Source: Solimonas variicoloris DSM 15731 (lineage in GTDB: Bacteria > Pseudomonadota > Gammaproteobacteria > Nevskiales > Nevskiaceae). From it: DNA of 64,000 nucleotides. The DNA lies in NCBI RefSeq assembly GCF_000382285.1, contig NZ_KB907940.1, positions 1-64,000 of the forward strand, written 5' to 3'. Numbering within the stretch: the stretch's first letter is position 1; each line of letters opens with the position of its first letter. Below, piece after piece: positions 1-64,000 of the stretch. Both the position numbers and the translations under genes were made by a program. The notes under the pieces were generated by a model. It saw only the letters and a list, made by a program, of their open reading frames with translations. It had not been told where the DNA came from and did no database searches.

Positions 1-456
1 CATCTGGGACCTTGCACGGATCGCATCGGCGACGGCGTAGCGGCACCTCGCACTTCCCATCCACCCAAACCCAGGAGGGCGAGTCTTCTGACGGCGGCGC
101 AGCCCGGTGAATATGCGCAATCCGCGTTGGCGTTGGGCGACGGCAGAGCATCGCCGACTCGCGAGCCTAGACCGCGGCAGGCGCATGGACGGATCACAGC
201 ACTGCGGTATCCAACCCGCGTATATCAGCGTGAGCAACCGTCGAGCGTGCTGGCTGCGCCGCCTTCAGAGGATTCGCAAACCGAGATGAACTGAAAACAG
301 CGAAAACCTCATCTCTCGTTCTTGACGGCGGAAGTCATATCAGCGCCCAAACTCAGACGCGGCCATGCCGGCGCGAAGCGGCAGCAAGGGTATCGGCTGA
401 AGTGCCTGATGGGCCGAACCTGACCTGATAGTTCCATCAATCATCTGGCAACTCTC
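1..456. other. Stretch without a supported gene
   Basis: No reading frame here looks like a protein, on either strand. The base composition is more mixed than in the rest of the window and stop codons are frequent. A minus-strand frame starting with ATG at 60 runs off the left edge after 20 codons, but nothing identifies it. This looks like accessory or decaying DNA at the side of the arr region. Confidence 0.5.
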
Positions 457-630
457 TTAGCGCCCGGCGCAGATCGCTCTCAGCATCATCGATGCTCGCG
501 CATGCGCTCTATCAATGTCTGGTCGGTCTGCATCGACTTTGCTTCTTGCTCGTTTAAGCGCCGTAACAGCGTCATCAATTGCGTTGATGCCTCGCTTGAT
601 GCGCCTACGAGCCTGGTCCATGTCACTCAC
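457..630 (-). CDS. Possible small basic helical protein
   Basis: This is a candidate 57-residue protein with a GTG start at 630. A good ribosome-binding sequence (GGGGAGGA) lies about 9 bases upstream. The predicted product is rich in Arg, Ala and Asp, begins VSDMDQARRRIK, and looks like one long amphipathic helix. Its third codon positions are less GC-rich than those of neighbouring genes, so it would be accessory DNA if real. I do not recognise a family. The alternative is a chance open frame; the Shine-Dalgarno sequence and the in-frame GTG/ATG pair are the only positive evidence. Confidence 0.33.
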   Translation of the reverse strand: MSDMDQARRRIKRGINAIDDAVTALKRARSKVDADRPDIDRAHARASMMLRAICAGR

Positions 631-772
631 GATTTACTATCCTCCCCTTTCGGCTCAACGCTCAGGTTAAGGCCGCGGACCGGCCGAAGTCGGAGCATCG
701 CCATACTTGACGAGAGATGCCCATTCAACAGGGCGCTTGTCACCTAGACCCGCACTGTCGCGCGCCCGGAGT

Positions 773-809
773 CCGCAGGGCGGAATCGCGCAGCGCAGCC
801 CGCCTGCGG
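773..809. repeat. Imperfect hairpin repeat, left of arr
   Basis: An imperfect inverted repeat with arms CCGCAGG / CCTGCGG encloses a GCGCAGCG core. The core and the flanking CCCGCC resemble the longer hairpin at 1406-1479 on the other side of arr, which suggests the same extragenic palindromic repeat family. No T-run follows, so it is not an obvious intrinsic terminator. Confidence 0.45.
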
Positions 810-912
810 AGCTGCGGCGGTTCTGGACAGCATCGCGCGACCGCTCCGATGGATGAATCGATCAAAAATTTGCGACACACTCACGAGCTTTCAACGCACG
901 AGGCACTTGCTT

Positions 913-1383
913 ATGGAGATCGGACCGGACCTCGACTGGATTCCGTGCACTTACGAAAACTACGTACACATCAGCGGGCCGTTCTATCACGGCACGGCCG
1001 TGGCACTGGCGCCCGGGACGCTGCTTGTCCCCGGTTTCGAATCCAATTACCAGAAAGGCCGAGTGTCGAGGAACGTCTACTTCACCGCCTTGCCGATGCC
1101 GGCGGCGGGGCTCGCGGCGGAACTGGCCGTAGTGCTGACCGGCGCCGAGCCACCGGGGCACATCTACGTGGTGGAGCCGACCGGACCGTTCGAGGATGAC
1201 CCGAACGTCACCAACAGGCGCTTTGCCGGCAATCCGACGAAATCCTATCGCAGCATCCATCCGCTGCGCATCGTCGAAGAGCTCCGCGACTGGCCGCGCA
1301 GCGATCCCGAACGGATCGCGACGATGCTGGCAAATCTGGAGAGGATGCGGCAACAAGGGCTGCAGGATCTGATCGACGACTGA
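913..1383 (+). CDS. arr: Rifampin ADP-ribosyltransferase (Arr family)
   Basis: The product is a small cytoplasmic enzyme that transfers ADP-ribose from NAD+ to the ansa-chain hydroxyl of rifamycins and so inactivates them. The 156-residue protein matches the family over its full length: FYHGT near residues 24-28 (NAD-binding His), YFTAL at 56-60 (Tyr), EPTGPFEDDPN at 88-98 (the catalytic Asp region) and GNPTKSYR at 106-113. An in-frame ATG exists at 853, but the ATG at 913 gives the usual family length and has a GAGG sequence about 10 bases upstream. The gene stands alone between hairpin repeats, with poorly coding DNA to its left. That fits an acquired gene, although no integron or transposon part is visible. 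Whether it gives resistance here is not known. Confidence 0.9.
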   Translation: MEIGPDLDWIPCTYENYVHISGPFYHGTAVALAPGTLLVPGFESNYQKGRVSRNVYFTALPMPAAGLAAELAVVLTGAEPPGHIYVVEPTGPFEDDPNVTNRRFAGNPTKSYRSIHPLRIVEELRDWPRSDPERIATMLANLERMRQQGLQDLIDD

Positions 1384-1405
1384 TGCCGCCTGCCACGCGA
1401 AGCGT

Positions 1406-1479
1406 GCGTAGGGGATTTAGCGCAGCGTGACCCGCCGCTGGCGCAAGGCGGGATACACCGCGCTGCCCCCGCCCTACGC
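1406..1479. repeat. Long palindromic extragenic repeat, right of arr
   Basis: An imperfect palindrome with terminal arms GCGTAGGG / CCCTACGC. Inside, GCGCAGCGTGACCCGCC faces GGCGGGATACACCGCGCT. The form (GTAGGG...AGCGCAGCG...CCCGCC...CCCTAC) is that of the short palindromic repeats common between genes in GC-rich proteobacteria. It lies between the convergent arr and acetamidase-like genes and has no T-run. A shorter relative occurs at 773-809. Confidence 0.6.
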
Positions 1480-1504
1480 CATTACGCCGGTGACGCATCG
1501 ATCC

Positions 1505-2806
1505 TTACGATGCCGGCGGACTCGCGTCGGGGATCCCGGTGAGCCTTGCCTTGTCGATCTTCGCCGCCACGCCCACGCTGCGCCCCGCCAGATTCGGCAC
1601 GCTGTACTGCACGGAGGTGCCGAGCACCTGCGCGCATTCGGACAGGCTGAGGCCGTAGTCCTGCTGCAGCCACAGCACGAGGCCGGCGGTGGCCTGGCGC
1701 AGCGCTTCGTCGAGCGAGCCGGCCTGGCCGAGCGTCATGATCTGCGTCGGCGATTCGACGCGCGGCATCGGGATCGGTTTGCCCTTGATGAGGTCGACCG
1801 TCAGCTCGACGTCCATCGACGTCTCCAGCGCGTATTGCGTCGTTTCGCCGTCGCCCTGCAGCGCGTGCGCGTCGCCGACGTAGAGCAGCGCGCCGGGCTG
1901 TTGCACCGGCAGGTAGACGGTGTTGCCTTCGACGATCTCGTTGAAGTCCATGTTGCCGCCGAAGTTGCCGGTGTCACCGGTCGAGATCGGCGCGGAGCCG
2001 AAGCCGGGCGCGACGGCGAGTCCGCCGAGCATCGGCCTCAGCGGCACTTCGAAGTGCTTGAGCTTGCCGTCAGCCTTTTGCGGATAGCCGACCCCGCGCT
2101 CGCGGTCGAGCGTCCAGCGCACCGGCTTGCCGAGTTCGGTCGCCTTGGCGGCAAGGCGCACGCTTTGCGCGCGGCCGACGATCATGTCGAGGCTGTCGGC
2201 GTAGTCGCGGTTGAGGTGCAGGCGCCGGATCGTCACCGCCAACGTGTCGCCCGGCGCGGCACCGGCGATATAGAACGGCCCGGTCTGCGGATTACCGAAC
2301 AGCGCGACGGTGACGCCGCGCTCGTCGACGCCGCCTGAGTCGATGGTCTTGGTGCGGATGGTGTCGCCCGGCCATACCGTCAGCACCGGCGCGCGGTGCG
2401 GGGAGAATTCATTGGACCAGCTCGTCGGCGCGTAGTCGACCGTTCTCGGCGGGCCGGCCGGCCGCTCCGGCAGGCGACGCGCGGTGAAGGCATGCGTCAC
2501 GCGGCGCTGCGCGTCGTTCGGGTCCGGCACGTCGGCGCGGCCGCTGAGCGTGTCGCCCTGCAGCCGGGCCTCGAAGCTGTAGCGGGCGCCGCGCGTGTCG
2601 GTGACGCTATAGCGCAGCGTGCGCCCGTGGCGCTCGCCGCTCAGCAGGTCGCCGTCGAAAACGCCGCCCAGCTTGCCGTCCTGCTCTTCCAGATGCAGCG
2701 GCTGGTAGACGGGGTTGCCCCAGTAGTCGCTGACGACGAGCCAGTCCGTCGCAGCGGCGACGGCGGGCAGCGGCAGCAGGCACAGCAGCAGGGCATGCAG
2801 GCGCAT
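1505..2806 (-). CDS. Secreted acetamidase/formamidase-family protein
   Basis: A 433-residue protein of the FmdA/AmdA family, which hydrolyses short-chain amides such as acetamide or formamide to ammonia and the acid. Family signatures are clear: PGDTLAVTIRRL in the middle, followed by GGNMDFNEI, LPVQQPGALLYVGD and HALQGDGE. I chose the ATG at 2806 because it gives a typical signal peptide (MRLHALLLCLLPLPAVAAA); upstream in-frame codons would bury it. A Sec signal is unusual, since most family members are cytoplasmic, and a region of about 100 residues precedes the conserved core. The substrate in the periplasm is unknown. Its downstream neighbour is the arr-side repeat, and no amide transporter is next to it. 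Confidence 0.85.
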   Translation of the reverse strand: MRLHALLLCLLPLPAVAAATDWLVVSDYWGNPVYQPLHLEEQDGKLGGVFDGDLLSGERHGRTLRYSVTDTRGARYSFEARLQGDTLSGRADVPDPNDAQRRVTHAFTARRLPERPAGPPRTVDYAPTSWSNEFSPHRAPVLTVWPGDTIRTKTIDSGGVDERGVTVALFGNPQTGPFYIAGAAPGDTLAVTIRRLHLNRDYADSLDMIVGRAQSVRLAAKATELGKPVRWTLDRERGVGYPQKADGKLKHFEVPLRPMLGGLAVAPGFGSAPISTGDTGNFGGNMDFNEIVEGNTVYLPVQQPGALLYVGDAHALQGDGETTQYALETSMDVELTVDLIKGKPIPMPRVESPTQIMTLGQAGSLDEALRQATAGLVLWLQQDYGLSLSECAQVLGTSVQYSVPNLAGRSVGVAAKIDKARLTGIPDASPPAS

Positions 2807-2928
2807 GGCGGATTCCCGATCGGATGGAGCCCGGAGCTTGCCCGCGCCGGGCGGTCGCGGCAACGCGCGCCGGGCACGCGCCCGGCAAAGCCATTACGCT
2901 ACGCGCCCGCAACCGCCGTAGCGCAGCC

Positions 2929-3480
2929 GTGCACCCGATCGAAGCCGAAGTCCGCCAGTGGCTCGATGACATCGTCATCGGCCTCAACCTCTGTCCGTTC
3001 GCCGCCCGTCCGGCCCGCGCCGGCCGCGTGCGCGTGGTCGTCAGCGAGGCGCGCGAGGAGCTGGACCTGCTCGCCGAGCTGCAGCTGGAGCTGGCCAAGC
3101 TCGATGACACGCCGGCCGCCGAGATCGAGACGACGCTGATCGCGGTGCCGCACATGCTCGCCGACTTCGCCGAGTACAACGATTTCTTCGATCAGGTCGA
3201 CGGCCTGCTCGACCAGTTCGAATGGAGCGGGCTCTATCAGGTCGCCAGCTTCCATCCGGACTACCAGTTCGAGGGCACGCTGCCGGACGATCCGGAGAAC
3301 CTGACGAACCGCGCCCCCTACCCGCTGCTGCACCTGCTGCGCGAGGACAGCGTCGAGGCGGCGATCGCCAGCCATCCGGACGTCGACGGCATCCCCGACG
3401 CCAACATCCGCAAGCTGCGCGAGATGGACGACGCCACGCGCGCGCGCCTGTTCGCCTACCTCGCCCGCGGAGCGCACTGA
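2929..3480 (+). CDS. DUF1415 family protein
   Basis: A 183-residue cytoplasmic protein of the DUF1415 family, of unknown function. The hallmark LNLCPFA lies near residue 19, followed by VVVSEA and a conserved NDFFDQVD / HPDYQFEGT region. The GTG at 2929 (VHPIEAEVRQWLDD) was chosen because it matches the family N-terminus; the longer frame upstream is Arg/Ala-rich and does not resemble the family. Its TGA overlaps the ATG of yjgA by one base (TGATG), so the two are probably translated as a pair. Confidence 0.88.
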   Translation: MHPIEAEVRQWLDDIVIGLNLCPFAARPARAGRVRVVVSEAREELDLLAELQLELAKLDDTPAAEIETTLIAVPHMLADFAEYNDFFDQVDGLLDQFEWSGLYQVASFHPDYQFEGTLPDDPENLTNRAPYPLLHLLREDSVEAAIASHPDVDGIPDANIRKLREMDDATRARLFAYLARGAH

Positions 3481-4070
3481 TGGCCAAGCGTCCGCCGCCG
3501 CTGGAATTCGAGTTCGACGGCCCGAGCAAATCGCAGCTCAAGCGCGAGGCGCACGAGCTGCAGGACGTCGGCAACGCGCTGCTCGAACTGCCGGACGACG
3601 TGATGGCGCGCATCGTCGCCGACGAGCGCCTGCTGGAAGCGCTGCGCACCCTGCGCACGATCCGCTCGCACGAGGCCCGCCGCCGCCACGGCCAGTACGT
3701 CGGCAAGCTGTTGCGCGTCGCCGAGGTGCAGCCGCTGCGCGACGGCATCGCCACCTACTGGCGCGGCCGCGAGCGCGTGCAGCAGAACGCCGAGCGCTGG
3801 CGCGAGCGCCTGCTCGCGGACGACGCCGCCGTTACCGAATGGATCGCCGCGCATCCGGGCCTCGAAGTGCAGCCGCTACGCACGCTGATCCGCAACGCGC
3901 GCCGCGAGCAGGCACAGCTCGCCGAAGCCGCCGCGAAGCACGCCGCCGAGCACCCGGACACGCCGCCGCCGAAGCCGAACGCGCGGTTTGCGAAGGAACT
4001 GCTGGTGCTGGTGCGCGAGGCCCTGCGCGCGGCGAAGGCCGCGGCGGACAGCAGCGAAGACGCCGGATAG
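3480..4070 (+). CDS. yjgA: Ribosome biogenesis factor YjgA/DarP (DUF615)
   Basis: A 196-residue protein of the YjgA family (DarP in E. coli), which associates with late 50S subunit precursors and helps their maturation. The sequence is highly charged and helical, with the family pattern KSQLKREAHELQ.LG..L near residues 17-32 and LPDD near 41-44. The C-terminal third carries an Ala/Pro-rich linker and then a last helix. Its ATG overlaps the DUF1415 stop by one base. A pair of perfect palindromes follows the stop codon. Confidence 0.88.
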   Translation: MAKRPPPLEFEFDGPSKSQLKREAHELQDVGNALLELPDDVMARIVADERLLEALRTLRTIRSHEARRRHGQYVGKLLRVAEVQPLRDGIATYWRGRERVQQNAERWRERLLADDAAVTEWIAAHPGLEVQPLRTLIRNARREQAQLAEAAAKHAAEHPDTPPPKPNARFAKELLVLVREALRAAKAAADSSEDAG

Positions 4071-4090
4071 AGCGGCCTGCGCCGCCACGA

Positions 4091-4142
4091 CCGATGCGGC
4101 GCCGCATCGGGTCAGGCGTCGCTGCGAAGGCCGCGGCCTTCG
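4091..4142. repeat. Two adjacent perfect palindromes
   Basis: CCGATGCGGCGCCGCATCGG (4091-4110) is a perfect 20-bp palindrome. CGAAGGCCGCGGCCTTCG (4125-4142) is a perfect 18-bp palindrome only 14 bases later. They lie between yjgA and arfB. Neither is followed by a T-run, so a factor-independent terminator is unlikely. They could protect the mRNA 3' end or bind a dimeric protein. Confidence 0.5.
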
Positions 4143-4283
4143 GCCGCCTGCTGCTGGCCGGCAACGCAACCATCCCGCCGGCTCCGCGGCACGGCCCGAC
4201 GCCGCCGGAACCCGACGGCCAGTCCGACGCCCGCTCGCGCCGCGGCGGCGGCTTCGGTCATCATCGCGCGACGAGACCCGCCC

Positions 4284-4697
4284 ATGCTGACCATCACGCC
4301 CACGCTCGCCGTTCCGCTCGCCGAGATCGAGTTCGCCGCGATGCGCTCGCAGGGCGCCGGCGGCCAGCACGTCAACAAGACGGAGAGCGCGGTGCAGCTG
4401 CGTTTCGACGTGCGCGCCTCGTCGCTGCCGGAGGCCGTCAAGGAGCGCCTGCTGGCGCGCCGCGACCGGCGCCTGACCGAGGACGGCGTGGTCGTCATCA
4501 AGGCCCAGCAGTTCCGCCGCCAGGACCAGAACCGCGCGGCCGCGCTCGAACGGCTGCGCGAACTGCTCGCCGCCGCCGCGGTCGTGCCGCGTGTGCGCCG
4601 CGCGACCAAACCGAGCCGAGCCGCGAAACGGCAGCGCACCGACGACAAGACCCGGCGCGGCCGCGTCAAGGCGCTGCGCACCCGCGTCGAGGACTGA
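4284..4697 (+). CDS. arfB: Alternative ribosome-rescue factor ArfB (YaeJ)
   Basis: A 137-residue peptidyl-tRNA hydrolase that frees ribosomes stalled on mRNAs lacking a stop codon. It has the release-factor GGQ loop (SQGAGGQHVNK, residues 22-32) and then the conserved AVQLRFDVRASSLPE segment. A long, very basic C-terminal tail (residues about 105-137, rich in Arg and Lys) in family members enters the empty mRNA channel. The length is normal for the family. It lies downstream of yjgA in the same direction, so ribosome-linked functions are grouped here, although 213 bases separate them. Confidence 0.93.
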   Translation: MLTITPTLAVPLAEIEFAAMRSQGAGGQHVNKTESAVQLRFDVRASSLPEAVKERLLARRDRRLTEDGVVVIKAQQFRRQDQNRAAALERLRELLAAAAVVPRVRRATKPSRAAKRQRTDDKTRRGRVKALRTRVED

Positions 4698-4728
4698 GGC
4701 GGCGCGTTTCGCGCCGCGCCGGCGCGCG

Positions 4729-5760
4729 CTAGGCGTCGCGCGTGCAGCGGCCGAGCTGGCCCGGCTGAGGATCGCGGTTCGGCGTGTCGCTGCGGTTGCC
4801 ACGCCAGAGGTTCGGCTGCCACTGCGGCAGCGCGCAGTTGGCGGCGCGGTCGGCGCCGACGTCATAGCCGTACTGGTTGCGCTCGAAGCGGTTGTCCTCG
4901 AAGACGTTGGCCTGGCTCATGCTGTTGTCCCAGCACAGCACCGGCCCCGGATCGCGGAAGCGCACCGCACAGGTCAGGAACACGCCGGCGTGGCGGTTGC
5001 GCTCGAAGCGGTTGCCTTCGAAACGGTTGCGCAGCGAATCCGACAGGTAGATGCCGTGCGAGCCGTTGGCGGCGATGGTGTTGTCGCGGATCTCGCTGTC
5101 TTCCAGATGCTCGGCGGTGATGCCGGCGGCGACGTTGCCGCGCACCTCGTTGCCGATCATCTTCACGCCGGCGGTACGGTTGAACGAGACGCCGTCCCAG
5201 ACCGCGCCGATCACGCGGCTGTCCTCGATGGTGACGTCGCGCGTATCACGCTCGGTGAGGATGCAGGCGCTGCGGCACCGGTCCAGTTCCAGGCGGCGCA
5301 GCGTGACGCGCTCGCCGCGGCGCACGACGACGCCGCTGTTGCTGAGGTACGGATGCTCGGGCATGAATTCCTGCGGCGCCGGCGCGCCGATCAACCGCAT
5401 CTGCTCGATCGTCACGTCGCGGATCGCGCGCGACGGCACTTCCTCGGCCGGCTCGCCGACGACGAGCAGCGGCTGGGCGACGCCGTCCTGCATGCGCAGC
5501 ACCGTGCGCGGGCCGGCGCCGCGCAGGGTGACGCCGTCGCGGCGGATCGCGACCAGACCGTGCAGGCGATACTCGCCGGCGGACAGGCACACCGTCCTGG
5601 CCGCGCCGTCGGCCGGCAGCGCATCGAGCGCCTGCTGCAGATCGTCGCCGGGCCGCGGCCGCGCGTCGCAGGCGGCGTACGCCGGCACGGCGGCGAGCGC
5701 GCCGGCCAGCAGCGACAGCGCGGCCAGGCCGCGCAGGGTGCATCGCATCATCGGAGTCAT
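4729..5760 (-). CDS. Secreted right-handed parallel beta-helix repeat protein
   Basis: A protein of about 343 residues with a signal peptide (hydrophobic stretch ending VPAYAAC). It then has repeated short units typical of pectate-lyase-like beta-helices: GVTLRGAG, RNVT/RDVTIED, NEVRGN, SEIRDNTIAANGSHGIYLSD, NRFEGNRFERNRHAGV, NVFEDNRFERNQYG. Such proteins are often polysaccharide lyases, epimerases or surface adhesins. No catalytic residues identify an activity here. Several Met codons are possible starts; I chose the first ATG (5760), since the frame before it begins with TTG. It is convergent with arfB. Confidence 0.82.
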   Translation of the reverse strand: MTPMMRCTLRGLAALSLLAGALAAVPAYAACDARPRPGDDLQQALDALPADGAARTVCLSAGEYRLHGLVAIRRDGVTLRGAGPRTVLRMQDGVAQPLLVVGEPAEEVPSRAIRDVTIEQMRLIGAPAPQEFMPEHPYLSNSGVVVRRGERVTLRRLELDRCRSACILTERDTRDVTIEDSRVIGAVWDGVSFNRTAGVKMIGNEVRGNVAAGITAEHLEDSEIRDNTIAANGSHGIYLSDSLRNRFEGNRFERNRHAGVFLTCAVRFRDPGPVLCWDNSMSQANVFEDNRFERNQYGYDVGADRAANCALPQWQPNLWRGNRSDTPNRDPQPGQLGRCTRDA

Positions 5761-5865
5761 GGGATTCGTCAATCCGCGTTACAGTCGTCGCCGGTCCATC
5801 CGCGGCGCGGGCCGCGCTCCGGCGAGGGCGCGGATTCTGCGCCGCGACCGCAACGGAGTACAGCG

Positions 5866-6129
5866 ATGCCGATACGCTCCGCAGACGACGATGAACGCTT
5901 CCTGAAGGCAGTCGAGGAACGCCTGGGCTGGACGCTCGGCCCGGGCCATCAGGCCGAAGCCCTGCGCCGGCGCCGGCACGGCGACACGGCCGAAGCGGTT
6001 GCCGACGAGTTCGAATCGCTGGCGCTCGCGCGGCGGGCGCTGAACGATCCGGACGCGCCGCTGCTGCCGCCGCCGACACGGCCCGACGACGACGACCCGC
6101 AGCACTTCCCGAAGCCCGACCGGCGCTGA
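5866..6129 (+). CDS. Small acidic hypothetical protein
   Basis: An 87-residue protein with an ATG preceded by GGAG about 9 bases upstream. The N-terminal half is a predicted helix pair (DDERFLKAVEERLGW...). The C-terminus is rich in Pro and Asp (LLPPPTRPDDDDPQHFPKP). There is no signal peptide or membrane segment. I do not recognise a family. It is divergent from the beta-helix gene, with about 105 bases for promoters between them. Confidence 0.55.
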   Translation: MPIRSADDDERFLKAVEERLGWTLGPGHQAEALRRRRHGDTAEAVADEFESLALARRALNDPDAPLLPPPTRPDDDDPQHFPKPDRR

Positions 6130-6180
6130 GCGCCGCGCGGCGCCGCGACGAAGCGGCCCGACCGAGCGACGCGTCGATCG

Positions 6181-6240
6181 TCGAGCGTCGAGCGTCGAGC
6201 GTCGAGCGTCGAGCGTCGAGCGTCGAGCGTCGAGCGTCGA
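6181..6240. repeat. Tandem 7-bp repeat (TCGAGCG), about 8.6 copies
   Basis: The heptamer TCGAGCG is repeated without mismatch across 60 bases, with a degenerate copy just before it. It lies about 110 bases upstream of the ceramidase start and 50 bases after the small acidic gene. The unit is not a multiple of three and sits outside the genes, so slipped-strand changes would alter promoter spacing or leader length, not a reading frame. Confidence 0.9.
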
Positions 6241-6353
6241 CAGGGTCGCCGCGGCTCGCGGCGGCGCGCAAGGCGACGCGTGGGGCGGATTTCTCGCTTG
6301 CCGCTGCCGGCGCGCTTGGCGATGCTGCGCGCTGATCCAAGGAGAAGGGCGGC

Positions 6354-8066
6354 ATGGAAGCGGACCACTGGCAGGCCGGCGCCGGCAAGCGCGAGATCGT
6401 GTTCGAGGGCGAAGGCTTCGGCATGATGGGCTACGGCCGCGCCGAACACGTGATCCGCGCCCGCTCGACGCCGCTCTACAGCCGCGCGTTCTGCTTCATC
6501 GGCCGCGACGGCGCGCCGCTGTTGTTCGCGCAGGCCGAGATCTGCATGGTGTTCCCGGAGCTCAAGCGCGCGCTGCTCGAACGGCTCGGCGCGAGCTATC
6601 CCGGCGTGTTCCGCGACGAGCGCCTGCTGCTGTGCTCGCAGCACACGCACTCGGCACCCGGCGGCTACTCGCATTTTCCGTTCTACAACATCTCGATCCC
6701 GGGCTTCCGGCCGCAGGTCTTCGAAGGCATCGTCGCCAGCCTCGCCGGCGCGCTCGAAGACGCCTGGCTGCGGCGCCAGCCGGCGCTGCTGAAGTTCGGC
6801 CACGGCGATTTTCCGGACGACGCCGACGTTGCCTTCAACCGCTCGATCCTCGCCTACAACCGCAACCCCGGCGTCGCCCGCCGCGCCGCGCGCGATGCGC
6901 ATCTGGCGATCGAGCGCACGATGTGGCTGCTGTCGGCGCAGACCCCGGACGGCCGGCCGATCGGGCAGATCAACTGGTTCGGCGTGCACCCGACCAGCAT
7001 CAGCAACAAGAACCGCTTCGTCTCCTACGACAACAAGGGCTACGCGGCCGAATACCTCGAAGCCGCGCTCGGCCACGGCGCGATCGCGATCTTCGCGCAG
7101 CAGTTCGCCGGCGACGTGTCGCCGAACGCGCAAAGCCCGGACAAGGGCTGGCCGCACGGGCGCTACGCGGACGATGTCGAGAGCGCCCAGTTCAACGGCC
7201 GCCTGCAGTGCGAGCAGGCGCAGCGCATCCTCGCCGCGCTGCAGACGGCGGCGCCGCTGGCGCCCGGCGCGACCGACGCGCTGCTGGCGCGCCGCGACTT
7301 CGCCGACGTCGAGGTCGATGCCGATTTCGCCGGCGGCGTGCGCGGCGAGCGCACCTCGGCGCCATGCCACGGTCTCGCCTTCTTCGCCGGCTCGCCGATC
7401 GACGGCCCCGGCGCGCCGGCGCCGGTAGTCGCGCTGCTCGGCCAGTTCGCACGGCTGGCGCGCTGGCGCGAGCTGCGCGCCGCGCGCCAGGCCGGCGGCG
7501 CGACGCTCGCCGCGGTCGAGGCCAAGTACCGCGCGCAGGCGCCGAAGCTGATCGTCGCCGAAACCGCGCTCGGCAAGGTCGTCGGCATCACGCGGCTGCG
7601 CCGCCTGCCCGGCTTTCTCGACAAGATGGTCGCCGAACTGCGCCGCCAGGAGGAAAGCGGCGCGCTCGACGAAAAGCCCTGGGTGCCGAGCGTGCTGCCG
7701 CTGCAGGTCTGGCGGCTCGGCCCGCTGGCACTGATCGGCTTTCCCGGCGAGATCACCACCGAGGCCGGACGCCAGCTGCGCACGCTGTGCCGCGAGCTGC
7801 TGGCGCCGCTCGGCGTCGCCGACGTCGTGGTCTCGTCGTACGCGAACTCCTATTTCGGCTACTGCACGACCTGGCACGAATACCAGGCCCAGCAGTACGA
7901 GGGCGGCCACACCACTTTCGGCAGCCGCACGCACGACGCCTTCCGCACCGAGTATCGCCGCCTGCTGCGCGAGTTCGCGCGCGCGCCGGCCGAGCGGCGG
8001 CCGGCGGATACCGCGGAGCAGACCTTCTCGGCGGCGACGCTGGCGCTGCGCACCGTCGGCAGCTGA
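6354..8066 (+). CDS. Neutral/alkaline ceramidase family protein
   Basis: A 570-residue protein of the neutral/alkaline non-lysosomal ceramidase family, which splits ceramide into sphingosine and a fatty acid. Family features: MMGYGRAEH near residues 23-31, SQHTHSAPGGYSHFP near 94-108 (zinc His residues and active region), FGVHPTS near 215, and NSYFGYCTTWHEYQAQQYEGGHTTFG near 497-522. The start is firm: AAGGAGAAGG precedes the ATG. I see no signal peptide, whereas the Pseudomonas enzyme is secreted, so its location is open. It is followed by a TonB-dependent receptor and a PhyH oxygenase in the same direction. Related proteins act on other N-acyl lipids, so the exact substrate is inferred. Confidence 0.85.
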   Translation: MEADHWQAGAGKREIVFEGEGFGMMGYGRAEHVIRARSTPLYSRAFCFIGRDGAPLLFAQAEICMVFPELKRALLERLGASYPGVFRDERLLLCSQHTHSAPGGYSHFPFYNISIPGFRPQVFEGIVASLAGALEDAWLRRQPALLKFGHGDFPDDADVAFNRSILAYNRNPGVARRAARDAHLAIERTMWLLSAQTPDGRPIGQINWFGVHPTSISNKNRFVSYDNKGYAAEYLEAALGHGAIAIFAQQFAGDVSPNAQSPDKGWPHGRYADDVESAQFNGRLQCEQAQRILAALQTAAPLAPGATDALLARRDFADVEVDADFAGGVRGERTSAPCHGLAFFAGSPIDGPGAPAPVVALLGQFARLARWRELRAARQAGGATLAAVEAKYRAQAPKLIVAETALGKVVGITRLRRLPGFLDKMVAELRRQEESGALDEKPWVPSVLPLQVWRLGPLALIGFPGEITTEAGRQLRTLCRELLAPLGVADVVVSSYANSYFGYCTTWHEYQAQQYEGGHTTFGSRTHDAFRTEYRRLLREFARAPAERRPADTAEQTFSAATLALRTVGS

Positions 8067-8249
8067 CACGCGGCGCTGCCCGGCCGCGGCATAAGCATGA
8101 AACAAATGCGGATGCCTTCTGGCCAGCGCCGGCAGCCTGCGTCATGCTTCGGCCTGAACGGCGCCGGGCCGCACCACCCGCGCGCCGCACCGGCCGCGGG
8201 CTCGCCAGCCGCCGGCAGTGGCACACAACGAACAATGGGGAATCGGGGA

Positions 8250-10709
8250 ATGATGAGTTTTCGCCAGAGGGCGGGCGTCTGCCTGCTCGGTCTGTTGCCG
8301 TGGCCGACGCTTGCCGCCGCGCAGGCCGCGGACGAGAGCAGCGCGCCGTTGCCGACGATCCCGCTGCCGCAGGCCGCCGCGCCACTGCCGGCCGCCGACC
8401 CCGCGACCGACGACGTGCAACTGCCGAGCGTGGTCGTCACCGCGCGCCGCCGCGAGGAGCGCGCGCTCGACGTGCCGATCTCGATGTCGGTGCTCGATGG
8501 CGGCGCGCTCGGCGAAGCCGGCCTGACGCTGCCGACCGACATCCAGGAGCGCGTGCCGGCGCTGGTGGTGATGTCGGCGAGCGCGCGCCTGACGCAGTAC
8601 ACGATCCGCGGCCTCGGCTCGACCTCGCAGAACGACGGCATGGAAAGCAGCGTCGGCCTGTTCCTCGACGGCGTCTATCTCGGCCGCCAGGGTCTGTCGA
8701 TGTTCGACCTCGTCGATCTCGACCGCGTCGAAGTGCTGCGCGGTCCGCAGGGCACGCTGTTCGGCAAGAACACCACGGCCGGCGCCGTCAGCGTCGTCAC
8801 CAAGGCGCCGCAGCACGCCTACGACTCGACGCTCGAAGGCACGTACGGCAACGATGAGCTGCGCCAGCTGCGCGGCACCGTCACCGGCGAGATCTTCGGC
8901 GACGAGACGCTCGCCGGCCGCCTGACCGGCTACTACACCGGCCGCGACGGCACCATCGAGAATCTCTACGACGGCAAGGATCTCAACAACCGCAACAAGT
9001 ACGGCCTGCGCGGCCAGCTGCTGTGGACGCCGGCCGCATCGCTCAGCGGCCGCTTCATCGCCGAATACGCGCATGCCCACGAGAACTGCTGCGTGTATCC
9101 GCTGGTGATCTACCGCGACAAGGTCCGTGCCCGCGACGAGTTCATGGAGTACACGCGCGCGCCGATCGATCCGTACCAGCGCAAGACCGACACCGACACG
9201 CGCACCGACAGCCTCGTCGAGCAGAGTGCGGTATCCGCCGAGTTCAACTGGGACCTCGGCGAGCGCCACCGCCTGACCAGCATCACCGCCTACCGCGACT
9301 GGTGGTTCACGCCGTACAGCGACGATGCGACCTCGCTCAAGCTGGTGCCCGAGACCGGCACCAGCAACGCCCAGCACCAGTTCAGCGAGGAGCTGCGCCT
9401 GAGCTCGAAGACCGACCTCTTCGATTCGGTGTTCGGCCTCTACTACCTGCGCCAGCGCATCAATTCCTTCGAGCGCAACATCCTCGGCCGCGACATGGTC
9501 GGCTGGACTTTCGGCGGCCTGATCCGCGAGAACCTGCTGCCGTTCGCCACCGAATCGAACTTCGGCCCGGTGCTGTACCTCGCGGTGCCGCCGGCGACGC
9601 TCGACGGCATGACGATCCGCACCAAGGCACATCAGGTCTCGGACAGCGCCGCGGCGTTCGGCTCGGTCGACTGGCATCTCACCGACAAGCTCGACCTCAC
9701 CACCGGCCTGCGCTACACGCACGAGTGGAAGGACGCCGCCGTCGCGCGCCATCGCAGCGGCGGCTGCCCGAACTGCACGGTGCTGTCGCTGGTCAGCCCG
9801 ATCTTCGCGGCGCTCGGCCTCGAAGACCTGACGGTCGACGGCCTGCTCGACGCGGTCGCCGGCGGCGAGTACCAGCGCACGACGCGTTACGACGAGGGCA
9901 ACTGGTCCGGGCAGCTCGCGCTCAGCTACCGCTGGACGCCGAACCTGCTCGCCTACGCCTCGGCGGCGCGCGGCTACAAGAGCGGCGGCATCAATCTCGG
10001 CGTCACCGGCGACTCGGTGCAACCGACCTTCGATCCGGAAGAGGCGACCTCGTACGAGATCGGCGCCAAGGCCATGCTCGGCCGCCGCGCGCAGGTCTCG
10101 CTGGCGCTCTACCAGACCGACGTGCACGACTACCAGGCGCTGACCTTCGACGAGGAGCAGACGCTGATTCCCAACCCGCGCCAGATCAACCTGCTCAACG
10201 TCGGCAAGGTGCGCCTGCGCGGCGCCGAGCTCGAAGCCCAGGCCCTGCTCGCACGCGGACTCGCGGCGCGCGCCGGCGTCGCCTACAACCAGGCGATCGC
10301 CGAGGACTTTCCGGACGCGCCGAACGAGGACACCGGCCAGAACACCAAGGATCTCAGCGGCGAGGATCTCTACAACGCGCCGCGCTGGACCGCGACCGCC
10401 GGCCTCGAATACAGCCGGCCGATCGGCCCGCTCGAAGGCTACGGCGGCGTCGACTACTCGTTCCGCAGCGGCTACTGGGCCACCGTCGAGCACGGCAAGG
10501 GCAGCTACATCCACAGCTACGATCTGACCAACCTGCGTCTCGGCGTGCGCGACGCCGCACAGGTCTGGGACGTCTCGGCCTGGGTCCGCAACGTGTTCGA
10601 CGAGGACTACCTCGCCGCCGTCTACGCGCTGTATGGTGTCGGCGACTACGGCGCCACCGCCGCCGATCCGCGTACCTACGGCGTGACCCTGCGCCTGAAT
10701 TTCCGCTGA
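8250..10709 (+). CDS. TonB-dependent outer-membrane receptor
   Basis: An 819-residue outer-membrane receptor for energised uptake. It has a signal peptide (to about residue 27), a Pro/Ala-rich segment, then the TonB box region (VVVTARRREERALDVP). A plug domain follows, with YTIRGLGS and the typical VEVLRGPQGTLFGKNTTAGAV, then a 22-strand barrel ending in LRLNFR with a terminal aromatic residue. The start is one of two adjacent ATGs (8250/8253) just after CGGGGA; upstream frames have no signal peptide. The layout resembles the receptors abundant in sphingomonads and Caulobacter. Its position between a ceramidase and a PhyH oxygenase suggests a lipid-derived ligand, which is inference. Confidence 0.92.
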   Translation: MMSFRQRAGVCLLGLLPWPTLAAAQAADESSAPLPTIPLPQAAAPLPAADPATDDVQLPSVVVTARRREERALDVPISMSVLDGGALGEAGLTLPTDIQERVPALVVMSASARLTQYTIRGLGSTSQNDGMESSVGLFLDGVYLGRQGLSMFDLVDLDRVEVLRGPQGTLFGKNTTAGAVSVVTKAPQHAYDSTLEGTYGNDELRQLRGTVTGEIFGDETLAGRLTGYYTGRDGTIENLYDGKDLNNRNKYGLRGQLLWTPAASLSGRFIAEYAHAHENCCVYPLVIYRDKVRARDEFMEYTRAPIDPYQRKTDTDTRTDSLVEQSAVSAEFNWDLGERHRLTSITAYRDWWFTPYSDDATSLKLVPETGTSNAQHQFSEELRLSSKTDLFDSVFGLYYLRQRINSFERNILGRDMVGWTFGGLIRENLLPFATESNFGPVLYLAVPPATLDGMTIRTKAHQVSDSAAAFGSVDWHLTDKLDLTTGLRYTHEWKDAAVARHRSGGCPNCTVLSLVSPIFAALGLEDLTVDGLLDAVAGGEYQRTTRYDEGNWSGQLALSYRWTPNLLAYASAARGYKSGGINLGVTGDSVQPTFDPEEATSYEIGAKAMLGRRAQVSLALYQTDVHDYQALTFDEEQTLIPNPRQINLLNVGKVRLRGAELEAQALLARGLAARAGVAYNQAIAEDFPDAPNEDTGQNTKDLSGEDLYNAPRWTATAGLEYSRPIGPLEGYGGVDYSFRSGYWATVEHGKGSYIHSYDLTNLRLGVRDAAQVWDVSAWVRNVFDEDYLAAVYALYGVGDYGATAADPRTYGVTLRLNFR

Positions 10710-10728
10710 TGCCTTCCCGGAGGCTGCC

Positions 10729-11541
10729 ATGAACCCGCCCTACCAGACCTTCGAACTCAGCGACGCGCTGACGCGCGAGCAGATCGAGCATTTCGAGACC
10801 TTCGGCTTCCTGCACTTCCGCAACTTCATCGACGCCGCCCGCGTGCAGGCGCTGATCGACGCCTCCATCGAGGTGCAGCGGCGCTGGGTCGCCGACGGCG
10901 TCGACAAGGTCAACGGCGTGCCGATCAAGTACGGCAAGGATCTCGACGGCAGCCCGCTCGTGCAGCGCTTCGCGTTCGCCAATCTCCATCACCCGGAGCT
11001 GGCGCGCTTCCTCGACGAGCCGCGCTTCAAGGTGCTGTTCCCGCTGATCGGCTCGGCGGACACCCGCATCGGCCATCACGAGAAGGACGGCATGGTGCTG
11101 AACCACTACGTGCACGCGCCGGGCAGCGCGTACAGCCGCCTCGGCTGGCACACCGACGGCCTGCGCGACATCTTCCTCGGCACACGCCTGAACCCGCTGC
11201 TGAACGTCGGCGTGCACCTGTCGAACCTCGGGCCCGAGCACGGCGGCCTGCGCCTGCTGCCGGGCACGCACCGGCAGGGACTGTGGAAGATGCTGTTCCG
11301 CAAGCGCTACTTCCTCGACCACGACACCGATCCGGACGAGATCGCGATCGTGCCGAAGGCAGGCGACCTCACCGTGCACGACGGCCGCCTCTGGCACCGC
11401 GTCGCGCAGTCGACGGTCAGCGGCGAAGCCAGCCGCCGCCGCGTCATTTACATCCCGGTGATTTCCGGCAAGTACGCGCCGAAGACCGACAAGAGTCCGA
11501 CGCCGCTGTACCAGCGCTTCGCCAGCATCACCAACAAGTGA
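10729..11541 (+). CDS. Phytanoyl-CoA dioxygenase (PhyH) family oxygenase
   Basis: A 270-residue Fe(II)/2-oxoglutarate-dependent oxygenase of the PhyH family. The iron-binding facial triad is visible: HTD in LGWHTDG near residue 140 and the distal His in LWHRVA near 224. An Arg that would hold 2-oxoglutarate (RRRVIY) follows about 12 residues later. GGAGG precedes the ATG, and the gene starts 19 bases after the receptor stop, so the two are co-transcribed. PhyH proteins hydroxylate fatty acyl chains or small lipophilic molecules; a sphingoid base or its fatty acid is a plausible substrate here but not shown. Confidence 0.88.
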   Translation: MNPPYQTFELSDALTREQIEHFETFGFLHFRNFIDAARVQALIDASIEVQRRWVADGVDKVNGVPIKYGKDLDGSPLVQRFAFANLHHPELARFLDEPRFKVLFPLIGSADTRIGHHEKDGMVLNHYVHAPGSAYSRLGWHTDGLRDIFLGTRLNPLLNVGVHLSNLGPEHGGLRLLPGTHRQGLWKMLFRKRYFLDHDTDPDEIAIVPKAGDLTVHDGRLWHRVAQSTVSGEASRRRVIYIPVISGKYAPKTDKSPTPLYQRFASITNK

Positions 11542-11620
11542 ACGCGACCATCGGGCTGCGGTACGCGCCGCGCCGGCGCGGCTGATGGGCGGCGTCTCGC
11601 GGCGGCGCGCTCGCGGCGCG

Positions 11621-12418
11621 CTAGTGCGCCGCCGGCCGGGCGACGCCCTTGTAGAGCGAGCCGACGACCTTGCGCAGCAGCCAGCGCGGCCCGAGGCGCG
11701 GGCTGATCGCCAGCAGCTTGTTGTACCAGCGCGGCACGATGATCGCGACGTCGCGCTCGAGCGCGCCGACGGTGATGCGGGCGACCGCTTCCGGCGTCAT
11801 CACCAGCGCTTCCTTCTCCAGCTTGGCGAGGTCGATGCCGGCGCGCTCGAAGAACGGGCTGCGCGTGGTGCCCGGGCACAGCACCGACACCTTCACGCCG
11901 CGCGGCGCCAGTTCCTCGCGCAGGCCTTCGGACAGGCTCAGCACATAGGCCTTGGCGGCGGCGTAGTTGGCCATCCACGGGCCGGGCATCATCCCCGAGA
12001 TCGACGAGACGTTGAGGATCTGGCCGTGGCCGGCCGCCGCCATGCGCCGGCCGACGACGTGGCACAGCTGCGCGAGCGCGGTGATGTTGACGCGGATCAT
12101 CTCGCGCTCATCGTCCCACTCGTTGTCGACGAAGGCGCCGCTGGTCGCGAAGCCGGCGTTGTTGACCAGCGTGCCGATCTCGTAGGCGCCGCCGGCGATC
12201 TCCTCGCAGAAGGCGTCGAGCTGCGCGGCGTCGGCGAGGTCGCAGGCCCGCAACTCGACGACGGCGTCGTAGCGGCGCTGCAGATCCTCGGCGACGCGGG
12301 CCAGCGCATCGGCGCGGCGGGCGACCAGCAGCAGCGCGTCGCCGCGCGCGGCGAAGGCCTCGGCCAGTGCCAGACCGATGCCGCTGCTGGCGCCGGTGAT
12401 CAGGGTATAGCGAAGCAT
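11621..12418 (-). CDS. Short-chain dehydrogenase/reductase
   Basis: A 265-residue classical SDR. It has the NAD(P)-binding TGASSGIG (residues 8-15), NNAG near 87-90, the catalytic Ser in NVSSISG near 136-142, and YAAAK near 151-155. The form resembles the DltE/YqjQ-type reductases acting on lipophilic ketones; the substrate is unknown. The start is preceded by AAGGAAG. It converges on the PhyH gene and is divergent from the BASS transporter. Confidence 0.9.
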   Translation of the reverse strand: MLRYTLITGASSGIGLALAEAFAARGDALLLVARRADALARVAEDLQRRYDAVVELRACDLADAAQLDAFCEEIAGGAYEIGTLVNNAGFATSGAFVDNEWDDEREMIRVNITALAQLCHVVGRRMAAAGHGQILNVSSISGMMPGPWMANYAAAKAYVLSLSEGLREELAPRGVKVSVLCPGTTRSPFFERAGIDLAKLEKEALVMTPEAVARITVGALERDVAIIVPRWYNKLLAISPRLGPRWLLRKVVGSLYKGVARPAAH

Positions 12419-12549
12419 GGTTCTTCCTTGGACTCGAAGCGGGGACGCCGGATGCGAAGGGTAGTCGAGGCGCGACGCCGCGACACTGGGAAATTCACTC
12501 CCAGCTTCGCCGCCGTCGCTGACGCGGCGATGACGGCCGGGCGCGCCTG

Positions 12550-13509
12550 ATGTTCGAAGCGCTCGATCAGGCCGTCGTGCTGTTCAGTCCGGCGCAGCTG
12601 CGGCTGATGAACATCGCTCAGGCGCTGATGATGTTCGTCGTCAGCCTGCATCTCGATCTCGGCGGCCTGCGCCGCGTCGGCGAACATCCGCGCGCGGTGC
12701 TGGCGGCGCTCGCCGCGCAATGGCTGCTGGTGCCAGTGCTCGCGCTGCTGGCGATCGTGCTGCTGCGCCTGCCGAGCGCACCGGCGCTCGGCCTGTTGCT
12801 GATCGCCTGCTGTCCGGGCGGCAGCGCGGCGGCGTTCCTGAGCCTGTTCGCACGCGGTCACGCCGCGGTCGCGGTCGCGGCGACCACCGTCTCGACGCTG
12901 GCGACCGCGCTGCTGACGCCGCTGCTGTTCGCGCTGACGCGCGCGCTGGCCGGGCTCGACGGCGCCGCCACCGGCCTCGAACTCGACACCGCGATGGTGG
13001 TGCGCACGGCGCTCGTCTATCTGCTGCTGCCGCTCGGCGCCGGCCTCGCACTGCAGCGCTGGCGACCGCGCCTGGCCACGCGCCTGCGCGGTCCGCTGAA
13101 GCTGGCGCTCGGCGTCACGCTCGGCGTGTTCCTGCTCGGCGCCGTGCAGGCCAACGCCCGCTCGCTGCAGACCCTGGTGCTGACGCTGACGCCGCTGGTC
13201 GGCGGCTTTCACGGCGCCGTGCTGCTCGGCAGCTGGCTGCTCGCCGCGGCGCTGCGCCTGCCGGCGCCGGAACGGCGTGCGATCACGCTGTCGGCCGGCA
13301 TCAGCAACGCCGGCCTGTCGCTGCTGCTGGTGTTCAGCTTCTTCGGCGGCAACGGCGCGATGGCGGCGCTGGTCGCCTGGTGGGGCGTCTGGCGCCTGCT
13401 GGCGTGCGGCGCGCTGACGCTGGGATGGGCGTGGCGGGCGCCGGCCGCGGCTCAGGCGCCGAGCGGCGGCAGCGCGGCCGGCGCGTCGGCCGGCGGCCGC
13501 GCCGGATAG
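12550..13509 (+). CDS. Bile acid:sodium symporter (BASS) family transporter
   Basis: A 319-residue inner-membrane protein with about nine or ten hydrophobic helices. The family's conserved crossing helices are visible in CCPGGSAAAFLS (residues about 94-105) and SAGISNAGLSLLL near 250-262. BASS carriers import organic anions such as bile acids, pantoate or pyruvate with sodium; which one here is unknown. The C-terminus is Ala/Gly-rich, and its last 58 bases overlap the 3' end of the convergent gene at 13452-14210. Confidence 0.85.
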   Translation: MFEALDQAVVLFSPAQLRLMNIAQALMMFVVSLHLDLGGLRRVGEHPRAVLAALAAQWLLVPVLALLAIVLLRLPSAPALGLLLIACCPGGSAAAFLSLFARGHAAVAVAATTVSTLATALLTPLLFALTRALAGLDGAATGLELDTAMVVRTALVYLLLPLGAGLALQRWRPRLATRLRGPLKLALGVTLGVFLLGAVQANARSLQTLVLTLTPLVGGFHGAVLLGSWLLAAALRLPAPERRAITLSAGISNAGLSLLLVFSFFGGNGAMAALVAWWGVWRLLACGALTLGWAWRAPAAAQAPSGGSAAGASAGGRAG

Positions 13510-14210
13510 ATCACGCGCACCGTGTACGGCTTGCCGGTGCCGGGGTCGACGACGTTGGACGGGCCGCGGAATTCGACCAGCTCGCGCTCGCGCGGCTCGT
13601 AGACCATCTCCACTGGCCCGGCGAGCAGGCGCAGCAGCGAATCCGGTTCGAAGCGGATCACCACCGCCGGCCGGCCGTCGAACTGCGTGTCGGCAACCTT
13701 GCTGGCGCGAAAGCGGTAGCGCTGCAGCCGCGCGGCGGCGACCAGGTTGAATCGCAGCGTCTGACCGCCAAGCAGCGCGTCGAAATGATCGCGCAGATAG
13801 ACGTGGAAGCCGGCGTCGGCGCAGGTCGTCGCCGGCTTGTCGATGCGGCCGCTCTCGGTGCGGCCGTTCTCGGTCCGCGACGCGACGATGCCGTCGCCGT
13901 CCTCGGCGATCGCCGAGCCGTAGCCGCCGGCCATCTCCATGCGATAGCGCGCCACGTACGGATCGGCGCCGAACTCGATGCGCTTGTCGCCGAGCTTGCG
14001 GCCGTCCGGCGCGTAGTAGTCGATGCGGCCGCTGCGCCAGCGGCCGTCGACGATGCGCTGCGCATGCACCTCGGTATACGCGTAGCGGCCGCTGTCCATG
14101 TCGTAGGCGTAGCCGTAGAAGCGGCGCACCGTGTCTTCGGCGGCGCGCGCCGGCCACGACGGCAGCGTCGCCGCCAGCATCATCAGCGCCCAGCCCGCCA
14201 TCCGCCGCAT
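13452..14210 (-). CDS. Secreted protein of unknown function
   Basis: A 252-residue protein with a clear signal peptide (MRRMAGWALMMLAATLPSWPARA, cleavage near 23). The mature part is beta-rich and repeats short YAY/YGYAYDMDSGRYAYTE segments. It also has FRFRASKVADTQFDGRPAVVIRFEPD-type strands, reminiscent of lipid-carrying beta-clam proteins, but I cannot assign a family. It overlaps the BASS gene end-to-end by 58 bases. It is divergent from the WS/DGAT gene, so it could share regulation with storage-lipid synthesis. Confidence 0.72.
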   Translation of the reverse strand: MRRMAGWALMMLAATLPSWPARAAEDTVRRFYGYAYDMDSGRYAYTEVHAQRIVDGRWRSGRIDYYAPDGRKLGDKRIEFGADPYVARYRMEMAGGYGSAIAEDGDGIVASRTENGRTESGRIDKPATTCADAGFHVYLRDHFDALLGGQTLRFNLVAAARLQRYRFRASKVADTQFDGRPAVVIRFEPDSLLRLLAGPVEMVYEPRERELVEFRGPSNVVDPGTGKPYTVRVIYPARPPADAPAALPPLGA

Positions 14211-14347
14211 CGCACCCGCTCCCCGTGATCGAGCGGCGATGGTCGCCCGCCCGGCGCCGCCGTCGCAAGCATCGCGACGCCGATGGCGTTCGCGGGGCCC
14301 AGCGCTTACAGTGGCCGCGACGTCACGCGCCTGCCCCCGGAGGCCCG

Positions 14348-15814
14348 ATGTACCTGAAGCCGCTGAGCCCGGTCGACCAGATGTTCCTGTGGCTGGAGCG
14401 TCGCACGCAGCCGATGCACGTCGGCGGACTGGAACTGCTGAAGCTGCCGCCGGGCCAGGGCCCGGAGTGGATCGCCACGCAGGTCGAGCGCCTGCGTCAG
14501 GCGGTCGTCGCGCAGCCGCCGTTCAACCAGCGCCTGGTGCGCCGCCTCGGCAGCTGGTTCTGGACCGAGGACAGCGACTTCGACCTCGAAGCGCATTTCC
14601 GGTATCTGGCGCTGCCGGCGCCCGGCCGCATCCGCGAACTGCTGGCGCTGGTCTCGCAGCTGCACGCCGCGCATCTCGATCGCGCCCGCCCGCTGTGGGA
14701 GTTCTACATCATCAGCGGCCTCGAGGACGGCCGTTTCGCGATCTACGCCAAGGTCCACCACGCGATGGTCGACGGCGTCGCGGCGATGCGCCTGCTGCGC
14801 CGCTCGATGAGCGAGGACGCGCAGATCGAGGCGATCCCGCCGTGGACCATGCAGCGCCGCGCCGGCCGCGACGGTGCGCCATACCCGCCGGGCGCGCTGT
14901 CGAATACCGCGCAGCTGCTCGCCAGCGTGCGCGAGCAGGCGTCGAGCCTGCCGGCGGTGGCGCGCGAGCTGATCCGCTCGATTCGCGAAGCGCGCGACAA
15001 CCCCGATCACGTGTCCGCGTTCCAGGCGCCGCGCAGCATCCTCAACCAGCGCATCAGCGGCTCGCGCCGCTTCGCCGCGCAGTCGTACCCGCTGGCCCGC
15101 ATCCGCGCCGTCGTGCGCCGCCATCACGCCACGGTCAACGACATCGTGCTGGCGATGTGCGCCTCGGCGCTGCGCCGCTATCTGCTCGAACTCGACGCGC
15201 TGCCGGCACGGCCGCTGATCGCGATGGTGCCGCTGTCGCTGCGCCGCGACGAATCCGAGGAAGGCAATCGCATCGCCCTGATCCTCGCCAACCTCGGCAC
15301 GCACCTCGCCGACCCGCTGGCGCGGCTGGCGACCATCCAGGGCTCGGTGCTCGACGCCAAGCGCCGCTATGCGCGCATGGGCGCGACGGCGATGCTGAAC
15401 TACGTCGCCGCGGTGATGGCGCCGGCCGGGCTCAACATCGCGACCGGACTGGCGCCGCGCTGGCAGTCGTTCAACGTCATCATTTCCAACGTGCCGGGCC
15501 CGAAGCGCCCGCTGTACTGGAGCGGCGCGCCGCTCGACGGCATGTATCCGGTGTCGGTCGTCACCGACGGCCTGGCGCTGAACATCACGCTGACCAGCTA
15601 CGTCGACCGCGTCGAGTTCGGCGTCATCGCCTGCCGGCGTACCCTGCCGCGCGTGCAGCGCCTGCTCGACTATTTCGAGGAGGGGCTGGCCGAACTCGAG
15701 GACACGCCGGCGGCGGTGCCGGAGGCGAGCGACGAGCCCGGCGCTGCTGCCAGCGTCCCGGAAGCGCCGGCACGCCGGCCGCGCCGCCGCGCGCCGGCGC
15801 ATCCGCAGCCCTGA
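14348..15814 (+). CDS. Wax ester synthase/diacylglycerol acyltransferase (WS/DGAT)
   Basis: A 488-residue acyltransferase that joins acyl-CoA to fatty alcohols or diacylglycerol to make neutral storage lipids. The condensing motif HHAMVDG is at residues 137-143. PLSxxD (PLSPVD) is near the N-terminus, and NVIISNVPGP lies in the C-terminal domain. The C-terminal 35 residues are a Glu/Ala- then Arg/Pro-rich tail. GGAGG precedes the ATG at 14348, while the frame upstream is unrelated in composition. An AhpD-like gene and an acyl-CoA thioesterase follow in the same direction at short spacing, as expected of a lipid operon. Confidence 0.93.
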   Translation: MYLKPLSPVDQMFLWLERRTQPMHVGGLELLKLPPGQGPEWIATQVERLRQAVVAQPPFNQRLVRRLGSWFWTEDSDFDLEAHFRYLALPAPGRIRELLALVSQLHAAHLDRARPLWEFYIISGLEDGRFAIYAKVHHAMVDGVAAMRLLRRSMSEDAQIEAIPPWTMQRRAGRDGAPYPPGALSNTAQLLASVREQASSLPAVARELIRSIREARDNPDHVSAFQAPRSILNQRISGSRRFAAQSYPLARIRAVVRRHHATVNDIVLAMCASALRRYLLELDALPARPLIAMVPLSLRRDESEEGNRIALILANLGTHLADPLARLATIQGSVLDAKRRYARMGATAMLNYVAAVMAPAGLNIATGLAPRWQSFNVIISNVPGPKRPLYWSGAPLDGMYPVSVVTDGLALNITLTSYVDRVEFGVIACRRTLPRVQRLLDYFEEGLAELEDTPAAVPEASDEPGAAASVPEAPARRPRRRAPAHPQP

Positions 15815-15850
15815 CGCTTTCGCACTTCTCTGACCGGAGCTTTCTCACCG

Positions 15851-16198
15851 ATGAGCAGCCACTATCACGATCCGGGCGATCTCGCCCAGCTGCGCCGCAT
15901 GCGCGAACTGGCCCCCGTCGAACACGACGCCTGGCTCGGCCTCGACCGGATCGTCGGCCGCAGCGACGGCGCGATCCCGCAGAAGTACCGCGAGCTGATG
16001 GCGATCGCCGTGGCGCTGACCACGCAGTGCCCGTACTGCATCGAGGTGCACACGCGCGCCGCCAAGCGCGCCGGCGCCACCGCAACCGAACTCGCCGAGA
16101 CCTCGTTCATCGCCGCCGCGCTGCGCGCCGGCGCCGCGGCCACGCACGGCGCCATGGCGATGAAGCTCTACGGCGACGACGCCGCGCCGGGCGCGTGA
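15851..16198 (+). CDS. Carboxymuconolactone decarboxylase/AhpD-like protein
   Basis: A 115-residue all-helical protein of the CMD/AhpD family. The redox-active CPYC is at residues 60-63, followed by His67 (CPYCIEVHT). This is the peroxidase/disulfide-reductase form, not the lactone decarboxylase form, which lacks the Cys pair. It follows the WS/DGAT gene by 36 bases and precedes the thioesterase by 8 bases. The likely role is peroxide or oxidised-lipid detoxification, which is inference. Confidence 0.88.
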   Translation: MSSHYHDPGDLAQLRRMRELAPVEHDAWLGLDRIVGRSDGAIPQKYRELMAIAVALTTQCPYCIEVHTRAAKRAGATATELAETSFIAAALRAGAAATHGAMAMKLYGDDAAPGA

Positions 16199-16206
16199 GC
16201 ACACCG

Positions 16207-16749
16207 ATGAGCGAAACCTCTCTGCTGCCGGCGCGCAGCGTCTCGTACTCGGCCGTGCGCGAGCAGGTCTACATGGTGTTTCCGAACGACCTGAACTCGA
16301 ACGACACGGTGTTCGGCGGCCTGATCATGGCGCAGATGGACCGCTTCGCGGCGGTCGTCGCCGACCGCCACGCCGGCGGCGTCTGCGTCACCGCCAGCGT
16401 CGACGCCGTGCACTTCATCGCCCCGGCCGGGCGCGGCGACGTGCTGCTGTTCAACGCCTCGGTGAACCGCGCCTGGCATACCTCGATGGAAGTCGGCGTG
16501 AAGGTCGAGGCGCAGAGCTACGACGGCAACAACCGCCGCCACATCCTGTCCGCGTACCTGACCTTCGTCGCGCTCGACAGCAGCGGCAAGCCGCGCCCGG
16601 TGCCGCCGCTGCGGCCGGAGACCGACACCGAGCACTACCGCTACGAGGAAGCGCAGCTGCGCCGCGAAATGCGCCTGCAGCACGCCGAAGCGCTGAAGAA
16701 GCTGCGCGGCCAGCGCCCGGCGCGCGCGCTGCCCGATACCGAGCGCTAA
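16207..16749 (+). CDS. Acyl-CoA thioesterase (hotdog fold)
   Basis: A 180-residue single-hotdog thioesterase of the YciA/BACH type, hydrolysing acyl-CoA to free fatty acid and CoA. It begins with VYMVFPNDLNSNDTVFGGLIMAQMD, where the N...D.VFGG pattern carries the active Asn/Asp region. VDAVHFIAPAGRGDVL and the AYLTFVALD strand follow. The C-terminus extends about 40 charged residues past the fold. It is the last gene of the WS/DGAT operon and may tune the acyl-CoA supply. Confidence 0.9.
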   Translation: MSETSLLPARSVSYSAVREQVYMVFPNDLNSNDTVFGGLIMAQMDRFAAVVADRHAGGVCVTASVDAVHFIAPAGRGDVLLFNASVNRAWHTSMEVGVKVEAQSYDGNNRRHILSAYLTFVALDSSGKPRPVPPLRPETDTEHYRYEEAQLRREMRLQHAEALKKLRGQRPARALPDTER

Positions 16750-16773
16750 GGACGATTCGATCCGGTCCAGACG

Positions 16774-16816
16774 CCGTCATTGCGAGGCGCCGCCGGCGAC
16801 GAAGCAATCCGGCGGC
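16774..16816. repeat. CATTGCGAG...GAAGCAATCC-type interspersed repeat
   Basis: The segment has the form GTCATTGCGAGG...GACGAAGCAATCC, with ATTGC / GCAAT at the ends. This is the form of a small palindromic repeat seen in many unrelated bacterial genomes. It lies in the 170-base gap between the thioesterase and maiA genes, which converge on it. Confidence 0.6.
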
Positions 16817-16922
16817 GTGCGACTTCAACGGCGCAACCGGACCGCCGCCGCTGCTGCGCGAAGCGACACGAAGGATTTTTTCGGAGCTTCCCCGGAACGC
16901 AGCGGCGGCGCGCGCCGGCGCG

Positions 16923-17567
16923 CTACTCGGCGTCCGGCTGCTGCGCCGGATGCGCGCGCTGAAAGGCTGGCAGCGTCCCGCAGTGCGCGGCGACGCGGGC
17001 CAGCACCGGGTAGCGCGCCAGGTCGCAGCCGAAGCGCGCCGCCGCATACAGCTGCGGCACCAGCACGCAGTCGGCGAGCGTCGGCGCGTCGCCGAACAGG
17101 AACGGCATGCGCGGCCGCGCCGCGGCCTCGGCTTCGAGCCCGGCCAGCACGCGGTCGATGAAGTGGCGCAGCCAGGCCCCGCGGCCGGCGTCGTCGAGGC
17201 CGAGCGTGTCACGCAGGTAGTTCAGCGTGCCGGTGTTCTGCAGCGGCTGGATATCGGCAACGATCGCCTGCGCAAAGGCCAGCACCGGCGCGCGCTGCAC
17301 GGGCTCGGCCGGAATCAGGCGCGGCGCCGGGTAGCGCGCGTCGAGGTAGTCGATGATCGCCAGCGACTGCGCGCAGCGCAGCTCGCCGTCGACCAGCAGC
17401 GGCACGCGGCCCTGCGGGTTCAGCGCGCGATAGGCCGGCGCGTTCTGCTCGCCGCCGTCGCGCAGCAGATGAATCGGCACGATGCGGTAGTCGAGGCCCT
17501 TGAGGTTGAGGGCGATGCGCACGCGGTAGCTCGCCGACGAGCGCCAGTACGAGTAAAGCGTCAGCAT
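16923..17567 (-). CDS. maiA: Maleylacetoacetate isomerase
   Basis: A 214-residue zeta-class glutathione transferase that isomerises maleylacetoacetate to fumarylacetoacetate in tyrosine/homogentisate breakdown. The zeta signature SSASYRVRIALNLKG is at residues 10-24, with the catalytic SSxSYR Ser. NPQGRVPLLVDG near 49-60 and QSLAIIDYLD near 67-76 form the glutathione site. It is in the same direction as hppD and phhA. Homogentisate dioxygenase and fumarylacetoacetase are not in this window. Confidence 0.93.
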   Translation of the reverse strand: MLTLYSYWRSSASYRVRIALNLKGLDYRIVPIHLLRDGGEQNAPAYRALNPQGRVPLLVDGELRCAQSLAIIDYLDARYPAPRLIPAEPVQRAPVLAFAQAIVADIQPLQNTGTLNYLRDTLGLDDAGRGAWLRHFIDRVLAGLEAEAAARPRMPFLFGDAPTLADCVLVPQLYAAARFGCDLARYPVLARVAAHCGTLPAFQRAHPAQQPDAE

Positions 17568-17611
17568 CGGGCCGATCCGGTCAGTGGCGGGCGCGCCAGC
17601 TTAAAGATGGT

Positions 17612-18709
17612 TTACGCCGCGAGCACACCGCGGCGGATCTGGTCTTCCTCGATGCTCTCGAACAGCGCCTTGAAGTTGCCTTCGCCGAAGCCCTCGTTGC
17701 CCTTGCGCTGGATGATCTCGAAGAAGATCGGGCCGATCACCGTGCTCGTGAAGATCTGCAGCAGGATGCCGTCGACCGGCGCGCCGTCGATGAGGATGCT
17801 GAGCTCGCGCAGACGCGCCAGCGGCTCGCCGTGCCCCGGCACGCGTGCGTCGACGCGCGCGTAGTAGGTATCCGGCGTGTCCATGAACTGCACGCCGCGC
17901 GCGCGCAGCGCGGCGACCGTGGCGTAGATGTCGTCGGTCGCCAGCGCGATGTGCTGGATGCCCTCGCCGCGGTACTCGCGGATGAATTCCTCGATCTGCG
18001 ACTTGTCGTCGGACGACTCGTTGATCGGGATGCGGATCTTGCCGCAGGGCGAGGTCATCGCCCGCGACACCAGGCCGGTCTGCTTGCCCTCGATGTCGAA
18101 GTAGCGGATCTCGCGGAAGTTGGCGATGCGTTCGTAGAAGCCGGCCCAGGTGTTCATGTTGCCGCGCGAGACGTTGTGCGTCAGATGGTCGATGCCGGTG
18201 AGGCCGACGCCTTGCGGCCAGCGCGCGACGCCGTCGAAGAAGCGGAAGTCGACGTCGTAGATCGTGTGCTCGCCGTCGCCGCGCGCGCCGCCGGCTTCGT
18301 AGCGGTCGACGAGGTAGAGCACGCTGTTGCCGATGCCGTAGACCGCCGGCAGGTTCAGCTCCATCGGCCCCGGCCGCGTGTCGAAGGCGACCGCGCCGTG
18401 CGCCAGCGCGTAGTCCTGCGCGGCCGCGGCATCGCGCACGCGCCAGCCCATCGCACAGGCCGAAGGCCCGTGCGTGCGCGCGAACTGCTCGAAGTGCGTG
18501 TACGGCGTGCCGTTGACGAGAAAGTTGATGTCGCCCTGACGGAACAGGGTCACGTCCTTGCGGCGATGCCGGGCGACCGCGGTGAAGCCCATCATCTCGA
18601 ACAGGGCATGCAACTGGCGGATGCCGTCGGCGGTCGGCGCGGTGAATTCGACGAACTCGAAACCGTCGGTCGCGAGCGGGTTGGCGGCGGCGGGCGTTGC
18701 GTCGTTCAT
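17612..18709 (-). CDS. hppD: 4-Hydroxyphenylpyruvate dioxygenase
   Basis: An Fe(II) enzyme of 365 residues that turns 4-hydroxyphenylpyruvate into homogentisate. The C-terminal domain shows the three iron ligands: His in GIDHLTHNV, His in GIQHIAL and Glu in FFEIIQRKG. GFGEGNFKALFESIE is the typical C-terminal gate. I took the ATG at 18709; a GTG at 18745, directly after the phhA stop, would add 12 residues and is possible. It lies between phhA and maiA in one transcription unit. Confidence 0.95.
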   Translation of the reverse strand: MNDATPAAANPLATDGFEFVEFTAPTADGIRQLHALFEMMGFTAVARHRRKDVTLFRQGDINFLVNGTPYTHFEQFARTHGPSACAMGWRVRDAAAAQDYALAHGAVAFDTRPGPMELNLPAVYGIGNSVLYLVDRYEAGGARGDGEHTIYDVDFRFFDGVARWPQGVGLTGIDHLTHNVSRGNMNTWAGFYERIANFREIRYFDIEGKQTGLVSRAMTSPCGKIRIPINESSDDKSQIEEFIREYRGEGIQHIALATDDIYATVAALRARGVQFMDTPDTYYARVDARVPGHGEPLARLRELSILIDGAPVDGILLQIFTSTVIGPIFFEIIQRKGNEGFGEGNFKALFESIEEDQIRRGVLAA

Positions 18710-18745
18710 GGCGGGCGCTCGGGCAGGTGAAAGAGAAAGGGACAC

Positions 18746-19603
18746 TCAGGCGGCGAGGCGCCGGCCGCGCGGCGGCACCGGCTCGTCGCCGTCGTAGAGG
18801 CGATCCGGGCTCAGCGTCGGCTGCGCCTGCAGCGTCTCGACGAGCGTCGACAGATCGCGCGTCATGACGTCGGCCAGCGCGGCGAGCGAGCGGATCACGA
18901 AGTAGGTCTTCTGGTAGCTGTCGATGCGATACGCCGTGCGCAGGCAGCGCGACAGCTCGAAGCGCAGGCGCCGCGGCTCGTCGCTGTCGACCGCGTACGG
19001 CGTCTCTCCGCCCGACGACAGAATGCCGGCGCCGTAGACGCGCAGGCCCTCGTCGCCGTCGATCAGGCCGAACTCGACCGTGTACCAGTACAGGCGCGCC
19101 AGCAGCGGCAGCGCGCCGTGCGGCAGCAGGCGCAGTGCCTGCTCGCCGTAGCGCTGCACGTAGTCGCCGAAGCGGCGATCGAACAGCATCGGCACGTGGC
19201 CGAAGAAGTCGTGAAAGATGTCCGGCTCGACGAGGTAGTCGAACTCCTCCGGCCGGCGCAGCCAGACGGTGACCGGAAAGCGGCGCGCCGCCAGATGGCG
19301 GAAGAACTGTTCGTCCGGAATGAAGCCCGGCACCGCGACCAGCCGCCAGCCGCTGGCCGGCACCAGGCGCGCGTTGACGGCGTCCAGATCGGGCACGCCG
19401 TCGGCGGCGGCCATGCGCGCGAGCCCGTCGCGAAATTCGCGGCAGGCATAGCTCTGCAGCAGCTGCGCCTGGCGTGCGTACAGCCGCCGCCAGAGCGCGT
19501 GGTCGGCCTCGCCGTAGACGTGATCGCGCTGCTCGACCGTGAAGTCGGCCTTCGCTTTCGTGTAATCGCCGCGCAGTTCGTTGTCGGTATGGGCGCCGTA
19601 CAT
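18746..19603 (-). CDS. phhA: Phenylalanine 4-monooxygenase
   Basis: A 285-residue pterin-dependent hydroxylase converting phenylalanine to tyrosine. The non-heme iron site is in PDIFHDFFGHVPM (His131, His136), with Glu177 in YWYTVEFGL. FGLIDGDEGLRVYGAGILSSGGE is the conserved substrate loop region. The usual bacterial partner phhB (pterin carbinolamine dehydratase) is not adjacent. It is the first gene of the phhA-hppD-maiA unit, divergent from an Lrp-type regulator that probably senses an aromatic amino acid. Confidence 0.95.
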   Translation of the reverse strand: MYGAHTDNELRGDYTKAKADFTVEQRDHVYGEADHALWRRLYARQAQLLQSYACREFRDGLARMAAADGVPDLDAVNARLVPASGWRLVAVPGFIPDEQFFRHLAARRFPVTVWLRRPEEFDYLVEPDIFHDFFGHVPMLFDRRFGDYVQRYGEQALRLLPHGALPLLARLYWYTVEFGLIDGDEGLRVYGAGILSSGGETPYAVDSDEPRRLRFELSRCLRTAYRIDSYQKTYFVIRSLAALADVMTRDLSTLVETLQAQPTLSPDRLYDGDEPVPPRGRRLAA

Positions 19604-19713
19604 GGGGTCTCCTCCGGCGGGCGTTTTCGCCCTCGCCGCTGCCGGTCACTTTACGCGGCACCTCGGCGGGATTGGCTGCGATCTGTGCGCACTTCGATTC
19701 CTCCGAAGCACAT

Positions 19714-19743
19714 AATCACCACAAATTCAGACAATAATGGTGA
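19714..19743. promoter_or_regulatory. Inverted repeat in the phhA-lrp intergenic region
   Basis: AATCACCA (19714-19721) faces TGGTGA (19738-19743), just before the start codon of the regulator. The region is AT-rich for this genome. A dyad at this place, between a catabolic operon and its divergent Lrp-type gene, is a reasonable operator for autoregulation and for phhA control. No protein binding is known from the sequence alone. Confidence 0.45.
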
Positions 19744-19747
19744 ATTC

Positions 19748-20215
19748 ATGCGCAATGACCTCGACCGCACCGACCTGCGCATCCTGCGCGAGCTGCAGAA
19801 GGACGGGCGCCTGCCGATCGTCGAGCTCGCCGAGCGGGTCTCGCTGTCGGCCACGGCCTGCCAGCGCCGCGTGCGCAAGCTCGAAGACAGCGGCGTCATC
19901 GCCCGCTACGCCGCGGTGCTCGATCCGGCCGCACTCGGCCAGCAGGTGCAGGCCTTCGTGCGCGTCAACATCGAGCGCCAGTCCAAGGACACCACGCTGG
20001 CGTTCCAGGACGCCGTGCGGCAGCGGCCGGAAGTGCGCGCCTGCTACGTGATGACCGGCGAACTCGATTACCTGCTGCACGTCGCCGTCGCCGACCTGCA
20101 GGCCTTCGCCGAGTTCTCGATGCAGGTGCTGATCGCCCTGCCCGGCGTCAAGGACGTGCGCTCGAGTCTGGTGCTCGATGCGATCAAGAAGGACGAGGGC
20201 GTGCGTCTGCCGTGA
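19748..20215 (+). CDS. Lrp/AsnC family transcriptional regulator
   Basis: A 155-residue regulator. The N-terminal helix-turn-helix is DLRILRELQKDGRLPIVELAERVSLS...CQRRVRKLE, residues about 7-45. The C-terminal RAM/ligand domain contains GELDYLLHVAVADL near 105-118. It is divergent from phhA, so it is most likely the activator of phenylalanine/tyrosine catabolism, as PhhR-independent Lrp-type regulators are in several proteobacteria. The ligand would be an aromatic amino acid, by context. Confidence 0.9.
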   Translation: MRNDLDRTDLRILRELQKDGRLPIVELAERVSLSATACQRRVRKLEDSGVIARYAAVLDPAALGQQVQAFVRVNIERQSKDTTLAFQDAVRQRPEVRACYVMTGELDYLLHVAVADLQAFAEFSMQVLIALPGVKDVRSSLVLDAIKKDEGVRLP

Positions 20216-20258
20216 GCCCGGGCGGCACTGGGCCCGGCTTTACTATGCCCGCTAATAG

Positions 20259-20270
20259 TAAGTAGACTTA
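20259..20270. promoter_or_regulatory. Perfect 12-bp palindrome upstream of marR
   Basis: TAAGTAGACTTA is a perfect palindrome in an AT-rich patch 70 bases before the MarR start. Its size and place fit a MarR-type operator controlling the marR-emrA-emrB operon. This is an inference from position and symmetry. Confidence 0.5.
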
Positions 20271-20339
20271 TCAAATCCGGACGCGGGAGGTCGGGGGACC
20301 GTCGTCGATCCGTTTTCGTTTCCTTCAGGTTCTTTATCG

Positions 20340-20795
20340 ATGAAGACTCCGCCCCCGTGGAACACGACCAGCGGCCTGCTGCTCGAAGTCGGGCGTCTGT
20401 ATCGCGAGGATTTCCGCCGCCGCGCCAAGCATCTGAAGCTGACGCAGTCGCAGACCGCGGCGCTGGCCTGCCTCGCCAAGCAGCCGGGCCTGACCCAGAT
20501 CGGCCTCGCCGCCAAGATGGAAATCCATCCGGTCACGGTCACGCAGCTGATCGACCGCCTGCAGCGCGCCGGCTGGGTGCGCCGCGAAGTGCACGAGGAC
20601 GACCGCCGCGCGTTCCGCCTCTACGTCACCGACAAGGCCGACCCGATCCTGTCGGAAGTCTGGAAGATCGCCGCCGAAGCGCGCGAGCACGCGTTCCGCG
20701 GCCTCAGCGTCGACGAGCGCGAACAGCTGCACGCGCTGCTGAATCAGGTCAAGAGCAACCTCGCCGGCCCCGATGCGGCCGGCCACCGTGGATGA
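20340..20795 (+). CDS. MarR family transcriptional regulator
   Basis: A 151-residue winged-helix regulator. LTQSQTAALACLAKQPGLTQIGLAAKMEIHPVTVTQLIDRLQRAGWVRR forms the helix-turn-helix and recognition helix (residues about 34-82). The wing is HEDDRRAFRLYVTD, with the MarR DxRxxR-like pattern. It starts an operon with EmrA and EmrB genes (5 bases to emrA), so it probably represses them until a lipophilic or phenolic compound binds. Confidence 0.92.
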   Translation: MKTPPPWNTTSGLLLEVGRLYREDFRRRAKHLKLTQSQTAALACLAKQPGLTQIGLAAKMEIHPVTVTQLIDRLQRAGWVRREVHEDDRRAFRLYVTDKADPILSEVWKIAAEAREHAFRGLSVDEREQLHALLNQVKSNLAGPDAAGHRG

Positions 20796-20799
20796 ACCG

Positions 20800-21897
20800 A
20801 TGAGCCCCGATTCCGAAACTTCCACCGGCGCGCCGCGTCGCGAGCGCACGCGGCGCGTGCTGTTCGGCGCCGGCCTCGCCGCGGCCGCGGCCGTCGCCGT
20901 CTACGCCTACGTGTTCGGCGGCCGCTACGTGTCGACCGACAACGCCTACGTGAAGGCCAACCTCGTCAACGTCAGCGCCGACGTCAGCGGCAAGGTCGAC
21001 ACGATCTACGTACACGAGAACGAGCCGGTCAAGCACGGCGCGCCGCTGTTCCGCATCGACCCGGCGCCGTACGCCGTCGCCGTGCAGCAGGCCGAGGCGG
21101 CGCTGACGCAGACGCGGCTGCAGATCGGCGCGCTGAAGGCGACCTACGCGCAGAAGCAGGCGGCGCTGCACTCGGCGCAGGCCGATCTGCGCTTCCGCGA
21201 AGTCGACTACCAGCGCGCCAGGGAACTGCAGGCGCTCGGCGCCAGCTCGACCTCGACGCTCGACGCGGCCACGCACGCGCTGCAGGTCGCGCAGAGCAGC
21301 ATCAACGAATCCGAGCACGAAGTCGGCGAAGTGCGCGCGCAGCTCGACGGCAATCCGGACATCGCCGTCGAGGATCATCCCGCGTACAAGGCCGCGCTCG
21401 CGGCACTCGACAAGGCACGCCTCGATCTGGCGCGCACCGAAGTGCGCGCGCCGATCGACGGCATCGCCAGCAAGGTCCCCGAAGTCGGCGGCTACGTGCT
21501 GCCGGGCCTGCCGGTGCTGAGCGTGGTCGACGCGCAGGGACCGTGGGTCGAGGCCAACCTCAAGGAATCGCAGCTCGAACGCGTGCGCGCGGGCCAGAAG
21601 GTGGAGATCGACGTCGACGCCTATTCGCAGACGCGCTGGCACGGCACCGTCGACAGCATCGGCCAGGCGACCGGCGCCGAGTTCTCGCTGCTGCCGCCGC
21701 AGAACGCCAGCGGCAACTGGGTCAAGGTCGTGCAGCGCGTGCCGGTGCGCATCCGCATCGAGCACCAGGACGGCGAGCCGCTGCTGCGCGCCGGCATGAG
21801 CACCGAGATCAGCATCGATACCGGCAGCGCGCGCGCCGGCGGCGTGCATCGCATGCTGTCGTGGCTCGGCCTCGAGGACGCGCAGGCGGGACAGTGA
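20800..21897 (+). CDS. emrA: EmrA-type membrane fusion protein (HlyD family)
   Basis: A 365-residue periplasmic adaptor. It has one N-terminal membrane helix (VLFGAGLAAAAAVAVYAYVFGG), then YVSTDNAYVKANLVNVSADVSGKV, the EmrA lipoyl signature. A coiled-coil hairpin (residues about 90-200) leads to the second lipoyl half APIDGIASKVPEVGGYVLPG and a beta-barrel. It links the EmrB pump to an outer-membrane channel; no TolC-like gene is next to it. The ATG at 20800 lies 5 bases after the marR stop. Confidence 0.92.
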   Translation: MSPDSETSTGAPRRERTRRVLFGAGLAAAAAVAVYAYVFGGRYVSTDNAYVKANLVNVSADVSGKVDTIYVHENEPVKHGAPLFRIDPAPYAVAVQQAEAALTQTRLQIGALKATYAQKQAALHSAQADLRFREVDYQRARELQALGASSTSTLDAATHALQVAQSSINESEHEVGEVRAQLDGNPDIAVEDHPAYKAALAALDKARLDLARTEVRAPIDGIASKVPEVGGYVLPGLPVLSVVDAQGPWVEANLKESQLERVRAGQKVEIDVDAYSQTRWHGTVDSIGQATGAEFSLLPPQNASGNWVKVVQRVPVRIRIEHQDGEPLLRAGMSTEISIDTGSARAGGVHRMLSWLGLEDAQAGQ

Positions 21898-21907
21898 GCG
21901 GCCGCTC

Positions 21908-23434
21908 ATGAGCACGACGATGTCGGCTGCGCAGCGCGGCCTGCTGACCGTCTCGGTGATGGCGGCGACGCTGATGCAGGCGCTCGATTCGACGATCGCC
22001 AACGTCGCACTGCCGCACATGCAGGGCTCGCTCGGCGCGGCGTCCGACCAGATCTCCTGGGTGCTGACCTCGTACATGGTGGCGGCGGCGATCGCCACCG
22101 CGCCGACCGGCTACCTCGCCGCGCGCTTCGGCCTCAAGCGCCTGTTCCTGGTCGCGATCACCGGCTTCACGATCACCTCGATGCTGTGCGGCGTCGCCGC
22201 GACGCTGCCGCAGATGGTGCTGTTCCGCCTGCTGCAGGGCCTGTGCGGCGCGGCGCTGGTGCCGCTGTCGCAGGTCGTGCTGCTCAACAGCTATCCCAAG
22301 GAGCAGCACGGCTCGGCGATGGCGCTGTGGGGCATGGGCGTGATGCTCGGCCCGATCCTCGGCCCGACGCTCGGCGGCTGGCTGACCGAGGTCTACAACT
22401 GGCGCTGGGTGTTCTACATCAACGTGCCGTTCGGCGTCCTCGCCTTCCTCGGCCTGTCGGCCGGACTGCCGAACGACCAGGAAGCGCCGCAGCCGAGGCT
22501 GGATCTGTTCGGCTTCGCGCTGCTGTCGCTGACGATCGCCGCGCTGCAGCTGATGCTCGACCGCGGCGAGACCAAGGACTGGTTCGAATCGACCGAGATC
22601 CTGATCTACGCCGGCCTGACCCTGCTGGCGCTGTATCTGTTCCTCGTGCACACGGTGACGACGCCGCATCCGTTCGTGCCGCTGCGCCTGTTCGCCGATC
22701 GCAACTTCGTCTCCGGCCTGGTCATGGTCGCGGTGATGGGCGTGGTGCTGTTCGCGACCTCGGCGCTGCTGCCGCCGTTCCTGCAGAACCTGCGCGGCTT
22801 TCCGGTCATCACCACCGGCCTCGCGGTCGCGCCGCGCGGCGCCGGCACGATGCTGGCGATGTTCGCCGTCGGCCGCCTGATCCGCCACGTCGATTCACGC
22901 TGGCTGATGTTCGTCGGCATGCTGCTGACCGCCTACTCGCTGCACTGGATGGCCGGCTACACGCTCGACGTGCCGATCTCCGGCCTGGTCGGCGCCTGCG
23001 TGCTGCAGGGGCTCGGCATCGGCCTGGTGTTCGTGCCGCTGTCGACGATCACCTTCGCGACGCTGATCGCGCAGGACCGCGCCGACGGCGCCGCGCTGTT
23101 CAGCCTGGTGCGCAACGTCGGCAGCAGCATCGGCATCGCCGCGGCGTTCGCGTACCAGACGCGGATGACGACGACCAACCACGCCTATCTCGCCGAGCAC
23201 GTCACGCCGTTCAATCCGGCACTGGCGCAATACGTCAACGCCAGCGGCGGGATCGAGTCGTCGCTCGGGCTGGTCGACGTCGCCGCCGAGCTGCAGCGCC
23301 AGGCCGGCATGCTCGGCACCATCGCCGACTTCAAGGTGATGATGTGGGGCGTGCTGATCGCCGCGCCGCTGCTGTTCCTGTTCCGCCGGCCGCTGGAGCT
23401 GACGACGTCGCGCGAACCGGCGGCGCTGGACTGA
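21908..23434 (+). CDS. emrB: EmrB-type DHA2 family multidrug efflux MFS transporter
   Basis: A 508-residue inner-membrane proton antiporter with 14 predicted helices, of the DHA2 group. Motif A-like YLAARFGLKRLF (near residues 74-85) and motif C GPILGPTLGGWL near 149-160 are visible. ALDSTIANVALPHM near 24-37 is the usual DHA2 D1 motif. It follows emrA by 10 bases and would export lipophilic or anionic drugs through an EmrAB-TolC complex. Confidence 0.94.
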   Translation: MSTTMSAAQRGLLTVSVMAATLMQALDSTIANVALPHMQGSLGAASDQISWVLTSYMVAAAIATAPTGYLAARFGLKRLFLVAITGFTITSMLCGVAATLPQMVLFRLLQGLCGAALVPLSQVVLLNSYPKEQHGSAMALWGMGVMLGPILGPTLGGWLTEVYNWRWVFYINVPFGVLAFLGLSAGLPNDQEAPQPRLDLFGFALLSLTIAALQLMLDRGETKDWFESTEILIYAGLTLLALYLFLVHTVTTPHPFVPLRLFADRNFVSGLVMVAVMGVVLFATSALLPPFLQNLRGFPVITTGLAVAPRGAGTMLAMFAVGRLIRHVDSRWLMFVGMLLTAYSLHWMAGYTLDVPISGLVGACVLQGLGIGLVFVPLSTITFATLIAQDRADGAALFSLVRNVGSSIGIAAAFAYQTRMTTTNHAYLAEHVTPFNPALAQYVNASGGIESSLGLVDVAAELQRQAGMLGTIADFKVMMWGVLIAAPLLFLFRRPLELTTSREPAALD

Positions 23435-23443
23435 CGCCGGCAA

Positions 23444-23478
23444 GGCGCGCGGCGCGAGGCGCGACCGCGCCGCGCGCC
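23444..23478. terminator. Strong GC hairpin between convergent genes
   Basis: GGCGCGCGGCGCG (23444-23456) pairs perfectly with CGCGCCGCGCGCC (23466-23478) across a 9-base loop. It lies between the stop codons of emrB and the convergent flavoprotein gene. There is no U-tract on either strand, so it could be a pause or RNA-stabilising structure rather than a classical intrinsic terminator. Confidence 0.4.
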
Positions 23479-23495
23479 GCGCGCCGCGAACACGA

Positions 23496-24917
23496 TCAGG
23501 ACGCGAAGCCGCTGATCGCCGGCGCCTGCTGCGCAAGCTCGCGGTGCAGCACCTCGGCCAGCGCGGCGACGTGCTGGCGCAGCTCGGGCACCGCGGTCGC
23601 TTCCCAGTCGCGGTACTTCAGGAACGGGCCGACGTAGTGCAGCCACGACGCGGCGACGCCGTCGTGGTCGCGCAGCGCGTAGTGCTCGTCGACCTCGAAG
23701 CCGAGACCGAGGCGGTCGGCGCGCACCAGGCCGTCGTCGCGCAGGCCGGCGATCAGCGGATCGCGCAGGCGGCGCGTGTCGCCGTCCGGACCGGTGCAGT
23801 TGATGACGGTGCCGACGCTCAACGCTTCGCTCGCGGCACGGCCGCGACGGCGGAAACGCACGCGCACCGCCTCGGGCCGCTCGTCGTAGCCGCCGAGGCG
23901 GCCGGCGATCAGCGTCAGGCCGCCGCTGTCGACTTCGGCCTGCAGGCGCCGGCCCAGCTCCGGCGCGCAGCGATGGCGGTGGATTTCCCAGTACGGCCGC
24001 ACATGGCGCAGGAAGCGCTGGCGCTCGGCGAGCGGCAGCGCCTGCCAGAGCTGCGGCGTCAGCGCGCGCAGCGCGCCGATCACGTCGCGCCAGTCGCCGC
24101 CGGCGCGCGCGTGCACGGCGACCGCCGTGCGCACCGCGCGCAGATAGTTGCGCGCCGTCGGCCGCGCGAACATGCGCCGCGGCAGCTGCTCGTCGTAGAC
24201 CGGCGGCGTTTCCAGATCGCGGTGCGCCTGCGGCATCAGGCCGCGGCGCGACAGCGCGTAGATCGGCGCCGTATGGCCGCGATCGCGCAGGTCGAGCACG
24301 ACGTCGAGCATGGTCAGGCCGGTGCCGACCAGCAGCACCGGCTGGTCCGGCTTGACGACCCACAGCGCGTCCGGATGCCAGGGATTGCGCACGTAGCGCG
24401 GGCTCGAATAGAACGCGCGCTGCTCGTCGGCGAGCGGCGGATCGGCCGGCGCGTAGTTGCCCATGCTCAGCACAACTTTGTCGGCCAGCAACGCATCGCC
24501 GTTGTTCAGCATCACGCGGGCGCCGCCGGAAGCCAGCGGCTGGATGCGATTGACGTCGCCGACCACGGCGCGGAAGCGGCAGCCGCTCGGCGCGTGCACC
24601 GCGGCATCGGCGAGCAGGCTTTCGAGGTAATCGCCGTAGGTACGGCGCGCGACGAAGCTGCCGGCGCCGACCTTCGGGTCGTGCCGCTGCGCGAAGCGCA
24701 GGAAGCCGTCCTCCTCGCCGGGCAGCGCGCCCATGCGGCCGGCCGGCACGTTGAGCACGTGGCTCGCGGTGCGCGTGCCGTAGGCGACGCCGCGCGCGAG
24801 CAGGCCGGAACGATTGACCAGCACCACGTCGAGCGGCGTGACCGGCGGCCGGCGCAGCAGCTGCACGGCCAGTGTGGTGCCGCAGAAGCCGGCGCCGATG
24901 ATGACGATCGTGGTCAT
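23496..24917 (-). CDS. FAD/NAD(P)-binding flavoprotein (YdhS-like, COG4529)
   Basis: A 473-residue protein. It has an N-terminal Rossmann motif VIIGAGFCGTTLA (residues 4-16) for FAD and a second GTGLTMLDVVLDL near 193-206 for NAD(P). GVAYGTRTASHVLNVPAGRMGA near 43-64 is typical of the COG4529 group. ATG... INCTGPDGDTRR lies near the C-terminal third. The group is often mislabelled as hydroxyacylglutathione hydrolase; the true substrate is unknown. The pip gene ends 10 bases... its own start lies upstream on the same strand, so the two form a short same-strand pair with pip first. Confidence 0.82.
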   Translation of the reverse strand: MTTIVIIGAGFCGTTLAVQLLRRPPVTPLDVVLVNRSGLLARGVAYGTRTASHVLNVPAGRMGALPGEEDGFLRFAQRHDPKVGAGSFVARRTYGDYLESLLADAAVHAPSGCRFRAVVGDVNRIQPLASGGARVMLNNGDALLADKVVLSMGNYAPADPPLADEQRAFYSSPRYVRNPWHPDALWVVKPDQPVLLVGTGLTMLDVVLDLRDRGHTAPIYALSRRGLMPQAHRDLETPPVYDEQLPRRMFARPTARNYLRAVRTAVAVHARAGGDWRDVIGALRALTPQLWQALPLAERQRFLRHVRPYWEIHRHRCAPELGRRLQAEVDSGGLTLIAGRLGGYDERPEAVRVRFRRRGRAASEALSVGTVINCTGPDGDTRRLRDPLIAGLRDDGLVRADRLGLGFEVDEHYALRDHDGVAASWLHYVGPFLKYRDWEATAVPELRQHVAALAEVLHRELAQQAPAISGFAS

Positions 24918-24927
24918 CGAAAAATCC

Positions 24928-25875
24928 TCAGGCTGAAGCGAAGCGGTCGGTCCACTCGACCAGCTTCGACAGGATGCCGGGCTCGCTGGCGGCGTGGCCG
25001 GCGTCGCCGACGACCTCGAACGCCGCTTCCGGCCAGGCCCGATGCAGGTCCCAGGCCGAGCGCATCGGACAGACGACGTCGTAGCGCCCCTGCACGATCA
25101 CGCCCGGGATATGGCGGATGCGGTCGATGTTGGCGAGCAGCTGGTCGTCGCGCTCGAAGAAGCCGCGGTTGGTGAAGTAATGACACTCGATGCGCGCGAA
25201 CGCCTCGGCGAAGCGGCTTTCGCCGAAGCGCGTCACCATGTCGGTGTTCGGGAACAGCTTGCTCGTCGAACCCTCCCAGACGCTCCAGGCTCGCGCCGCG
25301 GCCGAGCGCACCGCCGGATCGTCGCTGGTCAGGCGGCGGTGGAAGGCGGACAGGTAATCGCCGCGCTCCGCCGCCGGAATCGCCGCCTCGTAGGCTTCCC
25401 AGGCGTCGGGATAGATCCAGCTCGCGCCCTGCTGGTAGAACCAGTCGATCTCGGCGCGGCGCAGCAGGAAGATGCCGCGCAGCACCAGTGCGCGCACCGC
25501 CTGCGGATGCGCCTGGGCGTAGGCAAGCGCCAGCGTCGAGCCCCAGGAGCCGCCGAACACGACCCAGCGCTCGATGCCGAGCTGCTGGCGGATGCGCTCC
25601 ATGTCGGCGACCAGATCCCAGGTTGTGTTCTCGCGCAGTTCGGCGTGCGGCGTCGAGCGGCCGCAGCCGCGCTGATCGAACAGCACGATGCGGTATTTCT
25701 TCGGGTTGAAGAACTGCCGGTGCCAGGGCTCCGAACCGCCGCCGGGCCCGCCGTGCACGAAGACGACCGGCGTGCCGGCGCGGTTGCCGCTTTCCTCGAA
25801 GTAGATCTCGTGCAGATCCGAGACGCGCAGGCGATGGGTCTGGTACGGCTCGATCGGCGGATACGGCTGCGGCAT
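24928..25875 (-). CDS. pip: Proline iminopeptidase
   Basis: A 315-residue alpha/beta hydrolase (peptidase S33) that removes N-terminal proline from peptides. The oxyanion loop HGGPGGG is at residues 41-47 and the nucleophile is Ser110 in GGSWGS. FDQRGCGRSTPH near 66-77 is the family signature, and GDAGHAASEP near the C-terminus carries the catalytic His. The length is normal. It lies 10 bases upstream of the flavoprotein gene on the same strand. Confidence 0.95.
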   Translation of the reverse strand: MPQPYPPIEPYQTHRLRVSDLHEIYFEESGNRAGTPVVFVHGGPGGGSEPWHRQFFNPKKYRIVLFDQRGCGRSTPHAELRENTTWDLVADMERIRQQLGIERWVVFGGSWGSTLALAYAQAHPQAVRALVLRGIFLLRRAEIDWFYQQGASWIYPDAWEAYEAAIPAAERGDYLSAFHRRLTSDDPAVRSAAARAWSVWEGSTSKLFPNTDMVTRFGESRFAEAFARIECHYFTNRGFFERDDQLLANIDRIRHIPGVIVQGRYDVVCPMRSAWDLHRAWPEAAFEVVGDAGHAASEPGILSKLVEWTDRFASA

Positions 25876-26011
25876 GGCGGCGCTTCTTGCATTGCGTTAC
25901 GCGGGGGTACGCATAGCTTAGCGTCTCCGTCGATTGCTGCCTGTAGGCGCCGGCAGTAACATCGCGGCCAGGGCCACGTCGCGTCCAGACGACCAGTTTC
26001 TCGGAGTGCAG

Positions 26012-27796
26012 GTGTACAGATTCAGGACCGCTTGGGTCGCGTTCGGCATGCTCACAGCCGGCGTCGCGGTCGCCGCCACGCAGGACGACGCCAACACGGC
26101 GGCGGAACCGGCCGCCCCCTTGCGCAGCGAGGCCACGGCGCCCGCCGCACCCGCCGCGACCGCTGCCGCCACCGCCTTGCCGAGCTCGGTGCCCGGCTTC
26201 GCGACGCCCGGACTCGGCACACCGGCGATCGGCCGCGACTTTCCGCGCTACGACGCGCTCAAGCCGGCGGTGCAGTTCTGGACCAAGGTCTTCAGCCAGT
26301 ACTCCGAGCTGCAGAGCGTCGTGCACTCGTCGGTCTATCCGAACAAGGTCTTCACGGTGCTCGACTACCGTGACGCCGCGACCGTCACCGACCGCTTCGT
26401 GCTCGACAAGCGCCGGCGCGCCGAAGAACAGGCCGCCAAGGATCGCGTCGACGAACTGCTCAAGCAGGTGCAGGCCAAGCAGTACGCGCCCGAGACGATG
26501 ACGATCGAGGAGCGGCGCCTCTACGACCTGTTCGCCGACGTGCCGGGCGCCGACAAGTTCAAGCAGCAGATCGGCACGGCGCGCGTGCAGCGCGGCCTCA
26601 AGGAACGCACCGAGAACGCGCTCGAGGTTTCCAACCGCTACCTGCCGTCGATGGAACAGACCTTCCGCGGCTACAACCTGCCGGCCCAGCTGACGCGCCT
26701 GCCGCTGGTCGAATCGAGCTTCAATCTCGACGCCTACTCGAAGTCCGGCGCCGCCGGCATCTGGCAGTTCATCCCGTCGTCGGCGCGCATCTACATGCGC
26801 CTCAATGACGTCGTCGACGACCGCCGCGATCCGTGGACCTCGACCGACGGCGCCGCGCGCCATCTGCGCGACGACTACGCCCGCCTGCAGGACTGGCCGC
26901 TGGCGATCACCGCGTACAACCACGGCCGCAACGGCATCGCGCGCGCGCTCGACGCGGTCAACGGCCGCACGCTGGTCGACCTGATCGAGCGCTACGACGG
27001 GCCGCGCTTCGGCTTCGCGTCGCGCAACTACTATGCGGAGTTTCTCGCCGCGGTCGACGTCGAGCGCGCCTACCGCGAGCGCGCCGGCCAGGCGCGCAAC
27101 GCCAATCCGCTGGAGTTCGAGACCGTCGAAACCCAGCACTACGTCCCGTACGAAACGCTGCGGCGGCTCTGCGGCGCCAGCGACGAAACCTTCCAGCGCC
27201 TCAACCCGGCTTACCGGCCGGAAGTGATCGAAGGCAAGCTCTACGTGCCGCCCGGCCATCTGATCCGCGTCCCGTACGGCAGCGCGCGCACCTTCGAAGT
27301 CGGCTACGCAAAGCTCGGCAACCACGAGCGCTTCGACAGCCAGCGCGCGATGTTCCTGCTGCATCGCGTCGCCAGCGGCGACAGCCTCGGCAAGATCGCG
27401 CGCCGCTACGGCATCGCGCAGAGCGCGATCCTCAAGGTCAACGACCTCAAGTCGGCGCACAAGCTGCGCGTCGGCGAGGTGCTGAAGATCCCGCCGAAGA
27501 CCGAAGCCCGGCCCGGCCCGATCACCGTCGCCGTCGGCGAGTCGACGCCGCAGCAGACGCTGCAGCAGAAGCTGAACGAGGCGCGCAAGGAACAGAGCGA
27601 CAATGACCGTGCGCGCACCAAGGCCCGCAGCCGCAGCAAGCCGTCGTACCGCACGCATCAGGTCCGCTCCGGACAGACGCTCAGCGGCATCGCCGACCGT
27701 TACAACGTCAGCGTCGCCGACCTGCGCGCCGCCAACAATCTGAAGGGCTCGACGATCCGCGTCGGTCAGAAGCTGCGCGTGCCGCTCGACAGCTGA
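26012..27796 (+). CDS. mltD: Membrane-bound lytic transglycosylase D with LysM repeats
   Basis: A 594-residue periplasmic muramidase-like enzyme that cuts peptidoglycan to 1,6-anhydro products. The GTG at 26012 is preceded by GGAG and gives a signal peptide ending GVAVAA. The SLT domain has the catalytic Glu234 in LVESSFNLDAYSKSGAAGIW, then FIPSSARIY and ITAYNHG. Two clear LysM repeats lie near residues 451-494 and 548-591, with a weaker third region before them. A basic, Gln/Lys-rich linker separates them. There is no lipobox, unlike E. coli MltD, so it may be soluble or held by its signal anchor. Confidence 0.92.
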   Translation: MYRFRTAWVAFGMLTAGVAVAATQDDANTAAEPAAPLRSEATAPAAPAATAAATALPSSVPGFATPGLGTPAIGRDFPRYDALKPAVQFWTKVFSQYSELQSVVHSSVYPNKVFTVLDYRDAATVTDRFVLDKRRRAEEQAAKDRVDELLKQVQAKQYAPETMTIEERRLYDLFADVPGADKFKQQIGTARVQRGLKERTENALEVSNRYLPSMEQTFRGYNLPAQLTRLPLVESSFNLDAYSKSGAAGIWQFIPSSARIYMRLNDVVDDRRDPWTSTDGAARHLRDDYARLQDWPLAITAYNHGRNGIARALDAVNGRTLVDLIERYDGPRFGFASRNYYAEFLAAVDVERAYRERAGQARNANPLEFETVETQHYVPYETLRRLCGASDETFQRLNPAYRPEVIEGKLYVPPGHLIRVPYGSARTFEVGYAKLGNHERFDSQRAMFLLHRVASGDSLGKIARRYGIAQSAILKVNDLKSAHKLRVGEVLKIPPKTEARPGPITVAVGESTPQQTLQQKLNEARKEQSDNDRARTKARSRSKPSYRTHQVRSGQTLSGIADRYNVSVADLRAANNLKGSTIRVGQKLRVPLDS

Positions 27797-27811
27797 AGCG
27801 CGGCCGCGCGC

Positions 27812-28303
27812 TCACAGCCACCAGGCAAACCCGAACACCAGCAGCATCGTCAGGCACAGCGCGAGCTTGGCGATGCTGCCGGCGAGCAGGCCGAGCCAGG
27901 TCGCGATGCCGACGCGCGCCGCATGCTCGACGCGGCTCTGCGCGACCAGTTCGCCGATCACGGCGCCGACGAAGGGCCCGAGCAGCAGGCCGGGCAGCCC
28001 GAAGAACACGCCGACGATGCTGCCGAGCAGCGCGCCGCTCACCGCCTGCCGGCTGGCGCCGACCTTGCGGGCGCCGAGCGCCGAGGCGGCGAAGTCGATC
28101 ACCACGGTCAGCACGACGATCAGCCCGAGCAGGGTCAGCGTCAGCCAGCCGACATGGCGGTAGCCGTCGATCAGCGCGATCAGCCACAGGCCGAAGAACA
28201 CCAGCGGCGCGCCAGGCAGGATCGGCAGCAGCGTGCCGACCAGGCCGGCGACGATGAGCACGAGCGCGAGGGTCCAGCCGAGGATCGGCCACAAGCTTTC
28301 CAT
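27812..28303 (-). CDS. DUF456 family membrane protein
   Basis: A 163-residue inner-membrane protein with about five hydrophobic segments and the glycine-rich turns of DUF456 (GLVGTLLPILPGAPLVF near residues 20-36, FFGLPGLLLGPFVGAVIGEL near 101-120). Its function is unknown. Its start is 65 bases from that of the divergent patatin gene, and it converges on mltD. Confidence 0.85.
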   Translation of the reverse strand: MESLWPILGWTLALVLIVAGLVGTLLPILPGAPLVFFGLWLIALIDGYRHVGWLTLTLLGLIVVLTVVIDFAASALGARKVGASRQAVSGALLGSIVGVFFGLPGLLLGPFVGAVIGELVAQSRVEHAARVGIATWLGLLAGSIAKLALCLTMLLVFGFAWWL

Positions 28304-28368
28304 CGGTGCGATTTTCCCAGTTGAACGGCGCTGCACTGTGCGCGGCTTTGGTCCTACACTCAAGCCAA

Positions 28369-29853
28369 ATGAAGAACCCGCCCCGCCTCGCCCGCCGCAT
28401 CGTTCGCGATCGCCTGCGCGATCTGGCCGCCGCCCCGGACTATCGCAGCTGGCGGGAGATCGCCACCGAGCTGGATCACCTCGAGGGCGGCGATGCCTGG
28501 AAGCAGGACGACACCAGCGACGACTACGACTACCTGCTGATCCAGGAACGCCTGCGGCAGATGCGTGCGCTGCGCAAGCGCGGCGACGCGCGCCAGCTCG
28601 CCTTCGACCTGTACGAGGGCCTGCACGGCAATCTCGGCAACATCTCCAATCCGACGCTGTACGGCGTCGCCCGCCTCGGCACCAAGCGCCTGATCGAGGA
28701 GTACATCGCCGAGGTCGCGCGCTGCCTCGATTTCCTCTGCGCCGGCGACTTTCCGGACTTCGGCTTCGACGACAAGATCCAGTTCTTCAAGCGCACGGCG
28801 ACGACGTTCGGCCGCTCGGCGCTGATGCTGTCCGGCGGGGGCACGCTCGGCATGTTCCACCTCGGCGTCATCAAGGCCCTGCACAGCGAGCGCCTGCTGC
28901 CGCGCGTGCTGTCCGGCGCTTCGGCCGGTTCGATCATTGCCAGCGCGGTCGCGGTGCGCAGCGACGACGAGATCAGCGCGATGTTCGCGCCGGGCGGCCT
29001 CAACCTCGAAGCCTTCCAGGCGCTCGGCTGGCGCGAAATGATGCGCAAGGGCTTCGTGATGGACGGCGCCCAGCTCGAACGCTGCCTCGCCGCCAACATC
29101 GGCGACGACACCTTCGTCGACGCCTTCGAGCGCACGCGCCGCATCGTCAGCATCACCGTCTCGCCGGCCGAGGCGCACCAGCAGGGCCGCCTGCTGAATT
29201 ACCTGACGGCACCGCACGTGCTGATGCGCAAGGCGGTGCTCGCGTCCTGCGCCGTGCCGGGCATCTTTCCGCCGGTGCAGCTCGAGGCGCGCGACTACGA
29301 GCGGCGCGTCGTGCCGTACCTGCCGAGCAAGCGCTGGATCGACGGCACGCTGTCCTCGGACCTGCCGATGCTGCGCCTGGCGCGCCTGCACAACGTCAAT
29401 CACTACATCGCCAGCCAGACCAATCCGCACATCGTGCCGCTGCTGGCGAAGGCCGAACTCGAGCGCCGCGGCCTCGCGCCGCTGGCGGCGGATCTGATCA
29501 AGCAGGGCGGTAGCGGCGCCCTGCGCCTGGCGCGCAAGCACCTCGACCCGTATGCCAGCGGGCGGCTGCTCGGCAAGGTCGACAACATCCTGCAGCAGCG
29601 CTATTCGGGCGACGTCAACATCTTCCCGGCGCCGTCGCACCGCCGCATCCTGCGCCTGTTCAGCAACCCCAGCCACGACGATATCCAGCACTACATCGTC
29701 GAAGGCGAGCGCGCGACCTGGCCGAAGCTGGAGCGCATCCGCCTGCAAACGCGGATCTCGCGCACCTTCGAGGACTGCCTCGTGCTGCTCAAGCAGCGCG
29801 AGCACGCGCTGGGCAAGCCGCGACCGCGCAAGCCGCTGCGCACGGCCGGCTGA
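28369..29853 (+). CDS. DUF3336 patatin-like lipase
   Basis: A 494-residue protein. An N-terminal DUF3336 region (to about residue 140) precedes a patatin lipase domain. The oxyanion loop is SGGGTLG (residues 155-161), the nucleophile is Ser185 in GASAGS, and the catalytic Asp325 is in the DGT of RWIDGTLSSDLP. This architecture is shared with the eukaryotic triacylglycerol lipases Tgl3/Tgl4 and SDP1. Given the WS/DGAT gene 14 kb away, mobilisation of storage lipid is a fair guess. There is no signal peptide, so it should be cytoplasmic or lipid-droplet bound. Confidence 0.9.
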   Translation: MKNPPRLARRIVRDRLRDLAAAPDYRSWREIATELDHLEGGDAWKQDDTSDDYDYLLIQERLRQMRALRKRGDARQLAFDLYEGLHGNLGNISNPTLYGVARLGTKRLIEEYIAEVARCLDFLCAGDFPDFGFDDKIQFFKRTATTFGRSALMLSGGGTLGMFHLGVIKALHSERLLPRVLSGASAGSIIASAVAVRSDDEISAMFAPGGLNLEAFQALGWREMMRKGFVMDGAQLERCLAANIGDDTFVDAFERTRRIVSITVSPAEAHQQGRLLNYLTAPHVLMRKAVLASCAVPGIFPPVQLEARDYERRVVPYLPSKRWIDGTLSSDLPMLRLARLHNVNHYIASQTNPHIVPLLAKAELERRGLAPLAADLIKQGGSGALRLARKHLDPYASGRLLGKVDNILQQRYSGDVNIFPAPSHRRILRLFSNPSHDDIQHYIVEGERATWPKLERIRLQTRISRTFEDCLVLLKQREHALGKPRPRKPLRTAG

Positions 29854-29989
29854 GCGCGACCGACCGCGGCTGCCTTCACCGCGCGGCGATTGTTGCATTC
29901 ACGGCACGAAGGTTTTGCCGCCGCAGCGACTGTCCGCCGCGTGATGGCAACGGCATGCTGCCGCCCGCCATCCGCCGTGGAGAAACCCC

Positions 29990-31228
29990 GTGCCGCGCCA
30001 GCTGCTCGTCGTGCTGCTCGCCTGCCTGCTGCTGCCCCTGCGCGCCGTCGCCGGCGACACGTCCTGGCTGGTGAGCTGGACCGCCAGCCCGCAAGCGCCG
30101 TGGGGCGGCGATTTTCCGCTGCCGCTCGGCGTGCCCGAACGGCTCTGGCAGCAGACGATCCGCCAGAAGGCCAGCCTCAGCATCGGCGGCCATCGCGTCC
30201 GCGTGCTGCTGTCGAACGAGTACGGCACGCTGCCGCTGCAGATCGGCGCCGCGCATCTGGCGCTCGCCGGCCCCGGCGCGGCGATCGTCGCCGGCAGCGA
30301 CCGCGTGCTGACCTTCGGCGGCAAACCGACGGCGCTCATCCCGCCGGGTGCACCGCTGCTCAGCGACGCGGTCGATCTCGACGTCGACGCGCTTGCGACC
30401 GTCAGCGTCAGCCTCTACCTGCCGCAGCCGACGCCCGTATCGACTTTCCACTGGGACGCGCGACAGACCGCCTTTGTCGGCAGCGGCGACCAGACCGCCG
30501 CAGCGTCGCTGGTCGCCGACGCGCAGCTGCAGTCGCACCTGTTCGTGCGCGACATCATCGTCGAAGCGCCGGACACCGCGCGTACCGTCGTCGCGTTCGG
30601 CGATTCGATCACCGACGGCAACGGCTCGACGCCGGATGCCCATCAGCGCTGGCCGGATTTTCTCGCGGCAAGGCTCGCCGGCGACGATGTCGCCGTGCTC
30701 AATGCCGGCATCTCGGGCGCGCGTCTGCTGCGTGACCGCATGGGTGTCAGCGCGCTCGCACGCTTCGATCGCGACGTGCTGAGCCAGCCGCATCTGCGCA
30801 CGGTCATCGTGCTGATGGGCATCAATGACATCGCCTGGCCCGGCCATGTGTTCGCACCGACGGACGTGCCGGTCACTGCCGACGCGATCATCGACGCCTA
30901 CCGCCAGCTGATCGCCCGCGCGCATCTGCGCGGCGTTCGCATCGTCGGCGCGACCCTGACGCCGTTCGAAGGCGCGCTCGCCGGCACGCCGTTCGCCGGC
31001 TATTACCGCACCGATCGCGATGCGCTACGCCAGAACGTCAATCGCTGGATACGCGACAGCGGCGAGTTCGATGCGGTCGTCGATTTCGATGCGCTGCTGC
31101 GCGATCCGCAGCGCCCGCAGCGGATGCTGCCGCGCTACGACTCCGGCGATCATCTGCATCCGGGCGATGCAGGCTATCGGGCGATGGCCGACGCGCTCGA
31201 TGCCGGCCGACTGTTCGGCGGCGGCTGA
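29990..31228 (+). CDS. Secreted SGNH/GDSL hydrolase
   Basis: A 412-residue esterase-like protein with a signal peptide (MPRQLLVVLLACLLLPLRAVAG). An N-terminal beta domain (about residues 23-190) precedes the SGNH domain. The nucleophile Ser206 is in FGDSITDG, Gly is in NAGISGARL, Asn is in MGINDIAW, and the Asp/His pair is in SGDHLHPGDAGY near the C-terminus. The start is GTG with GGAG upstream. The substrate is unknown; the family includes esterases and carbohydrate deacetylases. Confidence 0.9.
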   Translation: MPRQLLVVLLACLLLPLRAVAGDTSWLVSWTASPQAPWGGDFPLPLGVPERLWQQTIRQKASLSIGGHRVRVLLSNEYGTLPLQIGAAHLALAGPGAAIVAGSDRVLTFGGKPTALIPPGAPLLSDAVDLDVDALATVSVSLYLPQPTPVSTFHWDARQTAFVGSGDQTAAASLVADAQLQSHLFVRDIIVEAPDTARTVVAFGDSITDGNGSTPDAHQRWPDFLAARLAGDDVAVLNAGISGARLLRDRMGVSALARFDRDVLSQPHLRTVIVLMGINDIAWPGHVFAPTDVPVTADAIIDAYRQLIARAHLRGVRIVGATLTPFEGALAGTPFAGYYRTDRDALRQNVNRWIRDSGEFDAVVDFDALLRDPQRPQRMLPRYDSGDHLHPGDAGYRAMADALDAGRLFGGG

Positions 31229-31248
31229 GCCCTTGCCGCCGCGGCGCA

Positions 31249-31656
31249 TCAGCCGCGCTGCTGCTTGAGCAGGTCGCGGATTTCCGTCAGCAGCACTTCC
31301 TGCGCCGGCGGCGGTGCCGGCGGCGCCGGTTCGGCGGCCTTCTGCCGCTGCAGGCGATTGATCAGCTTGATGACGACGAAGATCGCGAAGGCGATGATGA
31401 CGAAATCGAAGATCGTCTGGATGAACTTGCCGTAGCTGAGCAGCACGGCCGCCTGATCGCCCTGCGCGGCCTTGAGCGTGATCGCCAGATCGGAAAAATC
31501 CACGCCGCCAACGATCAGGCCGATCACCGGCGTGATGACATCGGCGACCAGCGACGACACGATCTTGCCGAACGCGGCGCCGATCACGACACCGACCGCG
31601 AGGTCGACGACGTTGCCGCGCATCGCGAAATCCTTGAACTCCTGGATCATGCCCAT
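31249..31656 (-). CDS. mscL: Large-conductance mechanosensitive channel
   Basis: A 135-residue inner-membrane channel that opens under osmotic downshock. It has the MscL N-terminus [31 protein letters not shown] (TM1, residues about 5-35), a periplasmic loop, TM2 ([23 protein letters not shown]) and a charged C-terminal helix after a Pro-rich linker. The ATG overlaps the stop of the epimerase gene by one base (TGATG on its strand), and AAGGAG precedes it inside that gene, so the two are translationally coupled. Confidence 0.96.
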
Positions 31657-32564
31657 CACGCCACTCCTTTCGTGCGTACTGTGTCTTCGGCTGCCAGGCA
31701 GGCCGGCAATCCGCTCTCGAGATCGGGGTAACGCGGCGAAAAATGCAGTTCCTCGCGCAGGCGCTCCGTCCGCAACCGCTTCGATTCTTCCATAAACGAC
31801 CACATCGCGGGAGTCAGCGCCCGGCGTGCGTCCTCGAATGCGAGCTGCGGTGGTTCCGGCAGATCGAGCAGACGCGCGCAGCGCATGAAGTAGTCGGCCA
31901 TCGTCGTCGGCGCACCGTCGGCGACGTGGTACGCGCGGCCGCCGCGGCCGAACGCGGCGGCGTGCAGCGCCGCTTCGGCGAGATCGTCGGCGTGAATGCG
32001 ATTGCTGTACGGAGACTCCGCCGCGCGCAGCACCGGCAGACCGCGGCGCAGGCGCTCGAGCGGCAGGCGGCCGGGACCATAGATGCCCGGCACGCGCAGA
32101 ATCACGGCCGCGGCGCCGCCCTGCGCCTGCGCTTCGAGCAGCGCGCGCTCGGCATCAGCGCGGCGCTGGCCGCGCGCACTGCGCGGCGCCAGCGGCTCAT
32201 CCTCGTCGATCCAGCGACCGCCGCAATCGCCGTAGACCGCCGAGGTCGAGATATAGACGACGCGGTCGATGCGACCGCGCTGCGCGGCGAGCCAGCCGCG
32301 CAAACGCGCGTCCCGTTCGCCGCTGTCGGGCGGCGGCGCGAACCAGAACAGCAGCGGCACATCGCCGACATCGGCCGGCGCATCGAGATCCTCGATGCGC
32401 AGCCACGCGCCGAGCGCGGCGAGCGGCGCCGCCTTTTGCCGGTCGCGGACGATTGCCGTAACCTCGCGGCCCAGCGCGCGCAGCCGCCGGGCGACGCGCA
32501 GACCGATGTCGCCGCATCCGGCAATCAGCGCCGACGGCGGCAGCTTCGCTTGCAGGGTATCCAT
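31656..32564 (-). CDS. NAD-dependent epimerase/dehydratase-like protein (YeeZ-like)
   Basis: A 302-residue extended-SDR-like protein. It has a Gly-rich NAD site [17 protein letters not shown] (residues 12-28), STSAVYGD near 106-113 and a [12 protein letters not shown] motif near 157-168. The YeeZ type (GCGDxG in place of GxxGxxG) is typical of a small gammaproteobacterial family without a proven substrate. The start codon overlaps that of the divergent ferredoxin reductase by two bases (CATG). The 3' end overlaps mscL. Confidence 0.83.
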
Positions 32565-33582
32565 GAGTCACAGAGTTTACCTGGCCGATCGGCCGCAGCA
32601 TTTCGACGTCGCCGAAGGCGAAACCCTGCTGGCCGCGGGCCTGCGTCATGGCTTCGCGCTGCCGTTCGGCTGTCAGTCGGGCGGCTGCGGCTCCTGCCGC
32701 GTGCGGCTCGTGTCCGGCGCGATCGACTATCCGTTTCCGCCGCCGGCGCTGTCGCAGGCGGAACGCGACGCCGGCTACATTCTGATGTGCCTGGCGCGCG
32801 CCACGTCGGACCTGACGATCGCTCTGCACCAGCCGCCGCAGATCGACAGCCTGCGGCCGCGCCAGCTGCCGGTGCGCGCCGCGAAGAAGGAATGGCTCGC
32901 GCACGACGTGCTCGGCCTGACGCTGAAGCTGCCGAAGGGCGACGGCTTCCAGTATTTGCCCGGCCAGTACATCGACCTGCTGCTCGACGACGGCCGCCGG
33001 CGCAGCTTCTCGGTCGCCAACCGGCCGAACGGCGAGACCCTGGAATTGCACGTGCGCGTGACGCCGAACGGCCGCTTCGCGAACTGGGCGGCCAACGAAA
33101 TGCCGGAACGCGCGATCCTGCGCCTCGAAGGCCCGCTCGGCGCGTTCTATCTGCGCGAGGATTCGTCACGGCCGATCGTCATGGTCGCCGGCGGCACCGG
33201 CATCGCGCCGATCCACGCCATGCTCGACGAGCTGCTGTCGGGCGGCCTGCCGCGCAGCGTGCACCTGTTCTGGGGTGTGCGCGGCGAGCGCGATCTCTAC
33301 CTCGACGCGCGCCTGCGCGGCTGGGCGGCGGCGCACCCGCAGTTCCGCTACACGCCGGTGCTGTCGGATGCCGACGCCGCTTGGCGCGGCGCGCGCGGCC
33401 TGGTGCACGAAGCCGTGCTCGCCGCGTATCCGGTGCTGAGCGGCCATGAAGCCTACCTGTCCGGACCGCCGGTCATGGTGCGCGCCGGCAAGGAGGCCTT
33501 CGTGCGTGCCGGCCTCGATGCCGACCACCTCTACTACGATTCCTTCGATTACGCCTTCGAGACCTGGCCGCAGCTCGGCTGA
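32563..33582 (+). CDS. 2Fe-2S ferredoxin-NAD(P)H flavin reductase (CDP-6-deoxy-delta-3,4-glucoseen reductase-like)
   Basis: A 339-residue electron-transfer protein. The N-terminal plant-type 2Fe-2S domain has Cys37, Cys42, Cys45 and Cys76 (FGCQSGGCGSCRV...LMCLA). An FAD domain follows, with the RRSFSVANRP signature (residues about 145-154), then an NAD(P) domain (VMVAGGTGIAPIHAML, YLSGPPVMV). This form appears next to UbiD-type or sugar genes as AscD-like, or serves as a general flavin reductase; no sugar cluster is here. The start codon overlaps that of the divergent epimerase. Confidence 0.9.
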   Translation: MSHRVYLADRPQHFDVAEGETLLAAGLRHGFALPFGCQSGGCGSCRVRLVSGAIDYPFPPPALSQAERDAGYILMCLARATSDLTIALHQPPQIDSLRPRQLPVRAAKKEWLAHDVLGLTLKLPKGDGFQYLPGQYIDLLLDDGRRRSFSVANRPNGETLELHVRVTPNGRFANWAANEMPERAILRLEGPLGAFYLREDSSRPIVMVAGGTGIAPIHAMLDELLSGGLPRSVHLFWGVRGERDLYLDARLRGWAAAHPQFRYTPVLSDADAAWRGARGLVHEAVLAAYPVLSGHEAYLSGPPVMVRAGKEAFVRAGLDADHLYYDSFDYAFETWPQLG

Positions 33583-33600
33583 GCGCGGCCGGCGCTTCGT

Positions 33601-34296
33601 TCACTCACCGACCAGCTGCACCGCGTCGATTTCGTTCCAGCCATCGACCGCATTGGTCGCCAGCGTCAGTCGCGCGCCCCTGGTCTTGTATGCGGTCGGC
33701 GCGAAGCTGCGCACGAACCACTGGATCTCGCCGCTCTCGTAGACGGTGTCGTCGGTGCCTTCCCAGATCGTGTGACGGCCACCGGCTTCATCGATCAGCT
33801 CGACCTTGATGATCGCGCCCGGCATCGAGTTCTGGCGCACGCGCAGTTCGCGCGCGCGGACCGGCGTCGCGAACGACGTCTCCAGCCACTCGATGCCGCC
33901 GTCGGCGCGCTCGGCGGCCCAGGCGTGCGCATCGTCGCCGTAGTGCTCCACGTCCGGCTTGCCGGTCGCCTGCATCGGCGCGTAGCCGTCGGTCGACGCC
34001 GCATCCTTCTCGGCGGAATAAGTCGAGCTGGCGCTCGCGGCGACCGCCCACTGGCCGTGGGCCTCGTCGAGTATCGCCTGCTCGGCGAGCGCGCGCTCCA
34101 CGGCGCGCTTCTTCTGCACCGCTTCGAGCGCCGCCGGATCGGCGGCCTCCGCGCCGGCGGCGGCGGACTCGGCCGCAGGTTCGACGGCGGGCGCCGTCGC
34201 GCTCGCGTCCGGCGCGGCGTCCGGCGATTTCTTGCCGCAAGCGACGGTGGCGACCAGGCCGAGCAGCAGCCCGACGCGCACGATTTCCCTGAACAT
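33601..34296 (-). CDS. Discoidin-like lipoprotein
   Basis: A 231-residue protein with a lipoprotein signal (LLLGLVATVACGKK, acylated Cys near 20). An Ala/Glu-rich linker and a short coiled-coil-like helix (residues about 58-82) follow. The C-terminal beta domain, with WLETSFATPVRARELRVRQNS and ITDAVQLVGE-type ends, resembles F5/8-type discoidin folds (sugar- or surface-binding). The ATG at 34296 has GGGAG upstream. Family and ligand are unknown. It converges on the ferredoxin reductase. Confidence 0.75.
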   Translation of the reverse strand: MFREIVRVGLLLGLVATVACGKKSPDAAPDASATAPAVEPAAESAAAGAEAADPAALEAVQKKRAVERALAEQAILDEAHGQWAVAASASSTYSAEKDAASTDGYAPMQATGKPDVEHYGDDAHAWAAERADGGIEWLETSFATPVRARELRVRQNSMPGAIIKVELIDEAGGRHTIWEGTDDTVYESGEIQWFVRSFAPTAYKTRGARLTLATNAVDGWNEIDAVQLVGE

Positions 34297-34403
34297 GAAC
34301 ACGCTCCCTGTGTATGGCGGAGCGCAGTCTAGACAGCCGTCGCCAGCCGCATTGCGCGGCAGTCCTCAGTTGTCGTGCAAGTGTGCGGATCGCCGCACGG
34401 CGC

Positions 34404-35156
34404 TCAGGCAGTGTCGGCGGCGGAACCGACGGCCGGCGCGCTTAGCAGCGCCTGCACGCGCGCGCGGAAATTGCGCCCGGTGTGAAGCTGCCGCTCGCCA
34501 CGCAGCTCCAGGCGGAAGCGTCCCGAGCCCTGCGCTCGGATCGCCCGGATCGCACTAACACGTACCACTGCCGAACGGTGCAGCTGCACGAAGCAGGCCG
34601 GATCGAGGCCGGCGAGGAACTCGCGCAGCGTGCGGCGCACGACATAGGTCCGGTCGATCGCGTGAATATCGAGATAGTTTCCGCGCGCGACGATCAGATC
34701 GATGTCGTCGAGCGCCACCAGGTGCGTGCTGGGGCCGAGCGGCAGGGCGATACGCGCGCGCGGCGGCTCCGCCGGCGGCGGGCGCCCGTCCCGCGCGTAC
34801 AAGCGCGCAACGGTGTCGCGCAGGCGATCCTCGGCGACCGGCTTGACCAGATAGTCGAGCGCGCGTGCATCGAAGGCGCGCACCGCGTGTTCCGAGTAGG
34901 CGGTCACGAAGACCACCGCCGGCAGCGGCCCCGGCCAGCGCTGCAGCGCGCCGAAGCCGCCGCCGCCCGGCATCTCAATATCGAGGAACAAGGCGTCGAG
35001 CGGCACGCGACCGGCCTCATGCAGCAACTCTTCGGCATCGACACATTCGAGCGCAATACGAATCCGCTCGCCGCTGATCTTCTGCAGCAGGCGGCGCAGC
35101 CGTGCGCGCGCCAGCGGCTCGTCGTCGACGATCGCAACCTGCAGCGGCGCGCTCAC
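34404..35156 (-). CDS. LytTR-family response regulator
   Basis: A 250-residue regulator. The receiver domain has Asp11/Asp12 and the phospho-acceptor Asp59 (ALFLDIEMPG), then FVTAYSEHAVRAFDARALDYLVKP with the conserved Lys. The C-terminal LytTR DNA-binding domain starts near residue 150 (IALPLG.STHLVALDDIDLIVARGNYLDIH) and ends FRLELRGERQLHTGRNFRARV. The GTG start overlaps the sensor-kinase stop (GTGA), so translation is coupled. The target genes are not known; the nearest outward genes are DoxX and the lipoprotein. Confidence 0.92.
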   Translation of the reverse strand: MSAPLQVAIVDDEPLARARLRRLLQKISGERIRIALECVDAEELLHEAGRVPLDALFLDIEMPGGGGFGALQRWPGPLPAVVFVTAYSEHAVRAFDARALDYLVKPVAEDRLRDTVARLYARDGRPPPAEPPRARIALPLGPSTHLVALDDIDLIVARGNYLDIHAIDRTYVVRRTLREFLAGLDPACFVQLHRSAVVRVSAIRAIRAQGSGRFRLELRGERQLHTGRNFRARVQALLSAPAVGSAADTA

Positions 35157-36238
35157 GCCGCCAGCCCCGCCGCGCCCGGCGCGGCCGCTGGCAACGGAAT
35201 GCCGATCGCCACGATATGACGCTCGCGCCCGATATCCCGTCGCTCGAAGCGGGCGTGCCCGCCGTACAGCAATTGCAGCCGCGACTCGACGCTGCGCAAG
35301 CCGACGCCGAAGCCCGGCGCCGGCGGCTCGCCGGGCGCCAGACTGTTCTCGACATGCAGCTGCAGCAGGCCGTCGCGTCGCGCCGCCGATAAGGACAGTA
35401 CCCCCGGCTCGCGGCGGCGCGCGAGCGCGTGGACGATCGCGTTCTCGACCAGAGGCTGCAGGATCAGCGCCGGCACCGGCACGTCGAGGCATTCCTCGGG
35501 CACCGCCCAGTCGATGCGCAGGCGCTCGCCGAGGCGGATCTTCTCGATCGTCAGATAGTGGCGCAGCAACTCAAGCTCGCGGCGCAGTGGCCGCTCCTGC
35601 GCCTGTTCGTGTGACAGCGCATCGCGCAGCATCGCCGACAGCGAGACCAGCATGCGATCAGCGAGCTCGACATCCTCGTGCACCATCTCGGCGACCGAGT
35701 TCAGCGCGTTGAACAGGAAGTGGGGATGCAATTGCGCACGCAAGGCTTCGAGGCGCGCCGCGATTAGGCCGCGCTCGAGATCTACGACGCGCTGCTCGCG
35801 CTCGCGCGCCTGCTCGTAGAAGACCAGCGCGTGCGCCGCGCCGATGACGGTCCAGGCCATCATGAAGTTCTTGCTAAGACTGGCCGCGAGCACGCTGCTG
35901 AAATCGGGCAGCTGCGCGTACCAGCCGAAGATCGGATTCGTGAAGTAAACGTGCGCGGCGCGCAGCATGACCACCAGCAGCGCCGCCAGCGTCAGCACCG
36001 CGGCCGACGCGAACAGGCGACCACGTTCGAGCGGAAAGCGGCGCACGGCCAGGTACAGCCCCAGGCTCAGCGGCACCCAGGTCATCCAGCCGCCGAAGCT
36101 GTAGCGCAGCGCCTCGCGCCACGACACCGGCGCGCCCTGCTCCTCGCCCATGCCGACGACCTGACTCGCGAACATCAGCGCGTATGCCGTCCACCACAGG
36201 AGGACGATTCCCAGCACGAACAGCAGGCGTTTGGACAT
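35153..36238 (-). CDS. LytS-type sensor histidine kinase
   Basis: A 361-residue membrane kinase with four hydrophobic segments in the first 145 residues. A coiled coil (about 146-172) leads to the His_kinase box LRAQLHPHFLFNALNS (phospho-His near 177), the N-box ILQPLVENAIVHAL and the glycine box GFGVGLRSVESRL. It is a LytS/YehU-type kinase, different from AlgZ encoded 8 kb downstream. It pairs with the adjacent LytTR regulator; the signal is unknown. Confidence 0.92.
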   Translation of the reverse strand: MSKRLLFVLGIVLLWWTAYALMFASQVVGMGEEQGAPVSWREALRYSFGGWMTWVPLSLGLYLAVRRFPLERGRLFASAAVLTLAALLVVMLRAAHVYFTNPIFGWYAQLPDFSSVLAASLSKNFMMAWTVIGAAHALVFYEQAREREQRVVDLERGLIAARLEALRAQLHPHFLFNALNSVAEMVHEDVELADRMLVSLSAMLRDALSHEQAQERPLRRELELLRHYLTIEKIRLGERLRIDWAVPEECLDVPVPALILQPLVENAIVHALARRREPGVLSLSAARRDGLLQLHVENSLAPGEPPAPGFGVGLRSVESRLQLLYGGHARFERRDIGRERHIVAIGIPLPAAAPGAAGLAA

Positions 36239-36307
36239 CGGCGTCGGTCTTGGAGCGCAGACCGCACTATCCCGCAGCGGTGGCCGAACGCCAAATCGCG
36301 GCGCCGG

Positions 36308-36709
36308 TCATGCCGCAGGCCGCCCGGCACGGTCGGCGGCGGCGAGGACCAGCAGGCTGGCCAGCAGCAGCACGCTGTATTCCATGCCGCCGACGCCGTG
36401 CTCGCCGACGAACCAGCCGAGGTGCACGTGAATGATGACGATGCCCATCAGGACGATGAACGCCAGCCCGGCGCAAACCCAGGTCACGCAAAGGCCGAGC
36501 GCGAGCAGCAGACCGCCGCCGATTTCATAGGCCGTGATCAGCAGCACCCAGACCAGGCCTTGCGCGAAACCGTGCGCCTCCATGAAGGCCCCGAACTGGG
36601 CGATGCTGCCGTTGACGACGCGCACCACGGCGTGCGCGAGGAACATCAGCGCAACGGTGCCGCGCAGCATCAACAGCGCATGCGACAGCCTCGGCACGGG
36701 GAGTGGCAT
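36308..36709 (-). CDS. DoxX family membrane protein
   Basis: A 133-residue inner-membrane protein with four hydrophobic helices and DoxX-like spacing (ALMFLAHAVVRV near residues 20-31, FMEAHGFAQGLVWVLLITAYEIGGGLLLALGL near 42-73). DoxX proteins are linked to quinone or thiosulfate redox and to membrane redox stress. The role here is not known. It lies 69 bases upstream of the LytS kinase gene on the same strand, so it could belong to the same transcription unit. Confidence 0.8.
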   Translation of the reverse strand: MPLPVPRLSHALLMLRGTVALMFLAHAVVRVVNGSIAQFGAFMEAHGFAQGLVWVLLITAYEIGGGLLLALGLCVTWVCAGLAFIVLMGIVIIHVHLGWFVGEHGVGGMEYSVLLLASLLVLAAADRAGRPAA

Positions 36710-36977
36710 CGTCGGGTCCGGACAGGGTCTGCACCGAGCAAATACGCGGCGACGCCCCGGCCGGCAAGCCGGGCGTGATCAACAGCACGTTTGCGCATGC
36801 CGGCGCCCCGCACCCCAGAACGTTCGCCCATCGCCGCGTGCGGTTCGTCCCGGCCTGGCCGCGCGCCGGCGCGGCCGCGGCAGACTGACTCGCCCGAAGC
36901 GCCCGCGACGAAGCCGCTCTGTCGCCGTCCTCGCTGCGGGCCGATTCGGAACCTGCGAAAGCCCAAGGAGTCGGAAA

Positions 36978-37889
36978 ATGCGGAAAGTGATTGGCACGCT
37001 CTTCTTGCTGACGGCAACGGTCTGCGCGAATGCCGGCACGTGTGAGGAAGGTTTTCAGACGATCGGCGACGCGCGTAATGGCCTGCTCTTCGTCGCACAG
37101 GTCCAACTGCCGGGGCTGCGCGCCGAAAGCGCGCTCGGACAGCTGCAGCAACTCGCGCTCGACGGCGGCTACGAGGTCGGCGGCGAGCTGATCAGGGGCA
37201 ACGCAGGGGAGCTGTCCTTCCTGCAAACCAGCAACCATCCTGCCGTCGTCGTGCGCGCGACCGCCGGCAGCGACGGCCAGATATCGCTGTCCATGAAGCT
37301 GGCCGCCGGGCAAACGGTCAAAGAGGAAGCCGTGCGGACGGAATTCTGCTCGATACTGGGCAAGCTGAATCCCGGACGTGAGGGCGAAGCGATTGCATCC
37401 GCAGCGCGCGCAAAAACCCGCACCGACCAGTTCATCGACGTCAAAGCCGAGACACTTTCGGCCGACGTCGGCCGCGACGTGAAGAACACGCTGGCGCCGG
37501 TGGCGAGCATCGGCCGTTTCAGCAAGTTTCTGATCGGCACCGGGCCATCGGCGACCAGCAAGGACTACGAAGATGCTTTCGCGCCGATGCGCGCGAAGTA
37601 CGTCGGGAAGAAGTATCGCATTGACGGCCAGATTTATACGGTGTCGCAAAATCGCATTACCGGCGAGATGGAGCTCGCTTATCTGGTGACGAAAACGAGG
37701 GGCTTGCTCGGCATTCGCCAGGAGTCGTCCTACAACGATCTCAATTTCGCCGTCACGTGCGTACTCGCAGCAGACCAGGCCAAACTGTTCGCGACGTTGA
37801 ATGACGGAAACTGGATCAAGCTCATGGGCACCGTCACCGCAATACAACCGGGGGGCATGAAGCTCGCCGATTGCCGGCAAGCCACATGA
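36978..37889 (+). CDS. Secreted protein with an OB-fold-like C-terminal domain
   Basis: A 303-residue protein with AAGGAG seven bases before its ATG and a signal peptide (MRKVIGTLFLLTATVCANAG). The C-terminal 95 residues (from about 205: KYVGKKYRIDGQIYTVS...DLNFAVTC...GNWIKLMGTVTAIQPGGMKLADC) follow the pattern of tRNA_anti-like OB domains found in bacterial exported proteins. The N-terminal part matches no family I know. Codon use is less GC-rich than in most of the window, which may mark transferred DNA. The function is unknown; it precedes a lipoprotein hydrolase in the same direction. Confidence 0.75.
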   Translation: MRKVIGTLFLLTATVCANAGTCEEGFQTIGDARNGLLFVAQVQLPGLRAESALGQLQQLALDGGYEVGGELIRGNAGELSFLQTSNHPAVVVRATAGSDGQISLSMKLAAGQTVKEEAVRTEFCSILGKLNPGREGEAIASAARAKTRTDQFIDVKAETLSADVGRDVKNTLAPVASIGRFSKFLIGTGPSATSKDYEDAFAPMRAKYVGKKYRIDGQIYTVSQNRITGEMELAYLVTKTRGLLGIRQESSYNDLNFAVTCVLAADQAKLFATLNDGNWIKLMGTVTAIQPGGMKLADCRQAT

Positions 37890-37963
37890 GCACCCGCGAT
37901 CAGGCGCTCGGCGACCGGGGGAACACTCCCGCGCCGGCCTTTCGTCAGCAACCGCCTGCAACC

Positions 37964-38779
37964 ATGAGAAACAGATCTCCCGTCGCCCATGTCGCTGTCT
38001 TTCTGGTGGCCCTGCTGTCCGGTTGCGCATCGCTGCCGGAAGCGATGACCGAGAAAGTCGGCGATCGCCGTGTCGAGTTCGCGCTGACCCGTTACCCCGC
38101 CATCGCTGTCGTCTTCGAGAACGGGCTTGGCGGCAGAATGGAATGGTGGAAGAAAGTCATCCCTGAGCTCTCGAAAGACACCACGACCTTCGCCTACAAC
38201 CGCCCTGGCTACGGCAAGAGCGATCCGGTTTCGTCGCCGCGTGACGGCGTCCATATCGTCGACGAGCTTCGAGCGCTGCTGCGCAGCGAAGGGCTGAAGC
38301 CTCCGTACGTTCTGGTCGGACACTCGCTCGGCGGTCTCTACATGCAGCTTTATGCTCGCCGTTATCCGGACGAGGTCGCCGCACTCGTTCTCGTCGACTC
38401 GACGCACCCCCGGCAGCTCGAGGGCGACGGCGCCCTGAACCAGCAGTCGTTCCTGGTCCGTGCCTTGCTGGACGTTTCTTTGACGGGGGCCGCCGAACAG
38501 GAGCTCGCCTTGCTGCCGCAAACCGGGCAGCAGGTTCTTGATCTCCCCACCTTCGCCGGCAAGCCGGTATTTGTGCTGAGCGCGGCCAAGCCGATGCAAC
38601 AGACATCGCGGCAAGCCGCCGATGCGAACGCGAAGCGTGAAGACATCCAGCGGCTCTATCCGGGCGCCAGGCAGATATGGGTGGACAGCGGGCACGGCAT
38701 TCCGCTGGAAAGGCCCGACGCGGTGATTTCAGCGATACGCGAAGCGCTGGCGGAAGCAGCTGTCGCGCCGGGCGAATGA
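37964..38779 (+). CDS. Alpha/beta-hydrolase lipoprotein
   Basis: A 271-residue protein with a lipoprotein signal (VALLSGCAS, acylated Cys near 21). The alpha/beta hydrolase fold has the nucleophile Ser in VGHSLGGLY, an early NRPGYGKSD loop and a C-terminal DSGHGIP His. I chose the ATG at 37964 because it places the lipobox correctly; an ATG at 37886 would bury it. Composition is somewhat less GC-rich than neighbouring genes, as for the preceding gene. The substrate is unknown. Confidence 0.83.
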   Translation: MRNRSPVAHVAVFLVALLSGCASLPEAMTEKVGDRRVEFALTRYPAIAVVFENGLGGRMEWWKKVIPELSKDTTTFAYNRPGYGKSDPVSSPRDGVHIVDELRALLRSEGLKPPYVLVGHSLGGLYMQLYARRYPDEVAALVLVDSTHPRQLEGDGALNQQSFLVRALLDVSLTGAAEQELALLPQTGQQVLDLPTFAGKPVFVLSAAKPMQQTSRQAADANAKREDIQRLYPGARQIWVDSGHGIPLERPDAVISAIREALAEAAVAPGE

Positions 38780-38906
38780 GCGCGGCGTCATCAACCGCTG
38801 CGCCAGGCCACCCGTCGGCGCTGGACGTGACGGGGCCGACGCCGCGCTGAACGTCATAGCCGGCGCGACGTGCGGGAAATGCTGATCGCGAGGCATCCGC
38901 CGAGTG

Positions 38907-40094
38907 TCAAAGGCCCGCGGAAAACTCCAGGCCCTGCCTGTAGAAGCGCTGCGCTTCCTCGCCGTTCTGCGTCATCTCGCACAGCCGCGCCAGCTCCAGA
39001 TAGGCACCGGCCGAGGGCGCGACGCGGACGACGGCGTCGAGGTAGCTGCGCGCCTTGCCCCACAGGCGATTGCGCAGACAGACGCGACCTGCGGTGATCA
39101 GCAGCTCCGGCCGCTCACCGTATTGCTTGAGCCACTCCTCGATCGCCGCCAGCTGCGTCAGCGGATCGCTCGCATGCAGCTCGCCGTAGAGCTCCGCCAG
39201 CAGCGGATCCCAGTTCCTGGCGAGCACGTCGGCGACGAAGGCCAGCGCCTCGGCATGCGCGTTGAGGCGCGCCAGACCGCGCACGTACTCGTTGCGGACC
39301 TCCGGCACGAGACGGAAATCCTTGGGCGCCGCCTCCCAGACCGTCTTCAGGCGATCGAGGCGCGCCAGGCGCTGCGCTTCCAGCAGGCATTCGCGCAGGG
39401 TGCGCGTCATCAGCTCGCGGTAGCGTTCCTCGCCGAGCGCCTCGCGGGTGCCGGCATCGAGCAGCAGCTGGCGCAACGACTCCCAGGCCTGCAGGCCGTC
39501 GTAGCTCGACGCCAGCAGCGCGATCACGTAGGGGTGGTGCGCATTGATGCCGCGCAGTTTCAGGGCCGTGTCGCGCGCGGCGGCGAACTCGCCGCGCTCG
39601 ATCTGTAGCTCGGTCTGCGTCAGCAGCGTCACGAATTCCATCTCCGGCGCGATCTCGCCGGCCAGCCGCAGGTAATGGTCGCGACGGTCGCCGGCGCCGA
39701 GCCGCTGCGCGGCGCGGGCCGCGGCCAGGTAGTTGAGATGGCCGGCGTGATGATCGGCGGCACGGCGCACGAGCTCGATCTCGGCGCGCTTCCAGTTGCC
39801 TTCGAGCAGCCGCAGCAGGCCGGTCTCGAACGAAGCCTGCGCCTTTTCCTCGCGGCGGCGCTGCAGCATGCGCCGCACGGTGAGCGGCAGGCTGACGCCG
39901 GCGACCAGCAGGCGCAGCAGCGCATAGGCGCCGAACAGGCCGGCGACGATCGCCGTCAGCAGTCCGAGCAGCGAGGTCTCGACGATCCAGTGGTGGAAGC
40001 TGATCAGCACGTAGCCGGTTTCGGCACGCAGATAGAACGCCGCGGCGGCGCCGCAGGCGAGCACGGCGAGCGCAACGAGCAACAGGCGGATCAT
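38907..40094 (-). CDS. hemY: HemY family TPR membrane protein
   Basis: A 395-residue inner-membrane protein. It has two N-terminal helices (residues about 3-22 and 41-66), with the HemY signature GYVLISFHHWIVETSL between them. A charged linker and a long helical TPR-like array follow. It is encoded last in the hemC-hemD-hemX-hemY operon and is thought to help or organise late heme synthesis; its exact act is unproven. The start overlaps the hemX stop by four bases (ATGA). It is unrelated to the Bacillus protoporphyrinogen oxidase of the same name. Confidence 0.93.
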   Translation of the reverse strand: MIRLLLVALAVLACGAAAAFYLRAETGYVLISFHHWIVETSLLGLLTAIVAGLFGAYALLRLLVAGVSLPLTVRRMLQRRREEKAQASFETGLLRLLEGNWKRAEIELVRRAADHHAGHLNYLAAARAAQRLGAGDRRDHYLRLAGEIAPEMEFVTLLTQTELQIERGEFAAARDTALKLRGINAHHPYVIALLASSYDGLQAWESLRQLLLDAGTREALGEERYRELMTRTLRECLLEAQRLARLDRLKTVWEAAPKDFRLVPEVRNEYVRGLARLNAHAEALAFVADVLARNWDPLLAELYGELHASDPLTQLAAIEEWLKQYGERPELLITAGRVCLRNRLWGKARSYLDAVVRVAPSAGAYLELARLCEMTQNGEEAQRFYRQGLEFSAGL

Positions 40095-41137
40095 GGCGTA
40101 TCGGCCGGCCGCATGAAGGCGCGCAGCAGACTCAGGCTGCGGCTGATGTCGGGCAGCGGCGGCGACAACTCCAGCGGCCGCAGCCGCTCGAGTTCGGCGC
40201 GCGCCGCGGCGACGCCGGGGTCGTCGCGCTGGAAGTAGGTATCGAGCCAGCTGGCGGCCGACTCGCAGAGATCGCGGAAGCTGGTCGTGTCGCCGCGCAG
40301 CAGGGCCACGCGCGCACCTTCGAGCTTGAGCGCCAGGACCTGCGCGACCAGCACCTCCTGCTCGGCCTCGAGCAGGCGCGGCGACGGCCCGGCGTCGCGG
40401 CGCACGCTGAAGACGCCGGACAGCGCCTCGCGGATCGAGGCCGCAGCGCGCTGGTACCAGCGCGCATCGTCCGGCACCAGCACGTGCTCCGGCGTCGCCT
40501 CGAAATGCGAGGGCACGCGCGCGACCAGCGGCAGACGCGGCGCGCGCTCGATCAGGCTCGACAGCGTCAGCGCGGCGCCGGCGTAGTCCGGCAGCGGCAC
40601 CGCCTGCAGCGCCGCCTTCTCCTGTGCCAGCGCCTGGCGCACCGGGAACAGGCGCGGCTCCTTGAGTGCGACCAGACGCGCATCGGCCTCGTCGATCGCG
40701 ACGATCGCCGCCGGCACGTCGCGCGCCAGCTGCAGGCGGTCGTTGGCGAGCAGCAGCAGCTGCTCGACCGCCGCCAGCTGGAAGTGACCGCGCCCGCCGG
40801 CGAGCTGCTCCTTGAGCTGGCCGACGATCTGGTCGTGCGCGTCGATGCGGCTCGCGAACTCGGCGATTTCGGTGGCGTTGCGCTGATTGGCGGCGGCGAG
40901 ATCGGCCTGCCGCGACTCGAGGCGGTCGGCCTGCACCTCGAGGGCGTTGAGGTCGCGCCCGGTGCGGCGCAGCGCCTCGTCCTGCGCAGCGAACAGGCTG
41001 TCGACGCGCGCGTAGAGCCAGGCACCGCCGCCGGCGAGCAGCGCCGCGGCGATGATCAGCAGCAGCCAGCGGCCGTATGCGCGCGCCGCGGGCACGGGTT
41101 CGACGGAGAACGGCTTGGAGATTTCCGGTTCGCTCAT
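40091..41137 (-). CDS. hemX: HemX family membrane protein
   Basis: A 348-residue protein with one N-terminal membrane helix (WLLLIIAAALLAGGGAWLY, residues about 24-42). A long coiled coil (about 48-110) leads to a helical periplasmic domain with QLAAVEQLLLLANDRLQLARD near 119-139, typical of HemX. It is often labelled uroporphyrinogen-III C-methyltransferase but lacks the methyltransferase motifs. The start overlaps the hemD stop (ATGA), and it precedes hemY. Confidence 0.92.
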   Translation of the reverse strand: MSEPEISKPFSVEPVPAARAYGRWLLLIIAAALLAGGGAWLYARVDSLFAAQDEALRRTGRDLNALEVQADRLESRQADLAAANQRNATEIAEFASRIDAHDQIVGQLKEQLAGGRGHFQLAAVEQLLLLANDRLQLARDVPAAIVAIDEADARLVALKEPRLFPVRQALAQEKAALQAVPLPDYAGAALTLSSLIERAPRLPLVARVPSHFEATPEHVLVPDDARWYQRAAASIREALSGVFSVRRDAGPSPRLLEAEQEVLVAQVLALKLEGARVALLRGDTTSFRDLCESAASWLDTYFQRDDPGVAAARAELERLRPLELSPPLPDISRSLSLLRAFMRPADTP

Positions 41138-41904
41138 TGCATGGACTTGTTGTCAGCGCGCCAGGCTTCGAGGCAGCGCACGAAAGCCGCGTCGGCGACC
41201 TGATCCGGCACCAGCGGCTCGCGCACGAAGCCGAGCTGCCGGGCCTGTTCTACCACACGCCGGCTCGGCACAACCAGTTGCAGGCCGAGCAGGCGCGGCC
41301 GTTCGACAGCCGGCGCCAGTTGCAGCAGCAGGGCCAGCGCCTCACCGCCGGTGACGATCAGCGCGTCGACCTGCGCCAGCGCGCGGGCGACGGCCTCGGC
41401 AGCGTGCGGCAGCGGCACACGGCGATAGACGGAGATCCGTTCGACCTCGGCGCCGCGCGCGCGCAGCGCCGGCGCCAGCGCCTCGCGGCCGCCCTCGCCG
41501 CTGATCACGGCGACGCGACGGCCGGCAAGATCCTGCAGCTGCGGCAGGTCGAGCAGACCTTCGCTGCTGAAGGCCTGCGCCGGCGCCAGCGGCGCGTGGC
41601 CGAGTCTTTCGAGCGCTGCGGCGGTCGCGGCGCCGACCGCGGCCGTCGCCGGCCAGACGCCGGCATCGAGCTGCCGCGCGTAGTGCACGGCGTTGACGCT
41701 GGTGAAGATCCAGACGGCGGCATCGCGCATGCCGGCCAGCGCGCGCGCCGCCAGCGCCGGCTGGCGCACCGGCTCGATCGCCTGCAGCGGCAGGCGCTGC
41801 ACTTGCGCGCCGCGTGCCTCGAGCAGACGGCACAGCGCGTCCGCCTGCGCGGCCGGTCGCGTCACCAGCACGCGCAGGCCTTGCAGCGGCGCGCTCGCGT
41901 TCAC
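41134..41904 (-). CDS. hemD: Uroporphyrinogen-III synthase
   Basis: A 256-residue enzyme that closes hydroxymethylbilane with ring-D inversion to uroporphyrinogen III. The fold's two-domain pattern is visible: [14 protein letters not shown] near residues 10-23, [11 protein letters not shown] near 69-79, and the second domain from [13 protein letters not shown] near 135. VYRRVPLP and [12 protein letters not shown] follow later. Sequence conservation in the family is low, so gene order is good support. The GTG start overlaps the hemC stop by four bases (GTGA). Confidence 0.93.
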
Positions 41905-42827
41905 GCCAGCGCGATGCCCAGCGCGCTGAGGATGCCGCGTGCGCCGCGCGCCAGCAGGCGTTCGGCCAGCTCGCCGCCGAGCGCGGCGGCATCGGCGCGC
42001 GGGCCTTCGACGGCGTCGCGGATCAGCTGCGAGCCGTCGGGCGCGCCGACCAGACCGGTCAGACGCAGGCGCTCGCCGTCGACGACGGCGTGGCCGGCGA
42101 CCGGAACCTGACAGGCGCCGCCGAGCCTGGCGTTCATCGCGCGCTCGGCGGCCAGGCGCACCGCTGAAGCCGCGCTGGCGAGCGGCGCGAGCAGCGCCTG
42201 CGTGCGGGCGTCGCCGTCGCGGCATTCGACGCCGATGATGCCCTGGCCGATCGCCGGCACGAAGCGTGTCACTGCGAAGCTCTCGCGAATGCGCGCGCCG
42301 AGCCCGAGCCGGGCGAGGCCGGCGTGCGCAAGCAGGATCGCGTCGTACTGGTTCTCGTCGAGCTTGCGCAGGCGCGTGCCGACGTTGCCACGCAGATCGC
42401 GCACCGTGAGGTCCGGCCGCTCGGCGCGCAGCTGCGCCTGCCGGCGCAGGCTGGAGGTGCCGACGACCGCGCCCGGCGGCAGCGCGTCGAGCGTCGCGAA
42501 GCGGTTCGAGACGAAGGCATCGCGCGGATCCTCGCCGTCGAGATAGGCGCCGAGCACGAGGCCGTCCGGCTGCTGCACCGGCACGTCCTTCATCGAATGC
42601 ACGGCAATGTCGGCACGATCCTCGAGCATGGCCTGCTCGAGTTCCTTGACGAACAGACCCTTGCCGCCGACCGCCGCGAGCGGACTGCCGAGCAGCTGGT
42701 CGCCGCGCGTGGTCATTGGCACGAGGCTGACCTCGAGCCCCGGATGGGCGGCTTCGAGACGGGCCTTGACGTGCTGGGCCTGCCAGAGCGCCAGCGGCGA
42801 TTCGCGGGTCGCGATGCGGAGATTCAT
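41901..42827 (-). CDS. hemC: Hydroxymethylbilane synthase (porphobilinogen deaminase)
   Basis: A 308-residue enzyme that links four porphobilinogens. It begins with [17 protein letters not shown] and has [12 protein letters not shown] near residues 53-64 and [11 protein letters not shown] near 73-83. [11 protein letters not shown] lies near 122-132, and the dipyrromethane-cofactor Cys is in [13 protein letters not shown] near 236-248. It follows algR on the same strand, as in Pseudomonas, and starts the hemC-D-X-Y chain. Confidence 0.97.
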
Positions 42828-42910
42828 CGGGCTCGGGGAACGTGACGATGCGGGGCGCGCATTGTCACACGATTCCGTCGCCGCGGAGCCGCGGTCGCGC
42901 CGATGCCCGC

Positions 42911-43654
42911 TCAGGTCTCGGTGAGGAAGCGGCGCACCTCGGCCAGACGGCGCCGCGACACCGGCAGGGACTGCGATGCGTGCTTCATCTTCAGCCAGTG
43001 GTGCTGCTCGCCGTGGCGGTCCCGTTCGAGGCTGGCGATGAAGTTGGTGTTGACCAGCGCCTTGCGGTGGATGCGCAGGAACTGCGGCTGCAGGTCTTCC
43101 TCGAGGGTCTTCAGCGATTCCTCGATCAGCACCTCGCCGTGCAGATGGGCGACCGTCGTGTATTTCTGGTCGGCGAGGAAGTAGACGACTTCCTGCGTCG
43201 GCACACGGATCAGGCCGTCGCGGGTCGTCGCCAGAATGAACTCGCGCTTCAGCGACTTGGCTTCGGCGCCGGGCTGCGCCTGCGGCTTGTGCGCGCGCGT
43301 CGGCTTGCGCACGCGCTGCAGTGCCTCGCGCAGCTTCTCGATGCGGATCGGCTTGAGCAGGTAGGCCTGGGCGCTGGCGTCGAAGGCCGACAGCGCGTGC
43401 TCCGAGTAGGCGGTCGTGAAGATCACCGCCGGCGGCACGTCCATCTCGGCGAGCTGGCGGCCGACCTGCAGGCCGTCGATGCCGCCCATGCGGATGTCGA
43501 GCAGGACCAGATCCGGCTCCTCGTCGTCGATGACGTCGAGGGCGGCCTCGCCGTTGTCGGCCTCGCCGACCACCTCGTAGCCCGGAAATTCCTGCAGCAG
43601 CCGCTTCAGGCGCTCTCGCGCCAGCGGTTCGTCGTCGACGATTACAACGCGCAT
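42911..43654 (-). CDS. algR: AlgR-type LytTR response regulator
   Basis: A 247-residue regulator. The receiver has the acidic pair VDDEP and the phospho-acceptor Asp53 ([10 protein letters not shown]), then [24 protein letters not shown]. The LytTR DNA-binding domain starts near residue 140, with the conserved [15 protein letters not shown]. In Pseudomonas AlgR controls alginate, twitching and virulence genes; no such genes are in this window. It lies between algZ and hemC, the classic order. Confidence 0.94.
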
Positions 43655-43695
43655 TGGTCCTTGCCTCTCCCCTGTCCCGCTTCCCTGATTCGAAT

Positions 43696-44781
43696 TCAGA
43701 CCGGCCCCGGCTCCGGCATGCTGATGCGCGGCAGCACCAGCCGCGCCCGGAACACACCGCCTTCGAGGCGCAGGTCGCGGCCCAGTTCGAGCCGCGCACC
43801 CGCACCGTAAATCAGCTTGAGGCGTTGGGCAATATTGTCGGTGGCGACGCGATTGCCGTGCACGGCCGGTTCGTCCTGCGGCGGCATCGGATTGCTGACC
43901 TCGATGACGAGCCGTCCGAAAATCTCGCGCGCCGCGATGCGAATCGTACCGCGTCCGGCCAGTCGCGAGATGCCGTGATGGATGGCGTTCTCGATAACCG
44001 GCTGCAGGATCAGCTTCGGCACCGGCCACTCGAGCACCTCTTCCGGGATGTCCCACTCGACCACCAGCTTGTCGCCGAGGCGCAGCTTCTCGATGCGCAG
44101 ATAGGCGTGGCAGAGGCCGATCTCCTCGAGCAGCTGGGCGATCTGCAGGCCCTTCTGCAGGCTGGCGCGGAACAGGTCGGAAAGATCCTCGACCATCATT
44201 TCCGCCTCGTCCGGACGCACCTGGATCAGCGCCGCGAGACTGTTCAGCGAGTTGAACAGGAAGTGCGGCCGGATGCGCGCGTTGAGCGCCTGGTAGCGCG
44301 CCTCACCCTCGGCGCGGACCTGCATCGTCCACTGGTGGCGGACCCAGAAGTAGCGCAGCAGCATCAGCGCGACGATCGCGGCGATCACCGCGTGGCGCAG
44401 GATGAAGAGCAGCCTCGACTCGCCGATGACGGCGAACTCCCAGTGCATGTAGGCGCTGAGCCGGTAGGCGATGTCCGAGATCAGCGTGACGATGACGACC
44501 AGCAGACCCCAGCAGACGAAGAACACCACGCCGGGGCGCGCGTAGCGCAGCCAGCGCCGCGCCCAGCACAGCGTCGCCGCCGCGCAGAAGCCGATCCATT
44601 GCAGGTACAGCGTGATCAGCAGCCAGCGCTGCAGGGCCAGCTCCCCGGAGGCGCCGTTGGCCAGCGTCAGCACGGCCGCCACCAGCGCCATGATGAAGGC
44701 CAGCGACAGGACCGGTCGCGCCTCACAGAAGTTGGGAATCAGGTCAAGGCGATGGCGGGGCGACGGCGCGATCTGCTGCAC
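43696..44781 (-). CDS. algZ: AlgZ/FimS-type sensor kinase
   Basis: A 361-residue membrane protein with the AlgZ-like N-terminus [24 protein letters not shown] and about four to six hydrophobic helices (to residue 150). The His box [18 protein letters not shown] (phospho-His near 173) and [16 protein letters not shown] follow. The GTG start at 44781 is the only one before the conserved region. It is paired with algR and divergent from argH. Target regulation beyond heme/argH neighbours is unknown. Confidence 0.92.
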
Positions 44782-44859
44782 GGGGTTTGGCGGGTCACCG
44801 GCACCTGCCGGCAGACGCCACTTTGCAGTGCGGCGCGGGCTACCGGCAAGCGCCGCGCC

Positions 44860-44865
44860 TATAAT
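44860..44865 (+). promoter_or_regulatory. TATAAT -10 box of the argH promoter
   Basis: A perfect TATAAT lies 33 bases before the argH ATG, in the 116-base gap to algZ. No good -35 hexamer sits 16-18 bases upstream (GGGCTA is there), so this would be a weak or activator-dependent sigma-70 promoter. Confidence 0.45.
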
Positions 44866-44897
44866 CGGCCCCCTTTTCCATCACCGATCCTGCGTCC

Positions 44898-46283
44898 ATG
44901 TCCGGGAACCAGAAACTCTGGGGCGGCCGCTTCGCCGAATCCACGTCCGCGCTCGTCGAGAAGTTCTCCGAATCCGTCAGCTTCGACGCGCGCCTCTATC
45001 GCCAGGACATCCGCGGCTCGCAGGCGCACGCGAAGATGCTCGGCAAGGTCGGCGTGCTGTCGGCCGACGACGTGGGCCAGATCGTCGCCGGGCTCGACGC
45101 CATCCTCGCCGACATCGAAGCCGGCCGCTTCGAATGGAGCGAGAAGCTCGAAGACGTGCACATGAACATCGAGGCGCGGCTGACCGAAGCGATCGGCGAC
45201 GCCGGCAAGCGCCTGCACACCGGCCGCTCGCGCAACGACCAGGTCGCCACCGACCTGCGGCTTTACGTGCGCGACGTCATCGACGAGCTGCTGACGCTGC
45301 TCGACCGCGTTGCCGACGGCCTGCTCGACCTCGCAGAGCGCGAGGCCGACACCGTGATGCCCGGCTTCACGCATCTGCAGATCGCCCAGCCGGTGACCTT
45401 CGGCCACCACATGCTGGCCTGGCGCGAACAGATGCTGCGCGACCGCTCGCGGCTCGTCGATTGCCGCCGCCGCATGAACCTGCTGCCGCTCGGCAGCGCC
45501 GCGCTGGCCGGCACGGTCTATCCGATCGACCGTCACTACGTCGCCGAGCTGCTCGGCTTCGACGGCGTGACCGAGAACTCGCTGGACACCGTCTCCGATC
45601 GCGACTTCGCGATCGAGTTCTGCGCCGCCGCGAGCCTGATCCTCGTGCACCTGTCGCGCTGGAGCGAGGAGCTGATCCTGTGGTCGACGCCGATGTTCGG
45701 CTTCGTCAACCTGCCGGACCGCTTCTGCACCGGCAGCTCGATCATGCCGCAGAAGAAGAATCCGGACGTGCCGGAACTGGTGCGCGGCAAGACCGGCCGC
45801 GTGATCGGCAATCTCAACGCGCTGCTGGTGCTGATGAAGGGCCAGCCGCTCGCCTACAACCGCGACAATCAGGAAGACAAGCCGCCGCTGTTCGACACTG
45901 TCGACACGGTGTCGATCTGCCTGTCGGTCTACGCCGAGATGATTCCGGCGATCGAAGTCCGTCGCGACAACTGCCGCGCCGCCGCTGCCAAGGGTTTCTC
46001 GACGGCGACCGATCTCGCCGACTACCTCGTCAAGAAGGGCCTGCCGTTCCGCGACGCGCACCACGCCGTCGGCAGCACGGTCGCCTACGCGCAGCAGAAG
46101 GGTTGCGACATCGCGGAACTCTCGCTCGCCGAGCTGCGCCAGTTCTCGGAACTGATCGGCGAGGACGTCTACGCGCGCATCACGCTCGAAGGCTCGCTGA
46201 ACGCGCGCGATCACTACGGCGCCACCGCGCCGGCCCAGGTGCGCGCCGCGATCGCCCGCGCGCGCGCCGCGAAGAAGGCTTAA
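44898..46283 (+). CDS. argH: Argininosuccinate lyase
   Basis: A 461-residue enzyme making arginine and fumarate from argininosuccinate. It has WGGRFAE near the start, the [17 protein letters not shown] region near 112-128, and the fumarase/aspartase signature [15 protein letters not shown] near 282-296 with its catalytic Ser. Length and ends are normal. The last 4 bases overlap the convergent DUF72 gene. Confidence 0.97.
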
Positions 46284-47308
46284 GGCAAGGCCACGACCGC
46301 CTCGGCGAGCGCCAGCGCCGACAGCGGCGCCGAGCCCTCGGCCTTGTTGCCGATCGTCACGTACGCCGGCCAGCCGGCGGCGGCCGTGCCCTTGATGACG
46401 CGCGCCAGCGTCGCGCGTGTCTGCGGATCGGCGTCGACGATGCGGTCGAAGGCACCGTAGAGCCGCTTCGCTTCCTCGTAGCCGTAGGCGCCGTGGCGCC
46501 GGTGCAGGTTCCAGCGGCAGACCAGCGGCCCCGGCCACAGCGCGCGCAGGATCGGCAGCTGCTCGGCGATCGGCGGCATCTTGGCGTGCAGGCCGAGGCA
46601 GTAGGTCGCGCCGCACTCGCGCAGCACGGCGACGAAATCGGGCCCGAGCCAGGCGGCGTTGCGCACTTCGACGGCCAGGACCGCGTCCGGCGCCGTCGCG
46701 CGCAGGTCCGGCAGCGCTCGCAGCATCGCCGCCAGCCGCCGCAACAGCGCCGCGCGATCATGCAGCAGCGCCTCCGGCAGCGGACTCAGCTGAAACACCA
46801 GCGCACCGAGCTTGCGGCCCAGGCCCTCGAGCGCCGGCGCGGCATACGCGTGCACGGCGAGCTTCGGGTCGAGAAAGTTCGGATTGGGCTCCAGTCCGCG
46901 ACCGTCCTCGCCGCGGATCAGCGCGTCGGCCACCACGCTCGGTGCCTTGACGACGAAGCGGAAGTCATCGGGGACCTGCGCCGCGTAGGCGGCGTAGCGC
47001 CCGGCGTCGAGCGGGCGGTAGAAGGCGCGGTCGAGACTGACCGTGCGCAGCAGCGGATGGCGCACATAGGCGCGCAGCCCCTTCTTCGACAGCGTCGCCT
47101 CGGCGTAATCCTGCGCCCAGACGCTGCCGACCCAGCCCGGATAGTTCCACGACGAGGTCCCGAGACGCAGCGTCGCCGGCAGCGCCTCGCCCAGGGCGAG
47201 CAACCGGGCCGACGGGGTCGCCGCTTCGACGCCGCCGGCGCGGCGGCGCGACGGCAGAACGCTGGCAAGCGGCGCGGGCACGGCGTCGGGGAACAGGGAG
47301 TCCTGCAT
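46280..47308 (-). CDS. DUF72 family protein
   Basis: A 342-residue protein of the DUF72 family (a TIM-barrel-like fold, function unknown). [13 protein letters not shown] lies near residues 47-59, FVVKAPSVV near 118-126, and the conserved AVEVRNAAW near 212-220. [10 protein letters not shown] is near the C-terminus. The first 45 residues are an unconserved Ala/Pro-rich extension. It overlaps the argH end by 4 bases and is followed upstream by the SRPBCC gene on the same strand. Confidence 0.88.
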
Positions 47309-47352
47309 GTCCGGATTGTGCGGGGCCGTCCGGGCGACGGCAAAGCGTCGCT

Positions 47353-47802
47353 TCAGGCCGCGTGCAGGATCGGCGCCTCGATGCGACGGCGCAGACGGCG
47401 CAGATCGGCGAAGACCTGCACGCTGAACAGCAGTGCCAGCAGTGGCGCGAGCAGGCGCCAGCGGCCCTGCGGAAGCAGATGCAGCTGATACGTCACGCGC
47501 GTGCCGTCCGGCGTGGCTTCGAACAGGCGGCGGCCTTCGCAGGGCACTGGCCCGCTGATCGAGCGGAACGCGGTGCGCCGGCCCGGCTCCCAGGCGATGA
47601 TCTCGGCGAGCGTTTCGGCGCGCAGGCCGAGCATCTGCATGGTCTCGTGCGTCTGCACACCGAGCGCCGGCTCGACGTCCGGCTCGCAGCGCATCGCCGT
47701 CACGCCGGAACGCCAGTGCGCGTCATTGCGGTAGTCGCCGGCGTAGGCGAAGACCTCGTCCGTCGGACGGCGAACGCAAATCGAGGAGGCAACGGTGATC
47801 AT
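47353..47802 (-). CDS. SRPBCC (START-like) family protein
   Basis: A 149-residue protein with a START/Bet v1-like hydrophobic-pocket fold (ITVASSICVRRPTDEVFAYAGDYRNDAHW at the start). A hydrophobic segment near 117-133 (RLLAPLLALLFSVQVFA) may anchor it to the membrane, before a basic C-terminal tail. Ligand and role are unknown. It is divergent from nothing close; speA lies upstream on the same strand about 100 bases away. Confidence 0.78.
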   Translation of the reverse strand: MITVASSICVRRPTDEVFAYAGDYRNDAHWRSGVTAMRCEPDVEPALGVQTHETMQMLGLRAETLAEIIAWEPGRRTAFRSISGPVPCEGRRLFEATPDGTRVTYQLHLLPQGRWRLLAPLLALLFSVQVFADLRRLRRRIEAPILHAA

Positions 47803-47904
47803 CGGCGGCAGTGCAGCGCAAGCGTGGCGTCAGTGTCGCGCGAGTGGCGCGACAGCGCCGCGAACTACACCACACTGCAACCGACGCTGCGCTGAACGCG
47901 ACGC

Positions 47905-49821
47905 TCAGGACAGATAGGTATAGCCGCTGAGACCGGCCTCGAGCTCGGCGTAGAGCGCGTCCTTCTGAGCGTCCGGCAGGGCCAGCGCGTCGAGCTTGGC
48001 GCGATAGGCGGCCGCCAGCTTCTCCGGCTCCAGATGGACGTAACGCAGCAGCTCGTCGGTGCGGTCGCCCTGCTCGGCGCCTTCGAGATGCCAGCCGCCG
48101 GCATCGTCGAGCACGACGTTGACGGCATTGGTATCGCCGAACAGGTTGTGCATGTCACCGAGGATTTCCTGATAGGCGCCGACCATGAAGAAGCCGATCA
48201 GGTACGGCTCGCCGGCGCGCAGCGGATGCAGCGCCAGCGTCGGCATCAGGCCCTCGCGGTCGACGTACTGGTCGAGCCTGCCGTCGGAGTCGCAGGTGAG
48301 ATCGCAGAGGCGCGCGCGGATCTGCGGCCGCTCGTCGAGACGGTGGATCGGCATGATCGGGAAGACCTGATCGATCGCCCAGGCGTCCGGCACCGACTGG
48401 AACACCGAGAAGTTGCAGAAATATTTCGCTGCGAGCTTCTCGCGCAGTTCGTCGTAGGCCTCGCGCTGCGCGCGAATCGTCGGATCGAGCTTCGGCAGCA
48501 CCGCCCGCGCCAGCGCGTAGTAGACGCGCTCGGCGTAGGCCCGCTCGGGCAGCGTCAGCAGGCCCTGCGCGTACTGGGCCTGGGCATCGGCGAAGAACTG
48601 CGCCGCGTCGTGCAGGCTCTCGATCGGGCCCTGCACGTCGATCTCGCGGAACAGCGCGTGCAGTTCGCGCAGCACCGCCGGAGCGTCGACGGCCGGCGCC
48701 TCGACACGCTGCGCCGGCGCTTCGTCGTGCTCGACGACGTCGGCGATCAGCACCGCGTGGTGCGCGGTCAGCGCGCGCCCCGACTCGGAAATCACGTTCG
48801 GCTGCGGCAGGCCTTCGGCGAGGCAGACTTCCTGCAGCGTGCGCAGGATGTTGCGCGCGTACTCGCGCAGCGAGTAGTTCATCGAGCAGAACGAGCGCGA
48901 GCGCGTGCCCTCGTAGTCGACACCCAGGCCGCCGCCGACGTCGACGACCTCCACCGGCGCGCCGAGCCGGCGCAGCTCGACGTAGAAACGCGAGGCCTCG
49001 CGCAGGCCGCGCGCGACGTCCTGGACGTTGGCGACCTGCGAGCCGAGGTGGAAGTGGATCATCTGCACGGCGTCGAGGCGGCCGGCGGCGCGCAGCATTT
49101 CGACCGCCTCGAGGATCTGCGGCGCCGACAGGCCGAACTTGGCCTTCTCGCCGCCGGTGTTCTGCTGCGTGCTGGTGAAGTTCGACGACAGGCGCACGCG
49201 CAGACCGATCAGCGGCGCCACGTCGAGCGCCTGCGCCTCCTCGAGCACGATCGGCAGCTCGGAGAGCTTCTCGACGACGATGTAGACGCGGTGGCCGAGC
49301 TTGCTGCCGATCAGGGCGCGGCGGATGTAGGCGCGGTCCTTGTAGCCGTTGCAGACGATGATGCTGCCCGGCCGCGCCAGGCCGAGCACGGCGGCGAGCT
49401 CGGGCTTGCTGCCGGCCTCGATGCCGACGCGCGCGCCGCCGTGGCGGACGATCTCCTCGACGACATCGCCCTGCTGATTGACCTTGATCGGATAGACGGC
49501 GGTGTAGCGCCCTTGGTAGCCGAGTTCCTCGATGACCGAGGCGAAGGCGCCGGTCAGCTGGTCGACGCGGTCGTGCAGGATGTCGACGAAGCGGACCAGC
49601 ACCGGCAGCGGCAGGCCTTCGCCGGGCAGGCGCCTGGCCAGTTCGTAGAGGTCGATCTCGACCCCCGAACGGTCGCGGTAGGGGCGCACGCGCATGCGGC
49701 CGTCGGCCGCCACGTCGAAATAGCCTTCGCCCCACTGCGGGACGTTGTACAGCTCGCCGGCCTGTGCCGCGTCCCACGCCGGCGTGCCGGCCACCCGTTC
49801 GTCATTCATCTCGCGCGTCAC
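47905..49821 (-). CDS. speA: Biosynthetic arginine decarboxylase
   Basis: A 638-residue PLP enzyme turning arginine into agmatine for putrescine/spermidine synthesis. The PLP Lys lies in YPIKVNQQ near 112-119. HFHLGSQV near 266-273 and the glycine loop VDVGGGLGVDYEG near 296-308 follow, then SESGRALTAHHAVL. The length is typical of SpeA. Start: GTG at 49821, with an in-frame ATG at 49809 as alternative; neither has a strong Shine-Dalgarno. It is head-to-head with speE, so both probably share a control region of about 130 bases. Confidence 0.96.
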   Translation of the reverse strand: MTREMNDERVAGTPAWDAAQAGELYNVPQWGEGYFDVAADGRMRVRPYRDRSGVEIDLYELARRLPGEGLPLPVLVRFVDILHDRVDQLTGAFASVIEELGYQGRYTAVYPIKVNQQGDVVEEIVRHGGARVGIEAGSKPELAAVLGLARPGSIIVCNGYKDRAYIRRALIGSKLGHRVYIVVEKLSELPIVLEEAQALDVAPLIGLRVRLSSNFTSTQQNTGGEKAKFGLSAPQILEAVEMLRAAGRLDAVQMIHFHLGSQVANVQDVARGLREASRFYVELRRLGAPVEVVDVGGGLGVDYEGTRSRSFCSMNYSLREYARNILRTLQEVCLAEGLPQPNVISESGRALTAHHAVLIADVVEHDEAPAQRVEAPAVDAPAVLRELHALFREIDVQGPIESLHDAAQFFADAQAQYAQGLLTLPERAYAERVYYALARAVLPKLDPTIRAQREAYDELREKLAAKYFCNFSVFQSVPDAWAIDQVFPIMPIHRLDERPQIRARLCDLTCDSDGRLDQYVDREGLMPTLALHPLRAGEPYLIGFFMVGAYQEILGDMHNLFGDTNAVNVVLDDAGGWHLEGAEQGDRTDELLRYVHLEPEKLAAAYRAKLDALALPDAQKDALYAELEAGLSGYTYLS

Positions 49822-49949
49822 CCACCGGCCTCATTCACTCGATATACTCGCGCCGCCTCGCAGCGGAGGGCGGCCATTGTAGGAGCGCCGGGCCCCACCC
49901 GCGAGCGCCCGCTCACCCTGTTCCCGAATCTGCAGCCTACGAGGTCGTC

Positions 49950-50801
49950 ATGACGCTGGATCGCACCTGGTTTACCGAGCCGATGGAAAGCACCGGCACG
50001 GCATTTTCGCTGAAGGGCGAAAAAGTCCACGAGGAGCAGACCCCGTATCAGAAGATCGAGATCTGGAAGACCGAGACCTTCGGCTGGCTGATGACGATCG
50101 ACGGCTGCACCATGGTCTCGACCCGCGACAACTTCCTCTATCACGAGATGATGTCGCACCCGGCGCTGAACTCGCACCCGAATCCCGAGACCGTCGTCAT
50201 CGTCGGCGGCGGCGACTGCGGCACGCTGCGCGAGGTGCTCAAGCACCCCGAGGTGAAATCGGCGACGCAGGTCGAGATCGACGAGCGTGTCACCCGCCTG
50301 TCCGAGCAGTATTTCCCGGAGCTGTGCGACCGCAATGACGATCCGCGCGCGACGCTGTTCTTCGGCGACGGCATCCAGTGGATGAAGGATGTGGCGCCGG
50401 GCTCGGTCGACCTGATCATCATCGACTCGACCGACCCGGTCGGCCCGGCCGAAGGCCTGTTCGGCAAGCGCTTCTATCTCGACTGCATCAAGGCCCTGAA
50501 GCCGGACGGCATGCTGGTCCAGCAGTCGGAATCGCCGCTGCTGCATCTGGAACTGATCCAGGAAATGCACGCCGCGATGCGCGAGGCCGGCTTCGCGCAG
50601 ACGCATCTGCTGCACTTCCCGCAGGTGATCTATCCGTCCGGCTGGTGGTCGGGTTCGATCGCCTGCAAGAAGGCCGGCCCGCTCGCCACCCGCCTCGACG
50701 CCCAGGCGATCGACGCGCTCGACTGCCGCTTCTACAACGCCGACACGCACCGCGGCGCCTTCGCGCTGCCGACCTACGTCAGGCGCGCGCTGCAGCGCTG
50801 A
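49950..50801 (+). CDS. speE: Polyamine aminopropyltransferase (spermidine synthase)
   Basis: A 283-residue enzyme that adds an aminopropyl group from decarboxylated AdoMet to putrescine. It has YQKIEIW near 31-37, VIVGGGDCGTLREVLKH near 81-97 and the catalytic Asp in DSTDPVGPA near 156-164. YPSGWWSGSIACKK lies near 229-242. GAGG precedes the ATG, and a TATACT -10-like box lies about 100 bases upstream. It is followed by a strong terminator. Confidence 0.96.
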   Translation: MTLDRTWFTEPMESTGTAFSLKGEKVHEEQTPYQKIEIWKTETFGWLMTIDGCTMVSTRDNFLYHEMMSHPALNSHPNPETVVIVGGGDCGTLREVLKHPEVKSATQVEIDERVTRLSEQYFPELCDRNDDPRATLFFGDGIQWMKDVAPGSVDLIIIDSTDPVGPAEGLFGKRFYLDCIKALKPDGMLVQQSESPLLHLELIQEMHAAMREAGFAQTHLLHFPQVIYPSGWWSGSIACKKAGPLATRLDAQAIDALDCRFYNADTHRGAFALPTYVRRALQR

Positions 50802-50815
50802 GCCGGCCGGCACGG

Positions 50816-50855
50816 AAAAAGGCCGCCGTCTCCCGGGGAGACGGCGGCCTTTTTT
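50816..50855. terminator. Bidirectional intrinsic terminator after speE
   Basis: A perfect 13-bp stem GGCCGCCGTCTCC / GGAGACGGCGGCC with a 3-base loop lies at 50821-50849. It is flanked by AAAAA on the left and TTTTTT on the right, so it can end transcripts from both speE (plus strand) and the DUF4124 gene (minus strand). Confidence 0.93.
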
Positions 50856-50884
50856 ATAGCGTCTAGCGTCCCGCCGGCGCCGGC

Positions 50885-51253
50885 TCAGGGTTCGCCGCAG
50901 GCCTCGCGCACCTGCCGCTCGGTCTGCTCGATCAGCTGCTGCCGCTGCTCCGGCGTGTACTCGCGCTCGTTGCCGAGCGCATCGCGCTCAATCACCTTAG
51001 ACGAGTTGCGGAAGCTCGCGAGCGTGTCCTGCTTTTGCCTGCATTGCGCGGCACGCTCGGCCTCGCCCTGCCCCTCATCCGCCGGCACCTCGGCAGTGAC
51101 GGTGTTGACGCGCCCGGCCTCGACGCGCGTCCAGCCCGGCTGCGGCGTATCGCTGAAGTGAAAGCGCCCTGCGGCGTCGACCCACTTGTACACCGGCCCC
51201 GCCAGCGCCGATGCGCTGAACAGGATGCCCATCGCCACTGCCGCTATGCGCAC
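50885..51253 (-). CDS. DUF4124-containing secreted protein
   Basis: A 122-residue protein with a signal peptide (VRIAAVAMGILFSASALAG). The DUF4124 core is VYKWVDAAGRFHFSDTPQPGW, found in many gammaproteobacterial periplasmic proteins. A charged helical tail follows (EYTPEQRQQLIEQTERQVREAC). The GTG at 51253 has GGAGG at ideal spacing, so I prefer it to a TTG 18 bases upstream. The function is unknown. Confidence 0.87.
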   Translation of the reverse strand: MRIAAVAMGILFSASALAGPVYKWVDAAGRFHFSDTPQPGWTRVEAGRVNTVTAEVPADEGQGEAERAAQCRQKQDTLASFRNSSKVIERDALGNEREYTPEQRQQLIEQTERQVREACGEP

Positions 51254-51312
51254 TGCCCCGCCTCCCCGCAAGATCGATGACGCACAGTCTCGCCGCTCGC
51301 CGCGGCGGACGC

Positions 51313-51344
51313 AAAAAACCCGCGGCGCCGACGGGCACCGCGGG
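51313..51344 (-). terminator. Intrinsic terminator of the downstream PII gene
   Basis: On the minus strand, CCCGCGG pairs with CCGCGGG across a 12-base loop and is followed by TTTTTT. It lies 14 bases after the stop codon of the PII gene at 51358-51696. Confidence 0.87.
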
Positions 51345-51357
51345 CTGACGGAAGGCT

Positions 51358-51873
<516 letters not shown>

Positions 51874-53421
51874 TTACTGGTTGTAGGCCTTCTCGCCGTG
51901 ATCGGCGAGATCGAGGCCCTCTTCCTGGGCTTCGTCGCTGGCGCGCACGCCGATCGTGAACTTGAGAACCAGCAGGATCACCGCGGCCGAAACGCCCGAC
52001 CAGACGATCGCCGTGCCGACGCCCCACAGCTGCGCGATGACCTGGGCCTTCATGTCGAAGGCGCCGACCGCGTTGGCCACGTAGTCGTAGACGCCCGAGC
52101 CGCCGAGCGCCGGGTCGACGAAGATGCCCGTGCCGATGGCGCCGATGATGCCGCCGACCGCGTGCACGCCGAACGCGTCGAGCGCGTCGTCATAGCCGAG
52201 CATGGCCTTCAGCTTGGTCGCGGCGAGCAGGCAGACGACACCGGCGACGAGGCAGATCCAGAAGGCGCCCAGCGGACCGACGAAGCCGGCAGCCGGGGTG
52301 ATCGCGACGAGGCCCGCGACGATGCCCGAGCAGACGCCGAGCAGGCTCGGCTTGCCCTTGAGGATCCACTCGGTGCCAGCCCAGGCGACGCCGGCGACGG
52401 CGGTGCCGAACATGGTGTTGAAGAACGCCATGCCCGCAGTGCCGGTCGCTTCGAGGTTCGAACCGGCGTTGAAGCCGAACCAGCCCATCCACAGCATGCC
52501 GGTGCCGATCGCCGTCATCATCAGGCTGTGCGGCGCGAAGTGCGACTTGCCCAGACCCTTGCGCGGACCGACGATGATCGCCGCCACCAGCGCCGCGATG
52601 CCGGCGTTGATGTGCACCACCGTACCGCCGGCGAAGTCGAGCGCGCCCTTCTGGAACAGGAAGCCGGCGTGCTCGGCGGCGGCAGTGGCCGCTTCGGCGC
52701 TGGTGTACGCATCCGGACCATCCCACAGCCACACCATGTGCGCCATCGGCAGGTACGAGATCGTGAACCACAGGACGCTGAAGATCATCACCGCGGAGAA
52801 CTTCATGCGTTCGGCAAAGCCGCCGGTGATCAGCGCGACGGTGATCGCCGCGAAGGTCAGCTGGAAGGCGACGAAGACGATTTCCGGGATGTACTGGCCC
52901 TTGCTGAACGTCGCGCCGACGGTGCTCGCATCGACGCCGTGCAGGAACAGCTTGTCGAGCGAGCCGAAGAACGGGTTGTTCACGGTGAACGCGACGCTGT
53001 AGCCGTAGACGACCCAGAGCACGGCGATCACGCAGAAGATCGCGAAGCTCTGCATCACCGTCGACAGCGCGTTCTTGCTGCGCGTCATGCCGGCATAGAA
53101 CAGCGCCAGGCCCGGCACCGTCATGAACAGGACCAGCGCGGCCGACACCATCATCCAGGCGGTGTCGCCCTTGTTGCAGTCGAAGCCCTGGTCGCCGCAA
53201 TGCGGGACGCTCGGCGCGGCTTCTTCGGCCGGCGCCTCGGCGGCGGTCGCCGCTTCAGCCGGCGCTTCGGCAGCCGCTTCCGCGGGCGCGGCTGCCTCGG
53301 GAGCCGGCGCGGCTTCCGCCGTCGGAGCCGGTGCGGCCGGCGTGGTGTCCTGCGCCCAGGCGGCCGGCGCGAGGCCGCATACCGCCGCGAGCATCGCGGC
53401 ACTCAGTAATTTGCGCATCAT
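51874..53421 (-). CDS. amtB: Ammonium transporter AmtB
   Basis: A 515-residue inner-membrane ammonium channel with 11 core helices. The twin His residues lie in GGTVVHINAGIAAL and FGVHAVGG, and the D160-like Asp is in ALDFAGGTVVH. A signal peptide (MMRKLLSAAMLAAVCGLAPAAWAQD) is followed by an unusual 45-residue Ala/Pro/Glu-rich segment before the core. This makes the protein longer than the E. coli one. The gene follows glnK by 14 bases, so it is the second gene of the sigma-54-dependent glnK-amtB operon. A PII protein would block the channel when nitrogen is plentiful. Confidence 0.96.
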   Translation of the reverse strand: MMRKLLSAAMLAAVCGLAPAAWAQDTTPAAPAPTAEAAPAPEAAAPAEAAAEAPAEAATAAEAPAEEAAPSVPHCGDQGFDCNKGDTAWMMVSAALVLFMTVPGLALFYAGMTRSKNALSTVMQSFAIFCVIAVLWVVYGYSVAFTVNNPFFGSLDKLFLHGVDASTVGATFSKGQYIPEIVFVAFQLTFAAITVALITGGFAERMKFSAVMIFSVLWFTISYLPMAHMVWLWDGPDAYTSAEAATAAAEHAGFLFQKGALDFAGGTVVHINAGIAALVAAIIVGPRKGLGKSHFAPHSLMMTAIGTGMLWMGWFGFNAGSNLEATGTAGMAFFNTMFGTAVAGVAWAGTEWILKGKPSLLGVCSGIVAGLVAITPAAGFVGPLGAFWICLVAGVVCLLAATKLKAMLGYDDALDAFGVHAVGGIIGAIGTGIFVDPALGGSGVYDYVANAVGAFDMKAQVIAQLWGVGTAIVWSGVSAAVILLVLKFTIGVRASDEAQEEGLDLADHGEKAYNQ

Positions 53422-53435
53422 TGTCGGATTCCCCC

Positions 53436-53876
<441 letters not shown>

Positions 53877-53904
53877 TCAGAACGTGCGCGAAATGATCCG
53901 GCCG

Positions 53905-53921
53905 AGCACGATTTTGGTGCA
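53905..53921 (-). promoter_or_regulatory. NtrC-like binding site upstream of glnK
   Basis: TGCACCAAAATCGTGCT on the minus strand is a near match to the NtrC dyad TGCACC-N5-GGTGCA. Its centre is about 75 bases upstream of the inferred glnK start of transcription, in a typical enhancer place. Confidence 0.72.
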
Positions 53922-54000
53922 TCGAGCCGGCCGGAGGAACCGGCCTGCGGGGGCGAGGCATAATCAGCGGCCCCGCTTTCGCCCCGGAATCGCTTCCCCC

Positions 54001-54267
54001 ATGGAAAGTCGCCGCATCGAAGACCTCGCCGCCAAGCTCGCCGGCATCCTGCCGCCTGGACTGCGCGTGCTGCGCAGCGAACTGGAGGACAATTTCCGGG
54101 CGGTGCTGCGCGCCAATCTCGAGAAGTGGGATCTGGTGTCGCGCGAGCGCTTCGATACCCAGGCTGAATTGCTCGCCCGCACGCAAAAGAAGCTGGCCCT
54201 GCTGGAAAAGCGCCTCCAGGCGCTCGAACAGCGTGAAACACCGCACCCTGATCGCGACGCCGGCTGA
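54001..54267 (+). CDS. ubiK: UbiK family accessory factor (BMFP/YqiC-like)
   Basis: An 88-residue protein with a helix-rich form, RRIEDLAAKLAGILPPGLRVLRSELEDNFRAVLRANLEKWDLVSRERFD followed by a C-terminal coiled coil (LARTQKKLALLEKRLQALEQRE). This is the membrane fusogenic/UbiK form that helps aerobic ubiquinone synthesis. The gene starts 13 bases before... it precedes comM by 13 bases in the same direction, as in many gammaproteobacteria. Confidence 0.9.
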   Translation: MESRRIEDLAAKLAGILPPGLRVLRSELEDNFRAVLRANLEKWDLVSRERFDTQAELLARTQKKLALLEKRLQALEQRETPHPDRDAG

Positions 54268-54280
54268 CTAGCATGCGGGC

Positions 54281-55786
54281 ATGTCGCTCGCCACGGTTCA
54301 TGCCCGCGCCCAGAACGGCCTCGACGCCGAAGGCGTCGGCGTCGAGGTCCATCTCGCCCCGGGTCTGCCGGGCCTGAGCATCGTCGGCTTGCCGGAAGCG
54401 TCGGTCCGCGAAGCCAAGGACCGGGTCCGCGCCGCGATCGTCAACAGCGGCTATCGCTTCCCGCTGCAACGCATCACCTGCAACCTGGCGCCCGCCGATC
54501 TGCCCAAGGAAGGCTCGCGCTTCGACCTGGCGATCGCGCTCGGCATCCTCGCCGCGTCAGGCCAGATTCCGGCCGAACCGCTGGCTGCGCTCGAAGTGCT
54601 CGGCGAGCTGTCCCTGTCCGGCGAGATACGCCCGATCCGCGGCGCCCTGCCCGCCGCACTGAAAGCCGCCGCCGCCGGCCGCGCGCTGCTGGTCCCCGAG
54701 GCCAACGGCGCCGAAGCGAGGCTGGCGCGCGGCGCACGCGTCTTCGTCGCCGAGCGCCTCGGCACCCTCTGCGCCGAACTCCACGAGAATCGTCTGCGCC
54801 CCGCCGACGCGGCGACGCCCTTGGCAAGCGCCGATGGCGCCGCCGCGGACCTCGCCGAGGTCCGCGGGCAGGCGCAGGCCAAGCGCGCGCTCGAAATCGC
54901 TGCGGCCGGAGCGCATTCGCTGCTGATGAGCGGCCCGCCGGGCGGCGGCAAGTCGATGCTCGCGCAGCGCCTGCCCGGCATCCTGCCGCCGCTCGGCGAC
55001 GACGAGGCGCTCGAAGTCGCTGCGGTCGCCTCGATCGGCAAGGGCTTCGATCCGCGCGACTGGGGCCGCCGGCCGTACCGCGCCCCGCACCACACCGCCT
55101 CGGGCGCCGCGCTGGTCGGCGGCGGCACGCAACCGCGCCCCGGCGAGATCACCCTGGCACACCACGGCGTGCTGTTCCTCGACGAACTGCCGGAGTTCGA
55201 CCGCGACGTGCTCGAAGTCCTGCGCGAACCACTGGAGCGCGGCGCGATCACGATCTCGCGCGCCGCGCGGCAGGCGGATTTCCCGGCCCGCTTCCAGCTG
55301 GTCGCGGCGATGAATCCCTGCCCCTGCGGTTATCTCGGCGATGCGCAGGGCGAATGCCGCTGCACGCCGGACCAGGTCGCGCGTTACCGTGCCCGCATCT
55401 CGGGCCCGCTGCTCGATCGCATCGACCTGCAGCTGTTCGTGCCCCGCGTCGCGCGCGAGGAGCTGCTCGGCGGAGCCGCGCACACTCCGGAAGAGCCGAG
55501 CGCCGCGGTCCGGCAACGCGTCTGCGCTGCGCGGCAGCGCCAGCTCGATCGCCAGGGCGTACCGAACGCGCAACTCGGCCTGCGCGAGCTGGAGCGCTGG
55601 GCCCGGCCCGATGCGGACGGAACGGCACTGCTGCAGCAGGCCATGCAGCGTCTGCAGCTGTCGGCCCGCGCCTACCACCGCACGCTCAAGGTTGCCCGCA
55701 CGATCGCCGACCTTGCCGCGCAGCCGGACGTCGGTGCCGGGCACATCGGCGAGGCGCTGCGCTACCGCGCCGCGGCCTTGCGCTGA
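54281..55786 (+). CDS. comM: YifB/ComM-type AAA+ ATPase (Mg-chelatase-like)
   Basis: A 501-residue protein. It has an N-terminal Lon-protease-like domain (VHLAPGLPGLSIVGLPEASVREAKDRVRAA near residues 22-51), then an AAA+ core with Walker A GPPGGGKSM near 222-230 and Walker B LFLDELPEF near 297-305. NPCPCGYLGD lies near 345-354, and the C-terminal Mg-chelatase domain ends LSARAYHRTLKVARTIADL. ComM is a hexameric helicase that aids branch migration in natural transformation. No uptake pilus genes are in the window. Confidence 0.95.
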   Translation: MSLATVHARAQNGLDAEGVGVEVHLAPGLPGLSIVGLPEASVREAKDRVRAAIVNSGYRFPLQRITCNLAPADLPKEGSRFDLAIALGILAASGQIPAEPLAALEVLGELSLSGEIRPIRGALPAALKAAAAGRALLVPEANGAEARLARGARVFVAERLGTLCAELHENRLRPADAATPLASADGAAADLAEVRGQAQAKRALEIAAAGAHSLLMSGPPGGGKSMLAQRLPGILPPLGDDEALEVAAVASIGKGFDPRDWGRRPYRAPHHTASGAALVGGGTQPRPGEITLAHHGVLFLDELPEFDRDVLEVLREPLERGAITISRAARQADFPARFQLVAAMNPCPCGYLGDAQGECRCTPDQVARYRARISGPLLDRIDLQLFVPRVAREELLGGAAHTPEEPSAAVRQRVCAARQRQLDRQGVPNAQLGLRELERWARPDADGTALLQQAMQRLQLSARAYHRTLKVARTIADLAAQPDVGAGHIGEALRYRAAALR

Positions 55787-55793
55787 AACGAAG

Positions 55794-55816
55794 AAGGGCC
55801 GCGCGAGGCGGCCCTT
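55794..55816 (-). terminator. Hairpin between comM and torF
   Basis: A perfect 9-bp stem AAGGGCCGC / GCGGCCCTT with a 5-base loop lies between these convergent genes. On the minus strand CTTCTTCGTTT follows, a moderately U-rich tail, so it probably ends the porin transcript; on the plus strand there is no U-tract. Confidence 0.68.
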
Positions 55817-55841
55817 CCCGACGCGTGAATGACTCGTGCGC

Positions 55842-56591
55842 TTACAGCGCGAAGGTCTTCTTGATGCCGATGACGAACTTCGGCTTGTCGCTTTCGTAAT
55901 CCGTGCCGTTGTCGTACTTGAGCGTGCTGCCGATGACCGAGAAGCTCGCCGTGAGCGTCTCGTCGATCGCCTTGCTGACGCCCAGGCTGTAATCGACGTA
56001 CGACTTCTTGGTCGAGCCGTCGCTCTTGGTGACATAGACGTCGTCGCTGCTGATCGTGTCGCCGACGCTGACGTTGAGGTTCACCGAATCGGTGATCGGG
56101 AAGGCGCCGACCAGCGCGATGTACGAGTTCGACAGATCGTCGCCGTTGGCTTCCTCGCCGCCGAAATAGTGCGGGCTGTAGTAGTACTGCAGGGCAACCG
56201 GACCGTACGAAACCTTCACGTAGCCTTCGAAGGTGTTCGGGTTGATGCCCGCCGCGCCGTAGGCGTCTTCCTTGTATTCCGCGTAGTAGTAGTAGAGCGC
56301 GCCGATGTCGAAACCGACATCGCCGAACTTGGTCGCGTAGCCGGCATAGACGTCGGTCTCTGCACCGCCGACGCCCCAGTCGACGTTCGAACCCCAGAGG
56401 CCGACATAGACGCCGGAATCGTGTGCGTAGTCGACGCCGCCCTGGATGGCGGCGCCGCTGCCCTGCGACACGCCGCGGAACATGTATTCGCTGACCGCAC
56501 CGACGTTCCCCGTCACGCCGGCGAACGCGCTGCCCGAGAACGCCGCCGCGCCGACGAGAACGGCGCCCAACACTGAACGCTTGAATTCCAT
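55842..56591 (-). CDS. torF: TorF family putative porin
   Basis: A 249-residue outer-membrane beta-barrel protein with a signal peptide (MEFKRSVLGAVLVGAAAFSGSAFAG). It begins VTGNVGAVSEYMFRGVSQ, the typical TorF/Gcw_chp start, has many alternating aromatic strands and ends in KKTFAL. Such porins are often found with glnK-amtB. Here they are 2 kb away on the same strand with ubiK-comM on the other strand between. A sigma-54 promoter and NtrC-like sites upstream show it belongs to the nitrogen-limitation response; it may pass ammonium or another nitrogen source. Confidence 0.88.
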   Translation of the reverse strand: MEFKRSVLGAVLVGAAAFSGSAFAGVTGNVGAVSEYMFRGVSQGSGAAIQGGVDYAHDSGVYVGLWGSNVDWGVGGAETDVYAGYATKFGDVGFDIGALYYYYAEYKEDAYGAAGINPNTFEGYVKVSYGPVALQYYYSPHYFGGEEANGDDLSNSYIALVGAFPITDSVNLNVSVGDTISSDDVYVTKSDGSTKKSYVDYSLGVSKAIDETLTASFSVIGSTLKYDNGTDYESDKPKFVIGIKKTFAL

Positions 56592-56655
56592 GTAAAGCCT
56601 CTTCCCAAGTGGATAGATGTTCCGCAGCAGCGTTGCTGCGGCCCCGTGGCAGCAA

Positions 56656-56671
56656 CGCAAAGCCCATGCCA
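56656..56671 (-). promoter_or_regulatory. Sigma-54 promoter of torF
   Basis: TGGCATGGGCTTTGCG on the minus strand matches TGGCAyr-N4-TTGCw, with the GG/GC pair ten bases apart. A transcript would start near 56645, giving a leader of about 54 bases before torF. Confidence 0.85.
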
Positions 56672-56688
56672 TGCACCTTTTTGGTCGG
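56672..56688. promoter_or_regulatory. Degenerate NtrC-like site next to the torF promoter
   Basis: TGCACCTTTTTGGTCGG has one perfect half (TGCACC) and one partial half (GGTCGG) of the NtrC dyad, five bases apart. It abuts the -24 element of the torF promoter. Confidence 0.5.
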
Positions 56689-56782
56689 GCGTCAATTGTC
56701 AATTTCCCTCATGGCAACATTCATCTAGGCGCAATCTGCAGCGCGGCGCTCGGGGCAAATCCGGAATATCACGCAATGGCCA

Positions 56783-56799
56783 TGCACCAAACGGGTGCG
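56783..56799. promoter_or_regulatory. NtrC-like enhancer site for torF
   Basis: TGCACCAAACGGGTGCG matches the NtrC dyad TGCACC-N5-GGTGCA with one mismatch. It lies about 146 bases upstream of the inferred torF start of transcription, a normal distance for an enhancer acting by looping. Confidence 0.75.
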
Positions 56800-56849
56800 C
56801 CCCATTGCCGGCGGTCTTTCTTGCGCCGCGCAGGGCCACAGGGGCCACA

Positions 56850-56877
56850 AACGAAAACGCCGCCCGGAGGCGGCGTT
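56850..56877 (-). terminator. Intrinsic terminator of the cytochrome c gene
   Basis: On the minus strand AACGCCGCC pairs with GGCGGCGTT across a 4-base loop and is followed by TTCGTTTG. It lies 21 bases after the cytochrome stop codon. Confidence 0.83.
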
Positions 56878-56897
56878 TCGTCAAACCTGAACCGAGC

Positions 56898-57386
56898 TCA
56901 GAGGCCGGTCTGCTTCAGCATGAACTCGACGGCGCCCTTGATCTCGGCGTCGCTGAGCGAAGCATCGCCACCGCGCGGCGGCATCTGGTTGAGACCGGAG
57001 ATCGCCTTCTGCACCACGCCGTCGACGCCGCCCTGCGCCTTGAGCCGCTCGCCCCAGGCCAGCTTGTCGCCGACCTTCGGCGCGTTGAGCACGCCGGCGG
57101 CATGGCAACCAGTGCAGACCTTGGCATAGACCTGCTCGCCGCTCATCGGCGCGCGCTCCGCTTGCGCGGCGGCCGCCACCTTGAGCAGTGCCGCCGGATC
57201 GGTGACCACGGTGGCAACCGGCTTAATCTGCTCCTCGATGCGCGCCTGCGCGTCGGGATCGGCATGTTCGTCGCCCTTGTCGAGCAGCCGGGCGGCGAAG
57301 ATGCAGATGAAGAAGATACCGAACAGGGCGCCGAGCACCATGCCGAAGTTGATGAAAAACACCTGGTCGTGGTTCTTGTGCGCCAC
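56898..57386 (-). CDS. Membrane-anchored cytochrome c5-type protein
   Basis: A 162-residue c-type cytochrome. An N-terminal membrane helix (residues about 9-30) leads to a linker, then the heme site CTGCH at 91-95 and the Met135 ligand in NQMPPRGG. The form matches c5-like carriers (heme in a 70-residue C-terminal domain), which pass electrons to terminal oxidases. The GTG start has AAGGAG upstream. The gene stands alone and is divergent from the CvrA antiporter. Confidence 0.92.
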   Translation of the reverse strand: MAHKNHDQVFFINFGMVLGALFGIFFICIFAARLLDKGDEHADPDAQARIEEQIKPVATVVTDPAALLKVAAAAQAERAPMSGEQVYAKVCTGCHAAGVLNAPKVGDKLAWGERLKAQGGVDGVVQKAISGLNQMPPRGGDASLSDAEIKGAVEFMLKQTGL

Positions 57387-57556
57387 TGACTTCTCCTTCC
57401 TTGTAGTCGACCGGGATTTCGACGCCGGAGTATAGCGGGGCGCCGAGCGCGGCGGCCAGCCGATCGCCAGCGCGCCGGTCCGGCACGCGGCAGGGCGAGG
57501 ACATGGAGGCATAGCGCACGCCTCGAAGGCATGGCCGATGCATACACTTGGCGACC

Positions 57557-59278
57557 ATGAGTTTCGACGCTTCCAGCCACTTCATCCTGCTCGCCGCGCT
57601 GCTGTTCCTCGTCAGCATCCTGGCAACCGTCATCACGCCGCGGCTGGGCGTTCCGCTGCTGCTCGTGTTCCTGATCGTCGGCATGCTGGCCGGCGAGGAC
57701 GGGCCGGGCGGCATCCAGTTCCAGAACTACGGGCTCGCCAACCTCGCGGCGACGGCGGCGCTGGCGGTCGTGCTGTTCGACGGCGGGCTGCGCACGCGCA
57801 TCGACAGTTTCCGCACCGGACTGCGGCCCGCGCTGACGCTGGCCAGCGTTGGCGTGCTGCTGACGGCCGGCATTACCGCCGCGGTCTGCCATTGGCTGTT
57901 GCAGCTGACACCCGCCGAAGGCTTCCTGATCGGGGCGATCGTCGCCTCGACCGACGCCGCGGCGGTGTTCTCGCTGCTCGGCTCGAGCGCGCTGGCGCTC
58001 AACGAGCGCGTCACCTCGGCGCTCGAGATCGAATCCGGCACCAACGATCCGATGGCGATCTTCCTCACGCTGGCGACCATCACCTATCTGCAAGCGCCGG
58101 AGAGCTTCGGCTTCATCGAAGCACTGCGCATGCTGATCTGGCAAATGCTGGCCGGCGCCGCCTGCGGCTATGCCGGCGGCTGGCTGCTGATCCGCGGGCT
58201 CAACCGTTTGCGCCTTGGCGACTCGATGTACCCACTGCTGGCGCTGTTCGGCGGCCTGACCATCTTCGGCCTCACCGGCCTGATCGGGGGCAGCGGCTTT
58301 CTCGCCGTCTACCTCGCCGGCATCTTCCTCGGCAACCGCTCGCTGCGCGCGGCAGCCAGCATTCGCCGCTTCCATGACGGCATCGCCTGGATGGCGCAGA
58401 TCGGCATGTTCGTGATCCTGGGGCTGCTCGCCTCGCCGCGGCAGCTGATGGAAGTCGCGATACCGGGCTTGCTGGTTTCGGCGGCGCTGTTGCTGGTCGC
58501 CCGCCCCGCCGCGGTCTTCATCAGTCTGGCGCCGTTCCGCTTTCCGTGGCGCGAGCAGCTGTACATCGCCTGGGTCGGCCTGCGCGGCTCGGTGCCGATC
58601 GTGCTGGCCACCTATCCGTGGCTGGCCGGCCTTCAGAACGCACAGCTATTTTTCAACATCGCCTTCTTCATCGTCCTGGTGTCCCTGATCGTGCAGGGCG
58701 CGAGCGTCGCGCCGGTCGCGCGCCTGCTCGGACTGCAAGTGCCGAAGACCGCCGCGCGCGTGCATCGCGTCGACATCGACCTGCCCGGCCAGCGCGGCTA
58801 TGAGGTGGTCAGCTACCGGATCCCGGACAACAGCAAGCTGATCGGCATGCGCCACAAGGATCTGCCGATCCCCGACATCTCGCGCATCATCTGCATCGCC
58901 CGTGGCGGGCGCGTGCTGCACTATCGCGAATGGGGCGCGCTGCAGGCGCGCGATTACGTTTCGCTGCTTGCCGCCCAGAGCCAGCTCGATGCGCTCGATC
59001 GGCTGTTCGAATCGCTGCACGAGCCGGACGAGCCGCTGACGCGCCGTTATTTCGGCGAGTTCACCGTCAACGCCGACGCGCCGGTCGAGGCGCTGTGCCA
59101 GAGTTACGGCCTGCCAATGCCCGAGCATGCCGCCGACAAGACCGTCGCCGATCTGCTGCAAATGCATTTGCCGCATCCGGTCGTCGGCGACCGTTTGCGG
59201 CTCGGCGAAATTCAGCTCGTCATCAAAGCCGTCGCGGGCGACCGGCCGACGCAGATCGGACTGCGCCTGCCGAACTGA
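57557..59278 (+). CDS. cvrA: Potassium/proton antiporter CvrA (NhaP2)
   Basis: A 573-residue protein. It has an N-terminal CPA1 membrane domain of about 12 helices (GEDGPGGIQF near residues 46-55, ASTDAAAVFSLL near 129-140, LEIESGTNDPMAIFL near 156-170) and a C-terminal cytoplasmic region with a TrkA_C domain (RVDIDLPGQRGYEVVSYRIPDNSKLIG from about 402). A further CorC-like domain follows (RRYFGEFTVNADAPVEAL from about 498). This domain order is typical of CvrA/NhaP2, which exports K+ for protons under low osmolarity. The ATG at 57557 follows an in-frame TTG three codons earlier. Confidence 0.94.
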   Translation: MSFDASSHFILLAALLFLVSILATVITPRLGVPLLLVFLIVGMLAGEDGPGGIQFQNYGLANLAATAALAVVLFDGGLRTRIDSFRTGLRPALTLASVGVLLTAGITAAVCHWLLQLTPAEGFLIGAIVASTDAAAVFSLLGSSALALNERVTSALEIESGTNDPMAIFLTLATITYLQAPESFGFIEALRMLIWQMLAGAACGYAGGWLLIRGLNRLRLGDSMYPLLALFGGLTIFGLTGLIGGSGFLAVYLAGIFLGNRSLRAAASIRRFHDGIAWMAQIGMFVILGLLASPRQLMEVAIPGLLVSAALLLVARPAAVFISLAPFRFPWREQLYIAWVGLRGSVPIVLATYPWLAGLQNAQLFFNIAFFIVLVSLIVQGASVAPVARLLGLQVPKTAARVHRVDIDLPGQRGYEVVSYRIPDNSKLIGMRHKDLPIPDISRIICIARGGRVLHYREWGALQARDYVSLLAAQSQLDALDRLFESLHEPDEPLTRRYFGEFTVNADAPVEALCQSYGLPMPEHAADKTVADLLQMHLPHPVVGDRLRLGEIQLVIKAVAGDRPTQIGLRLPN

Positions 59279-59306
59279 GCCGCGCGCTGCGCGACAACGA
59301 CGCATT

Positions 59307-59318
59307 GGTAGCGCTACC
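59307..59318. promoter_or_regulatory. Perfect palindrome resembling a LacI-family operator
   Basis: GGTAGCGCTACC is a perfect 12-bp palindrome preceded by ATT. It has the form of LacI-family operators such as the xylose box of Xanthomonas. It lies 30 bases after the cvrA stop with no sugar gene or LacI gene near, so it may be chance or control a gene outside. Confidence 0.3.
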
Positions 59319-59400
59319 GCGACTCAGAATGGGGCGCCGGCGCTTGTAATCAAGCCGAAACCTTTGCACAATCGGCCTAAGCTAATGAACTTTGGGCCTG

Positions 59401-59420
59401 TGGCGCACCATGGTGCGCCA
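59401..59420 (+). terminator. Perfect 20-bp palindrome, possible cvrA terminator
   Basis: TGGCGCACCATGGTGCGCCA is a perfect palindrome followed after CCGG by TTTTTC on the plus strand, 122 bases after the cvrA stop. It could end the cvrA transcript. It is also adjacent to the 3' end of the candidate small RNA transcribed from the other strand. Confidence 0.5.
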
Positions 59421-59490
59421 CCGGTTTTTCTGGGGAGAGAGCGCCGGGAGACACGCATATAGCGGCCCTGGCATGCGGTAAGGCAGCGCC

Positions 59491-59617
59491 AAAAAAGAAG
59501 CCCCCCGGGGTTAACCGGAGGGCAAAGTGCGAGAAAGGCGCATGGCCTTTCTGGAGGAGATCGATCTGACCCGGCAACGCCCCGGCTTGCCGGGTTTTTC
59601 GTTGCTGAATCATGTTG
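59491..59617 (-). ncRNA. Candidate small regulatory RNA with a free CUCCUCC segment
   Basis: On the minus strand a near-ideal sigma-70 promoter (see 59624-59652) would start an RNA of about 127 bases near 59617. It can fold into a CCCGGCAA.../UUGCCGGG hairpin (59570-59594). An open linker with AUCUCCUCCAG (59551-59560) follows, then a perfect AAAGGC-CAUGC-GCCUUU hairpin, and last a terminator stem of CCCUCCGG/CCGGGGGG (59501-59522) followed by U-rich sequence ending UUUUUU (59491-59496). A free CUCCUCC can pair with ribosome-binding sites (GGAGGAG), the way several bacterial small RNAs act. No matching known family was recognised. A short protein frame overlaps it but has poor support. Confidence 0.68.
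59570..59599 (+). terminator. Plus-strand terminator-like hairpin
   Basis: Read on the plus strand, CCCGGCAA pairs with TTGCCGGG (9-base loop) and TTTTT follows. It would stop any plus-strand transcript reaching here from cvrA. The same hairpin is the first stem of the candidate minus-strand small RNA. Confidence 0.6.
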
Positions 59618-59623
59618 CGGTGC

Positions 59624-59652
59624 AGTATAGAGTTGACTGACCTACAAGTCAA
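59624..59652 (-). promoter_or_regulatory. Near-consensus sigma-70 promoter of the candidate small RNA
   Basis: On the minus strand TTGACT (59652-59647) and TATACT (59629-59624) are exactly 17 bases apart. This is the best sigma-70 promoter in the window. An inverted TTGACT-N8-AGTCAA dyad overlaps the -35 region and could be an operator. Confidence 0.78.
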
Positions 59653-59828
59653 TAATGCGATCGGACGAATTTTCAGGTCGATCCATCGCCTCTCGCCAGC
59701 ACCGCCAAGGCGGCCGCAGCCGCCTTCCGGGAATGAAGAGAGCAGATTCCATGCCACGGCCTGCGGTCACAGGCCCGAGCGCCGCCGCTAGAATGCCGCG
59801 ACTCCCCACCTGATCACGGAGTTCCGCC

Positions 59829-60335
59829 ATGTCGCTGTCGATGTATCAGGCCTCGGTGCCGGTCTTCATTCGCATGCTCGGCAATCTGCGCCGCCTCCTC
59901 GAGAAAGGCGCGGCCTATGCCGACATCCGCAAGTTCGATGCGACGGCGCTGCCCGACAGCCGGCTGTTCGCGGACATGTTCCCGCTGTCGCGCCAGGTGC
60001 AGATCGCGACCGACAACGCCAAGGGCTGCGCCGCGCGGCTGGCCGGCATCGAGCCGCCGAAGTTCGAGGACAGCGAGCGCACGATTCCCGAGCTGATCGA
60101 CCGCCTCGACAAGACCCTGGCATTCCTGCAGACGCTGCAGCCGTCGCAGATCGACGGCAGCGAGGAACGGCCGATCACGTTGCAGCTGCGCAGCGGCACG
60201 CTGAACTTCAACGGTCAGTCCTACCTGCTGCACTTCGCGCTGCCGAACTTCTATTTTCACGTGACGACGGCGTACAACCTGCTGCGCCACAACGGCGTCG
60301 AGATCGGCAAGCCGGACTTCCTCGGCCGGGACTAG
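59829..60335 (+). CDS. DUF1993 family protein
   Basis: A 168-residue helical protein of DUF1993, related to DinB-like four-helix bundles. It starts MSLSMYQASVPVFIRMLGNL, has LFADMFPLSRQVQIATDNAKG near 46-66, and ends FYFHVTTAYNLLRHNGVEIGKPDFLG. GGAG precedes the ATG. The function is unknown. The gene stands alone between the small-RNA region and the lactamase. Confidence 0.9.
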   Translation: MSLSMYQASVPVFIRMLGNLRRLLEKGAAYADIRKFDATALPDSRLFADMFPLSRQVQIATDNAKGCAARLAGIEPPKFEDSERTIPELIDRLDKTLAFLQTLQPSQIDGSEERPITLQLRSGTLNFNGQSYLLHFALPNFYFHVTTAYNLLRHNGVEIGKPDFLGRD

Positions 60336-60447
60336 CAGCGCGCTGGAACGACACTTCCGGAGCCGGCGGCCAGCCGCCGGCGAGTTCACCGCGATGCGGT
60401 GGGCTCGGCCACGCAAGACGGGCGGCCCGCCCGCTCGGAGACTGGCG

Positions 60448-61359
60448 CTATTCGGCGACGCCGGTCTGTTCCTGCGCCAGACGCTTCTCGAGCGCCAGCC
60501 GGGCGATCGCGACGTAGTTGTGGCAGGCGTCGCGGTCGACGTACGGATTGCCGGGCTCGCCCGCTTCCTGTGCTTCGCGGCGCTGCCAGAACGCCGACGC
60601 ATCGGGATGGGGCGTCAACAGCACATCGCAATCCAGGCCCTCGAGCACCGCGTAGCTGTGCTCGAAATCGCCGAGCACGCCCGGATAGGTCTTGCTGCGG
60701 GAAAAATGGAAGCCGGGCGCCGCGACCGGCGTCAGGCTGTCGGCGTAGACGAAGTTCAGGCAGCCGGCCTTCTCGCAGGACTGCCAGGTCCAGCTCAAGC
60801 CACCGGGCGTATGACCGCCGGTCGCGTGTGCGGTGATGCGGATCGGCCCGAGCTTCAGCGTCTCGCCGTCGCCGACCGTCTGCGGATGTGACCACGACGG
60901 AAAGCGCGGCAGCTCGCCGTACTGCGGATCGGACGGGCCGGCCTGACCGCTGCGCAGCACATTGGCGCTCCACGGACTTGTCACCACCTGCGCGCGACTC
61001 TCGCGCGCCAGCTCGGCAAGGCCGCCGGCATGATCGTAGTGCGCGTGCGAGTTGAGGATCAGCTTGACGTCCTCGAACTTGAAGCCGAGCGCGACGATAT
61101 TGCTGGCGATCAGCGGCGCCGTCTCCGGCAGGCCGCCGTCGATCAGCACATGGCCCTGCGGCGAGGTGATGAGAATGCTGCTGAGCCCCCGGGCGCCGAC
61201 GTAGTAGGTGTCACCGTAGATGCGGAACGGATCGACCGGCTCGTTCCAGCGCACGCAGATCTCGCAGCCGTCGTCGGCGAACGCCGGCGCGAAACCGAGG
61301 ACCGCCACCGCCAGCATCGCGGCGCGACCCGGCGCCAGGGAAACGTTCAGCAGGGACAT
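60448..61359 (-). CDS. Subclass B3 metallo-beta-lactamase
   Basis: A 303-residue secreted zinc hydrolase with a signal peptide (to about residue 28). Zinc ligands are His105, His107, Asp109 and His110 in HAHYDH, His183 in GGHTPGG and His251 in TPHPD. The second site lacks Cys, as in B3 enzymes. The core VLIDGGLPETA and ALGFKFEDVKLILNSHAHYDH follow the L1/THIN-B/CAU-1 pattern. Activity against carbapenems is expected from the family but not shown here. The ATG at 61359 lies 67 bases after the stop of the LamG-like gene on the same strand, so both could be one transcript. Such chromosomal B3 genes are common in environmental bacteria. Confidence 0.9.
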   Translation of the reverse strand: MSLLNVSLAPGRAAMLAVAVLGFAPAFADDGCEICVRWNEPVDPFRIYGDTYYVGARGLSSILITSPQGHVLIDGGLPETAPLIASNIVALGFKFEDVKLILNSHAHYDHAGGLAELARESRAQVVTSPWSANVLRSGQAGPSDPQYGELPRFPSWSHPQTVGDGETLKLGPIRITAHATGGHTPGGLSWTWQSCEKAGCLNFVYADSLTPVAAPGFHFSRSKTYPGVLGDFEHSYAVLEGLDCDVLLTPHPDASAFWQRREAQEAGEPGNPYVDRDACHNYVAIARLALEKRLAQEQTGVAE

Positions 61360-61426
61360 GGGTATCGGTCGTCGGGGGCGATGCGGCGATTCTCGCAAAC
61401 CTCGCTGGCAGCGCAAGCCCGATGAT

Positions 61427-62332
61427 CTAGCCTCCGCGGCGCAGACGCCGCCGCAACGCACCGAGACCGAGCAGAATCAGCAGGCCGTCGGCCAGCAGCG
61501 CCCCGCCGCCGCCCGCCGCTGCGCCGCCGTCGTTGCCCCCGGCCGTCGAGCCGCCCGTCGTCGTCCCTCCGCCCGCCGCGACGGGCGGCGGAGCGGCGCC
61601 GTTCAGACGCACGGTGCCGTGCACCGACCAGTTCGCCGTGCCGCTTTCGTCGATCGCCAGTGCGTCGCCGTCAACGAACGACGAATACGCGATCAGATGC
61701 GCGCTCACCAGCGGCGCGAGCTGCTGCCGCTGCGCATCGATCTGCGCCCGGCTCAGCGCGATGCCGTCGTACACATAGACAGGACCCATCAGACAGCGGC
61801 AGCCCTCGACGAAATTGCTCTCGTCGCCGAGCACGAAGGTGTTGACCGCACCGGTACCGGCGATCGAGGACGCGCTGTCGCGCACCGGGACGTGCACCAA
61901 CGCGTCGCCGTTGACGCCGGCCTGCCAGGCGTAGAGATCGGTGGCTCCACCCTGCGTGAAGCTGACAGCCAGAAACGTCCAGCCGAGGCTGACGTCGAAG
62001 CTCTGTGCCGGATTGGCGGTGTAGCTGCCGTCGCGGTTGAAATGCCATTCGCCGTTGCGGGTCAGGAAGTACGGCCCGGTCGGACTGTCATCGGCCGTGC
62101 CGATGTTCACGTAAACCCTGAACGCACCGCCGTCGTCGGCGCTGAAGAAATTGTTCATGCCGCTGACCGACGGGGCATACACCCAGAGCATGATCGTGAA
62201 CGTGCCCGCCTGCGCGCTCCACGCCGGAACCCCGGCCGTGCGGTACAGGCTGCCGGCGGCGAAGTCCGCCGAAGCATGAGCCGGCCCACTGGCGAGCAGC
62301 AGACTGAGCAGCAGAACCCCGAGAATTTTCAC
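61427..62332 (-). CDS. LamG-like secreted protein with a GlyGly-CTERM anchor
   Basis: A 301-residue protein with a signal peptide (VKILGVLLLSLLLASGPAHA). A concanavalin/LamG-like beta-sandwich follows (FTIMLWVYAPSV, GWTFLAVSFTQGG, YVYDGIALSRAQIDAQ). After a Gly/Thr-rich linker, the C-terminus is GGGGALLADGLLILLGLGA then RRRLRRGG, the form of GlyGly-CTERM signals cut by rhombosortase. It is therefore probably exported to the surface or secreted by a type II system. The ligand is unknown, perhaps a carbohydrate. The GTG start has GAGGA upstream. It precedes the lactamase gene on the same strand. Confidence 0.82.
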   Translation of the reverse strand: MKILGVLLLSLLLASGPAHASADFAAGSLYRTAGVPAWSAQAGTFTIMLWVYAPSVSGMNNFFSADDGGAFRVYVNIGTADDSPTGPYFLTRNGEWHFNRDGSYTANPAQSFDVSLGWTFLAVSFTQGGATDLYAWQAGVNGDALVHVPVRDSASSIAGTGAVNTFVLGDESNFVEGCRCLMGPVYVYDGIALSRAQIDAQRQQLAPLVSAHLIAYSSFVDGDALAIDESGTANWSVHGTVRLNGAAPPPVAAGGGTTTGGSTAGGNDGGAAAGGGGALLADGLLILLGLGALRRRLRRGG

Positions 62333-63190
62333 GTTCCTCGCTCCGCGAACGACCCGGGAGGCGGGCCGGCGAGAACGTATAGCGCCAAGCGTGCGCACGC
62401 TCTGTACGGCAGCGCGCGTTGCCGGCGGCGGGTCTGCGGATGCGATGCGGGCACGGGGGGGGGCGCGAGGCCGACCGGCCGCGGCCACCACCGTGCATCC
62501 ACAGATGCGGAAATTACACCCCGCACGGCGCCGACGAGGCGCGGCGAGAACATGCAGCGAACCGGCGCGCCCGGCAGGATGAAAACCAGAACTTTTGGTC
62601 ACTCGTGACCACCATATAGGGCCGCGCAGGAAAACGGCCACGCGCATTACTGGCGGCGCCCGCAGATGCGAGGCTTCGGCGCACTGCAACTGTCGGGGCA
62701 CGCCCTAACAACGAACTCGCCGTCTCGTCTCGGGCGGCGGAGGCGCCGGGGCCGGCAGCCGCCCCCCCTCCACAGCCCTGTGATGCGGCAGATGCCGTGC
62801 AAGCGCCGGCGTCTTCACGCCGCGGCATTGCGGCGCTAGAGCGACGGGGCGCCTCCGTCGCTGGAACTGCGATATCACGCCAAGCAGATCACTCGCACGG
62901 TCGACGCGCCGCTCCTAGACGGGTGCTGCCAGCTTTCATGGCGAATCCCGATGACATCGAGCGGCGCCGAGGCATTCATCATGTTCTGCGCACCCCAAAG
63001 GACGAATATCAGAACTGTGGCGAGCCATGGTGTCGATGGATGACTCACCATCGCGCTTCGAGGCAGAACAAGGCCGCTTCGGGCGCTGGTGGATGGCCCC
63101 GCGCTAGACTTCAATCCGCGAAGCTTGCCTACGATTGAAAGACCATGCGAGGTAAAAAGCCGTCGCAGCGATATAGCCAAGACCGATAAA
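62333..63190. other. Long stretch without a supported gene
   Basis: No frame longer than chance looks like a protein here. The stretch includes a run of nine G residues near 62455-62463 and is less regular in composition than the coding parts of the window. It holds the upstream region of the LamG-like gene at its left end. I see no RNA gene or clear repeat in it. Confidence 0.5.
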
Positions 63191-63679
63191 TCATGGTGTC
63201 GAAGCGGCTTGCAGACGCACCGCAAAGTCGGGAGGCAATTTTTCTGCTCGCATCCACCGCTGCACCTTGCCACCACTCGATATGAGCAAGCTGTCCCGGG
63301 TGACTTCGGCGACCGTAATCTGCGCCAAGTTGTCCTTCTCCTCCTCGCTCGCCGCGGATTTTTCCAGCGACAAGGTCAGCAGATTGCCATCAAGCCGCCA
63401 GGTACAGCTGCGCGCGGTCCACTTTGTAAGCCCGACCAAGCTGATCTTGACCACTTGCTTGCAGCTGCTGTCCGGGTCCAGGACAAAGTAGACGATGGCG
63501 TCAGCCATGAATTTTCTGACGTCCGTGTGCCAGATGCCGGCAATCGAGGCCAGCGTGTCGGACGCACTATTGGACGCACTCGGCGACGGGAACCCTAACG
63601 AAACGGCAGCCAGCAAGATCGTCGCCGTTGCCATTCCACCATGACGCCTGGCGCGCATCGAGGTCCGCATGGTTCGCAT
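63191..63679 (-). CDS. Small secreted protein of unknown function
   Basis: A 162-residue protein with a hydrophobic N-terminus (MATATILLAAVSLGFPSPSAS), probably a signal peptide. A beta-rich body follows (IAGIWHTDVRKFMADAIVYFVLDPDSSCKQVV, WRLDGNLLTLSLEKS), reminiscent of lipocalin-like or DUF-type domains. Several Met codons can start it; the first follows the stop of the receptor gene by one base (TGAAATG), which suggests coupling to that gene. I cannot name the family. Confidence 0.65.
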   Translation of the reverse strand: MRTMRTSMRARRHGGMATATILLAAVSLGFPSPSASNSASDTLASIAGIWHTDVRKFMADAIVYFVLDPDSSCKQVVKISLVGLTKWTARSCTWRLDGNLLTLSLEKSAASEEEKDNLAQITVAEVTRDSLLISSGGKVQRWMRAEKLPPDFAVRLQAASTP

Positions 63680-63680
63680 T

Positions 63681-64000
63681 TCAGAACTCCAGGCCCAGGC
63701 GGATCGTGAATGTCCGCGGCGGATTCAGCTGGAAGCTGCTGACCGGCGCTTGCGCGATGTTCTTCCTCGTCGACCCGCCTTGGGCGGCGGTCACATCAAG
63801 GATATTGGCGACCTGCAAGGACAGCTGCGGTCGCAGCGACCAGACCTCGCTGCTCAGCGTAATGCCACCGTTCAGAGTGCCGAAATCGTTGATGCGCTCG
63901 CTGTGTACGATATCGCCGTACCCCTTGCCGATATACGTGTAGCCGAGATTCGCGCCCACGTCGACGACACCGAGCGGCGCGAAGTACAGCAGCGACGCAG
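63681..64000 (-). CDS. TonB-dependent receptor, C-terminal part (cut by window edge)
   Basis: The last 106 residues of an outer-membrane receptor barrel, open to the right edge (LLYFAPLGVVDVGANLGYTYIGKGYGD...). It ends with QLNPPRTFTIRLGLEF, the usual C-terminal strand with a final Phe. The start and plug lie outside the window. It is immediately upstream of the small secreted protein on the same strand. Confidence 0.85.
   Translation of the reverse strand, partial: ASLLYFAPLGVVDVGANLGYTYIGKGYGDIVHSERINDFGTLNGGITLSSEVWSLRPQLSLQVANILDVTAAQGGSTRKNIAQAPVSSFQLNPPRTFTIRLGLEF

Follow-up and report, generated by a model that had tools for sequence, protein, structure and literature searches.

The minus strand at positions 59652-59491 of the window (the whole 64,000-nucleotide stretch of Solimonas variicoloris DNA that was analysed) most likely encodes a predicted short regulatory RNA in which the mRNA-docking sequence of the ribosome is copied, and which is under the control of PhaR, a regulator of carbon storage. 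Taken as a whole, we consider it probable that this is a conserved, trans-acting small RNA (sRNA) that is repressed by PhaR and set free by storage granules, and whose anti-Shine-Dalgarno (anti-SD) segment blocks Shine-Dalgarno sites.

All of the parts that the original prediction had placed on the minus strand here, namely a promoter, two hairpins, a free linker and a U-tailed terminator, are present where it had put them (Table 1). Between positions 59270 and 59840 we found two promoter-like sites and four terminator-like sites, when 0.1 and 0.6, respectively, were expected from shuffled sequences. Folding of the minus strand of 59487-59616 gave -52.3 kcal/mol (z -2.65, with 2 of 200 shuffles equally good), and UCUCCUCC was unpaired in both the minimum free energy and the centroid fold. 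The unpaired AUCUCCUCC is the segment between the 5' hairpin and the second hairpin of the window RNA. (Note that two terminator-like hairpins lie on the plus strand after the antiporter gene, at 59400-59421 and 59581-59594; the latter is the opposite strand of a portion of the sRNA's 5' hairpin, and one sequence may serve both strands.)

Table 1 Predicted features of the sRNA unit, in window coordinates
Feature	Positions	Strand	Remark
-35 box TTGACT	59647-59652	-	TTGAC kept in most relatives, by eye
-10 box TATACT, 17-nt spacer	59624-59629	-	TATA(C/G)T in most relatives
PhaR-type operator (predicted) TGCACCGCAACA	59613-59624	-	overlaps last base of -10 box and probable start
Predicted sRNA transcript, ~127 nt	59491-59617	-	ends inferred; U tract ends at 59491
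5' hairpin	59567-59612	-	hairpin kept; sequence varies between genera
Anti-Shine-Dalgarno linker AUCUCCUCCAG	59551-59561	-	last two bases pair in hairpin 2
Hairpin 2, AGAAAGGC-CAUGC-GCCUUUCU	59532-59552	-	pairing and two-sided changes
Conserved unpaired CGCACUUU	59524-59531	-	possible second contact
Intrinsic terminator: 9-pair stem, 6-nt loop, UUCUUUUUU	59491-59523	-	stem with two-sided changes in relatives

BLASTN and covariance searches of related genomes, which had been proposed as a check on the original prediction, found the unit conserved, with compensatory changes in its stems. In particular, we searched 100 related genomes, those with names belonging mostly to Solimonas, Nevskia, Sinimarinibacterium, Hydrocarboniphaga and their kin. 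BLASTN with positions 59485-59660 matched 80 of the 100 at E ≤ 0.01, many over the 3' part only, the nearest relative (G007) with 94% identity. The 3' module was then searched for with a covariance model (R1, built on 59 sequences with 8 pairs), which matched 81 of the 100 genomes with a total of 129 matches, and 33 of these 81 genomes had more than one match (E ≤ 0.01). Within the order that holds Solimonas, 80 of 85 genomes were matched; across the class, matches were found in 12 of 369 genomes, four in the order and eight in other families, two of the latter being weak. Tandem sibling copies of the sRNA, approximately 300-370 bp apart and downstream of phaR, are seen at loci L018, L022, L026, L028 and L030. 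One genome without a PhaR match has a second, divergent copy (L153, at G428:C20:3385), which has UCUCCCCC and in which hairpin 2 is recoded (GUCAGGGU/ACCCUGAC).

Scored by the best pairing run that each copy offers, hairpin 2 reaches at least seven consecutive pairs at 73 of 74 sites, and the one exception (L050:1721) is a false site. (A copy entered this set of 74 if it combined the anti-SD with a CGCA(C/T) box and a U tract, with no demand for the operator; the strict pattern missed L058, which carries CATACTGCACTGCAGCA.) Inside the order hairpin 2 is nearly invariant, and two-sided changes at four of its pair positions come from distant families; CGCAC is strongly kept alongside it. Moreover, two-sided changes occur at nine pairs of the 5' hairpin and the terminator among 13 close relatives, those in the 5' hairpin at pairs 28-45, 29-44, 32-41 and 33-40 of alignment A2, pairs that other sequences break. 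Because other sequences break some pairs, the overall covariation term for the 13-relative alignment is as low as 0.07. When 57 distinct full-length copies were folded, the 5' region was more stable than shuffles (median z -2.37, with z < -2 in 41 of the 57), and in 51 of the 57 the bases of CUCCUCC were unpaired with a mean probability above 0.5. Note that the copies used to judge conservation of the core, these 57 included, were chosen with a pattern that includes the anti-SD and hairpin 2, so the invariance of the core among them is partly selected; the 57 additionally had to show a motif like the -10/operator and a U tract. Conservation, compensatory stem changes and constancy of the anti-SD thus strongly support the original view of a trans-acting type of sRNA gene with a free anti-SD.

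The control site proved to be different from the one first proposed. The dyad TTGACT-N8-AGTCAA, originally suggested as a regulatory site, is present in 5 of 74 copies, so it is not conserved, and it was ruled out as the operator. The conserved element at the -10/start is instead TATA(C/G)TGCAYYGCAACA, in which an operator core is fused to the -10 box, and this fused element is found in 59 of the 74 copies (one of the 74 being the false site). PhaR is described as a repressor of the storage-granule response, with an operator that TGCAYYGCAACA matches (PMC6201568, PMC12542648). Judged by sequence, TGCACCGCAACA fits the Bradyrhizobium PhaR consensus TGCRNYGCASMA, deduced from footprints and alignment, at 11 of 12 positions, and a 12-mer identical to TGCACCGCAACA is listed for metN, which is 2.02-fold up in a Bradyrhizobium phaR mutant (PMC6201568). 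The same 12-mer matches YGCRNYGCR of the Sinorhizobium meliloti PhaR core, which is given as NYGCRNYGCRN in an account that also describes S. meliloti PhaR binding to the mmgR promoter in gel shifts (PMC12542648). The control site of the sRNA gene would be this putative PhaR-type operator, in place of the dyad.

Sites of this kind are not confined to the sRNA gene. In 11 genomes of the genus, TGCAYYGCAACA occurs 62 times versus 5 times for the reversed control; of 30 loci viewed, several lie inside genes and others before phasin-like and further genes. A phasin-like gene (PF09361) was found in 9 of the 11 genomes, in 6 of them above the Pfam cut-off; the window genome's own phasin-like protein is below it (21.1 versus 24.9 bits). 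In all nine phasin-like promoters found, a PhaR-like first site follows directly after a TATGMT-like -10 box (with the full core in three and TGT for TGC in six), and a full PhaR core lies 16-17 bp downstream of that first site. Some phaR leaders also have a PhaR-like site, that of the window genome included. Such sites in the phaR leader at L140, L219 and L220 (TGCATCGCAGCA in the window genome) suggest that phaR may be autoregulated. A PhaR-type site, AATTGTTGCAYYGCAACAA, also lies upstream of a short ORF of unassigned function at L115 (G000:C2:350175) and at L132 (G005), and these ORFs are possible further PhaR targets.

The sRNA gene is linked to phaR itself. Among the 100 relatives, 87 have a match to the PhaR family TIGR01848 at E ≤ 0.001, with 85 over the family cut-off (the PhaR calls in G031 and G027 are partial matches below it), and the window genome encodes PhaR at G000:C2:152840 (143.9 bits). 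Within the 85 genomes of the order, PhaR is matched in 81, the sRNA in 80 and both in 77. In 68 of these 77, the nearest sRNA match starts 292-592 bp (median 387.5) past the end of the PhaR match and in the same orientation; among sRNA matches within 3.5 kb of the PhaR match, the 77 genomes show no other arrangement. The other nine count as unlinked (G001, G008, G009, G011, G016, G022, G031, G057 and G060); in G031 the sRNA and phaR do adjoin, and the PhaR gene is cut by the contig end. Four genomes have a PhaR match and no sRNA match in the covariance count. G035 has a weak copy that is below the limit in the genome-wide covariance search and was found in the locus search (22.7 bits), the contig of G053 ends inside the sRNA site, and the covariance model found no match in G075 and G080. 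Neither PhaR nor the sRNA is matched in G084. An overlapping count over the fetched loci places phaR upstream on the same strand at 52 of 76 sites, one of which is a false site. Across the 369 genomes of the class, 107 are PhaR-positive, and five of these have an sRNA match, three of the five being in the order; most PhaR-positive genomes beyond the order have no match to the sRNA, and the pair is rare there. (A polynucleotide phosphorylase gene, an RNA-decay gene beside the sRNA gene, follows phaR or the phaR-sRNA pair and faces it at L140, L219, L220, L222, L224-L227, L230-L232 and L234; the protein at L140 has RNase_PH, KH and S1 domains.)

Genomes without a PhaR match provide a natural loss of the presumed repressor. 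Three genomes (G065, G068 and G082, with completeness of 99, 99 and 87%) have the sRNA and no PhaR match by TIGR01848. In them the sRNA promoter has the sequence TATACTTCTTYTCATATCG or TATACTGCGTACCAAGG, the operator being missing from otherwise promoter-like sequence. Five PhaR-positive congeners examined keep it as TATACTGCA(A/C)CGCAACA. In G082 the polynucleotide phosphorylase gene that elsewhere comes after the phaR-sRNA pair is still in place, with the sRNA facing it; thus, phaR seems to have been lost from the same locus. The sRNA promoters of these three genomes (L216 in G068, L217 in G082 and L218 in G065) share a different upstream stretch: each has TTGACTCATACGAAAGTCGTACTATACT, and G065 and G082 have GGGACCGRTACCAAAA, of which G068 has a close variant. 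This pattern would suit a takeover by another regulator. Nor do G221, G333 and G428, also without a PhaR match, have the operator at their more distant copies. Six of the eight genomes with distant or weak sRNA matches are without a PhaR match (two of the six sRNA matches being weak), and control by PhaR is therefore not universal. In G195 and G121, which have distant matches and do encode PhaR, the sRNA lies approximately 0.7 kb beyond phaR; an operator motif is 138 bp before the anti-SD in G121, and such motifs are about 500 bp or more upstream in G195.

From the sequence of the site, the linkage of the two genes and these natural losses, we infer that PhaR represses the sRNA gene. PhaR would sit on TGCACCGCAACA, over the -10 box and the start, and keep the gene off. 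When granules form, PhaR would, by analogy with MmgR and PhaR-controlled phasins, be taken up by them and leave the DNA, and this titration would free the sRNA promoter, such that the sRNA gene and the phasin-like gene would be expressed jointly. The exposed UCUCCUCC between the two hairpins would then pair with the Shine-Dalgarno regions of selected mRNAs, which would block ribosome loading. That the anti-SD acts in this way we infer from its exposure and constancy, and by analogy with the precedents described for NmsR (PMC5362039) and sX13 (PMC3771888). The storage response would in this way have a post-transcriptional branch that holds down proteins of the granule, depolymerase-like proteins or uptake proteins, and the sRNA would work much as rhizobial MmgR does.

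With regard to targets, CTGGAGGAGA-N1-9-ATG occurs at 23 sites in 10 of the 11 genus genomes and at none for the reversed control, an excess that mostly reflects the fact that GGAGGAG is a Shine-Dalgarno sequence. Two site pairs are clearly orthologous, both between the window genome and S. flava, and no single conserved target emerged among the 11 genomes. The window genome has two perfect 10-nt complements before an ATG, one before a DcaP-type porin and one before an exported esterase related to short-chain polyhydroxyalkanoate (PHA) depolymerases (NF050058, 98.9 bits, under the cut-off of 150); as candidate targets, these two are a lead only. Duplex energies of the sRNA with nine phasin-like leaders point to ordinary to moderate pairing (z -3.27 to 0.08), and no consistently outstanding pairing was found across the nine phasin-like and eight phaR leaders. 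A PHA synthase domain (PF07167, PhaC_N) was found in 3 of the 11 genus genomes and not in the window genome, a search by which another enzyme class could be missed. A short PhaC-like protein from G009, presumably class III-like, found nothing when used as a query against the window or three stretches of G000. The stored polymer itself is thus uncertain, since PF07167 finds no PHA synthase in the window genome.

Some of this evidence would also suit other explanations. The RNA may be PhaR-controlled and yet work as a broad decoy, with CUCCUCC mimicking the 3' end of 16S rRNA and many mRNAs with strong Shine-Dalgarno sequences lowered at once during carbon storage, as opposed to a few chosen targets. 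The anti-SD is indeed short and generic, there is no single conserved target, and the 'toxic' small RNAs of Betaproteobacteria are described as having been found through their toxicity in E. coli (PMC4603805). However, the several copies that many genomes tolerate, and the strong conservation of CGCAC and hairpin 2, for which a pure decoy would have no need, make this unlikely. We see a slimmer chance that the RNA binds a protein or another RNA as a sponge, with its likeness to the anti-SD being secondary; the near invariance of the middle hairpin in the order and the want of a target would suit such a role, but the most constant unpaired segment is the anti-SD itself, which is mostly exposed in the great majority of the predicted folds.

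Two further alternatives concern the locus rather than the mechanism. Since the window genome has another copy beside phaR (C2:153511; 78.9 bits in the covariance model versus 75.1 bits for the window copy), the window copy, which is a second locus of the sRNA family in its genome, could be a decaying duplicate of the phaR-linked gene. The window copy is flanked by a Na/H-exchanger gene, which we take to be of the cvrA type, and a DUF1993 gene. The close relative S. flava (DSM 18980) has both copies. The neighbourhood of cvrA, sRNA and DUF1993 is kept in five Solimonas genomes, and in S. marina (G001) and S. terrae (G008), where no sRNA match was found within approximately 1 kb after phaR, the copy between cvrA and DUF1993 is the only sRNA match in the genome. 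Because the neighbourhood is kept and holds the only match in those two genomes, the window copy is unlikely to be a relic; with its promoter, operator, anti-SD and terminator also intact, decay is very improbable. Finally, a 126-amino-acid frame is open through the sRNA bases on the same strand in the window genome, and might be taken for a small protein encoded through the same bases. A conserved protein frame had been named at the outset as what would speak against an sRNA; the intact frame is, however, not conserved in relatives. Read by eye, an ATG close to where the transcript begins meets a stop 3 or 4 codons later in S. flava, S. soli and S. terrae. Stem lengths change between relatives, and the frame has no Pfam match at E ≤ 0.01, which leaves a small protein next to no probability.

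If the reading as a trans-acting sRNA repressed by PhaR is true, it adds to MmgR another case, apparently an independent one, in which PhaR controls a C-rich, Shine-Dalgarno-directed sRNA, here right beside phaR. If two distant lineages have put an sRNA under one granule sensor, carbon storage would seem to call for a post-transcriptional brake. The operator could be tested directly, the loss seen in nature would serve as an experiment, and annotation would gain a new RNA family. We offer, as a possible though rather doubtful extension, that PhaR and the repressed sRNA form a two-gene module of Gammaproteobacteria, independent of the MmgR of Alphaproteobacteria, in which a granule sensor has its own translation brake: granules would release an anti-SD RNA that mimics rRNA and retunes ribosome loading of many mRNAs, and in genomes without a PhaR match the RNA would have been handed to another regulator.

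The original prediction knew of no named family with this sequence, and at gathering scores Rfam 15 indeed has none for the window RNA or for 12 related loci. Sub-threshold matches to suhB/MmgR, RF02278 and ncS54 were seen in both the window and L216, and to anti-hemB in L216; all were below gathering scores, and Rfam membership was rejected. Specifically, MmgR/alpha-r8 (RF00519) scored 20.0 bits in the window and 26.9 bits in L216 versus a gathering score of 41, and RF02278 scored 13.4 and 23.9 bits versus 50. We found no paper on a small RNA in Solimonas, and none that joins a small RNA, an anti-Shine-Dalgarno sequence and polyhydroxyalkanoate. That the family is a PhaR-linked anti-SD sRNA absent from Rfam 15 at gathering scores is well supported.

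Among known systems, the Xanthomonas sRNA sX13 targets G-rich sites close to translation starts through C-rich segments, but its C-rich motifs are described in apical loops and the gene always downstream of polA (PMC3771888). The genes studied here lie instead beside phaR or between cvrA and DUF1993, and the window RNA has its C-rich segment in the linker, which does not fit sX13. The Betaproteobacteria toxic small RNA (RF02278) is likewise short, and its model aligns a UCUCC segment and the terminator with the window RNA, but it is given as 57-92 nt in Burkholderia (PMC4603805). The Neisseria NmsR siblings, compared here by description only, resemble the sRNA in having two predicted anti-SD motifs, tandem copies and metabolic mRNAs that they repress; unlike it, they are under stringent-response control beside an lrp gene, and the description that we drew on brings in no PhaR (PMC5362039). 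Closest in logic is MmgR of S. meliloti (suhB, alpha-r8, RF00519), an sRNA of the storage response that is described as repressed by PhaR/AniA, with a C-rich stretch and a PhaR site in its promoter (PMC12542648, PMC8401924). Binding of purified PhaR to that promoter is described, as is a limiting effect of MmgR on phasins (PMC12542648). On sequence grounds the window gene likewise has a PhaR-type operator, TGCACCGCAACA, in its promoter, and two of the marks of a PhaR regulon member, a match to the PhaR consensus and a genome that encodes PhaR, are found as well. However, MmgR is 77 nt as opposed to the approximately 127 nt of the window RNA, its dyad lies within the -35/-10 region (PMC8401924) whereas the Solimonas site is at the -10/start, and the descriptions of MmgR at hand mention no location adjacent to phaR. 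The sRNA family is thus MmgR-like in its logic, but it is no member of RF00519 and is a separate RNA.
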